Below the pieces are notes generated by a model. The model searched no databases. It saw only the letters and a program-made list of their open reading frames with translations, and was not told where the DNA came from. From a virus, in the IMG/VR virus record IMGVR_UViG_3300023049_000110, positions 1 to 35,107 of that record: DNA of 35,107 nt; one strand, written 5' to 3'. Shown here in pieces: positions 1-35,107 of this stretch. Made by a program: the position numbers and the translations under genes. Positions within the stretch are counted from its first letter, which is position 1; the number at the start of each line of letters is the position of its first letter.

Positions 1-123
1 GACTTGCAAGCCGCTGGTGTTGCCCAAGGTCCGATGGTTGGTCGAGCTATGAACCAGTTGCGTCAAGCATGGCAAGACAGCGGTTTTGTATTGTCTAAAG
101 AAGAGTTGTTGAACTTAGTCTAA
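1..123 (+). CDS. CCA tRNA nucleotidyltransferase, C-terminal end (partial)
   Basis: The open frame enters from the left edge and ends at TAA 121-123, giving 40 residues. The stretch GPMVGRAMNQLRQAW followed by DSGF resembles the extreme C-terminus of bacterial tRNA nucleotidyltransferase / poly(A) polymerase proteins, where a GPxxGxxL segment is followed by W and an SxF or GF tail. The family adds or repairs the 3' CCA of tRNA. The catalytic domain lies outside the window, so the call rests on the tail only. Another HD- or PAP-type tail is possible. Confidence 0.5.
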   Translation, partial: DLQAAGVAQGPMVGRAMNQLRQAWQDSGFVLSKEELLNLV

Positions 124-131
124 AAAACCGC

Positions 132-161
132 TTGACATAGAATATCCTATGGGTGTATAAT
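132..161 (+). promoter_or_regulatory. Sigma70-type promoter without a same-strand gene downstream
   Basis: Perfect TTGACA (132-137) and TATAAT (156-161) with an 18-bp spacer, directly after the CCA gene. The next plus-strand gene starts only at 5699; everything between is on the minus strand. The element resembles the uvsE promoter at 5664-5692. Confidence 0.75.
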
Positions 162-176
162 ACGGTTCCTTTTATC

Positions 177-192
177 ACATATCTAGATATGT
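177..192. repeat. 16-bp perfect palindrome just after the orphan promoter
   Basis: ACATATCTAGATATGT is a perfect inverted repeat about 10 bp downstream of the expected start of the promoter at 132-161, and it ends just before the minus-strand gene that stops at 203. No T-run follows, so it is not a classical terminator. An operator or weak transcript-end hairpin is possible. Confidence 0.45.
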
Positions 193-202
193 CGACTACA
201 AC

Positions 203-598
203 TTAAAAATCAAATAACTTATTAAACAATTCTTCGTCTACTGTGCCATCGAATCTATAATGGTAGCTTAATCCATTCATACATACAATATTTTTATCCA
301 AAATATCCCGATGTTGGTTATATGGGTCGAGGCGATTCTTGCATTCTTCAACGTTGTCTGCCATTAAATCAACAGCATACAATCGACTCAGCACTTGTCG
401 TTCTGAGTGTCCATGGCTCATCAATCGTTGTTTTAATACTATGAGGAAGTTACCATCGCCGCAAGATGGTTCAAGGAATGTTTTAGAAGGATCAGTCCAA
501 CTATCTAGTGGAAGATTGTTTAGAATATCTTCCACTAGATCACTTGGAGTGAAAACTTCACCGGTCTGTTTAACTCTTTCACTATCACGTTTAATCAT
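203..598 (-). CDS. Short N6-adenine methyltransferase-like protein (SAM-binding half only)
   Basis: A 131-residue protein. It starts like type I/IIG adenine methyltransferases: motif X (EVFTPSDLV, about residues 14-22) and motif I (EPSCGDGNF, 43-51), then VDLMADNVEEC, which corresponds to the acidic motif II. It stops before any NPPY/NPPF catalytic motif, so alone it should bind S-adenosylmethionine but not methylate. It may be a conserved short phage form or the remnant of a longer enzyme. The start ATG (598-596) has no Shine-Dalgarno site; TATAAT lies 5 nt upstream, predicting a leaderless message. It is the last gene of the minus-strand modification island. Confidence 0.7.
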   Translation of the reverse strand: MIKRDSERVKQTGEVFTPSDLVEDILNNLPLDSWTDPSKTFLEPSCGDGNFLIVLKQRLMSHGHSERQVLSRLYAVDLMADNVEECKNRLDPYNQHRDILDKNIVCMNGLSYHYRFDGTVDEELFNKLFDF

Positions 599-638
599 AT
601 ATTATTATAACACACAACTAAACCCTAAGTAAATATAT

Positions 639-1157
639 TTAGGAGGTCGCCGCACCGGCTTTAACGAGTTCGTCTGCTTCCAATTGAAGAGTAGCTTGGT
701 CAATTGCTTTTAGGCGAAGCAATGCTTTAACTATTTTACCAATTTTCGGCAAAGTAAGTTTCCCGTATTGGTCCATTGCGTTTTTCACTGCTTCTTTAGC
801 TTCTTTGTCACTCACTCGTCGTATCTGCTTAACAAGATTGTCATTAGAAGAATGTTTTCTTCTAACACCAGAAACGTATTCTTCTGCATCTTTCTCTGAT
901 TCTTCAAGAAACTTTTCTAAGTTACTTGGGGAACTAAAAATATATTGGATATATATTGTGGGATTGTTAGTTTCTCGACGGATGCCCCTTGCTCTCGCCC
1001 CAGAACCGAACCCAGTGTGACCGGCAGCGGCGTTCGCATAGTGGAGCAACGAACCCGGTAATATAACATCAACCGCCGACTTAGACTGGTACAGATTCGG
1101 GCTGGATTTTACCTTAGTATGGTAATGGTTATAAAAATCTTCGATATGTTGGTTCAT
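639..1157 (-). CDS. Unknown protein of the methyltransferase island
   Basis: A 172-residue protein with no family I recognise. The N-terminal part contains a Gly/Ala/Arg-rich stretch (AAAGHTGFGSGARARGIRR, about residues 43-61). The middle and C-terminus are charged and helical (KFLEESEKDAEEY, then KEAKEAVKNAMDQ). No signal peptide or membrane segment is visible. The start is supported by ACAGGAG 6 nt upstream of ATG. It lies between the helicase-methyltransferase and the short methyltransferase fragment in the same orientation, so an accessory role in DNA modification is possible but only positional. Confidence 0.6.
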   Translation of the reverse strand: MNQHIEDFYNHYHTKVKSSPNLYQSKSAVDVILPGSLLHYANAAAGHTGFGSGARARGIRRETNNPTIYIQYIFSSPSNLEKFLEESEKDAEEYVSGVRRKHSSNDNLVKQIRRVSDKEAKEAVKNAMDQYGKLTLPKIGKIVKALLRLKAIDQATLQLEADELVKAGAATS

Positions 1158-1210
1158 AGAAATCTCCTGTGTTATGATTGAATAATATTATCATAAAAAG
1201 GTATGATATG

Positions 1211-4200
1211 TCAAACGGTTTGTTCAATGAACGCTATCTCTGCATCGCTCAGTTTGAAATGATTATACAGTTCTTCGTCAGTCCAACTCCTATTTAGATC
1301 AACGAACGGTAGTTTTTTCATAATTCCAGTGCCATTCAATCCGGCTTCACCGCCTAACACTTTAAAGATAAAGTGAAAAAGTTTTGACTTGAATACTTCC
1401 GCTCCGGCTAACTCATCAGCATTGAGTGGCATAGAACATTTATAAGAATCTTTGCAATCCCCAGCATAGTCTACTCGTATACCACCAGTGGTAACAAATC
1501 TACCGGCTACTAGATACACTTTTTTAGCACCAACGTTCTTATCTTTTCCTTCTTTAAAGTCATATGAGTTAGCCCCGATGACCTTATCCAAAATAGAGAC
1601 GGATTCTTCACAAGCGTTTTTAAACGGAAATACTTTTATATCATTGAAATTGACAGTAAAAGATACATTGTTATATCCCACTATCTCCGTGGTATTTACC
1701 GGCTGCTTATTTAATACGTAGTAAGATATGGATGTTCCTACTCCCTTAAAATAACGTTCTGATAAGTTATCGTCAACGTTAATATAACTAGGGTTCATAC
1801 ATTTAAATTTTGACAAATAATATCTGTCAGTATCATAGTGTCCGATAGAACTCCACGCCTTCGGTGTTACAAAAGCTAACTGACCGTTGTCAGTTAATTT
1901 GTCATAGGCTACTTCAATAAAAGCTTTCCATAAATTTCCTTGATTTTCTGTTTTACTATTAGTTGTAGATTGGAATGGCGGATTGCCAATAACTACGTCA
2001 AATTTCATTTCTATATCATCCTTATTATATACTACTTTACATCCCATATTTTTTTTTAAGTGCTTTTCGAAGTAAGCTGTATGTTCCAAACACGTGATTT
2101 TTGCGTTTGGAAAACGGTTTTTTATGGCAGATACGAAAGAGCCAGAAAGAGCATTCACGACCAATATGTTTTTAATAGAAGATGATGCTTTTACTGCCTT
2201 TACTAACGCTGTGGCACAATCAATAGGTGTGTAAACATAACCAATATTGGATTTAAGTGTGGTGTTATAAAATACATCATCATGACATTCTTCAAGGGAT
2301 AGATGTGAACACGCTTTTTGTAGATCACTAAAATACGTTCGCATATCCAACACAGCAAGCGACGATCTAAACGCATTCATTAGGTCGTGCCCGAACATTT
2401 TATCATATACATCAAGATTGAACACGTCTTTATCATATAGGTTTTCGCTGTATGATATCCAACGTGTCTCTGTAAGTATGTTTGTGATTAAATCTTTAAC
2501 TTCCTGTTCTTTATTTATATCATTCGTTTTACAGTTAGATTTATTTCCTGTTTTTTTGCTACCACCGGTAGATACTTTAGCCCCATTGTGCTGTGTAAGA
2601 GATTGGCTAAGTTTAGTCATATACCCATGGGTATCTAGCTTATCCCATATATCTTTATTATTTTTATAAGACTCTGTGCCAAATGAACTGCCAAATGAAC
2701 TGTTGATAGATGCATTTAAAAAAAACTTACTTGCTTCTTTTTGTATCTCATCATAAGAAATTTCTCTAGGTTCGATTTTATATTCAGTCATAGAAATATT
2801 ATCATTGAGAACACGCTTTTCTAAATCAATATCTCCACGGCTTTGTTCACGAACAATACGCCCTATCATACCAACTAGCGTCAACCCAGAACACATAACA
2901 TATATCTTTGCATTTGTTTTCTTATTATATGTACGTATTATGCGTCCAATTAATTGTTCGAACAACGCTAAGCTGTTGATACGCGCAAACAATACGATGT
3001 GGCCAAGCATTGGAATATCAGTTCCCGTAAGATATTTCTCGCATGTTAGAATAATAACACGGTTATGCGTCTTGCGTAGCTCAGCAACATACTCTGATAC
3101 CGTTAGTGATCCACGGTTTTTATCAATAGTGTAACTATCTATGAAAAATATACCATCATTCTGAAATCTAAAATCATTGTTACATGTTGTTGCGAAAGCT
3201 GGTAAATATTTACTTGCGCTATCGCCATTAAAGCCCGCTGGACACACCCAAAGACCATGATTGCGGCTTGTCTCACATAACGCATTGTCCTGTATGATAC
3301 TAAACGGGTTCTTGTCCTTTCTCCTACCAGAGACATACATTTCATATGCTAAATCAATCAACTGTTTTGAATAAACAAATTCCTTCTCTTCGTTGCGAGC
3401 AAACAATTTACGCGGGTCGAATCCCTCTGCCGTATTATACAACGAAGCTGTTGCGGAATCCAGATTCAGGAATGGTGTTTCTAAAAACTCAATGCGGATT
3501 TTTGGAAGTCCCAATTTTTCGCGATTATCCAACGCCCAAGTCAAGTCGCGCCGAATGATTTGTTCTTCCGTGTATTGGTCGCAAACGTTATATGCGGTCG
3601 CAGTAATATCGAGTATATACTTGGCCTTTTCTTCTAACTCTTTTAGCCTTTTGTTTGTTTTTTTGGCACCATATTGAAGATGAAACTCGTCGCGAATCCA
3701 AAATGTAATGTTATTTTTTAAAACATCAAACTTCTTCCGAAGAAATATGTCGTCGTCGGCATTTTCTTGGAAGCGCACGTCCTGAACGGTAGCTAAAACG
3801 ATAATGATTTCACCAGATTTGATGCGCTTTTTAACTTGTTTGTGTGGCAACTTACAAAACTCTTTAGCATACATACATGTAATCTTTACCGAGCGATTAC
3901 TTCCAAGTGCATATTTTTCAATGACATTAAAAAATGATGTCATTGTGTCGGTTATGGGCGTAGTTACACAGATAAGGCCACCAGTTTGGTTTATATTTAG
4001 GCGCTCGACGGCAGTGGAAAGTGAAATAATAGTTTTTCCAAAACTAGGAAATCCAACAAGTAATACCTTGTTGGATTTATCAAAGGTCTTTAGAATCTGC
4101 GTATGTGTCTCTTCTTGACCAAATTTCAAGATGATATTTTCCTTTGTATCGTGGTCTTTATCTAAGTCTAGAAATTCTTTTAGAAACGTTATTAGTTGGG

Positions 4201-4603
4201 GTAAATCTCGTTTTGTATCAAAATCAAGTAACGCTTCGTTATTTTTACCGGCTACCGTATTATTCGGATAACATGCCGAAAAATCACATTTATACTCTTT
4301 CTTTTTTTTATGGATGTATTTGCGGAACCCATCATCTGTATATTTGTTAGCAGCGTCGATGCAAAATGCCGTCACGAACTCAAGGTCGTTAGTTTGACCA
4401 CGTCCCTGTAACTTTGCATAACTCTTCTTTATTGCCTCGTCGGCACTTTGCCCGTTACATACCTCTGCACCAACCTGCCCAAGTTTGGGTATGTTATTAA
4501 TATAAAACAGCATATGTTCATCGGTCATTTTTCCGTCTTTATCTAACGGTGTGGTTGCAAGATGATGAACTTGTAGATCATTGGTAATAATTCTAGTTGG
4601 CAT
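1211..4603 (-). CDS. SF2 helicase - N6-adenine methyltransferase fusion protein
   Basis: A 1130-residue protein. After about 165 unassigned residues comes an SF2 helicase core: Walker A GFPSFGKT (184-191), DEFH box (305-308), TAT motif III (335-337) and motif VI QLIGRIIR (550-557). A low-complexity linker (about 635-700) leads to a methyltransferase: GYVYTP (motif X, about 788-793), a degenerate motif I (NALSGSF, 817-823) and catalytic NPPF (874-877). The C-terminal WTDEELYNHF segment (1107-1116) is typical of Eco57I-like enzymes. No nuclease motif was found. Helicase-methyltransferase fusions occur in restriction systems and in phage antirestriction proteins such as P1 DarB. GAGGGGG precedes the start. 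The gene is AT-rich relative to the right-hand genes. Confidence 0.85.
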   Translation of the reverse strand: MPTRIITNDLQVHHLATTPLDKDGKMTDEHMLFYINNIPKLGQVGAEVCNGQSADEAIKKSYAKLQGRGQTNDLEFVTAFCIDAANKYTDDGFRKYIHKKKKEYKCDFSACYPNNTVAGKNNEALLDFDTKRDLPQLITFLKEFLDLDKDHDTKENIILKFGQEETHTQILKTFDKSNKVLLVGFPSFGKTIISLSTAVERLNINQTGGLICVTTPITDTMTSFFNVIEKYALGSNRSVKITCMYAKEFCKLPHKQVKKRIKSGEIIIVLATVQDVRFQENADDDIFLRKKFDVLKNNITFWIRDEFHLQYGAKKTNKRLKELEEKAKYILDITATAYNVCDQYTEEQIIRRDLTWALDNREKLGLPKIRIEFLETPFLNLDSATASLYNTAEGFDPRKLFARNEEKEFVYSKQLIDLAYEMYVSGRRKDKNPFSIIQDNALCETSRNHGLWVCPAGFNGDSASKYLPAFATTCNNDFRFQNDGIFFIDSYTIDKNRGSLTVSEYVAELRKTHNRVIILTCEKYLTGTDIPMLGHIVLFARINSLALFEQLIGRIIRTYNKKTNAKIYVMCSGLTLVGMIGRIVREQSRGDIDLEKRVLNDNISMTEYKIEPREISYDEIQKEASKFFLNASINSSFGSSFGTESYKNNKDIWDKLDTHGYMTKLSQSLTQHNGAKVSTGGSKKTGNKSNCKTNDINKEQEVKDLITNILTETRWISYSENLYDKDVFNLDVYDKMFGHDLMNAFRSSLAVLDMRTYFSDLQKACSHLSLEECHDDVFYNTTLKSNIGYVYTPIDCATALVKAVKASSSIKNILVVNALSGSFVSAIKNRFPNAKITCLEHTAYFEKHLKKNMGCKVVYNKDDIEMKFDVVIGNPPFQSTTNSKTENQGNLWKAFIEVAYDKLTDNGQLAFVTPKAWSSIGHYDTDRYYLSKFKCMNPSYINVDDNLSERYFKGVGTSISYYVLNKQPVNTTEIVGYNNVSFTVNFNDIKVFPFKNACEESVSILDKVIGANSYDFKEGKDKNVGAKKVYLVAGRFVTTGGIRVDYAGDCKDSYKCSMPLNADELAGAEVFKSKLFHFIFKVLGGEAGLNGTGIMKKLPFVDLNRSWTDEELYNHFKLSDAEIAFIEQTV

Positions 4604-4678
4604 GTAAATAATTCCCCCTCTGGTGATTAATATTTGATATTTACTATAGTTTATTATAACAAATACTTGAAATGTATT

Positions 4679-5494
4679 TCAATATAAAAGTGAGTTAAGT
4701 ATCAACGGGATTATGTTAAGTTCATAAAGCTCAATAAGTTCGTCTTTTGATATTGATGGATTTCCAGCAGTATTGTATTTTACTTCTTCGAAAGATATAT
4801 TATTGAAAATTTCAACAAGTTTGTTTTTATCAATATTCGCCTTTATGTAATAATGGGATGGTTTTTTCCATTTCGATAGGTTATCCACTTTTACTGCACC
4901 GGCGTTCGCCCCAACACGTTGTATAATGAAATCTGTATCTGCCAAATCATTAACAAAATCAAAGTCGGTATGTTGGGTTTTTATTAGATGCTTCTCACGC
5001 CGGTAATCTCTTTTTTCCCAAATCTGAAAACAGCACGGAACATCATATGGTTTTCCTTCAAATATAAAGGAATCCTTTGGCATTGGATTGTCGTGGATTA
5101 GATGAAACATCGGATCAAGTCTGTTTTGCACAGATTTCTTTCTGAATGTTTTAGGAACAACGAACCCGATATATTGTGCATATTCGCTATGGTTGAAGAA
5201 CTTGATAGCCAATGACGAGTTCTTCCCGAACGGCGGATTACCAATAACGATATATGTCATATCAGTGATTGGTGCAAAACTAAAATAGTCTTGAGCTATC
5301 ACATTCGGATACTTAGGGTCTAAATCCATACCAATACTCTTTGACGCATCCATCAAATTGAAGAATGATCCAGTTCCCGCAGACGGTTCAACCACCACAT
5401 CAATAGTATCAATATCAACAATATCATATATTGTGTTCATACATACTTGTGCTATAGTTGGATTGGTATAGTATTGATCTAAGTTATTGTTCAT
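4679..5494 (-). CDS. N6-adenine DNA methyltransferase (gamma-type motif order)
   Basis: A 271-residue stand-alone methyltransferase. Motif X (QYYTNPTIAQ, about 7-16) is followed by motif I EPSAGTGSF (36-44), acidic motif II (GMDLDP, 55-60) and catalytic NPPFG (86-90). The remaining 180 residues are a variable region, presumably for DNA recognition. Expected to transfer a methyl group from S-adenosylmethionine to adenine N6 in DNA; the site cannot be read from sequence. First full gene of the minus-strand island. The ATG at 5494 has no clear ribosome-binding site but lies 14 nt after the stop of a 16-codon ORF with a good one, so coupling is possible. Confidence 0.82.
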   Translation of the reverse strand: MNNNLDQYYTNPTIAQVCMNTIYDIVDIDTIDVVVEPSAGTGSFFNLMDASKSIGMDLDPKYPNVIAQDYFSFAPITDMTYIVIGNPPFGKNSSLAIKFFNHSEYAQYIGFVVPKTFRKKSVQNRLDPMFHLIHDNPMPKDSFIFEGKPYDVPCCFQIWEKRDYRREKHLIKTQHTDFDFVNDLADTDFIIQRVGANAGAVKVDNLSKWKKPSHYYIKANIDKNKLVEIFNNISFEEVKYNTAGNPSISKDELIELYELNIIPLILNSLLY

Positions 5495-5508
5495 TAATAT
5501 TGAATAAT

Positions 5509-5559
5509 CTATCTGCCATACAAATCAAATTCATATACTTTATTAGTTTCTAAAATCAT
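5509..5559 (-). CDS. Possible 16-residue leader ORF ahead of the methyltransferase operon
   Basis: ATG at 5559-5557 is preceded by AGGGAAG and encodes MILETNKVYEFDLYGR before TAG. It lies downstream of the minus-strand promoter and just upstream of the methyltransferase gene, which lacks its own ribosome-binding site. The length is too short to show coding selection, so it could be chance. Confidence 0.3.
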   Translation of the reverse strand: MILETNKVYEFDLYGR

Positions 5560-5588
5560 TTTACTTCCCTATATTTAAACTATATACT

Positions 5589-5618
5589 ATTATACCTGAG
5601 TGGGAAGTATAGATTCAA
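5589..5618 (-). promoter_or_regulatory. Sigma70-type promoter of the methyltransferase island
   Basis: On the minus strand TTGAAT (5618-5613) and TATAAT (5594-5589) are 18 bp apart, firing leftward into the methyltransferase genes. It is divergent from the uvsE promoter in the same 204-bp gap. Confidence 0.6.
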
Positions 5619-5663
5619 TATGTTTCGGTCGATTACTTGAGTATTACTTGGCATAAAATGTTC

Positions 5664-5692
5664 TTGACACGTAGGTTTCCCATGAGTATACT
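5664..5692 (+). promoter_or_regulatory. Sigma70-type promoter of uvsE
   Basis: TTGACA (5664-5669) and TATACT (5687-5692) with a 17-bp spacer. The uvsE ATG begins only 6 nt after the -10 box, so transcription should start at or next to the start codon. Confidence 0.75.
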
Positions 5693-5698
5693 CATGTT

Positions 5699-6742
5699 AT
5701 GAATTTATATTTCAATGACGATATCCAGCGGATCGGGTTTGCATGTAAGTACATGCATCCTGACCAGACCTTATCCAATAAAGCTTTGGAAGACATTCAG
5801 CGACCGTTCAATGGTCGCACTACCACGCTGCGTTGGCTCAACAGCCAGCCACGTGATGTAGCCGAGCAACGGCTATGGGACATCACAAAGTTCAACACTG
5901 ATGCCCTTATCAATCTCATCCGCTATGTTAGTTGGTTGCCTGAGAATCAACGTATGTTGCGTATCAGCAGCGATATTCTACCCTTATACACGCATCCTGA
6001 TTGGGAATACTTCTACAATCAATCCGATGTCCGACACCACGTGGAATCACGTTTGATGCTTGCCGGTGAAATTGCTGACCGTGAGGATATTCGTTTGTCT
6101 ATGCACCCCGGTCAGTTTACTGTGCTTGCCAGCGACAACCCAGGCATCGTTGAGAATAGTATCCGTGAGTTTGAATATCATGCCGACATCGTGCGTATGA
6201 TGGGTTACGGACGGTCGTTCATGGACTTCAAAATCAACGTGCATATCTCTGGCCGCAACGGACCCGATGGCATCCGTGCCATATTACCACGCTTGTCTGC
6301 CGAGGCACGTAACTGCATCACCATTGAGAATGACGAGAACAGTTGGGGTCTTGATAGTTCGCTTGAGCTTGCCAAAGACCTTGCCCTTGTTCTCGACATT
6401 CATCATCACTGGATTCGCGACGAAGAATACATACAGCCCACCGACGACCGCTTCAAGCGTGTCATTGATAGTTGGCGTGGCGTTCGTCCTACAATCCATT
6501 ATAGCCTATCACGTGAAGAAAATATTGGCGATGCGGTCTGGCCTGATTTATTACCAGATATAAAAGGATTGCTCAAGTTGGGTTTCAAGAAATCTAAACT
6601 TCGTGCACACTCAAATATGATGTGGAACAATGCGTGTAACGATTGGGCATTGACTTTCTTGCCATACGCAGACATAATGGTTGAGGCTAAGCATAAAAAC
6701 TTAGCATCTGAACAACTTAGTAAAGGAATAAAGACACCATGA
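5699..6742 (+). CDS. uvsE: UV-damage endonuclease UvsE/UvdE
   Basis: A 347-residue TIM-barrel nuclease that nicks DNA 5' of UV photoproducts and other lesions and starts alternative excision repair. Family signatures in order: RIGFACKYM at the N-terminus, LRISSDILPLYTHP, RLSMHPGQFTVL, INVHISG, ITIENDEN, LDIHHHW, IHYSLSRE and RAHSNMMW. The His, Glu and Asp residues in these blocks are the metal ligands of the family. Length is typical and the gene looks intact. The start at 5699 is the only ATG in place but has no ribosome-binding site and sits 6 nt from the -10 box, so the mRNA is probably leaderless. It is the first plus-strand gene right of the modification island. Confidence 0.95.
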   Translation: MNLYFNDDIQRIGFACKYMHPDQTLSNKALEDIQRPFNGRTTTLRWLNSQPRDVAEQRLWDITKFNTDALINLIRYVSWLPENQRMLRISSDILPLYTHPDWEYFYNQSDVRHHVESRLMLAGEIADREDIRLSMHPGQFTVLASDNPGIVENSIREFEYHADIVRMMGYGRSFMDFKINVHISGRNGPDGIRAILPRLSAEARNCITIENDENSWGLDSSLELAKDLALVLDIHHHWIRDEEYIQPTDDRFKRVIDSWRGVRPTIHYSLSREENIGDAVWPDLLPDIKGLLKLGFKKSKLRAHSNMMWNNACNDWALTFLPYADIMVEAKHKNLASEQLSKGIKTP

Positions 6743-6787
6743 GTTGCACGAATAATCAATAAATCTGTAAAAAACGAAACTTTTTAG

Positions 6788-6816
6788 TTGACTCCGTATG
6801 TGTTGGGTGGTATGTT
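6788..6816 (+). promoter_or_regulatory. Sigma70-type promoter
   Basis: TTGACT (6788-6793), 17-bp spacer, TATGTT (6811-6816), ahead of the small gene at 6856, which has ACAGGAG in its leader. Confidence 0.6.
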
Positions 6817-6855
6817 ACATCATCATCATCTGAACACATACAGGAGTTTGACACC

Positions 6856-7194
6856 ATGGAAAACGTTACCCTTACCCCAACCACCGAAATGTTCGCCAAC
6901 CGTTGCGGCTACAGCGATGTGCATCCTTTCGAGATTGTCCGCGTAGTGTCTGACAAGACCATCGAAGTTCGTGCCATGGACACGAGCAAGAACAAGACGA
7001 AGATGGACTTCCATGTCGGCGGCTTCGTTGCTAACTGCTCGAACCAAGACGAGCAAGACTATGACTACTTCTCGAACGAAACCTACACCGTTGTTCGCCT
7101 TCGCCTTCGCAAAGATGGCCGCTGGTACAGCAAGCACGGCGAGCGTCACGTCATCGCCACAACTCCTTACAAGTTCTACGACTACAACTTTTGA
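6856..7194 (+). CDS. Conserved hypothetical phage protein
   Basis: A 112-residue protein. ATG is preceded by ACAGGAG and a promoter. The order of DVHPFEIVRV, then IEVRAMDTSKN, then VVRLRLRKDGRWY resembles a small family of unknown function seen on phages and plasmids that keeps a HPFxVVRV block and a C-terminal LRKxGRW block. Mostly beta-strand character, no membrane segment, and one CG rich in Asn/Asp (about 55-70). GC content and codon use match the right-hand early genes rather than the AT-rich island. Function unknown. Confidence 0.75.
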   Translation: MENVTLTPTTEMFANRCGYSDVHPFEIVRVVSDKTIEVRAMDTSKNKTKMDFHVGGFVANCSNQDEQDYDYFSNETYTVVRLRLRKDGRWYSKHGERHVIATTPYKFYDYNF

Positions 7195-7195
7195 T

Positions 7196-7224
7196 TTGAC
7201 ACCCTCGCCGAAGTAGCGTATAAT
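7196..7224 (+). promoter_or_regulatory. Consensus sigma70-type promoter
   Basis: TTGACA (7196-7201), 17-bp spacer, TATAAT (7219-7224). It overlaps the stop of the preceding gene and drives the three overlapping small genes at 7253-7981. Confidence 0.85.
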
Positions 7225-7252
7225 ACTACAATCATCAGAAAGGAGCCATCAC

Positions 7253-7501
7253 ATGAGCGACATTTGGATAGGCGATAAGGTTTTCATCAGCAACCACGAA
7301 GACGGTATAAAGTCTGGTGTCGTGAAGTCAGTTGCTACCTATAAGGGCGTAAGTGACTACGGTATAGAGTGCGATGATGGTGACCGTTGGATTGGCACAC
7401 CAGAATCGACCTTTACCACTCGCGAAGAAGCAGTTGCCGCCCGTGACCTTTCAGTAACCACCGCCGCCGAAGAGGATTGGCTTGATGAATATTACGATTG
7501 A
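7253..7501 (+). CDS. Small acidic hypothetical protein
   Basis: An 82-residue protein with AAAGGAG upstream of ATG. The first half (IWIGDKVFISNHEDG, then SGVVKSVATYKG, then YGIECDDGDRWIG) looks like a small beta-barrel with an SH3/KOW-like alternation of strands; the C-terminus is helical and acidic (EEDWLDEYYD). No family recognised. First gene of a tight three-gene operon; its last 17 nt overlap the next gene. Confidence 0.7.
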   Translation: MSDIWIGDKVFISNHEDGIKSGVVKSVATYKGVSDYGIECDDGDRWIGTPESTFTTREEAVAARDLSVTTAAEEDWLDEYYD

Positions 7502-7661
7502 TACAAGCAACGTGATTAGCCGCGTCTTCGCGGCTATGTATATGGCAGAGGCCCAAGAGATTGCCCGACGCTCCCGACAGGGTGCCGCCGAGAAGTGGGC
7601 CGCTGACCGTGAAATGAACCATGCCAGTGCGGCATTAGAACACGCGAGGAAAAACCGATGA
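7485..7661 (+). CDS. Small Ala/Arg-rich hypothetical protein
   Basis: A 58-residue helical protein (MNITIDTSNV at the start, then AMYMAEAQEIARRSRQGAAE). It was kept because it begins inside the preceding gene with AGAGG about 8 nt upstream and ends in an ATGA overlap with the next gene, the pattern of a translationally coupled operon. There are no cysteines and no membrane segment. Function unknown. Confidence 0.6.
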   Translation: MNITIDTSNVISRVFAAMYMAEAQEIARRSRQGAAEKWAADREMNHASAALEHARKNR

Positions 7662-7981
7662 ACACACGCGACAAAGTTTTAGTCCTGTTGGAAGACAAGA
7701 CGATTACCGACGAGAAGTTTGTGGAAATCGTCAACCTTTTGGTTGAGAACCACAACGGCGACTTGCCAGAATCAGAAGAAATCAAAGAGTTGTTCTCTTC
7801 TGAGCTTGGGGAAGACTTCAAATGGGAAGATGTCAACGACACTCTCTTCCCGGTGGCGACAATGCGTTATGTTTGTAGCACTCTCAATTTCAAACCAGAA
7901 AGCGACGAGACTATGGACGAGCCATTCTCTGCATTCACCAACATTTGGGGGCCAAGAATCTCCGAAGCAATGAGCATCTAG
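7658..7981 (+). CDS. Hypothetical acidic protein, last gene of small operon
   Basis: A 107-residue acidic protein whose ATG overlaps the stop of the previous gene (ATGA). The sequence is mainly helical: DKVLVLLEDKTITDEKFVE, then EIKELFSSELGEDF. No recognised motif, signal or membrane segment. A strong terminator follows 30 nt after the stop, closing the operon that starts at 7196. Confidence 0.7.
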   Translation: MNTRDKVLVLLEDKTITDEKFVEIVNLLVENHNGDLPESEEIKELFSSELGEDFKWEDVNDTLFPVATMRYVCSTLNFKPESDETMDEPFSAFTNIWGPRISEAMSI

Positions 7982-8010
7982 TCTATCTACGCTCATATTA
8001 TATAAGAAAA

Positions 8011-8035
8011 AAGGGGCTTAGCGGCCCCTTTTTTT
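8011..8035. terminator. Bidirectional intrinsic terminator
   Basis: AAGGGGC (8011-8017) pairs with GCCCCTT (8024-8030) around a 6-nt loop. A T-run follows and an A-run precedes, so the hairpin can stop both the plus operon ending at 7981 and the minus operon ending at 8042. Confidence 0.85.
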
Positions 8036-8041
8036 ATGCGT

Positions 8042-8830
8042 TCAGTAGTTTGTGATAATCACTTCTTTTACTTTATCTCGGGTTCCAGCCTTATCATGTC
8101 GGCCACTTATTGCCTGTGCGGAATCAATCTCAAATATTTCATACCCGACATAGAGTTCCTTTATGAAGTCGGTTGCGCTGTTACTGACCATAAAGTATGC
8201 CCCGATATCATTCAGTCTATCACAATAATCTTTTAGCCCTTGCTGTGAAAACACTTCGTTCGTGTAGCCTGTCCATGTTTGGTCATATGGGGGGTCCAAA
8301 TATACAAAGTCGTGGCGACCCGGTATTATAGAATTGTAGCTGCCATGGTGTATGGTTGTATCCTTGAGAAGTGCTGATGCTGACATTAGCGTGTCGTGTT
8401 TGATATATTTCTGGGTGGGGTCTGCGTAGTTCTTGTAGTTAGCAAAAGGAACATTCATTCTATTCCTTTTATTCACCCGCCACATACCGGAATATGCAGT
8501 CTTGTTTAGATACAAGAATCTAGCTGCAAGTTCGATGTCAGATTTGCTGATGTCTTCCCACGCCCTTATTTCATTGTAATACTCTTTGTTGTTCTCATGC
8601 TGGTTGGACAAAGCAAGTAACTCTTCTGGGGTGTCTCGCACCGCCTTGTAGAAGTTTATCAAGTGCCAGTTCATATCCGCTATAACTGCATTCGGTTGCT
8701 CAAGATGAAAAAACAAAGCAGCACCCCCACAGAATAACTCATGGAACTTATTGTATTTTGGTGGCATCATTGATGTAAGTGTGTTCACGAGGCGGCGTTT
8801 ACCACCTACCCACTTCACAACCGGCGTCAA
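8042..8830 (-). CDS. D12-class (Dam/DpnM-like) adenine-N6 DNA methyltransferase
   Basis: A 262-residue D12-class enzyme: KWVGGKRRLV at the N-terminus (6-15), motif I ELFCGGAALFF (31-41), catalytic DPPY (179-182) and a C-terminal KVKEVIITNY. It should methylate adenine N6 in double-stranded DNA. GATC is typical for close relatives, but D12 enzymes recognise other sites too, so the target is not certain. The best start is TTG at 8830, because no in-frame ATG exists and TPVVKWVGGK matches the usual family start. TTG overlaps the TGA that ends the upstream nuclease frame (TTGA), a coupling arrangement. It ends at the two-way terminator. Confidence 0.9.
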   Translation of the reverse strand: MTPVVKWVGGKRRLVNTLTSMMPPKYNKFHELFCGGAALFFHLEQPNAVIADMNWHLINFYKAVRDTPEELLALSNQHENNKEYYNEIRAWEDISKSDIELAARFLYLNKTAYSGMWRVNKRNRMNVPFANYKNYADPTQKYIKHDTLMSASALLKDTTIHHGSYNSIIPGRHDFVYLDPPYDQTWTGYTNEVFSQQGLKDYCDRLNDIGAYFMVSNSATDFIKELYVGYEIFEIDSAQAISGRHDKAGTRDKVKEVIITNY

Positions 8831-9051
8831 AGTCTTACATCCATTTTTATGTTCAACGGCCCCATATTGAAATACTCCTTATATACATTTACGTTATTTT
8901 TATCCGCAAGTAATGCCTTTACTCGTGTTGCTGACCCACTTCTATTTTTTGTGAGCGGTCTTATGTTTGGTGATAGATTCTTGGCTATATTTAGCATTAC
9001 ATCTTTATCCCCACAATCATATAACCCACTATCAGACAGTAATGAGAAGCA
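8827..9051 (-). pseudogene. Out-of-frame C-terminal part of the restriction-endonuclease-like gene
   Basis: In the -1 frame relative to the preceding ORF, translation runs without a stop from 9051 to TGA 8829-8827. It reads DSGLYDCGDKDVMLNIAKNL, then RSGSATRVKALLADKN, then VYKEYFNMGPLNIKM. This looks like normal protein and ends exactly at the start codon of the methyltransferase. A single missing base in the 9000-9051 overlap would explain it; rejoined, the protein is about 315 residues. No clear slippery heptamer was seen. It could be gene decay, a sequencing error or an unusual frameshift. Confidence 0.6.
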
Positions 9052-9773
9052 CTACCATAACCACCTAATCGGTTTTGTTTAGTTGCAAGTTCATGCACCA
9101 ACCCAACATACTTCTCTGGTGTTCTGCTGACGATATTTCGTAGATTTTTGTTTATGTCTACGTAAGTATCTTTTATGTCTTGATATGTGGTATCGTCAAG
9201 GTTGGAATGCTGGCTGTGTTCAAGTGTCTCAAGAACCTCCCATAACTCCGATTGGTCGATGATTCCACCTTTCTTTATTGCTTTTTCATATATTGCTTCT
9301 TTGCTATTTTCCCCAGTCATTTTTACATACCGTGGAATGCTTGCCAACTTGAAGCTCTCTTCGGCTCTCAATAACTCGTCGTGTAAATCCATGAAGTTCA
9401 TATCCTTTAGTAAGAACACAAAAGACATGTAGTTATCGTATCCACTTACCGATTCCAAAACCCATTCCCGACCTTTTTTTATGCTCAGCTTGATTACTTC
9501 ACTCTTCGTTTTGAAGATAAGGTCGGTTTTCGGCTGAGACGACGATTTGATTTCATAAATAGAATCTTTATCGTTCGGAAGATATACATCAACAAACTCA
9601 TTGTATCCAGCATCTTTTAAGTATCCATACATCGAAATCACTTCTTCTCTGTAGTTATTACCTTTATACGAGTCAAAGTTATTCTCTACGAAGTCTTCGT
9701 TTAGTAGTTTGCCATGGTTATTCAATAAAACCTTTAGGTTATACTCGGCGGTTTCGCCCATTTTCTTTGTCAT
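8997..9773 (-). CDS. Restriction-endonuclease-like protein, frameshifted near its C-terminus
   Basis: A 258-residue reading frame directly upstream of the D12 methyltransferase. A PD-(D/E)XK-type catalytic region is visible: VDVYLPNDKDSIYEIKS (61-77), then PKTDLIF (81-87) and LSIKKG (96-101). A KTD followed by SIK or SLK is common in type II restriction enzymes. The frame ends abnormally with CLIVGYMIVGIKM at 8997, while the -1 frame stays open through the same region to 8827. AGGGG precedes the ATG. By position and motif it is the nuclease half of a type II restriction-modification pair; the family and target are unknown. As it stands it lacks about 65 C-terminal residues. Confidence 0.6.
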   Translation of the reverse strand: MTKKMGETAEYNLKVLLNNHGKLLNEDFVENNFDSYKGNNYREEVISMYGYLKDAGYNEFVDVYLPNDKDSIYEIKSSSQPKTDLIFKTKSEVIKLSIKKGREWVLESVSGYDNYMSFVFLLKDMNFMDLHDELLRAEESFKLASIPRYVKMTGENSKEAIYEKAIKKGGIIDQSELWEVLETLEHSQHSNLDDTTYQDIKDTYVDINKNLRNIVSRTPEKYVGLVHELATKQNRLGGYGSASHYCLIVGYMIVGIKM

Positions 9774-9802
9774 TACTTATAATCCCCTATTCTATACTTA
9801 CT

Positions 9803-9832
9803 ATTATATCATTTTACTTTAGTTATTATCAA
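9803..9832 (-). promoter_or_regulatory. Sigma70-type promoter of the restriction-modification pair
   Basis: On the minus strand TTGATA (9832-9827) and TATAAT (9808-9803) with an 18-bp spacer, about 30 nt before the nuclease ATG. Confidence 0.6.
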
Positions 9833-9854
9833 TATTATTATGGCACGTTTTTTA

Positions 9855-9883
9855 TTGACATATATCATACAAAAGCATATAAT
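9855..9883 (+). promoter_or_regulatory. Consensus sigma70-type promoter
   Basis: TTGACA (9855-9860), 17-bp spacer, TATAAT (9878-9883). Drives the small genes at 9922 and 10086, and is divergent from the restriction-modification promoter. Confidence 0.88.
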
Positions 9884-9921
9884 AATTATATTGAAGATTC
9901 ACATAGGAAGGGGTTACACAC

Positions 9922-10089
9922 ATGACCAATAAAGAACAACTTCATCACCAGTTTCTTGTCGAAGATAGTATTGGTATGCTTACCAACGCTGAGCTTCAAG
10001 ACTTTATGAGCGAAGTTCAAAGCATCATGAGTGACCCGGCAACCGACATCATTATGATGCCCTTCTTCGATACTGAGCTTCAAGAGTGA
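9922..10089 (+). CDS. Small acidic hypothetical protein
   Basis: A 55-residue protein starting MTNKEQLHHQ and ending FFDTELQE. A consensus promoter and GGAAGGGG before ATG support it, and its stop overlaps the next start (GTGA). It is helical and acidic (LTNAELQDFMSEVQ) with no recognised motif. A short early protein acting on a host target is a typical role for such genes, but nothing in the sequence shows this. Confidence 0.65.
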   Translation: MTNKEQLHHQFLVEDSIGMLTNAELQDFMSEVQSIMSDPATDIIMMPFFDTELQE

Positions 10090-10292
10090 TCGATGTCGGA
10101 ATGATATGGGCGTTAGTTCTAACGTCTGCGTTGACTGGGGCACCCGTCGAGAACGCCAATCCGCTTGGTCAGTTTTATAAATACAAACATTGCGAACGCA
10201 TGATGGAGAACTTGAACCAAAATCGTGACGCAACACAGACTTATTTTGAATGCCGTTATTGGAAAAAGCGTGAAGGCATCCCAACTTTTTGA
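10086..10292 (+). CDS. Small exported protein candidate with two cysteines
   Basis: A 68-residue frame starting with GTG at 10086 in a GTGA overlap; an internal ATG at 10101 is an alternative. MIWALVLTSALTGAPVENA looks like a short signal peptide, leaving about 45 mature residues with two cysteines (YKHCERM and FECRYW) that could form a disulfide. Envelope location is therefore likely. Small periplasmic phage proteins often act in superinfection exclusion or lysis control, but no family was recognised. The late-promoter motif at 10299 follows at once. Confidence 0.6.
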   Translation: MIDVGMIWALVLTSALTGAPVENANPLGQFYKYKHCERMMENLNQNRDATQTYFECRYWKKREGIPTF

Positions 10293-10298
10293 GAGAAT

Positions 10299-10306
10299 GA
10301 TAAATA
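10299..10306 (+). promoter_or_regulatory. T4-like late promoter motif
   Basis: GATAAATA followed by CTACTATGAC. Transcription would begin near 10313, 26 nt before a terminator-like hairpin. Confidence 0.6.
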
Positions 10307-10312
10307 CTACTA

Positions 10313-10378
10313 TGACACTAAACGACTAATATTTTTCTAGGCACAGCAATCCATGTAAGACGTTGCTGGCCTTTTTTT
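10313..10378 (+). ncRNA. Possible short RNA between late promoter and terminator
   Basis: The interval from the expected late start to the end of the T-run is about 66 nt, contains no gene and ends in a terminator. This is what a small phage RNA gene would look like. The alternative is an attenuator in the leader of the genes at 10398 and 10566. Confidence 0.3.
10339..10378 (+). terminator. Intrinsic terminator
   Basis: GGC plus CAGCAA pair with TTGCTG plus GCC (one bulged A, 13-nt loop), followed by seven T residues at 10372-10378. Confidence 0.65.
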
Positions 10379-10397
10379 CGTGCGGGAGAGAGATATA

Positions 10398-10565
10398 ATG
10401 AATAGTCTAGAATACATGGAAATGAGTGGTTGTGAGCGGATTCTAGATCGCGTCACAGCAGATAATACAGTGAACACACCATGGGAAGAAGATGCTGAGC
10501 ACAATCTTGAGATTGTCAAACAGTTCTTGGCCCATCGGTATAAAGAGTTGAAAGAAAAGGTATAA
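10398..10565 (+). CDS. Small hypothetical protein upstream of IF-1
   Basis: A 55-residue acidic helical protein (MNSLEYMEMSGCERILDRV, later HNLEIVKQFLAHRYKEL). The ATG at 10398 was chosen over the in-frame GTG at 10380 because GGGAGAGAG lies just upstream of it. The stop is immediately followed by the GTG start of the IF-1 gene with no gap, so the two are probably translated together. No motif recognised. Confidence 0.6.
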   Translation: MNSLEYMEMSGCERILDRVTADNTVNTPWEEDAEHNLEIVKQFLAHRYKELKEKV

Positions 10566-10784
10566 GTGGCTAAAGAAGATTTGTTAGAGTTCGATGGCGA
10601 AATCATAGACGTTTTGCCACAGAGTATGTTCAAGATAAAGTTGGAGAACGACCACGAAATCTTAGCATATCTTTCTGGAAAGATGCGAAAGTTTAAGATA
10701 AAACTTGTCTTGGGCGACAGAGTAAAAGTCGAAATGTCCACCTACGACCTAACCAAAGGTCGTGTAACCTTTAGGTATAAATAA
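10566..10784 (+). CDS. infA: Translation initiation factor IF-1
   Basis: A 72-residue protein, exactly the usual IF-1 length, and an OB-fold throughout. It starts MAKEDLLEFDGEI and carries FKIKLENDHEILAYLSGKMR and YDLTKGRVTFRYK, the most conserved IF-1 blocks. Bacterial IF-1 binds the 30S A site and works with IF-2 and IF-3 in start-site selection and subunit control. LEF after MAKE and LENxHEI resemble alphaproteobacterial IF-1 more than the E. coli protein. The start is GTG directly after the previous stop. An IF-1 gene on a phage is unusual; it is intact and all core residues are present. Confidence 0.95.
   Translation: MAKEDLLEFDGEIIDVLPQSMFKIKLENDHEILAYLSGKMRKFKIKLVLGDRVKVEMSTYDLTKGRVTFRYK
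10776..10783 (+). promoter_or_regulatory. T4-like late promoter motif inside the infA stop
   Basis: TATAAATA overlaps the infA stop codon. It would drive 10857 and the Fe-S carrier gene, with AAGGGAG before the ATG at 10857. Confidence 0.45.
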
Positions 10785-10856
10785 TATGATTCCAATGCAC
10801 CACGAGTTAGAATGCACCGGCAGCAATGAGTCGGGGCAAAAAGGGAGTATTTACGA

Positions 10857-11198
10857 ATGATTACTTATTCGACCAATTGGATGGGTCCAATATCACTTAG
10901 CTGGTATGAAGATCGTGGATTATTGGGTAACCCAGAGCCGCGTTGGAGTGATTTCTTCAAGAAAGAAATCGTTCATAAACCAATACTTGAAGAATATTCG
11001 GCAGGACGTATTGATATTTACGGCACAGATAATGATTATCCAGAGGAAATGAGTTTGCCAACGATGGCATCTGTGCATTGGCATAGATTTAGTCACTGGT
11101 TAGATAATTATAAAACCGAGGAAGTTCAAAACCTTGATAGATTGTTGTCGGCATATTATGCCGATGGCAATCCAACAATAAAATGGTGGGAAGAATAA
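10857..11198 (+). CDS. Conserved hypothetical phage protein
   Basis: A 113-residue protein, rich in Trp and Tyr. The N-terminus TNWMGPISLSWYEDRGL, then GRIDIYGTDN and ASVHWHRFSHWLDNY, match a pattern I associate with small unknown proteins of T4-like and other phages. No catalytic motif, signal or membrane segment is visible. AAGGGAG precedes ATG. Its TAA overlaps the ATG of the Fe-S carrier gene (TAATG), so the two are coupled. Function unknown. Confidence 0.72.
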   Translation: MITYSTNWMGPISLSWYEDRGLLGNPEPRWSDFFKKEIVHKPILEEYSAGRIDIYGTDNDYPEEMSLPTMASVHWHRFSHWLDNYKTEEVQNLDRLLSAYYADGNPTIKWWEE

Positions 11199-11521
11199 TG
11201 ATTACGATTACTGAAAATGCACAGAAGCAGTTTGCTTCAATGATGGAAGCTAATGGCTTCGAAGCGTTTGTATTTGGTGCGTCCGGTGGTGGTTGTGCTG
11301 GTTTCAACTATCTCTTAGAAGAAACCAAGCTGGCCGATGCCAACGAAGGTGATGAAATACTTGACTTTGATGGTGTCAAAATCGTGCTTGATAAGTTTAG
11401 CGTGTTCGCTATTGCTGGCACCGAGATTGACTACAAAGTTGATGTCATGGGTTCGCGTTTCGAGTTTTCGAATCCTATCGCGACATCGGGTTGTGGTTGT
11501 GGAACGAGCTTTAGCGTTTAG
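11198..11521 (+). CDS. IscA/ErpA-type Fe-S cluster carrier (HesB family)
   Basis: A 107-residue A-type carrier. The three family cysteines are present: C33 in GGGCAGFNY, and C99 and C101 in SGCGCGTSF. A-type proteins accept Fe-S clusters from the scaffold and pass them to apo-enzymes in the cytoplasm. ATG at 11198 (MITITENAQKQF) was preferred over the one at 11183 because family members begin ITITExA, and it overlaps the upstream stop. It ends 4 nt inside the convergent protease gene, leaving no room for a terminator. It may maintain Fe-S enzymes during infection; this role is inferred. Confidence 0.93.
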   Translation: MITITENAQKQFASMMEANGFEAFVFGASGGGCAGFNYLLEETKLADANEGDEILDFDGVKIVLDKFSVFAIAGTEIDYKVDVMGSRFEFSNPIATSGCGCGTSFSV

Positions 11522-12546
11522 TCTCGCTTTAGCTCGTTCTGTTGCTCTTCGACTTCGGCAGCATCAAGCATTCCAAGCGTTAGAGTTATTTCAATAATAT
11601 CATTGCCTCTAAGGATTACAAGCTTCATATCTTCATATGGTGCCTTGTATTGGAGTGCATCAAACAAATCATCAATCGTTACAATCTTCCGACCATCAGC
11701 TTGAAGAATAACATCGTTTGGCTCAATGCCAGCTTTGTCGGCAGCACCGCCCCCTTCGATAGTTGTAATGCTCACACGGTATAGTTCTGGGTCATATTTT
11801 AGACCTGTTCCCATCTTTGGGCGGTCAATCCTTCCATCCGCAATCAATCTCTCAATCACAAACCGAGCCACATGGCTATCGACACTGAAACTCAAGCCAC
11901 TGTTATCACCGTCGCTTGACAGGATAAGTGTATTGATGGCCACCACAGAACCGTCCATGGTCATTAGCGGCCCACCACTGTTGCCCTTGTTGATCGCCAC
12001 GTCACTCTGGATAGCTGTCTGCCATCCGTTTGATAAGCGACGTTTCTTGTGGCTCACAACCCCCTTCGATACAGTATAGAACAATCCTCTTGGGTGCCCG
12101 ATAGCCCAGACTTGTTGGCCGGGGCGAAGATCATCACTGTTTCCCCATGCCAACTCAGGTTTCTTTGGCATGTCTTTTGCACGAAGCACAGCTATGTCAG
12201 ATAGCGGATCGACACCAATCACCTCTGCTACGTATCGTTCTGGTTCGTTCTCAAAGCTCACCATTATTCGCAAGCCATCCTGTACCACGTGGTTGTTGGT
12301 GATGATGTATTGATCATCTACGACAAAACCGGTGCCGATGGCACTGGGGTTTTGCTGGGGCAGTTTCTTTTTGAGGTATCGGTCCAATGGGGAGCCGGGT
12401 GTCATAGACGAAGTGCTTTCTCTCTCGGATTCAACCAAGACGATTGACGTTCTAACGGTGTCAATCGTATCCAAATATTCCTCGTTGGCGTGTGCCAATG
12501 CTTGGAACGGTAGCAACAGTATTGCCATTACAACTAATATACGCAT
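11518..12546 (-). CDS. Exported DegP/HtrA-like serine protease with one PDZ domain
   Basis: A 342-residue S1C protease. The start at 12546 gives a classic signal peptide (MRILVVMAILLLPFQALAHA), so the upstream in-frame ATG at 12618 is rejected. The catalytic triad is intact: H86 in ITNNHVV, D117 in PLSDIAVL and S190 in KGNSGGPL. A single PDZ domain spans about 255-335; HtrA proteins bind unfolded or C-terminal peptides there. It should act in the periplasm on misfolded or specific envelope proteins. A late-promoter motif lies exactly 5 nt before the ATG and no ribosome-binding site exists, predicting a leaderless late mRNA. It is one minus gene among plus genes. Confidence 0.93.
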   Translation of the reverse strand: MRILVVMAILLLPFQALAHANEEYLDTIDTVRTSIVLVESERESTSSMTPGSPLDRYLKKKLPQQNPSAIGTGFVVDDQYIITNNHVVQDGLRIMVSFENEPERYVAEVIGVDPLSDIAVLRAKDMPKKPELAWGNSDDLRPGQQVWAIGHPRGLFYTVSKGVVSHKKRRLSNGWQTAIQSDVAINKGNSGGPLMTMDGSVVAINTLILSSDGDNSGLSFSVDSHVARFVIERLIADGRIDRPKMGTGLKYDPELYRVSITTIEGGGAADKAGIEPNDVILQADGRKIVTIDDLFDALQYKAPYEDMKLVILRGNDIIEITLTLGMLDAAEVEEQQNELKRD

Positions 12547-12559
12547 ATAAATATTTAGC
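12546..12559. promoter_or_regulatory. Divergent late promoter element at the protease start
   Basis: On the minus strand GCTAAATA (12559-12552) is followed by 5 nt and the protease ATG. On the plus strand TATAAATA (12546-12553) overlaps it. The layout matches the palindrome at 28424-28441. Confidence 0.55.
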
Positions 12560-12563
12560 CTGT

Positions 12564-12591
12564 AAAAAATGTTTTCTAAAAAATGTTTTCT
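12564..12591 (+). repeat. 14-bp perfect tandem duplication
   Basis: AAAAAATGTTTTCT occurs twice without a gap (12564-12577, 12578-12591), just before the late promoter at 12594. Confidence 0.8.
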
Positions 12592-12593
12592 AA

Positions 12594-12601
12594 GATAAAT
12601 A
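12594..12601 (+). promoter_or_regulatory. T4-like late promoter motif
   Basis: GATAAATA followed by CTAGAAACAGGAG; the structural gene begins at 12621. Confidence 0.7.
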
Positions 12602-12620
12602 CTAGAAACAGGAGTCACAC

Positions 12621-13085
12621 ATGGCTAAACAAACTATTGGTATTGGTGCAGCAGCAAACGATGGATCAGGCGACGATCTTCGTGTTGCGTTCGATAAAGT
12701 AAACGACAACTTCTCAGAGCTTTATACTGAACTTGGCGGCACGGCATTGAGCAACCTTACCCTAAACGGCAACACAATCTCGACAGATAACTCAAACGGC
12801 GACATCAACCTCGACCCGAACGGAACAGGTGACACGGTAGTTATCAGCGGTAACATTCTACCAGCCAGTGACTCAACAATCCAGAACTTGGGTTCTTCGA
12901 CTGACAAATGGACAAACATTTATGCAGCACAAGGTCAGTTCGATAACATCGTTATCGGCGGACCTGTTCAAACTACAGTGGGTAGTGCGGGCGGTGCAAC
13001 AGCACTCCCTGCTACACCGACAGGGTATCTACAAGTAAAAATCGGAAACAACAACTACGTCATTCCTTACTACGCCGTTTCTTGA
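12621..13085 (+). CDS. Virion structural protein (fibre/baseplate-associated)
   Basis: A 154-residue protein. The N-terminal block QTIGIGAAANDGSGDDLRVA followed by FDKVNDNFSELY is a recurrent head of T4-like fibre and baseplate-associated proteins. It continues into low-complexity beta repeats (LTLNGNTISTDNSNGDINLD) like those of triple-beta-helix fibres. The C-terminal YLQVKIGNNNYVIPYYAVS looks like a small capping domain. Late promoter and ACAGGAG precede the ATG. Next to two other structural genes with their own late promoters. The exact virion position is not readable. Confidence 0.75.
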   Translation: MAKQTIGIGAAANDGSGDDLRVAFDKVNDNFSELYTELGGTALSNLTLNGNTISTDNSNGDINLDPNGTGDTVVISGNILPASDSTIQNLGSSTDKWTNIYAAQGQFDNIVIGGPVQTTVGSAGGATALPATPTGYLQVKIGNNNYVIPYYAVS

Positions 13086-13091
13086 TAAATA
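13084..13091 (+). promoter_or_regulatory. T4-like late promoter motif
   Basis: GATAAATA overlapping the preceding stop codon; GAGGAAG and the ATG at 13110 follow. Confidence 0.7.
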
Positions 13092-13109
13092 CCCTAAAGA
13101 GGAAGTGTT

Positions 13110-15536
13110 ATGGGTAATCCAGTATGGGTAACGCCAGCGGGCGATTTAGGAAAGATTCAAGAGGCAGAGTTTTACGACTTTCAGCTTATTGTTGAAGACC
13201 CGCTTGCCCCAACACCAGCACAACAACCACTATTCACTCTACAATCGGGGTTTCTACCAAGTGGTCTTCGTCTCACAAGAGAAGGTCTTATGTTAGGTCG
13301 TCCTAGTTGTGAGGTATTTGTATCTGGTGTGCCATCAAACGTTGGTCAGAACGTAACTTCTCGTTTCGTTATTCGAGCTACAAGTTGGGATGGTATTGTC
13401 AATGACAGAACTTTTCAACTTACAGTTGTAGGTCAGGACGACCCAATCATCCTTACATCAGCCCGGTCAATCGGAACTTTCCGTGATGCTGATTACGTGA
13501 ACTTTCAGATAATGGCAACCGATGCCGATCCAGACGACACTCTAACATTCAGATTACTAAACGGCCAGTTACCGGGTGGAGTCACAATCACATCCGATGG
13601 TTATGTGCGTGGATATATTGAACCAGCTACAGTTCTTACGGGAACACCCGGCTTCGACGTGACTTCTTTCGACCTAAACAGTTTTGATTATAGCACGATT
13701 GCAACAAACAAGAACTATCAGTTTACAGTAGCAGTCACCGATGGCAAATCAACGGTTGCCAAGACATATACACTGTTCGTTTATGCGGGAAACACATTCA
13801 CCGCAGACACAACGTTATTGACAGCAGATATGAGTGGCTACCCACTTACAGCAGACCAGACGAGCCTACGTGCGCCTGTTCTTCTAAGCCCACCAAGCGA
13901 CCTTGGCATTGTCACACACGACAACTATTTTGCGTATCAGTTCTTTGGTAGAGACTTTGATGGTGACATTCTTGAGTATAGTATTGGTGTCGGTGGTTCA
14001 GAAGGTTTTGACAATGAAGGTGGATTTGACGCTGAAATAAACGGCTTCGACCAAGGTGACTTGTCGTTGCCACCGGGTCTTGTGCTAGACACAGATACTG
14101 GGTGGCTTTATGGATACATACCAAATCAAGCAGCCACGCAAACTGAATACACATTTACAGTTCGAGTTCTAAAGAAAAACAACAACGATTATTATAGTGA
14201 GTGGATTTTCTTCACGATGACAATCGTTGGTGATATCCGTGCAGTTGTGAACTGGATTACTCCTACCACACTTAGTTCGATTCGTGTTGGTGAAATCAGC
14301 ACGTTGTCTATTAGGTCAACTAATACACTAAATAAACAGGTTCAATACCGACTAAAGGCTGGCTCAGACAGCAAGCTACCACAGGGACTGAAGCTGAACC
14401 TAGACGGTTTGATTGTTGGGCGACCATCTTTCGAGACTATGATGTTCGATGGCGGCACAACTACGTTCGATGCCAATAGCCTACTCATCAACGAGACAAC
14501 ATTCGAAAGAAAATATACATTCACCGTTGAGGTGTTCGACGCCGAAGGTGACATTTCTGCGTTCCGAACCTTCAACATCACGATTGACCCCGGCAACTTC
14601 AAACCATATGAAAATCTATGGGTTCGTGCTTATCCAAAAGTTGCACAACGTGAGATATGGAACTCGCTTATTGATTCACCAGACGATTTTCCACCAGATT
14701 TGATTTATCGTCAAAACGATTACTATTATGGTAAACAGCAAGACATTCGTTTCATTGTGACCGCTGGCCTAAACCCAAGCACACCAAAAGAAATGCTACA
14801 GGCTATGGCAAAGAACCATTACAATAAACGCATTACCCTTGGTCAAATCAAGAAGGCCCGTGCCGTGCGAGACAACGAGGTTCAATATGAAGTCGTGTAT
14901 GCTGAAATAAAAGACGACCGCGAGAATGCAAGAGGCAAATCAACTGCATTGAGTATTGATTTTTATCGCAACCATGCAAACGATTGGCGTAACCCTGCAT
15001 TGGTTTCGAATACAGACTTCAACGCAGATTACGATGGTATAAATGCAAGTTCTAGTGACCAGCACGTATTCTATCCAAACTCTTTCGACAACATGAACCA
15101 ACGTATGCTGGATAATATCGGACAACTTGAACTTTCAAGCCTTCCGTTGTGGATGCGTTCTAAACAAGAAGACGGCACGGTTCTTGGTTTCACGCCAGCC
15201 GTGGTTGTAGCATATGTTGTTCCCGGTGCCGCTGACGAGATTATATTCAACATTAGTCGTCGCCGCGACATCGACCTAAAGAAGATTGAGTTCATCATTG
15301 ACCGTTATATCTGGGACAACGATATGACCAATAACTATGACCTTACAACAAATAGCTGGCCGACATCAGCAGAAACAACCTTCGATCTTTCTGATGGTAT
15401 TGCAAATCAGACGATATTCGATGGCGACTCAACACGATTTATTGCTGGTTCGTTTGTGTTCAAGGAAAACCGAGACGATGGCGACGTATACTTGAAGTTC
15501 CCTATGACTAACATCGAGTCTAAACTATTGGGATAA
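13110..15536 (+). CDS. Large virion protein with repeated Ig-like (He_PIG-type) domains
   Basis: An 808-residue protein. Four copies of an Ig-like repeat signature are visible: LPSGLRLTREGLMLGRPS (about 48-65), LPGGVTITSDGYVRGYIEP, LPPGLVLDTDTGWLYGYIP and LPQGLKLNLDGLIVGRPS. These match the putative-Ig (He_PIG) pattern of extracellular adhesion proteins. The last third, from about 500, differs (KEMLQAMAKNHYNKRITLGQ) and is conserved-looking but unassigned, perhaps the virion attachment part. No signal peptide. Late promoter and GAGGAAG precede it. Probably a tail-fibre or baseplate protein exposed to the host surface. Confidence 0.78.
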   Translation: MGNPVWVTPAGDLGKIQEAEFYDFQLIVEDPLAPTPAQQPLFTLQSGFLPSGLRLTREGLMLGRPSCEVFVSGVPSNVGQNVTSRFVIRATSWDGIVNDRTFQLTVVGQDDPIILTSARSIGTFRDADYVNFQIMATDADPDDTLTFRLLNGQLPGGVTITSDGYVRGYIEPATVLTGTPGFDVTSFDLNSFDYSTIATNKNYQFTVAVTDGKSTVAKTYTLFVYAGNTFTADTTLLTADMSGYPLTADQTSLRAPVLLSPPSDLGIVTHDNYFAYQFFGRDFDGDILEYSIGVGGSEGFDNEGGFDAEINGFDQGDLSLPPGLVLDTDTGWLYGYIPNQAATQTEYTFTVRVLKKNNNDYYSEWIFFTMTIVGDIRAVVNWITPTTLSSIRVGEISTLSIRSTNTLNKQVQYRLKAGSDSKLPQGLKLNLDGLIVGRPSFETMMFDGGTTTFDANSLLINETTFERKYTFTVEVFDAEGDISAFRTFNITIDPGNFKPYENLWVRAYPKVAQREIWNSLIDSPDDFPPDLIYRQNDYYYGKQQDIRFIVTAGLNPSTPKEMLQAMAKNHYNKRITLGQIKKARAVRDNEVQYEVVYAEIKDDRENARGKSTALSIDFYRNHANDWRNPALVSNTDFNADYDGINASSSDQHVFYPNSFDNMNQRMLDNIGQLELSSLPLWMRSKQEDGTVLGFTPAVVVAYVVPGAADEIIFNISRRRDIDLKKIEFIIDRYIWDNDMTNNYDLTTNSWPTSAETTFDLSDGIANQTIFDGDSTRFIAGSFVFKENRDDGDVYLKFPMTNIESKLLG

Positions 15537-15573
15537 ATATGCTACTCCGTTTTTAGCATAAATATGATAAATA
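15532..15573 (+). promoter_or_regulatory. Cluster of three late promoter motifs
   Basis: GATAAATA (15532-15539), CATAAATA (15557-15564) and GATAAATA (15566-15573) lie within 42 bp before the gene at 15595. A short TATGCTA/TAGCATA inverted repeat (15539-15545, 15553-15559) sits between the first two. Confidence 0.65.
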
Positions 15574-15594
15574 CTACAAATGGAGATAACATAA

Positions 15595-16323
15595 ATGAGT
15601 TCGAGCATAAACCCAAACAATATTGACGGCACCTTTCCGGTCGCTGGTCAAGATAACGATTCTCAGACGTTTCGTGATAACTTCACAAACACTAAGAACA
15701 ACTTCACTGAAGCAAAAACGGAGATTGAAGACCTTCAGAGCAAGGTTATTCTGAAGTCTGCTTTGTCAGGCGGCACACTAAACAACGATGGCGGTGCAGC
15801 CCTTCTAAAGAACTTTGAAATGCGAGATTTCAGCGAAACTCGTGTCGCCAAGGGTTCAACTTCTGGCACGGTTACGTTCAACTACAGCGAAGGCGGCTAC
15901 CAAACAGTAACATCTTCGGCGTCATTGACATTTGCATTCTCTAACTTCCCGGCCAGTGGCAAGTTAGGTCGTGTCAGTGTTGAAGTGACTATCTCTAACG
16001 TTGCTCACACAGTGACGCTTCCAGCAGCCGTGACAGTAGGCACAGCACACGTTCAAGGTTATGCTTCCAATGTTATCACCTTTGATACTGTCGGAACATA
16101 CGTTCTTGAGTTCACTACGCATGACAGCGGAACAATCATCGCTATTCAGGACCAAACTCGTGGTTCAGGTAACCAGATTGACCAACGCACCCCAATCAAC
16201 GTTGGTGTGGCCGGTGATGTTGCTGGTAAAATCGCAGCAGATACTTCGTATGTCTATATCTGCACAGGAACCTACGATGGCTCAACAGTTATTTGGAAAC
16301 GTGCCGCAATAAGTGCATACTAA
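15595..16323 (+). CDS. Virion structural protein (fibre-like)
   Basis: A 242-residue protein. The N-terminus INPNNIDGTFPVAGQDNDSQ, then FRDNFTNTKNNFTEAKTEIE, is a recurrent block of T4-like phage structural proteins. A coiled-coil-like segment (about 35-55) is followed by a beta-rich body with many Ser, Thr and Gly, and a compact C-terminal domain (YVYICTGTYDGSTVIWKRA). No signal or membrane segment. TGGAG precedes ATG and three late-promoter motifs lie upstream, implying high late expression. The exact virion location is unknown. Confidence 0.75.
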   Translation: MSSSINPNNIDGTFPVAGQDNDSQTFRDNFTNTKNNFTEAKTEIEDLQSKVILKSALSGGTLNNDGGAALLKNFEMRDFSETRVAKGSTSGTVTFNYSEGGYQTVTSSASLTFAFSNFPASGKLGRVSVEVTISNVAHTVTLPAAVTVGTAHVQGYASNVITFDTVGTYVLEFTTHDSGTIIAIQDQTRGSGNQIDQRTPINVGVAGDVAGKIAADTSYVYICTGTYDGSTVIWKRAAISAY

Positions 16324-16333
16324 GGACTAGGGT

Positions 16334-17071
16334 ATGCCCAAGGTATTACAGGAATCACGCAAGTATAACTATTATAGACGAATCGGCGACGATGAAGCTG
16401 TTTATTTTTATGCTGGTAAGACTGCAAAAATGCCTTATGCCGTAGTTTATAACGACGATTCAGACCGTGGATTGTATTGGGAAGATGCTAGTTTGTTTTC
16501 AGTTGCCAACATCAAAACCAAAACGCTGCAACAAAGTTTGAGACGTGGTGTGTATATGGGCGAGCAACGGCAGCAGATTTTAGATTTCCTTCGCGGTGAC
16601 TATCCAGACCCATATCACTGGCAAGACCTACCTGAGATAAATGTAAAGACATCGTTGTATGGTCGAGCCGAACTATACAAATACCTTACAGTTGATATGA
16701 GTATGTCACCGGCTACTTTTGCCGAACATTTTGGCGAGGCCCCGGCACAGATGCGAGGCACCGAATACGAGAGATTCCACGATGCCAAAGTGTTTTTCCC
16801 AGACAACATTCGCCCAGCAAACAAGAAACGTATGCTTGCGTTATTGGCAACGTTCGAGCAACTACTTGACACTCACAATCTTGGGTTCTTATTTGACGAC
16901 TCTGATATCAGATTTATCAAGCTATCAGGTAACGTGATTGGACTATACAGAACAGCTAGTCGTGACATTGCTATTCAACCATCAGTCAAAAAGTCCCATG
17001 AAGTTATCTTTACTATCATACACGAATACGGACATAAGTTCTGGTATGAATATATGAACGTTCTGGTATGA
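16334..17071 (+). CDS. Zinc metallopeptidase-like protein, N-terminal part (frame broken by duplication)
   Basis: A 245-residue frame. The zincin motif HEYGH (about 230-234) lies in FTIIHEYGHKFWYEY, with both histidines and the catalytic Glu present. The preceding region shows no known domain. The frame leaves its proper path at a 22-bp tandem duplication (17039-17082) and stops after MNVLV. Removing one copy joins it in frame to the next ORF, giving a protein of about 408 residues. AAGGA precedes the start. If the duplication is real, the product lacks the distal third zinc ligand. Late structural neighbours suggest a virion or assembly role; unproven. Confidence 0.7.
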   Translation: MPKVLQESRKYNYYRRIGDDEAVYFYAGKTAKMPYAVVYNDDSDRGLYWEDASLFSVANIKTKTLQQSLRRGVYMGEQRQQILDFLRGDYPDPYHWQDLPEINVKTSLYGRAELYKYLTVDMSMSPATFAEHFGEAPAQMRGTEYERFHDAKVFFPDNIRPANKKRMLALLATFEQLLDTHNLGFLFDDSDIRFIKLSGNVIGLYRTASRDIAIQPSVKKSHEVIFTIIHEYGHKFWYEYMNVLV

Positions 17072-17082
17072 ATATATGAACG
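17039..17082 (+). repeat. 22-bp perfect tandem duplication that shifts the reading frame
   Basis: Two identical 22-bp units, 17039-17060 and 17061-17082, adjoin directly inside the metallopeptidase gene, right after the HEYGH codons. Because 22 is not a multiple of 3, the second copy shifts the frame. The second copy also supplies the ATG at 17076 that opens the downstream frame. Confidence 0.95.
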
Positions 17083-17576
17083 AGACGCATCATAATCACA
17101 TCAAGAAGATGTTTGAGAAAATCAAAACCAGAGAAAAGTATCATGGGCGTGGACAAGCTCAAAAGAAAGATTATCAAGATAGTATAGCATCCAATCTAAA
17201 AACCGGTATGCAAGTTACGTATCTTGGGCGAAAGAAGAGCTTCAAGAAATATAGCCCGTTTATTATTGACTCTTCATCGACACCAAACAAAATAAGGCTC
17301 GTCTCCACGAAAGCTCCTGATGCGGGCGTGATAATAGATGGCCCAGCAGCGGCGTTCCTAGACGACAAATGGGACATCGAAGGGATTGACTTATCTGTGC
17401 CAGACGCAACAGACTATGTGGATAGTAGCGATTGGTTCCCAACAAATTACAGTATGAAAAACCACGAAGAATGGTTCTGCGAAATATTCTCGTTTTATGT
17501 GAACGACAAACTACAAGGTCAGCCCAAAGAATGGATGGCAGAACTGATAGGAATGGCTCAGAAAAACAATGCGTGA
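17076..17576 (+). CDS. Zinc metallopeptidase-like protein, C-terminal part
   Basis: A 166-residue frame continuing the interrupted peptidase. It starts inside the second duplication copy (MNETHHNHIKKMFEKIKTRE). NHEEWFCEIFSFYVNDKL near the C-terminus (about 129-146) is a helix with Glu residues placed where many HExxH peptidases have their third zinc ligand. It could be made separately from the ATG at 17076, but no ribosome-binding site precedes it, so it more likely belongs to one gene with 16334-17071. Its stop overlaps the next start (17569). Confidence 0.6.
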   Translation: MNETHHNHIKKMFEKIKTREKYHGRGQAQKKDYQDSIASNLKTGMQVTYLGRKKSFKKYSPFIIDSSSTPNKIRLVSTKAPDAGVIIDGPAAAFLDDKWDIEGIDLSVPDATDYVDSSDWFPTNYSMKNHEEWFCEIFSFYVNDKLQGQPKEWMAELIGMAQKNNA

Positions 17577-19455
17577 TATATTAGAGAAACTTTCGGCAAT
17601 CAACAAGTCTGACAACATCATCATGGAAGGGCCGAAGCAAGACTTCAAGGCACTGTTCCAAAACATTGAAATGAACAACGAACAAAGAAAAGACGTAAAA
17701 GCTGACTTTGATTGGGCGTATAAGACGTTTCAAGACGACAGCGGCAAACCAAACGGAGAACAAATCCTCTGGTATATGCGTTATGTGCGTCTTGCCTTAT
17801 TGGGTGCTAAAGCTAGTGCCAGTAGCGACAGCAGCGAAGAAGAACGCCAAGCCTACACAAAAGCATACAACAAAGAGTTCTCGCGAATGAATGCTAAGTC
17901 GATGCATGAAATAACCGACTCACAAATCCGTAAAGCAGTTTCGTCCCGATTCAAGACCAACATAGAACACTTTTTCTCGTTGGATATTGATGCAATCAAC
18001 AACGCAGAGTTTGGGTGGACAGTCCCAGAAAATCTTATTATCAAGTTTCAAGCTGCTGAAGACAAGTGGGTAGAAAATCGTCGGCGTTTGGTAGAACCCG
18101 ATGGCGACGAAGATATGATAATGAGCTTTAAAGATGGCACGGCATGGTTCAACCTTGGGCGAGGTTCTTGCGATATCGAAGGACAAGCCATGGGTCATTG
18201 TGGTAACGCACCAAGTGAAAAAACTGGTGACAAAATCGTATCCTTGCGTGAAATAATAAAACAAAAAGGTAAGACCTTTCATAAACCATTGCTTACTTTC
18301 ATCCTAGATGGTGATAATCAACTGGGAGAAATGAAAGGTTTCGCAAACAAGAAACCGGCACAAGAATATCATGACCACATCGTTGCGTTGCTAAAACACC
18401 CTTCAATAAACGGCATCAAAGGTGGCGGTCACGACCCTGCAAACAACTTTAGCATTAGCGACCTCGACCCCGATGTGAGAGACGAACTACTAGCAGACAA
18501 ACCAGAGTTGAGAGGTATTACTGAGGCCATCCGCGAACAGGGTGTCACCCCAGAAAGACTTGAGCAACTATACATCAAAATGCGTGAAGAAAATATTGCA
18601 CCATATAACTTCAAGCAACTGGATAAATCAAGCACAAATGTTCATCAAAGCATTATGATTGAAGATTTCAAAGATGTTGCGGACTTCGTAAGAGATAAGT
18701 TTCACTATGACCATCCAGTTAAAAAACTGATAGAAGTCATTGACGACCCAGAAAAACTAGGCGAAATGGGAGACTTTGATGCGAATGATGTGTCGGATGA
18801 ATATTACGCCAAAATGATTGAGTATCTACCGTCTTATTATCAAGACAAGATTTTTTCAGCGGCGGGTGGAACAGACGACCCACAACGTGCGTTTTGGAGA
18901 CTCGAACGCCAAGGACATAACTATCATAAACTAATGGTTGATGCTTTTGAAAAAGCATTCAGACTTGGGCAAGACGAAGACGAGATTGTAAAAGAACTAA
19001 AAAAGCGTGTTATCGCATATATTGAAAGAACTTCGTTGAACCCAATGAATGTGAAAGTCATAATAGAGAGTTATGATGGAGAGGTTATGCTTACCACCGA
19101 TGTTGATACCTTGCTAAATGCAGTTGAATCGACTACTGGTGAATACGGTGAAGAGTTTTATGGTGAAGAGTTTTATGGTGACCTATTCTTAATACAATCG
19201 AATGGCTGGGGTTATCAGGAAGAACATCCTTCATACTCTGAAATGTTTGGAAAATATGCAAGCTATCATGGCGAGGACGAGCAACTAACCATTGACGACG
19301 ATGGTGAAAAAGACGCTTATCTGCACGAGCTAAAGAACAGAACAGCCACTATTGATATGGCAGCAGCCCTTGATTATTTTGAGAAAGAGTTCAAAATGAC
19401 CGAATCCAAAATAGCCGACAAACAACTAAAACAACTCATCAAAAATATAAATTGA
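17569..19455 (+). CDS. Large conserved phage protein with MGHCGN motif, function unknown
   Basis: A 628-residue protein. The central part holds a recognisable block: GTAWFNLGRGSCDIEGQAMG then HCGNAPS, followed by IVSLREI, LLTFILDG and GEMKGFANKKPAQEYH. This order (EGxxMGHCGN, SLR, P-x-x-TF, KG-x-x-N-x-KP) recurs in large phages and is distantly like PcfJ-type proteins. No function is known to me. The C-terminal half is acidic and helical. An in-frame 15-bp duplication gives GEEFYGEEFY at about 527-536. The ATG overlaps the end of the peptidase gene, so the two are coupled. No signal or membrane segment. Confidence 0.72.
   Translation: MRDILEKLSAINKSDNIIMEGPKQDFKALFQNIEMNNEQRKDVKADFDWAYKTFQDDSGKPNGEQILWYMRYVRLALLGAKASASSDSSEEERQAYTKAYNKEFSRMNAKSMHEITDSQIRKAVSSRFKTNIEHFFSLDIDAINNAEFGWTVPENLIIKFQAAEDKWVENRRRLVEPDGDEDMIMSFKDGTAWFNLGRGSCDIEGQAMGHCGNAPSEKTGDKIVSLREIIKQKGKTFHKPLLTFILDGDNQLGEMKGFANKKPAQEYHDHIVALLKHPSINGIKGGGHDPANNFSISDLDPDVRDELLADKPELRGITEAIREQGVTPERLEQLYIKMREENIAPYNFKQLDKSSTNVHQSIMIEDFKDVADFVRDKFHYDHPVKKLIEVIDDPEKLGEMGDFDANDVSDEYYAKMIEYLPSYYQDKIFSAAGGTDDPQRAFWRLERQGHNYHKLMVDAFEKAFRLGQDEDEIVKELKKRVIAYIERTSLNPMNVKVIIESYDGEVMLTTDVDTLLNAVESTTGEYGEEFYGEEFYGDLFLIQSNGWGYQEEHPSYSEMFGKYASYHGEDEQLTIDDDGEKDAYLHELKNRTATIDMAAALDYFEKEFKMTESKIADKQLKQLIKNIN
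19147..19176 (+). repeat. 15-bp in-frame tandem duplication
   Basis: GGTGAAGAGTTTTAT occurs twice in a row (19147-19161, 19162-19176), adding five residues (GEEFY) to the large protein without breaking the frame. Confidence 0.85.
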
Positions 19456-19481
19456 CTTGAGCTTACCCAAGAGGGTATAAT
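19452..19481 (+). promoter_or_regulatory. Sigma70-type promoter
   Basis: TTGACT (19452-19457), 18-bp spacer, TATAAT (19476-19481), then AAGGAG and the ATG at 19502. Confidence 0.78.
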
Positions 19482-19501
19482 AGTTCAAGGAGATTATATA
19501 A

Positions 19502-19810
19502 ATGGAACAAGTTAGATTATACTTTGAGCCTAACCCCGGCGTATGTGTAAATCATACTCCGATGTTTGAACACTATGTCATGAACTGGCTAAGTGACCAT
19601 CCTGTTGAGTTCGGTGGCTACATTGCCATGGACGCCCTTGAGAAGAAGCACGGCTCATCAGAGCCTGTGTATCAGGTGGTGTGTGACGAACCCTACTACC
19701 TAGAAGACCTAATGGAGTATGTCAAGCACGAGCCACTAGAGGGCTACACAGTGCATGTCTATATCAAAGAAGATAATAATAACAATCTAAGGAAACTACA
19801 TGAATATTGA
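19502..19810 (+). CDS. Hypothetical protein upstream of MazG
   Basis: A 102-residue protein behind a good promoter and AAGGAG. Mixed alpha/beta composition (VRLYFEPNPGVCVNH, then YTVHVYIKEDNNN), with no known motif. Its end overlaps the start of the mazG-like gene by 11 nt, so they form an operon. A role in nucleotide metabolism would be only positional. Confidence 0.7.
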   Translation: MEQVRLYFEPNPGVCVNHTPMFEHYVMNWLSDHPVEFGGYIAMDALEKKHGSSEPVYQVVCDEPYYLEDLMEYVKHEPLEGYTVHVYIKEDNNNNLRKLHEY

Positions 19811-20201
19811 TTTAGACAAATACAAAGACTTCGTAGATGAAGTCACGAGCGACGAGAGCAAAGACCTAGAAGCCCTAATCACACGTATTAGGGAACTGAA
19901 TGAAGTCGTAAGTGTCCCAAACCTAATAACAGGCGGCACTGGACTATCAAGTGAAGGCGGTGAGTTCAACGAAATCGTCAAGAAATGTATCTTCCAAGGC
20001 AAACCAATGGACGAGGATACCGTATATCATATGAAGCGAGAGCTTGGTGATATCATCTGGTATTGGATGCAAGCCTGTATCGCATTGAATGCCGACCCCA
20101 ACGAAATCATTGATATGAACGTTGATAAGCTACAGGCTCGCTATCCCGGTGGCGTATTCACAGCACATCGCAGTGAAAACCGCAAAGAGGGTGATATCTA
20201 A
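19800..20201 (+). CDS. MazG-like nucleotide pyrophosphohydrolase
   Basis: A 133-residue all-alpha NTP-PPase. The metal-binding pattern is intact: E52, E55 and E58 in SSEGGEFNEIV, and E81/D84 in KRELGDIIWYW. MazG-type enzymes hydrolyse NTPs or dNTPs to monophosphate and pyrophosphate. Phage forms have been proposed to adjust ppGpp or to favour phage base composition. The RYPGGVFTAHRSENRKEGD tail matches the short phage branch. AAGGAAA precedes ATG. A late-promoter motif follows immediately, separating it from the next genes. Confidence 0.9.
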   Translation: MNIDLDKYKDFVDEVTSDESKDLEALITRIRELNEVVSVPNLITGGTGLSSEGGEFNEIVKKCIFQGKPMDEDTVYHMKRELGDIIWYWMQACIALNADPNEIIDMNVDKLQARYPGGVFTAHRSENRKEGDI

Positions 20202-20202
20202 G

Positions 20203-20210
20203 CATAAATA
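20203..20210 (+). promoter_or_regulatory. T4-like late promoter motif 5 nt from a start codon
   Basis: CATAAATA is followed by TAAGT and ATG at 20216, so the late transcript should begin at the start codon. Confidence 0.6.
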
Positions 20211-20215
20211 TAAGT

Positions 20216-20458
20216 ATGTCACATCCATTAGCACCGAGACTAGACGAACTCACCGACGACGAAATCGTAGCCAAGCTTGGCGAACTATATGCTAAGTTCG
20301 GTTACGCTTCTCGTTATAACAAACACCTTGCCGACCAGATTTTCTTTCTCATTGATGACTACAACAATGAAATGATGCGTCGAAACGCAGAACAAGACAA
20401 GAAGATTCAAGAAGAGCTTGGCGAGGATTTCTTTGGGACAAACATAGACGTAAAATGA
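20216..20458 (+). CDS. Conserved hypothetical late protein
   Basis: An 80-residue protein: MSHPLAPRLDELTDDEIVAK, then KHLADQIFFLIDDYNNEMMR. Mainly two helices with an acidic tail. No known domain, though the compact helical-hairpin form is common among T4-like accessory and virion proteins. No ribosome-binding site; a late promoter lies 5 nt away, predicting leaderless translation. The stop overlaps the next ATG (ATGA), so translation of 20455 probably depends on it. Confidence 0.68.
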   Translation: MSHPLAPRLDELTDDEIVAKLGELYAKFGYASRYNKHLADQIFFLIDDYNNEMMRRNAEQDKKIQEELGEDFFGTNIDVK

Positions 20459-21102
20459 CCAACTTAGTATGGCGAAAAGACATTCTCTGCAACATCGTTG
20501 CAGACACCGAGATTATACCCAATAGGCTTGACATCAAAGCCGAACTCATTGCAAACACAAGTCAGGTAGAAGAACAAGAAGTAGCTCTTGAACGATTGAA
20601 GTTGATGAGCGACGTAATGTTTGGTGGGGCAATATTTGTCAATACCGAAAATGAAGCCATCCGACCTTTGCTAGAGACACTAACAACGAATGTTGTATTT
20701 TTACCAGACGACCCCTATGACCAGCTTATATCAATGCTCATTCATTTGAAGATATCAGCAATCCTAGAAGGGCGTTTCCTTGTCCATCGTTTCAGCATGA
20801 CCAGCCAAGTTGGTGGTGGTCTTGAGTATGTATTCGACCCAGAGGTATTTGACTTTCCCGAGATTGTCACAGATGAGTTGCTTCCCGGCGTAGAGCCATG
20901 GTGGAGCAGACCAGATATGTCTACTATGGATTTGATTACCGAGGACGATAAAGGCAACAAGATTCTACACGAACAAGACATCACATGGGAACATGTCGGG
21001 TTGTCGTGGGAAGGGGTTGATGCCCTTGTCGAAAAAGAAGGCAAGATTATCGACGTAAAGAAGTTCAAACCAAAGGTAATCGACGGGTCAGATAATATAT
21101 AG
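20455..21102 (+). CDS. Hypothetical late protein
   Basis: A 215-residue alpha/beta protein that I do not recognise. It starts MTNLVWRKDILCNIVAD in a 4-nt overlap with the preceding gene. The middle (FLPDDPYDQLISMLIHLKIS) suggests a packed alpha/beta core, then a Gly-containing turn (SQVGGGLEYVF) and an acidic region. No catalytic motif, signal or membrane segment. Co-transcribed from the late promoter at 20203, so a virion or assembly role is more likely than an early one. Confidence 0.65.
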   Translation: MTNLVWRKDILCNIVADTEIIPNRLDIKAELIANTSQVEEQEVALERLKLMSDVMFGGAIFVNTENEAIRPLLETLTTNVVFLPDDPYDQLISMLIHLKISAILEGRFLVHRFSMTSQVGGGLEYVFDPEVFDFPEIVTDELLPGVEPWWSRPDMSTMDLITEDDKGNKILHEQDITWEHVGLSWEGVDALVEKEGKIIDVKKFKPKVIDGSDNI

Positions 21103-21123
21103 ACTTTACTATACGAAGTTTGA

Positions 21124-21129
21124 TATAAT
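21124..21129 (+). promoter_or_regulatory. -10 box 5 nt before a start codon
   Basis: TATAAT at 21124-21129 is followed by ATAGT and the ATG at 21135. No good -35 box is present, only TAGACT at 21100-21105. It may be a variant late promoter with the leaderless geometry. Confidence 0.45.
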
Positions 21130-21134
21130 ATAGT

Positions 21135-21647
21135 ATGATAAAAGACAAAGTTGGGTTTGTCTATTTCTCCGAAGAAGAGCTATTAGAAGAACTCTATAAA
21201 AATCCAAACATTGATTTGAGTAAGTTTCGTGTCACGTCTCCGTATACGTTTCACACATACCGAGACGCACTAAACGAACACTTTGAAGATATAAACGACA
21301 CACCACAGCTTGCTGATGGCATAGACAGTCATGATAAGTTGAACCGCCAGTGGCAGATGCCTGATGAATATAAGCAGTTGGACATTGCCAAATGGGTATT
21401 GGACCAGTGTGAAACGGATGCCGAGCTACAACGTTGTGGGGAAGAGCTAATAATCTTCCAAGAGCGTGATATGCTTGGTCTATTACAGTATCTCAAATAC
21501 TTTGTGGATACGATGCGAGAAAATAACATAGTGTGGGGAGTTGGTCGAGGAAGTAGTGTCGCAAGCTACGTGCTATTCCTTATCGGAGTGCATAAGATCA
21601 ACTCACTGTATTATGACCTAGATGTAAAGGAGTTTTTACGTGACTAA
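21135..21647 (+). CDS. Protein resembling the GRGS segment of DNA polymerase III alpha
   Basis: A 170-residue protein. The C-terminal 65 residues follow the bacterial replicative polymerase (DnaE/PolC) palm segment: EELIIFQERDML, then VWGVGRGSSVASYVLFLIG (133-151), then INSLYYDLDVKEFLRD. In DnaE the equivalent is VGPGRGSAAGSLVAYxLGI followed by DPLxYDLLFERFL. The protein ends before the catalytic aspartates, so it cannot polymerise by itself. The N-terminal 100 residues are unassigned. It may bind nucleotide or interact with the host polymerase. The start is leaderless-like. Its stop overlaps the next gene, which has AAAGGAG. Confidence 0.75.
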   Translation: MIKDKVGFVYFSEEELLEELYKNPNIDLSKFRVTSPYTFHTYRDALNEHFEDINDTPQLADGIDSHDKLNRQWQMPDEYKQLDIAKWVLDQCETDAELQRCGEELIIFQERDMLGLLQYLKYFVDTMRENNIVWGVGRGSSVASYVLFLIGVHKINSLYYDLDVKEFLRD

Positions 21648-21912
21648 ACACAGAACAGCACAGGGCAAAGCATTAGATATGGATGCCCTTATTCTAAAGA
21701 ACGAGAAGACACGTGCAGTTGGCAACATGAACGTCAACGCACGAGGCGACGAGATTGACTCAAAAGGTAAAATCGTCCGAACGCGCGATGAGATTATGAA
21801 AGAGCATTACAAAGTAAATGAAAAACAGAATCAGCAAGAAGAGCTTGAGCCAGATGCTGACGATGATGAACCAGTTGTTGTAGAAAAGGAAAACACCGAT
21901 GCCAGTGAATAA
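21640..21912 (+). CDS. Small conserved acidic-tailed phage protein
   Basis: A 90-residue protein with a GTG start at 21640, chosen because AAAGGAG is correctly spaced upstream. The N-terminal half (HRTAQGKALDMDALILKNEK, then AVGNMNVNARGDEIDSKGK) resembles a small unknown family of T4-like phages with the AxGNxxxNARGD pattern. The C-terminus is a long acidic, disordered tail (EELEPDADDDEPVVVEKEN). Overlaps both neighbours, so it is coupled to the PolIII-like gene and to groES. A structural role is possible. Confidence 0.68.
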   Translation: MTKHRTAQGKALDMDALILKNEKTRAVGNMNVNARGDEIDSKGKIVRTRDEIMKEHYKVNEKQNQQEELEPDADDDEPVVVEKENTDASE

Positions 21913-22270
21913 CACCATTATTCGGGGGAAGAAAATCAGACCACTTCGTGACCACATTCTTGTGTATGACATGAAGTTCGGCGAGCGTGTGACCAAGAGC
22001 GGCCTAATCCTATTGGACGACGATGGTAAACAACGTGGTATTCGTCCTCGTTGGGGTAAGGTGATGGCTGTCGGTCCAAAGCAGACAGACGTTGAGATTG
22101 GTCAGTGGGTGTTAGTAGCCCATGGTCGATGGACCCGAGCTATTCAATATGAGATTGATGGTGAGATACAGGAAGTTCGCATGGCCGACCCTAATGACAT
22201 TCTGGGTGTCCAGAACGAAGAGCCGGTTGATGATTATGTGGCCGATACGGACACAGCCGAAAGTTATTAG
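21899..22270 (+). CDS. GroES-like co-chaperonin (functional analogue of T4 gp31)
   Basis: A 123-residue Cpn10-type protein. KIRPLRDHILVYDMKFGERV, then TKSGLILLDDDG (mobile-loop region) and WGKVMAVGPKQTDVEIGQWV follow the GroES beta-barrel order. Phage co-chaperonins cap host GroEL and help fold the major capsid protein. It is longer than GroES (about 97) through a C-terminal acidic tail. AAGGA precedes ATG at 21899. It ends 4 nt inside the convergent gene at 22267. A large phage capsid protein outside the window is the expected client; this is inference. Confidence 0.9.
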   Translation: MPVNNTIIRGKKIRPLRDHILVYDMKFGERVTKSGLILLDDDGKQRGIRPRWGKVMAVGPKQTDVEIGQWVLVAHGRWTRAIQYEIDGEIQEVRMADPNDILGVQNEEPVDDYVADTDTAESY

Positions 22271-22971
22271 AACTTAGGGCGGCGACCGTTGTATTGGGTT
22301 TCGATGTTTTCAAACCCCTTGTCGAAATCTCTTAAACTGGCTTCAACCCAAGCTTGAAGACGTGACATATATTCTTTCAAAGTCTCCATCATACCTTCGC
22401 GAATAATGCTTTCACGAATGCTTTCTTTTTTCAGTTTAGGGGCAGCAATAGCACCAATCTTTCCGGCCTTTGTGCTTTTGTCAAGTTTGGTGTGCTTCTC
22501 GCGAAGTTTTTCAACTACTGGGATAAGGTCTTTATCAAGGAGCTTCATAAGGTCAACCATGAACTTTTCGGTTGCAAAGACTTCTTTTTCTGAGGTAGAT
22601 TCCTCAACATCTTTGCCCATTTGAATAGTAAGAGATACAGTTTCAATGGCACGAGTTAGAGCAGCATCTTCTGCGGCAAATAGCAAGTCAAAGATAGGAC
22701 GGATTTCGCCTTCTTTTACATCGTCACGGCGCTTGCCGAACTCTTTTGCGGCACGGTCGAGAATAAGATAACGCTTGGATAGTTTGGTTAGCTTCTCAGA
22801 AGTTGTGCCTTTTACCATTGCAGTAACTTTGGAGAACTCACGGTTCGCGGTTTTTATCTTGGATGAACCTTCTTCGCTGTATTCTACGTTAGGGTCTACT
22901 ACCCGTTCGTCACCAGCTTCTTCGATGTTATTGAAGCTTTCAAGTAGTGTTCTAAAATCGTTGGTTTTCAT
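22267..22971 (-). CDS. Hypothetical late protein, helical, possibly virion-associated
   Basis: A 234-residue, strongly helical, charged protein (MKTNDFRTLLESFNNIEEA, KLSKRYLILDRAAKEFGKR, MVDLMKLLDKDLIPVVEKL). Coiled coils are likely; there is no signal or membrane segment. The C-terminal region (LQAWVEASLRDFDKGFENIE) ends with a basic tail. ACAGGAG precedes ATG. Two copies of the late promoter lie upstream on the same strand, implying high late expression. Such helical late proteins are often scaffold, core or internal head proteins, but no family was recognised. Confidence 0.68.
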   Translation of the reverse strand: MKTNDFRTLLESFNNIEEAGDERVVDPNVEYSEEGSSKIKTANREFSKVTAMVKGTTSEKLTKLSKRYLILDRAAKEFGKRRDDVKEGEIRPIFDLLFAAEDAALTRAIETVSLTIQMGKDVEESTSEKEVFATEKFMVDLMKLLDKDLIPVVEKLREKHTKLDKSTKAGKIGAIAAPKLKKESIRESIIREGMMETLKEYMSRLQAWVEASLRDFDKGFENIETQYNGRRPKF

Positions 22972-22991
22972 CTGGTAAATCTCCTGTTGTT

Positions 22992-23023
22992 GTATTTATC
23001 ATTGACAGTATTTATCATTGACA
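22992..23023 (-). promoter_or_regulatory. Duplicated late promoter (16-bp tandem repeat)
   Basis: GTATTTATCATTGACA occurs twice in a row (22992-23007, 23008-23023). Read on the minus strand each copy holds a GATAAATA late motif (23000-22993 and 23016-23009) for the gene starting at 22971. Confidence 0.75.
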
Positions 23024-23040
23024 GCTACTTTTTTATTTTA

Positions 23041-23070
23041 TTGACATATAACTTACCACAATGATAAAAT
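23041..23070 (+). promoter_or_regulatory. Sigma70-type promoter of the clamp loader gene
   Basis: TTGACA (23041-23046), 18-bp spacer, TAAAAT (23065-23070). ATATAAGGA and the ATG at 23096 follow. Confidence 0.7.
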
Positions 23071-23095
23071 GGGTATATAAGGATTAGTAATAAAC

Positions 23096-24034
23096 ATGAG
23101 CAAGACATCGTGGGTAGAGAAATATCGCCCAAAAACAGTCGATGAATATGTATTTCGCGACGAAGACCAAAAAGCACAAGTCAGAGAATGGATAGAGAGT
23201 GGTGAGATTCCACATCTATTGTTCCATGGGCCACCGGGCACAGGCAAGACAACCCTTGCCAAGATTATCATCAACGAACTCGACATAGACGATTTTGATG
23301 TGATGATGATGAACGGCTCGAAAGAAGGTCGCAAGATTGATGAGTTCAACGACAAGCTTGATGGTTTCACACAGACGATTCCGTTTAGCCAATACAAAAT
23401 CATCTTTATTGACGAAGCAGACTATTTGAACCTTCATTCAGTGCAGCCTTCGTTGCGGACCCCGATGGTCGAATACCATCACTGTCGGTTCATTCTGACC
23501 TGTAACTATGTGCACAAGATTATGCCAGCCATCCAAGATAGATGTCAGGTATTCAAGATTGAGAAACAAGATTACAATGAGTTCACTGCACGAGTAGCAG
23601 AGGTATTGATTGCCGAAGAAGTTGAGTTCGATATCGACTTGCTCGACACTTATGTGAAAGCATCTTACCCGAGCTTGCGTAAGGCATTGAACGTGGTTCA
23701 GCAAAACACCGTGGCTGGCAAACTCAATATGCCAACAACAAGCGAAGGCACCGTTGAAATCAAGACGGAGTTTGTCAATCTGGTCAAGCAGGGTAAGTAT
23801 CGCCAAGGCGTAGAGCTATTAGGCAAGAACATTCGACAAGACGAGATAGAAGACATGCTGGTATGGTGCAGCGACAACGTAGATATGTTTGCCGATACCG
23901 ACGAGCATTTCTTTCAAGCGAACAAAATCATCCGCGATGCTATCGTACAGATACCAAGCATTGCACACCCAGACATTCATATCACCGCTACTGTTGGTGA
24001 CTTACTTTCAATAAAAGGAGAACTCTTACATTGA
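23096..24034 (+). CDS. 44: Sliding-clamp loader ATPase subunit (T4 gp44-like)
   Basis: A 312-residue AAA+ protein of the RFC/gp44 type. SWVEKYRPKTVDEYV at the N-terminus, Walker A GPPGTGKTT (45-53), Walker B FIDEADYL (104-111), sensor 1 (FILTCNY, 132-138) and a DRC triad (148-150) where T4 has SRC. It loads the ring-shaped sliding clamp onto primer-template DNA with a small partner subunit (gp62). AAGGA precedes ATG. No obvious gp62 follows; the next genes are a membrane peptide and a small unknown protein. Its TGA overlaps the TTG start of the next gene. Confidence 0.95.
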   Translation: MSKTSWVEKYRPKTVDEYVFRDEDQKAQVREWIESGEIPHLLFHGPPGTGKTTLAKIIINELDIDDFDVMMMNGSKEGRKIDEFNDKLDGFTQTIPFSQYKIIFIDEADYLNLHSVQPSLRTPMVEYHHCRFILTCNYVHKIMPAIQDRCQVFKIEKQDYNEFTARVAEVLIAEEVEFDIDLLDTYVKASYPSLRKALNVVQQNTVAGKLNMPTTSEGTVEIKTEFVNLVKQGKYRQGVELLGKNIRQDEIEDMLVWCSDNVDMFADTDEHFFQANKIIRDAIVQIPSIAHPDIHITATVGDLLSIKGELLH

Positions 24035-24228
24035 TTTTATTATTATTATTATTATTGCCAGTATTCTGTTTCGTTGTTTGGGCGTATGTTGGTATTATTA
24101 AAAAACTTGCTGAAGAATACGACGAAACGGAACAAGCAACGAATGTATATAAAAAACTAAATCGGCTGAAATCTGTCAGCAGAGAATATAAAAACGTAAA
24201 GGCTAGGGAGATTAAAAAAAATGGGTAA
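24031..24228 (+). CDS. Small single-span membrane protein
   Basis: A 65-residue protein starting with TTG at 24031, chosen because AAGGAG lies 10 nt upstream and TTG overlaps the previous TGA. The first 22 residues are a membrane helix whose start (ILLLLLLLP) is encoded by a run of TTA/ATT triplets, a potential slippage site. The remainder is charged and helical (EEYDETEQATNVYKKLNRLK), presumably cytoplasmic. Overlaps the next gene by 8 nt. Function unknown; position after the clamp loader may be incidental. Confidence 0.6.
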   Translation: MILLLLLLLPVFCFVVWAYVGIIKKLAEEYDETEQATNVYKKLNRLKSVSREYKNVKAREIKKNG

Positions 24229-24568
24229 TAAAGTAAAGAACAGACACATCGTGGCGACATACGCATTGAAGCCTCGTCGTGGGGTGCCGACCCATATGAA
24301 GGGTTGGATGAACAACGAGAACAACCTTCAATGGGACGAAACCATGAAGATGACAGAGGGACTGCGAGAGCGGGACCGCATGGACGCCCATGTTATTCTG
24401 GATGTTGATGAGAAGCGTATCGTCAAGAACTGGAAAGCCGATGAAGGCGAGAACGACTACGATAAGATTTACGAGTATTTTGAAAAGAACTACTCGCACT
24501 ACATGAACGACTTCATCAAAAAAAGTGACCGGTCACGTGAAAAGAGTGTTGACACTACGAATGCTTAG
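24221..24568 (+). CDS. Conserved hypothetical T4-like phage protein
   Basis: A 115-residue protein. KGWMNNENNLQWDETMKMTE then GLRERDRMDAHVILDVDEKR and IYEYFEKNYSHYMNDFI give a pattern (GWMxNxxN, then GLRxRD, then VxLDxxxKxxVK) that I associate with a widespread unknown family of T4-like marine phages. It is the size of small cyanophage gp62 proteins, but no gp62 signature could be identified. Basic N-terminus, no membrane segment. The downstream promoter (24549) lies inside its 3' end. Confidence 0.7.
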   Translation: MGNKVKNRHIVATYALKPRRGVPTHMKGWMNNENNLQWDETMKMTEGLRERDRMDAHVILDVDEKRIVKNWKADEGENDYDKIYEYFEKNYSHYMNDFIKKSDRSREKSVDTTNA

Positions 24569-24577
24569 ACGTATAAT
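24549..24577 (+). promoter_or_regulatory. Consensus sigma70-type promoter
   Basis: TTGACA (24549-24554), 17-bp spacer, TATAAT (24572-24577); AAAGGAAG and the ATG at 24608 follow. Confidence 0.88.
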
Positions 24578-24607
24578 AATACTCTCAACATAAAGGAAGA
24601 TAACATC

Positions 24608-25390
24608 ATGGCACGGAGAAAGAACAAAGAGACGTTCAAGGTTCGCGACGTAGTTGCAGTTGCTTTCGCAGCAGCCGAAGTCAATGCTTTTGCCGCGACC
24701 AACGAGAACAAGGGCTATCTCAAGGCTTCCATTCCTGTTACGGGGTATTACGAAGATAAAATCGCTCTTCCCAAAGACTATAAAGGCACCTACGACAACG
24801 TGCCCTATGTCTTTGCCAACAAAGAGTTGGTCAAGTTCTATTTCGGTCGTGACCATCTTATTCGTCACAGCCCACGAGGCACGGTTGTTCCAAAGCTTGT
24901 GGTTACCGACGAGCATTATGCCCAAGCCGACGAGCTTATCAGTTCGTTCCAAAAGAACCTGATGTTTGATGCGTTGGCCGGTCGTCTCACCGAGTTTGAC
25001 GAATGCATCTATGCCGTTGTTGAAACCGAAGAAGTCACCGACTACGAGTTGGGTCTTATCTCGTGCTTCCCTTCACTCTTCAAACGCAAAGAGAAGATGG
25101 CAGAGATTTCATCGAACAGCGAGTTCATCGGCAAGCCCGGCGAAGCTGTCACCGATGTTCCTATCAAAATCCTCAACGCAAAGTATGTGGAAGACTTTGA
25201 TTGCTACGTGTATAATGCACTGGCCAACGACAAAGACATCATCACGTTCTTTAGCAAGAAAGACCCATCGGATTTTGGTGACGAATGTGTTATCTCGGGC
25301 AAAATCAAACGCACCGAGTTCAGCAAATACAACAAAGCGAACGAAACCGTTCTCAACTACGTAAAGGTGATTGAAGCGGTCGCTGCTTAG
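24608..25390 (+). CDS. Hypothetical protein, possible OB-fold C-terminal domain
   Basis: A 260-residue protein behind its own consensus promoter and AAAGGAAG, so expected to be early and well expressed. The basic N-terminus (MARRKNKETFKVRDVVAV) precedes a long alpha/beta region. The C-terminus, FGDECVISGKIKRTEFSKYN then NETVLNYVKVIE (about 225-257), has the rhythm of an OB-fold strand pair found in phage proteins that handle nucleic acid. No enzyme motif is visible. A single-stranded nucleic-acid binding role is speculative. Confidence 0.65.
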   Translation: MARRKNKETFKVRDVVAVAFAAAEVNAFAATNENKGYLKASIPVTGYYEDKIALPKDYKGTYDNVPYVFANKELVKFYFGRDHLIRHSPRGTVVPKLVVTDEHYAQADELISSFQKNLMFDALAGRLTEFDECIYAVVETEEVTDYELGLISCFPSLFKRKEKMAEISSNSEFIGKPGEAVTDVPIKILNAKYVEDFDCYVYNALANDKDIITFFSKKDPSDFGDECVISGKIKRTEFSKYNKANETVLNYVKVIEAVAA

Positions 25391-25472
25391 AACATTAGTA
25401 TCCGCATTTGGGGATATCTTTCCGTTTTTATTAGGCGTGCTGCTGCTAACCTACTTATTTGGATGGTGGTGA
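25371..25472 (+). CDS. Possible small membrane peptide
   Basis: A 33-residue frame from TTG 25371, overlapping the end of the preceding gene, to TGA 25470-25472. MKRSLLRTLVSA precedes the hydrophobic FPFLLGVLLLTYLF. A positive N-terminus followed by one membrane helix is typical of real membrane peptides. AAAGG lies only 3 nt before TTG, which is short. It fills the otherwise empty gap before the nucleotidase. Chance is possible. Confidence 0.35.
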   Translation: MKRSLLRTLVSAFGDIFPFLLGVLLLTYLFGWW

Positions 25473-25492
25473 CGAAAAAGAAAAGGATATAC

Positions 25493-26086
25493 ATGAAAAA
25501 TAAAAGAATACTAACTGATGCCGATGGCGTCCTACTTGATTGGACAGAAGGATTTGCCGAATGGTTCAAGAATACACATGACAGTGTGCTTGAGCCAGAA
25601 TCGGAAGGCATCTACAAAGTAGAACATCGCACCCCCGGTTTCAGCACCGATCAGGGTAATAGCTTGGTTGAAGATTTCAATCGCTCAGAGTATATCCGTG
25701 GGCTATCGGCCTTTCGTGATTCACAGCATTATATTGCGAAACTTTATGAGCGTGGCTACACATTCCATTGCATTACTGCAATCGAAGACCGTAGTGATAT
25801 CTATGAACGCCGTTGGGAAAACTTGCAGAACCTATTTGGTGGTGCAGTTGATGAACTGACCTTGGTTGGCGACATGCCAAACAAGCTTCATCACCTAACG
25901 AAGTATCAAGACACTGGACGGTTCTGGATTGAGGATTCAATCAGCAACGCCGAAGACGGTCATAGCTTGGGACTTGAGACAATCTTGGTCAAGCACGGTC
26001 ACTCTGTCAACTTTGAACACGACGACATTCACCCTGTTGATACATGGGCGGAAATCTACGACATCATTTTATCATACGAGGAATAG
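25493..26086 (+). CDS. HAD-superfamily 5'(3')-deoxyribonucleotidase-like phosphatase
   Basis: A 197-residue protein. The HAD motif I is RILTDADGVLLDW (about 5-17), with the nucleophile D9 and acid/base D11 in DADGV. Motif II (CITAIED) and the late acidic motif (FWIEDSISNAEDG) follow at normal spacing. LLDW after DxDG is typical of phage and eukaryotic NT5C-like nucleotidases, which dephosphorylate (deoxy)nucleoside monophosphates. ATG at 25493 is preferred over 25463 because AAAAGGA lies just upstream of it. A role in nucleotide recycling alongside MazG is likely. Confidence 0.82.
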   Translation: MKNKRILTDADGVLLDWTEGFAEWFKNTHDSVLEPESEGIYKVEHRTPGFSTDQGNSLVEDFNRSEYIRGLSAFRDSQHYIAKLYERGYTFHCITAIEDRSDIYERRWENLQNLFGGAVDELTLVGDMPNKLHHLTKYQDTGRFWIEDSISNAEDGHSLGLETILVKHGHSVNFEHDDIHPVDTWAEIYDIILSYEE

Positions 26087-26090
26087 AAAA

Positions 26091-26375
26091 ATGAGAGCAT
26101 TGATTGATGTAAATGTTATGTATTGCGAATATCAAATGTCGAAGGCAGAATACAATAAGTTCTGCGTGATGGTTCGTGACTTCAACAAAAAGTTTCACGA
26201 GGGCGAGCATGACCCAAGTGATGCCGTGCGTGAGGTATATCGCGACAAGGCGTTCGTGCCCAAGGTAATGCCAGCACCACAGGCTGACGAGATTGTTGTC
26301 AGTTTTGTGGTCAAGGAACACCTTGCCGAAGATTGGTATGATATTTTCTTCGACTTGGACGCAAAAACCCCTTGA
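26091..26375 (+). CDS. Small hypothetical protein
   Basis: A 94-residue protein. ATG at 26091 is preceded by CGAGGA and follows the nucleotidase stop by 4 nt. MRALIDVNVMYCEYQMSKAE then VVSFVVKEHLAEDWYDIFFD suggest an alpha/beta fold. No domain recognised, no signal or membrane segment. Likely co-transcribed with the nucleotidase. The next promoter (26372) starts at its stop. Confidence 0.65.
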   Translation: MRALIDVNVMYCEYQMSKAEYNKFCVMVRDFNKKFHEGEHDPSDAVREVYRDKAFVPKVMPAPQADEIVVSFVVKEHLAEDWYDIFFDLDAKTP

Positions 26376-26400
26376 CGATGTAACTATGTTCGTGTATGGT
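26372..26400 (+). promoter_or_regulatory. Sigma70-type promoter
   Basis: TTGACG (26372-26377), 17-bp spacer, TATGGT (26395-26400) preceded by TG, an extended -10. Drives the gene at 26444. Confidence 0.55.
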
Positions 26401-26443
26401 GTATCTATCATTACAACACACACACAGACGGAGAACACGCACC

Positions 26444-26851
26444 ATGAAACTTACCCGCCAAAAGATGCAAGAGATTCGCGACGAAATCAACGCGGCTATC
26501 AAAGAAATCGGTGAGAAGCACAGCGTGGCTTTCAGTCTCGGTAACATCAAGTTCACCCCAGACGATTTCCGCGTCACGTTGAAGGGCGACCTCATCAAAG
26601 AAAAAACCGAAAAAGAAGCGTTCTGGGATGCGTTGAGCCTCCCGAACGACCTTCCAACGCTTGTTCGAGCGTCGGCTCGTGATGTTGTTCTTCCAAAAGA
26701 TTTGCAAGGGCTAAAGTTCAAAGTTCATGGTAGAATCTTCACGCTAAACGGCGTCAAGAAGTCTCGCCCAAAGTATCCATACCAAGGCATTGGTTCGCAA
26801 GGCGGACACTACAAGTTCACCGTTGAACAAGTCGCCAAAGGTATTATGTAA
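26444..26851 (+). CDS. Conserved hypothetical phage protein
   Basis: A 135-residue protein starting MKLTRQKMQEIRDEINAAIK. The true start is ATG 26444, with GGAG 11 nt upstream; an earlier in-frame ATG at 26396 would read through the promoter. The order of a helical N-terminus (INAAIKEIGEKHSVAFSLGN), a beta region (IKFTPDDFRVTLKGD) and a C-terminal GRIFTLNGVKKSRPKYP block recurs in unknown small phage proteins. No catalytic residues are visible. The terminator at 26997 follows after 145 nt without a gene. Confidence 0.68.
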   Translation: MKLTRQKMQEIRDEINAAIKEIGEKHSVAFSLGNIKFTPDDFRVTLKGDLIKEKTEKEAFWDALSLPNDLPTLVRASARDVVLPKDLQGLKFKVHGRIFTLNGVKKSRPKYPYQGIGSQGGHYKFTVEQVAKGIM

Positions 26852-26996
26852 TAAAAGAATACCCCAAACCTTGCTCTCTTTTCGTAAATGGCTATTCACG
26901 AAGTCACATAAAAGATAACTTGCTATAGGTCAAAATCCACAGATGAGGTATCGGGGGTCGTCGTTTGATGAATGTGGGAAAGTTATCAGTCGTGAA

Positions 26997-27025
26997 AAAA
27001 CCCCGGTTTTTAGGACCGGGGTTTT
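26997..27025. terminator. Bidirectional intrinsic terminator
   Basis: AAAACCCCGGT (26997-27007) pairs perfectly with ACCGGGGTTTT (27015-27025) around a 7-nt loop. It can end both the plus operon from the left and the minus phoH transcript from the right. Confidence 0.9.
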
Positions 27026-27046
27026 CTCTTTTGTTCGGAGTTTTGT

Positions 27047-27772
27047 TTACTCTCCGTAGATACTCAAGACTTCCTTCACGGCAGGGTGTCTCTCAATATC
27101 CTTATTGGCAAACTCTGTAATAGCGATGTATTGGCTATTAGAGAAGTTCGATAACAATGTCTTGAAGTCAAGCAAACCGTTGTCATTGTCACGTCTGTCA
27201 GCTTGGCGAATGTCGCCTGTGACAGCCATCATGCTTCCCTCACCAAGACGCGTCAATAGCATCTTCATTTGGTTTGGTGTAGCATTCTGCATTTCGTCTG
27301 CAACAATGTATGCGTTTTTAAACGTCCTGCCCCTCATAAATGCGAGCGGCGAAATCTCAATAATATTTTCTTTTATAAAACCTTCGATGGTCTTGGTCGA
27401 ATAGTATTCTTCCAACACATCAAAGATGGGTCTTGTCCATGGTGCCATTTTAGCATTTAGGTCACCCGGCAAGAAGCCGTGCTTTTCATCATCCACGCCA
27501 ACTGCTGGTCGTGTAACAACGATTTTCTCGACTTTTCCTTCTTTGAACGCTTTGATAGCTGCCATAACCGCAAGCAGGGTCTTACCTGTTCCGGCTGGTC
27601 CGGTGGCAAATACCATAAGTTTTTCGTCGTTCAATAGGTTGTCAATGTATTCCTCTTGGTTCAGCGAACGTGGAATCATTTGAACGGTTTGCTTCTTTTT
27701 CACAAACTCATTGAACTGTATGGTATTGTCTTTGGGGGTTGGTGCTTTTTGAGTGCGTTTTCTTCTAGACAT
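27047..27772 (-). CDS. phoH: PhoH-like ATPase
   Basis: A 241-residue P-loop ATPase of the PhoH family. Walker A GPAGTGKT (58-65), KIVVTRPAVGVDDEKHGFLP (83-102), Walker B IVADEMQN (156-163) and VTGDIRQADRRD (184-195) are all present. PhoH is among the most common marine phage auxiliary genes; its role is unsettled, with ATP-dependent RNA-related functions proposed. The N-terminus is basic and extended. TGGAG precedes the ATG. A hairpin (27812-27852) lies in the upstream region on this strand, so leader-based control is possible. Ends at the two-way terminator. Confidence 0.93.
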   Translation of the reverse strand: MSRRKRTQKAPTPKDNTIQFNEFVKKKQTVQMIPRSLNQEEYIDNLLNDEKLMVFATGPAGTGKTLLAVMAAIKAFKEGKVEKIVVTRPAVGVDDEKHGFLPGDLNAKMAPWTRPIFDVLEEYYSTKTIEGFIKENIIEISPLAFMRGRTFKNAYIVADEMQNATPNQMKMLLTRLGEGSMMAVTGDIRQADRRDNDNGLLDFKTLLSNFSNSQYIAITEFANKDIERHPAVKEVLSIYGE

Positions 27773-27811
27773 ATGTTTTCTTCTCCATTTTGTTATATGG
27801 TGAACACGAGA

Positions 27812-27852
27812 AGGTAAACACGCTTTGCTTTTATTGCGAACCGTGTCTACCT
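27812..27852 (-). promoter_or_regulatory. Inverted repeat upstream of phoH
   Basis: AGGTAAACACG (27812-27822) and CGTGTCTACCT (27842-27852) form an 11-bp stem with one mismatch and a 19-nt loop, 40 nt before the phoH start. On the minus strand AGTAAATA (27873-27866), a weak late-promoter match, lies just upstream, which would put the hairpin in the phoH leader. Confidence 0.4.
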
Positions 27853-27901
27853 CGGCTCACACATATATTTACTTAGGAAAAATATTTCAGATGTAGGTAT
27901 A

Positions 27902-28426
27902 TTATGATTTTCGCCGCCATTCGCAATATAAACGTTTACCGTCTTGCTGAAAATCCACAACCTCATATCCAAATAGCGTAGCAAAATGTCGTAACAAATC
28001 TTCGGTCCATTCAAACACCTCTATGCCCTTGAAGTCGTCGTTGCCGTGGTCGTGCTGGCCGGGGTTACAACGCCAATAGATTCTGGCTGTGGTCCCACAT
28101 AAGGCTTCATCTACACATCTTATCTGGTTGTGAATATCGGCATAGGTGCCGAAGTTTATACTACCCAGACACAGGGCCACGTCAAAGTATCCTTTTGGTT
28201 TGAAGTCTTCAATAGCCACAACCTCGTCGGCACCAACGTCTGTGATGTCAATACCATACACATCAATCTTTCCTTTGAACGGATTAGTGCCACATCCCAC
28301 ATCTAAGACACGCTCGTGTGCCCCAATCTTGTCGAGCAGTATCCAGCCAGAATGTTCATATTGGTCTAATGTTCGGTCACGTTGTAACCACGTTGTTGAA
28401 AAATAATCTTTGAGTAATGTCCGCAT
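27902..28426 (-). CDS. Class I SAM-dependent methyltransferase
   Basis: A 174-residue Rossmann methyltransferase. Motif I VLDVGCGTNP (40-49), the acidic ribose-binding residue in VYGIDITDVG, and the motif IV region FDVALCLGSINFGTY are visible. There is no NPPY, so DNA adenine methylation is unlikely. The substrate is unknown; similar small enzymes in T4-like phages act on unidentified small molecules or glycans. The ATG at 28426 lies 5 nt after a late-promoter motif, inside an 18-bp palindrome shared with the divergent sulfotransferase-like gene, and has no ribosome-binding site. Confidence 0.85.
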   Translation of the reverse strand: MRTLLKDYFSTTWLQRDRTLDQYEHSGWILLDKIGAHERVLDVGCGTNPFKGKIDVYGIDITDVGADEVVAIEDFKPKGYFDVALCLGSINFGTYADIHNQIRCVDEALCGTTARIYWRCNPGQHDHGNDDFKGIEVFEWTEDLLRHFATLFGYEVVDFQQDGKRLYCEWRRKS

Positions 28427-28441
28427 ATAAATATTTATATG
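28424..28441. promoter_or_regulatory. Palindromic bidirectional late promoter containing both start codons
   Basis: CATATAAATATTTATATG is a perfect 18-bp palindrome. Each strand reads TATAAATA, 5 nt, ATG: minus for the methyltransferase (ATG 28426-28424) and plus for the sulfotransferase-like gene (ATG 28439-28441). Both mRNAs should start at the ATG. Confidence 0.8.
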
Positions 28442-28975
28442 ATTTTATTACCAGAAAAAATATTCTTTACCGGTGCACCGGGAAGCAAATGGAGCGGCAT
28501 CGCTCAAAAGTTTGAACAGAATCGTGCGTTTGACACAACAGACAGAACACCATATAGACAGTATTATCACAACGAGTTCTCTGGCCACATAGGTGCTTAT
28601 TTTGGCACCGGCATGGAGTTTCCGCCACTTGTTGATAAGTGGGTATTGAAGAAGCCATACTCTGGTGACGGTATTCCGTTGTTGAAATCACACGAATGGG
28701 TATACAAACTTCCCGAGATTCAAGCTGTTTTTCCAGATGCGTGGATTGTGTTTGTTCGTCGCGACACCGACCAGTGTTTTGATTGGTGGAAACAAGCTGG
28801 TGGTTGGGATATTACCTATCCCAACTACGATTGGTATGAGAGCGACGAGCTTATGTATGAACGTATCGGCGAACAGAACCAACTTATGATGGATTTTGCA
28901 GCATTACATAATCTAACATGGCAGCAGCAAGAGCCTAAGACAGACGATGTATGGATAACGGTATATAAGCCGTGA
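28439..28975 (+). CDS. Sulfotransferase-like P-loop protein
   Basis: A 178-residue protein. The N-terminal IFFTGAPGSKWSGIAQKF (8-25) is a P-loop-like phosphosulfate-binding segment. Later blocks are LLKSHEWVYKLPE and WIVFVRRDTDQCFDWWK. The FTGAPGSKWS start with KSH and a late RxD pattern matches a conserved T4-like phage family usually annotated as sulfotransferase-like. It could transfer a sulfate group or bind a nucleotide; substrate unknown. Leaderless geometry from the palindromic promoter. Its TGA overlaps the TctA start. Confidence 0.7.
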   Translation: MILLPEKIFFTGAPGSKWSGIAQKFEQNRAFDTTDRTPYRQYYHNEFSGHIGAYFGTGMEFPPLVDKWVLKKPYSGDGIPLLKSHEWVYKLPEIQAVFPDAWIVFVRRDTDQCFDWWKQAGGWDITYPNYDWYESDELMYERIGEQNQLMMDFAALHNLTWQQQEPKTDDVWITVYKP

Positions 28976-30396
28976 TGATAATAGCATCCCTGATAGCTGG
29001 CATTCTTTATGGTTTTGCCGTGGGTATTGTTCCAGCAGCCGGGGCAACAACAGGATTGGTCGCATTATATGCGGTGATGCCTTTCTTTTTGACCGACCCA
29101 TATGCTGGCGTAGTATTCCTTATGGCGGTGGTAGCCGCATCAACAACAGCCGACAGTTTCACCAGCATCCTTTTAGGTATCCCCGGTGCCAATAGTTCAG
29201 CAGCCACAATGGTTGACGGATTCCCCTTGGCACAACAAGGACGGGCAAGCTATGCCATTTCAACAGCCGTAACTACATCAACAGTAAATGGGTTGTTCTG
29301 GGGTGCCATCGTATTTCTATTGCTTCCCATATATAGCCAAGTCATCCTATTCTTCGGTATCCCAGAACTCTGGGCATTCACGGTGTTAGCATTGGCAACA
29401 GTTGGGTTCCTATCAACCGACAAACCACTCTTTAGTATCATTGCGATTGGTGCTGGCGTCTTCCTTGGATTGGTAGGTGTTGACCCGTCTACTAACGACC
29501 CCCGTTTCACAATGGGATGGTTTTACCTCCAAGATGGTATCCAGTTGATACCAGTGGTGGCGGGATTGTTTGCGGTGCCCGAGTTGCTTGAAGGATTCAA
29601 GAAACGCCGTGCTACAACGACAGTGGCAAAACGTGAAACAGTAGCGGGAATGAAGGCAGTATGGGATAACAAATGGCTATCAATGCGAGGCGGTTTCATC
29701 GGTGCCCTTGTGGGCCTGTTACCGGGCCTTGGTGGTGCAGTGAGTGATTGGCTGTCATATTCACAAGCGGTAGCAAGCAATCCCGACGAAGAGTTCGGAA
29801 ACGGTAACATCAAAGGTGTAATCGGTCCCGAAGGTTCTAACAATGCACAAAAGGCAACCAGTATGATTCCAACAGTATTGTTCGGTATTCCCGGTGCACC
29901 ATTCGCAGCCGTTCTTATGGGATTGTTTGCGTATCTTGGTATTGAACTTGGTTCACCCGACCTGATGTATGACACCCAGTTTTTTGAAAGCTTGAGCCTT
30001 GGATTCATAGCAGCCACAGCAATCGTTGGGGTGTTATCCTTGGTATTCGTCAATACGGTGTGCAAAATCACAAGCATCCCATACGTGTATTACTTCCCCT
30101 TCTTACTCGTAATGATTGTATGGGCGAGTATGCAATACACAGGTGGTTGGGAAGACTTTGCGGTGTTGGCATTCTTTAGTTTTTTAGGGGTGGTCATGAA
30201 GCATTATAAATACTCCCGACCAGCGTTGTTGGTTGCGTTTATTCTAGCAAGCAAAGTAGAAGCCCTATCAATACAACTAACAACCCTATACGATTTCACT
30301 ACCCTAATAGACCGACCACTGTTCTTGATTCTAATGGTTCTAATCATTGCGGTGTTTGCGTTCAGTTTCAAAAAAGGAAAGATAAAATATGCGTAA
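28972..30396 (+). CDS. tctA: TctA-family large membrane subunit of a tripartite tricarboxylate transporter
   Basis: A 474-residue, highly hydrophobic protein with about 11-12 membrane helices. TctA signatures in both halves: ILLGIPGANSSAATMVDGFP then LAQQGRASYA (about 63-95), and GLLPGLGGAVSDWLSYSQA then GPEGSNNAQKA and VLFGIPGAPFAAVLMG. The large subunit forms the sodium- or proton-coupled channel for a periplasmic binding protein. The start is GTG 28972 or ATG 28975, both overlapping the previous stop. Coupled to the TctC gene by an 8-nt overlap. No TctB (small four-helix subunit) gene is present. A rare phage transport gene; intact. Confidence 0.93.
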   Translation: MMIIASLIAGILYGFAVGIVPAAGATTGLVALYAVMPFFLTDPYAGVVFLMAVVAASTTADSFTSILLGIPGANSSAATMVDGFPLAQQGRASYAISTAVTTSTVNGLFWGAIVFLLLPIYSQVILFFGIPELWAFTVLALATVGFLSTDKPLFSIIAIGAGVFLGLVGVDPSTNDPRFTMGWFYLQDGIQLIPVVAGLFAVPELLEGFKKRRATTTVAKRETVAGMKAVWDNKWLSMRGGFIGALVGLLPGLGGAVSDWLSYSQAVASNPDEEFGNGNIKGVIGPEGSNNAQKATSMIPTVLFGIPGAPFAAVLMGLFAYLGIELGSPDLMYDTQFFESLSLGFIAATAIVGVLSLVFVNTVCKITSIPYVYYFPFLLVMIVWASMQYTGGWEDFAVLAFFSFLGVVMKHYKYSRPALLVAFILASKVEALSIQLTTLYDFTTLIDRPLFLILMVLIIAVFAFSFKKGKIKYA

Positions 30397-31459
30397 CTTT
30401 TTAGTAGCCTTATTCTTGGTGTTGGCTACACCAGCCCTAGCAGACTTCACAATGGTTGTTCCACAAAAGCCCGGTGGCGGCACAAGTGTATGGACACAGA
30501 TTGTAGCACGTGAGCTTGAGAAGAAGCTTGGAGAGAATATTGTTATTCGGCATATCACAGGTGCCCGAGACATTCCCGGTTTCAATGAGTTCCACAACAA
30601 CCTACAGCACGACGATAAGACGATTATGGTATCACACGGCGGTAATGCAATCGCATTCTTACAAGAGAAAGTTGAATATGATTTCCGTGACTATGACAGC
30701 ATCGGTCTGATGAACTTGAACATTTATACGGCTATTGGAAACAGTGGTCTAATGGGCGGTGGTATCAGGTTCGCGGCTGGTTCTGGTATGGTTCCAGAAG
30801 CATTGGCTATGGCGGTATATTTTTGCGAAGATAAAGCAGTCAACTCACAAGACCCGCTGGTATATGCTGATTACGTAAAGTGCTTTGAAGAGAACGTGCT
30901 TTGGGTAAAAGGTATGAGTGGTGGCGAACGTCGCCTTGCTTTTCGTCGTGGTGAGCTAAACGCAACACGTGAGAATCCAGCAGCATTCAAGAAACATGTG
31001 ATGCCTATGATTATGAACAAGAAGGCAGTGTTCTGGTTTGACCACGGTATTTTGGATACGGAAACTGGCAAACATATCAACGACCCAAACACGTCCGAAA
31101 CCTACAGCTATGTGGATGGTTATTTCCATCCCGCTAACGAGGCAAGTGACTTCTATGCTGCATACAAACTAGCAAAGAGTTTCCGCGATGGTCTACAAAA
31201 GGCATTGTGGGTTCGTAAAGGTAATCCAAATACCGAGCGGCTTCGTGCTGCCCTTCGGGAAATGGCAAACGACCCTGAATCGGTAAAGGCTATTCAAGCG
31301 GCTGTAGGCAACTATGAGTGGAAGATTGGCAACGAAGGGAACCGTCACCGTGACGTTATTATGAGCCTTGTGACCGAGAATGCCCTAAAAACACTCGTAA
31401 AGTTCAATAGCGAAGTGCTTGGATTGAGCAGTGTTTATAAGAAAGAACTTGTGGAATAA
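30389..31459 (+). CDS. tctC: TctC-family periplasmic substrate-binding protein
   Basis: A 356-residue protein with a clear signal peptide (MRNFLVALFLVLATPALA, 1-18). The mature start TMVVPQKPGGGTSVWTQIVA followed by RELEKKLGENIVI corresponds to the TctC/Bug N-terminal signature (PxxPGGxxDxxAR then LxxxLGQxVVV). It should bind a carboxylate in the periplasm and deliver it to TctA. AAGGAAAG precedes ATG, and the gene overlaps tctA by 8 nt. It is longer than typical Bug proteins (about 320), with insertions around 150-230, so the substrate may differ. A late promoter follows immediately. Confidence 0.88.
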   Translation: MRNFLVALFLVLATPALADFTMVVPQKPGGGTSVWTQIVARELEKKLGENIVIRHITGARDIPGFNEFHNNLQHDDKTIMVSHGGNAIAFLQEKVEYDFRDYDSIGLMNLNIYTAIGNSGLMGGGIRFAAGSGMVPEALAMAVYFCEDKAVNSQDPLVYADYVKCFEENVLWVKGMSGGERRLAFRRGELNATRENPAAFKKHVMPMIMNKKAVFWFDHGILDTETGKHINDPNTSETYSYVDGYFHPANEASDFYAAYKLAKSFRDGLQKALWVRKGNPNTERLRAALREMANDPESVKAIQAAVGNYEWKIGNEGNRHRDVIMSLVTENALKTLVKFNSEVLGLSSVYKKELVE

Positions 31460-31467
31460 GATAAATA
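31460..31467 (+). promoter_or_regulatory. T4-like late promoter motif 5 nt from a start codon
   Basis: GATAAATA followed by CATAC and the ATG at 31473, the same geometry as at 28426, 28439, 20216 and 12546. Confidence 0.65.
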
Positions 31468-31472
31468 CATAC

Positions 31473-32021
31473 ATGGAACTCAAGAACGTAATAGACAACA
31501 CCAAAGACATCTATATGACAGACAGCATGTTGAGCGTGCTATTAGACTTCGAACGCGTGCTAGACGAAGTTGATTTGTATGCTTTCAAGAACTGGATAAA
31601 AGGCGAGCTTGCCAAGGGTCCAGACGATGAAAAATACTGGGTCACATGTCAGTTTATGTATCCCTACAATCTAATGCCAGACCCACAAGGCGGTCGCAGA
31701 CTATTGGATTATAACTGCAAGATTCATTATCAAGAATCGGAAGTGACCGTGCCTGTAAAGGTCGAAAGCCCAGAAGACTTTCAATCCGGAACGAAGCTTC
31801 CAAAGAAGAAGAAAAACAAAGTTTGGCTGGTTACTATCCGTATGCCAAAAGATTTGATTTCAGATTATCGCCAAGGGTTTGTCGAGATTGAAGGCCAGAA
31901 CATCAATCTAGAAGATGTTGATGAAGCATGGGACGACGATCTAGACGAAGAAGGTGCCGTAGAGGGTGGCGTTATGGACGCCGCTGAAGAAGACCTTGGA
32001 TTGGACGAACTAGAAATATGA
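31473..32021 (+). CDS. Conserved T4-like late protein, function unknown
   Basis: A 182-residue protein. ATG at 31473 (MELKNVIDNTKDIYMTDSML) was chosen because a late promoter ends 5 nt upstream; an in-frame upstream ATG at 31431 lies inside tctC. SVLLDFERVLDEVDLYAFKN then WIKGELAKGP, and a beta region (KYWVTCQFMYPYNLMPDPQG then RRLLDYNCKIHY) precede a long acidic tail (DEAWDDDLDEEGAV). Resembles an unnamed family of T4-like marine phages. A virion or baseplate-assembly role is plausible from late control and the following genes. Its stop overlaps the next ATG. Confidence 0.7.
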   Translation: MELKNVIDNTKDIYMTDSMLSVLLDFERVLDEVDLYAFKNWIKGELAKGPDDEKYWVTCQFMYPYNLMPDPQGGRRLLDYNCKIHYQESEVTVPVKVESPEDFQSGTKLPKKKKNKVWLVTIRMPKDLISDYRQGFVEIEGQNINLEDVDEAWDDDLDEEGAVEGGVMDAAEEDLGLDELEI

Positions 32022-32644
32022 TGCACATCCAAAAAGACGATCTACTTGAAGGACTATACGAGCAAGAACTTCGCGATTTGGTGCATCACGAGATTCATAT
32101 TGATGAGTTTCAAGCAAAGATTGGCACCGATGATCAGATTGTTGTTGTCAGCTTCAAAGTAAAATACAAACAAGCAGCCGAAGATTTCGAGAGCTTCCTT
32201 GAAAAAGGATACGACTACGTGCTTGATGCAGAAACCAGCGAAGCAGAGTTCGAGGACGGGTGGTATTTGGTGTTTGTCGAGTTTGAACGCCGTTTAGATT
32301 TTCCACAAGAGTTGGCTCGTATCATTCACGACCTAAAGAACATCACAAACACGACCGACTGGAAGTTTCGCTATGGTGCAACCCGAAGCAGAAACGTTCC
32401 AGAGTGGAAACTGACCTCAGAGAACTTGAGAAAGGTGGTCCCTATGAGTCCTAAGAAATACAGAGAACTAGCAGACCTTGATATTGTAGAAAGCCAAGTA
32501 TTAGAAAATCTACTTATGGCAAGTCACGTAAAAATCAAGAGCAAGAATGTCGCCAAAGAACTTACCGAATCGCAGTATCAGATGAGACTAGCAGCCGGTA
32601 TTCCGGTTGATGGTTACACCATCGTTACTCGGAGTAAAAGATGA
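32018..32644 (+). CDS. Conserved T4-like late protein, function unknown
   Basis: A 208-residue protein starting MMHIQKDDLLEGLYEQELRD in an overlap with the previous stop; the second Met at 32021 is an alternative. The central region (YDYVLDAETSEAEFEDGWYL then VFVEFERRLDFPQEL) and WKFRYGATRSRNVPEW match a pattern I recall as a conserved unknown protein of T4-like phages. The C-terminus is basic. Coupled to the lysozyme gene by ATGA. No catalytic motif seen. Confidence 0.7.
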   Translation: MMHIQKDDLLEGLYEQELRDLVHHEIHIDEFQAKIGTDDQIVVVSFKVKYKQAAEDFESFLEKGYDYVLDAETSEAEFEDGWYLVFVEFERRLDFPQELARIIHDLKNITNTTDWKFRYGATRSRNVPEWKLTSENLRKVVPMSPKKYRELADLDIVESQVLENLLMASHVKIKSKNVAKELTESQYQMRLAAGIPVDGYTIVTRSKR

Positions 32645-33252
32645 ATAGTTTCTTTTCTTGGTTGAAGGAGTTATTTGTAAATAATAAAACAATAGAGCCG
32701 AAGCCGGTAGCAGAAGAAGTTCCTACTGAACTAGCCGATGCACGAGAAGTCAAGCGTCAAACTAAAATCAATAATATCGAAGCCAAGAAGACCGAAGAAA
32801 CCAAAGAAGACGATTTCGTTATAAAGCTTCGCAAAGACCTAGAGCGTGACGAAGGTATCGTATTTGAAATCTACCTTGACCACCTTGGTTACCCTACGTT
32901 CGGTATTGGTCACCTCGTAAGAGAAGACGACCCAGAACACGGTCAGCCAGTTGGCACACCAGTATCAAAAGAGCGTTGCTACGAAGCTTTCGAAGTTGAT
33001 ATTCGGGTGTCCCTCGAAGATTGCAGACGCATCTTCAACAACTGGAAAGCACTACCCGAAGAAGTGCGACTAATCACAGCAAACATGGCATTCAATCTCG
33101 GATACAATCGCTTGAACAAGTTCAAGAACTTCCGAGCAGCAGTGGATGCTGGCAACTGGATGAAAGCAGCCGATGAAATGGTTGACTCTCGCTGGTATCG
33201 CCAAGTGACTAAACGGGCACAAAGACTCGTTGAACGAATGAAAAAAGTATAA
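32641..33252 (+). CDS. T4-type lysozyme (glycoside hydrolase family 24) with N-terminal extension
   Basis: A 203-residue endolysin. Catalytic residues have exactly T4 lysozyme spacing: E71 in RDEG, D80 in YLDHLG and T86 in PTFGIGHL (T4 E11, D20, T26). The C-terminal SRWYRQVTKRAQRLVERM block also matches T4 lysozyme. It cleaves the N-acetylmuramic acid - N-acetylglucosamine bond. The first 60 residues are extra: an amphipathic start (MNSFFSWLKELFV) and a charged linker, perhaps a weak membrane-association segment. ATG overlaps the previous stop. Holin and spanin genes follow. Confidence 0.93.
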   Translation: MNSFFSWLKELFVNNKTIEPKPVAEEVPTELADAREVKRQTKINNIEAKKTEETKEDDFVIKLRKDLERDEGIVFEIYLDHLGYPTFGIGHLVREDDPEHGQPVGTPVSKERCYEAFEVDIRVSLEDCRRIFNNWKALPEEVRLITANMAFNLGYNRLNKFKNFRAAVDAGNWMKAADEMVDSRWYRQVTKRAQRLVERMKKV

Positions 33253-33255
33253 ATA
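33248..33255 (+). promoter_or_regulatory. T4-like late promoter motif of holin/spanin genes
   Basis: TATAAATA overlapping the lysozyme stop; TAGGAG and the ATG at 33286 follow. Confidence 0.65.
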
Positions 33256-33285
33256 TACATACATTATATTATAGGAGAATATAAA

Positions 33286-33681
33286 ATGGAAACATCAATC
33301 ATTGATCTAAGTCCAGTTCTATCCATCCTACTACAGTGCCTTGGTGGCGTTGTTTTAGCAGTTGGTAGCTGGGCACTATGGAAGGTCCAACAGAAGTTTG
33401 GACTAGAGAACGAAGACAAACTACGTGAAGTAGTGATGGGTGCTATTGAGCGTGGGGTGACCTACGGTAAGCACAAAGCCGAAGAGGAACTAAAAGATTC
33501 CGATTGGGCTAAGATTGAAACAAAGAACGCAATGATCGGTCACGCCGCATCATATGTTCTTGGGAAAGTTCCTGATGCAGTCAAAAAGTTTGGCTTGTCG
33601 GAAGAGCAGATAAAAGACTTGGTTCTAGCCAAGCTTGATGTGCCCGAATCCACAACTAAAAAAGTAGCGGCTAAGAAATAA
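33286..33681 (+). CDS. Holin candidate (single-span, LLH/superfamily-6-like)
   Basis: A 131-residue protein with one N-terminal membrane helix (VLSILLQCLGGVVLAVGSWALW, about 11-32). A cytoplasmic domain follows with GAIERGVTYGKHKAEEEL then ASYVLGKVPDAVKKFGLSEE and IKDLVLAKL. This arrangement fits phage_holin_6_1-type proteins. A holin forms inner-membrane lesions that time lysis. Late promoter and TAGGAG precede ATG. The position between lysozyme and spanins supports the call. The gene ends overlapping the next ATG (AATG). Confidence 0.75.
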   Translation: METSIIDLSPVLSILLQCLGGVVLAVGSWALWKVQQKFGLENEDKLREVVMGAIERGVTYGKHKAEEELKDSDWAKIETKNAMIGHAASYVLGKVPDAVKKFGLSEEQIKDLVLAKLDVPESTTKKVAAKK

Positions 33682-33920
33682 TGAACTTTCTAATGAGCCT
33701 TGCTGGCAAACTATTTGACAGCCTTATTGGTGGTGCAATCCGTGCTTGGGAATCGAACAAGCGGGATGCCACCAATATTGAAAAAGGTGCAGATAAGGTG
33801 ACAAAGGAGCAACTGAAAGATGAAGTCGAACGTGCAAAAAAAGCTGACGATATTGAAGATGATGTTCATCATCAGTCTGATGATGAGCTTCTTGACAGCT
33901 TGCGTAACCGTAAAAGTTGA
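33681..33920 (+). CDS. Probable inner-membrane spanin (Rz-like)
   Basis: A 79-residue protein. A moderately hydrophobic N-terminus (MNFLMSLAGKLFDSLIGGAI) is followed by a charged coiled-coil (KVTKEQLKDEVERAKKADDI) and an acidic end (DDVHHQSDDELLDSLRNRKS), the layout of short Rz-type i-spanins. The lipoprotein gene 33820-34098 starts inside it in another frame, as in Rz/Rz1 pairs. Spanins bridge the two membranes and disrupt the outer membrane in the final lysis step. The membrane anchor is weak for an i-spanin, so the call relies on context. Confidence 0.7.
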   Translation: MNFLMSLAGKLFDSLIGGAIRAWESNKRDATNIEKGADKVTKEQLKDEVERAKKADDIEDDVHHQSDDELLDSLRNRKS

Positions 33921-34098
33921 TGGTATTGTTTCGAACGGTTGTGTCTGGACAGACCCAATCAACTTATCTGAGTCAACCATATCTGCACTTGAACCCGGTC
34001 TTAGACAGGGTGACCGCAACATAAGGCTTGACCTAGAGGCAATAGACGCTCATAATAAGAAGTATGACGCCAACTGCCCAAAAACATCAACTGAATAA
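33820..34098 (+). CDS. Probable outer-membrane lipoprotein spanin (Rz1-like)
   Basis: A 92-residue lipoprotein. The signal sequence (LKMMFIISLMMSFLTAC) ends in the lipobox LTAC with C28 as lipidated residue. The mature part is about 65 residues with two further cysteines (NGCVW and ANCPK). The gene overlaps the i-spanin candidate by 101 nt in a different frame, typical of Rz1. AAGGAG lies 10 nt before ATG 33820. Mature Rz1 is often Pro-rich, which this one is not. Confirms a Gram-negative host. A terminator follows at 34104. Confidence 0.78.
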   Translation: MKSNVQKKLTILKMMFIISLMMSFLTACVTVKVDGIVSNGCVWTDPINLSESTISALEPGLRQGDRNIRLDLEAIDAHNKKYDANCPKTSTE

Positions 34099-34103
34099 CA
34101 AAA

Positions 34104-34128
34104 AGAGGCTGGACAAGCCTCTTTTTTT
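34104..34128 (+). terminator. Intrinsic terminator of the lysis operon
   Basis: AGAGGCT (34104-34110) pairs with AGCCTCT (34116-34122) around a 5-nt loop, followed by a T-run to 34128. Confidence 0.88.
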
Positions 34129-34132
34129 ATTG

Positions 34133-34138
34133 TATAAT
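34133..34138 (+). promoter_or_regulatory. -10 box ahead of the CxxC gene array
   Basis: TATAAT directly after the terminator T-run and 7 nt before the ATG at 34146. No clear -35 box; a very short or absent leader is expected. Confidence 0.5.
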
Positions 34139-34145
34139 ATCACCC

Positions 34146-34289
34146 ATGAACATTTTTTTACACGCGATTCTGGCTTCAGTAATAGGAATATCTCTTGGAT
34201 TGGGCGGGATAACTCTTTTTAGTCCGTATTTCTGGATAATCTTGGTATCTATGATTGCTTCAATGTTGTTGATGAAACATGGAAAATGA
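34146..34289 (+). CDS. Small hydrophobic membrane protein
   Basis: A 47-residue protein starting MNIFLHAILASVIGISLGLG then GITLFSPYFWIILVSMIASM and ending LLMKHGK. Two short membrane helices are likely. It begins 7 nt after a -10 box with no ribosome-binding site. Its end overlaps the first CxxC protein gene by 11 nt, so it may be the lead gene of that operon. Could be a second holin or antiholin; unproven. Confidence 0.55.
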   Translation: MNIFLHAILASVIGISLGLGGITLFSPYFWIILVSMIASMLLMKHGK

Positions 34290-34530
34290 CAGCAGTGAAA
34301 TCACCAAAGAAGAGTTCTGGGATGCATTGACTTGGATTCCTGTAAAGGACCGCAACTGTGAAAACTGCGGTTTTTGGAACAATTGGAAACTTGATTGTGG
34401 CGAACCCACACAAGACATAACCCACGAACAAACCTGTAACTTCTATAATGATGATGATATCGAATATATTGAGAAGTTCTATAACAAGTACGGTCAGTCA
34501 TTGCCAATGTGGAAACCAAAACAACGATGA
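34279..34530 (+). CDS. CxxC small protein, array member 1
   Basis: An 83-residue protein. KEEFWDALTWIP (about 9-20) is followed by NCENCGFWNNWKLDCGE (about 25-41), a Cys cluster that could bind zinc, and a C-terminal YIEKFYNKYGQSLPMWKPKQ. Its N- and C-terminal blocks recur almost identically in the next gene, so the two are tandem paralogues. The start overlaps the membrane-protein gene and the stop overlaps the next ATG (ATGA). No function known; a zinc-ribbon-like binding protein is the best guess. Confidence 0.72.
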   Translation: MENDSSEITKEEFWDALTWIPVKDRNCENCGFWNNWKLDCGEPTQDITHEQTCNFYNDDDIEYIEKFYNKYGQSLPMWKPKQR

Positions 34531-34817
34531 GCAGCAGTGAAACTATAACCAAAGAAGAGTTCTGGACATCGTTGGTTTCGACTCCGATAAGTAACCGCAC
34601 ATGCGAGAACTGCGGTTATATGTCTGATGGTTATGGTTGCGTGGAGCCAATGATAAAAGAGCTTGACGAGCATGGTGATGAAGTATATGACCAGACTTGC
34701 AACTACTCTGAACTTCCACTGGGTCATACCTTACCAGAAGGTCACACCCCCGAATATATTGAGAAGTTCTATAACAAGTACGGTCGGTCATTGCCAATGT
34801 GGAAGCCAAAACGATGA
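34527..34817 (+). CDS. CxxC small protein, array member 2
   Basis: A 96-residue paralogue of the preceding gene. TKEEFWTSLVSTP, then NRTCENCGYMSDGYGCVEP and the C-terminal YIEKFYNKYGRSLPMWKPK. The shared C-terminal coding segments are nearly identical in DNA (34462-34520 and 34759-34810), pointing to recent duplication. ATG at 34527 (ATGA overlap) was preferred over the in-frame ATG at 34509. The middle differs, with an extra acidic insertion. Ends in another ATGA overlap. Confidence 0.72.
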   Translation: MSSSETITKEEFWTSLVSTPISNRTCENCGYMSDGYGCVEPMIKELDEHGDEVYDQTCNYSELPLGHTLPEGHTPEYIEKFYNKYGRSLPMWKPKR

Positions 34818-34858
34818 GTAAGAAAGAGTTTTGGGAGAAATACCGCGTAGATGAATAA
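34814..34858 (+). CDS. Truncated array member (14 residues)
   Basis: MSKKEFWEKYRVDE opens with ATGA overlap to the preceding gene and keeps the KEFW head of the CxxC proteins, then stops. It looks like a degraded paralogue or a short coupling ORF for the gene at 34851. Confidence 0.4.
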   Translation: MSKKEFWEKYRVDE

Positions 34859-35027
34859 AGAAGCCATGGAAATGTGGATTATGCTGGCAAACAAGCATAA
34901 CTGTTCGAACTGCAAGCACGGTGGTTGGGGCCAGAAATGTCACGATTGTGTGTTTGACCACAGCGAAGAATGGTGCGAAGAATATGGTGTAACCGAAGTG
35001 CATTGGGAATGGGACGGACGAAGCTAA
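34851..35027 (+). CDS. CxxC small protein, divergent array member
   Basis: A 58-residue protein starting MNKEAMEMWIMLANKHNCSN. NCSNCKHGGWGQKCHDC (about 17-33) holds two CxxC pairs in order, a good candidate for a single zinc site; a fifth Cys is in EEWCEEYG. The NCxxCKHGG pattern is a known small phage/bacterial zinc-ribbon-like type. It starts inside the 14-residue ORF. The lack of KEEFW suggests it is an older relative or an unrelated Cys protein placed in the array. Confidence 0.6.
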   Translation: MNKEAMEMWIMLANKHNCSNCKHGGWGQKCHDCVFDHSEEWCEEYGVTEVHWEWDGRS

Positions 35028-35028
35028 T

Positions 35029-35107
35029 ATGAAACCAGAAGAAAAACAGTTTTGGAGAGCATTGGCAGAGCCAATCTTTACTCATCATGTTTGTAATGTA
35101 TGCGAGG
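35029..35107 (+). CDS. CxxC small protein, array member (partial at right edge)
   Basis: Starts ATG 35029, 1 nt after the previous stop, and runs off the window: MKPEEKQFWRALAEP then THHVCNVCE. EEKQFWRALAEP matches the KEEFWDAL head of the array family and VCNVCE is the first CxxC. The array therefore continues past the window. Confidence 0.6.
   Translation, partial: MKPEEKQFWRALAEPIFTHHVCNVCE

Follow-up and report, generated by a model that had tools for sequence, protein, structure and literature searches.

A palindrome that probably serves as a two-way leaderless late promoter between divergent genes of a T4-superfamily phage

Introduction

The late promoters of phage T4 are built around an octamer that spans positions -13 to -6, A at -13 being given as one variant of the first position, and in phage Aeh1 the consensus carries a C at -12 (PMC2988020). 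In E. coli and Salmonella, bidirectional promoters with symmetric -10 elements have been described by the Grainger laboratory (PMC12825309, PMC10268837), and a promoter is defined as bidirectional when its start sites lie 7-25 bp apart (PMC10268837). Leaderless mRNAs are known in E. coli, going by work cited in PMC5312081, and are common in mycobacteria (PMC4633059). Prediction of late promoters by the methods used for cyanophages is reported to have been unsuccessful in pelagimyophages (PMC7029224). Our own search of the literature, which covered work outside the subscription journals, found no report of leaderless late transcription in T4-related phages and nothing useful on the transcription start sites of syn9 or PA5oct.

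Here we analyse a short palindrome in a 35,107-base stretch of viral DNA (the window). This stretch is a fragment, recorded in IMG/VR, of a T4-superfamily virus: it carries a gp44 clamp loader and PhoH, and the closest gp44 among named phages is that of the PA5oct-like jumbo phages (44%). From the arrangement of the palindrome, its recurrence and the spacing of similar boxes in other genomes, we consider it highly probable that it is a gp55-type late promoter of a T4-superfamily phage which fires in both directions, yields leaderless transcripts and stands in the most compact phase, with starts 13 bp apart.

Results

Two late boxes and two start codons in 18 bases

The sequence CATATAAATATTTATATG at 28424-28441 reads identically on both strands over all 18 bp, and each strand contains TATAAATA-TTTAT-ATG. 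The ends of the palindrome are the first codons of the two flanking ORFs, one on the minus strand (27902-28426, start codon at 28424-28426) and one on the plus strand (28439-28975, start codon at 28439-28441). The late box of the plus gene occupies 28426-28433, the T4 position of -13 to -6 (PMC2988020), and that of the minus gene occupies 28432-28439, so that the two overlap by 2 bp; both match the T4-type late box (TATAAATA/NATAAATA) exactly. No other match to the 18-mer exists in the window with up to three mismatches allowed, and such a match turns up in 3 of 100 shuffles; the box TATAAATA itself occurs eight times in the window against 2.0 expected. The earlier note had described a perfect palindrome with late-promoter-like boxes on both strands around a common core, and in this it is supported.

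What that note missed is the consequence of the spacing. A T4 box at -13 to -6 followed by a 5-nt spacer places +1 on the A of the ATG, and the two mRNAs are therefore predicted to be leaderless, with starts at 28439 (plus) and 28426 (minus), each preceded by a pyrimidine at -1. We find no SD-like sequence upstream of either ORF, as had been claimed, and here this absence is what predicted leaderless mRNAs would look like. The boxes overlap on opposite strands with predicted starts 13 bp apart, which falls within the 7-25 bp of a bidirectional promoter. The symmetry needs no signal of its own: superposing two box-N5-ATG promoters 13 bp apart produces it automatically.

In the proposed mechanism, a gp55-type late sigma with the host RNA polymerase would recognise N[A/C/T]TAAATA as a -10 element in either orientation, and transcription would begin at the A of either AUG. 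Both mRNAs would then be leaderless, and 70S ribosomes would initiate on them without an SD. The leftward mRNA would encode the methyltransferase, and the rightward one the sulfotransferase-TctA operon. No phase tighter than 13 bp between starts would be possible with this box sequence, and in it the first base of each box (-13) would pair with the opposite +1, the A of the other start codon. The positions of the RNA 5' ends, late timing, leaderless translation and exclusivity per binding event are what we infer from this layout.

Homologues of gp55 are found in most of the long contigs tested, namely HTVC008M and the seven IMG/VR contigs that we surveyed (G006, G025, G030, G013, G031, G033 and G039), and most of the longest contigs carry gp23 and gp20. 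No gp55 is detected in the window, an incomplete 35-kb fragment, and one is present in its relative G006. The Pfam and PHROG models for gp45 are silent everywhere, controls included. In G006 (L280, L281; 200-230 kb), gp55 (a 618-aa ORF) and gp20 (a 984-aa ORF) each match their families in two pieces around an insert, suggesting that these inserts may be inteins.

The gene identities proposed earlier hold up to differing degrees. The plus protein (178 aa) matches Pfam Sulfotransfer_3 with E 3.5e-5, just below the curated cut-off, while the minus protein (174 aa) gives a weak match to Methyltransf_23 (E 0.0025, below the curated cut-off) and has an N-terminus that is conserved among relatives. 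Among 50,697 phage records we find no relative of the methyltransferase and one of the sulfotransferase (41%); in IMG/VR the methyltransferase search returns only the same virus and one near relative. Elsewhere in the window, a minus-strand gene at 1211-5494 encodes a 1130-aa protein in which a helicase is joined to an Eco57I-type methylase domain, and adjoins another methyltransferase-like gene. The sulfotransferase-like gene overlaps a tctA gene that begins at 28972 (Pfam TctA, E 8.7e-95), and a second ORF follows at 30389. A rightward transcript (28439-31459) would thus carry the sulfotransferase, a TctA-family tricarboxylate transporter subunit (28972-30396) and ORF 30389-31459, which by eye resembles a periplasmic solute-binding subunit and has no Pfam match. 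Such a set would be an unusual cargo operon for a phage.

The module recurs between unrelated divergent genes

The 18-mer is present in 52 IMG/VR stretches, which collapse by protein pair, with the window included, to 35 distinct viral sites. Long divergent ORFs start on both ATGs at 18 of these 35, and BLASTP clustering sorts the gene pairs into 13 unrelated types, whose members include an HNH endonuclease paired with an unknown, a fatty-acid desaturase, several 2OG-Fe(II) oxygenases, radical SAM and RuvC-like proteins, methyltransferases and others. The same 18-mer occurs at 42 sites in 84,980 cellular genomes and at none of them lies between two ORFs (Fisher P 2.8e-8 against the viral sites). 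A control palindrome of identical dinucleotide content (CATAAATATATATTTATG) has seven distinct viral sites, again with none between two ORFs.

The box sequence also permits a 4-bp overlap, and a second geometry, CAT-N5-TATTTATAAATA-N5-ATG, is therefore expected of two back-to-back units; the 2-bp and 4-bp overlaps correspond to start-site distances of 13 and 23 bp. This 23-bp geometry has 77 distinct IMG/VR sites, of which 58 have both ORFs and 74 at least one, in 16 pair types, so that in exact matches it outnumbers the 13-bp palindrome. When both spacers are widened to 6 nt, nine distinct sites remain, two of them with both ORFs and apparently from one gene pair. Over both geometries, clustering gives 29 unrelated pair types. 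The earlier note had supposed that the palindrome may be a recurring module, and looking for it between divergent genes elsewhere bears this out.

Does the common core act as a switch, forcing mutually exclusive firing so that the two genes are regulated against each other? Simultaneous binding by two polymerases is sterically impossible at bidirectional promoters of this kind, whereas the basal activity of those in E. coli is too low for competition (PMC12825309); late phage DNA is, moreover, multicopy, and the paired genes are diverse and bear no sign of antagonism. On the palindrome itself two polymerases at once are likely sterically excluded, yet exclusivity per binding event does not amount to a regulatory switch. 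We regard a switch as unlikely, and the earlier statement that the shared core would force mutually exclusive firing is unsupported as it was put.

The box lies 5 nt before many start codons

In the window, HTVC008M, T4, syn9 and the seven IMG/VR contigs (about 2.1 Mb in total, with G025, G030 and G013 covered partway in this survey; G025 as 400 kb of a 516-kb contig) we recorded how far NATAAATA stands from the following ATG that begins an ORF of 60 aa or more, with mechanical ORF calls. The seven contigs were picked for containing the module, its core or its gene pair, and HTVC008M was picked otherwise; this choice biases presence, not the spacing of the contigs' other boxes.

We find that the late box lies 5 nt (sometimes 4) before many starts in eight T4-superfamily genomes, namely the seven contigs and HTVC008M, and in the window. 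Counting boxes at 4-5, 6-15 and 16-35 nt, in that order, gives 33, 1 and 17 in G025; 12, 2 and 39 in G030; 13, 3 and 28 in G006; 6, 0 and 6 in G013; 8, 7 and 16 in G039; 9, 3 and 5 in HTVC008M; and 4, 0 and 6 in the window. The corresponding counts are 24, 17 and 2 in G031, 14, 21 and 5 in G033, 0, 4 and 26 in T4, and 0, 2 and 14 in syn9. Boxes at exactly 5 nt make up 29 of the 34 at spacings of 0-15 in the 400-kb stretch of G025, 9 of 12 in HTVC008M and 11 of 14 in G030, and in binomial tests the P values for the 5-nt peak range from 6e-5 to 2e-30. A peak of this kind is missing from four control octamers, and the 5-nt class is absent from T4 and from syn9, the only cyanophage covered in full.

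Two spacing classes, near (4-5 nt) and far (about 16-35 nt), are seen in most of the less AT-rich genomes, and the majority of far boxes come with an SD-like motif (28 of 39 in G030, 22 of 28 in G006, 9 of 17 in G025). In the most AT-rich genomes, G031 and G033, spacings of 6-10 are also occupied and the profile is noisier. The G006 peak is divided between spacings 4 and 5; cases at 4 would require a start one base closer to the box.

Which sequences work at this spacing can be read from the pooled genomes without T4 and syn9, where the expectation is taken from other spacings. Spacing 5 holds 104 consensus boxes where 2.9 are expected, 26 copies of NCTAAATA where 0.8 are expected and 25 of NTTAAATA where 2.0 are expected; other one-base variants are close to background. 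Because enrichment is limited to these three forms, we take the active motif to be N[A/C/T]TAAATA-N5-ATG. Single leaderless late promoters are thus predicted to be common in these T4-superfamily phages.

The deposited annotation of HTVC008M provides a comparison in which the starts were chosen by others: its GenBank starts are those of box-ATG at the tape measure, gp2, gp4, baseplate, CsgF and dioxygenase genes, and this agreement makes the starts independent of our mechanical ORF choice. Its gp2 and gp4 genes are divergent, with boxes that abut directly (TATTTATA|TCTAAATA) and 27 bp between starts. In the 236-kb genome G039 (L355-L366), the core of the 13-bp phase, ATAAATATTTAT, occurs seven times, mostly one-sided or beside leadered genes. 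In G025 (L318-L337), many predicted leaderless late genes encode proteins whose N-termini resemble T4 capsid-targeting sequences (MRYxEIL-E, MKFREIISE), while YHGT-type stretches reminiscent of ADP-ribosyltransferases are present in several; these proteins might perhaps be packaged and ejected with the DNA.

Three further genes of the window fall under the same rule. A DegP-like protease gene on the minus strand (11518-12546) has a predicted one-sided leaderless promoter, GCTAAATA-TTTAT-ATG, at 12544-12559. Its start is the ATG at 12546, which opens a signal peptide (MRILVVMAILLLPFQALA), and not the GTG at 12618; the motif takes in this start, and the orthologue in the 230-kb relative G006 has GATAAATA-TAAT-ATG upstream. 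The earlier note had seen a partial copy of the palindrome here, and the copy is real, though it is one-sided only. An 80-aa ORF on the plus strand has a putative promoter CATAAATA-TAAGT-ATG at 20203-20218, with CATAAATA-CAGT-ATG at its G006 orthologue. Lastly, GATAAATA-CATAC-ATG at 31460-31475 (plus) would put the start of a virion-protein-like ORF at 31473. The GTG start at 31431 (ORF to 32021) is probably wrong; the match to a PHROG virion protein sets in two residues past 31473. In contrast, two boxes of the window belong to the second class: within 12594-12623 (plus) GATAAATA lies 19 nt before its ATG with an SD (AGGAG), and within 22969-23000 (minus) GATAAATA lies 21 nt before its ATG, also with an SD.

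These data bear on whether the box is a promoter at all. The conserved quantity is its spacing to the ATG, and SD-less, A/U-rich starts occur in other bacteria, so the box could be an A/U-rich, SD-less signal for translation initiation, with transcription starting upstream inside the opposite gene. Against this, the same octamer stands about 16-35 nt before SD-led genes in most genomes, and most of the less AT-rich genomes have few boxes at 6-15 nt, as expected of a DNA element with a transcript start 6 nt on. The octamer is also identical to the late box known from T4, down to the C at -12 of the Aeh1 type. Furthermore, a pyrimidine precedes the ATG in 70 of 77 box-N5 cases, compared with 748 of the 1598 genes that lack a box (P 1.3e-15). 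Bacterial initiation usually has a pyrimidine at -1 and a purine at +1. The pyrimidine at -1 fits an initiation site, and would be unexpected for an A/U-rich ribosome site. The two-class spacing and this pyrimidine lead us to disfavour a translation signal, which we judge decidedly unlikely.

The half-unit, and not the dyad, appears to be what is kept

In four relatives both proteins are 53-90% identical, and 37-57% of the codons at identical residues have changed. The 18-mer is unchanged in three of them. In the fourth (L072) a single change breaks the symmetry, converts the minus box to TCTAAATA, an enriched variant, and keeps the plus box. Sulfotransferase homologues of about 50% identity with other neighbours (L077-L080, L085, L087) retain GATAAATA-N5-ATG; several other distant homologues, apparently within operons, are without it. 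The comparison suggests that the half-unit box-N5-ATG can travel with its gene and that the dyad is not the conserved quantity.

A perfect dyad between divergent genes is the classic layout of an operator, on which a dimeric repressor or activator would control both genes. However, the symmetry is not conserved (L072 is one base off it, with the plus box retained), dozens of unrelated genes have the box acting one-sided with an identical spacing, the spacers are asymmetric in the 23-bp geometry, and the paired genes are unrelated. We reject an operator as very improbable. Least credible of all, and extremely unlikely, is a chance palindrome with the promoters of both genes elsewhere: A/T-rich 18-mers do arise randomly in A/T-rich DNA and about half of the distinct viral sites are not between two long ORFs, but neither the excess over cellular sites (18/35 against 0/42) nor the persistence of the 18-mer in relatives despite heavily changed codons fits chance.

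Discussion

We return to the bidirectional leaderless late promoter as the preferred reading. If it is true, widespread T4-related phages start many late genes on leaderless mRNAs, among them the tape measure, gp2, gp4 and baseplate genes of the cultured pelagiphage HTVC008M, and the 5-nt spacing could explain why cyanophage-style promoter prediction reportedly failed in pelagimyophages (PMC7029224). Many predicted gene starts would be corrected, and N[A/C/T]TAAATA-N5-ATG would serve as a 16-base rule for metagenomic phage genomes. The palindrome itself would be an extreme overlap of genetic signals, with two promoters and two start codons in 18 bases.

A broader proposal, which we put forward as speculation and think rather unlikely, is that large T4-superfamily phages (marine and of other hosts) have a distinct leaderless late regulon. 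The palindromes would then be interchangeable junctions that join any box-N5-ATG genes back to back without loss of promoter or start codon, and the side on which the sliding clamp approaches would bias the direction of firing. Clamp polarity is proposed, speculatively, as the determinant of direction, since a primer-template junction that activates T4 late transcription has to lie downstream of the promoter (PMC2988020).

How does the locus compare with the systems already described? With the T4 late promoter, which depends on gp55, gp33 and gp45 and has TATAAATA at -13 to -6 (PMC2988020), it shares the octamer and the lack of a -35 element, and the longer related contigs likewise encode gp55 homologues; the -12C variant has its counterpart in the Aeh1 consensus. 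The degenerate first base is also that of the NATAAATA late promoter of S-PM2 and other cyanophages (PMC2984593), although cyanophage syn9 is without the 5-nt class. The boxes of T4 and syn9 lie at least 10 nt, and mostly 17-35 nt, from the ATG; here the distance is 5 nt and the mRNA is predicted to be leaderless. Other leaderless mRNAs likewise have a 5' AUG and no SD, as predicted here, but in these phages they would be coupled to the box of a phage late sigma and would serve core virion and cargo genes.

T4 itself has a single TATTTATAAATA core between its divergent baseplate genes 26 and 51 (AF158101, 116450-116461), with the overlap of the 23-bp geometry. In that case there are leaders on both sides, an SD-like sequence (AAAGGAG) on the gene 51 side, and start codons outside the promoter. 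Given this leadered example, bidirectional late promoters are not new in kind. The leaderless two-way form is a variant of them, and bidirectional -10 elements are already well described in bacteria. The promoters of E. coli and Salmonella likewise use one symmetric -10 element that the polymerase reads in either orientation, and the 23-bp start distance is also found among them. They work with sigma70 and most often with 18 bp between starts, a distance that, judging from the box sequence, two overlapping T4-type boxes cannot give; here the distances are 13 or 23 bp and the sigma would be that of the phage. A further difference from these bacterial promoters is that the 13-bp form makes each start codon part of the opposite box.
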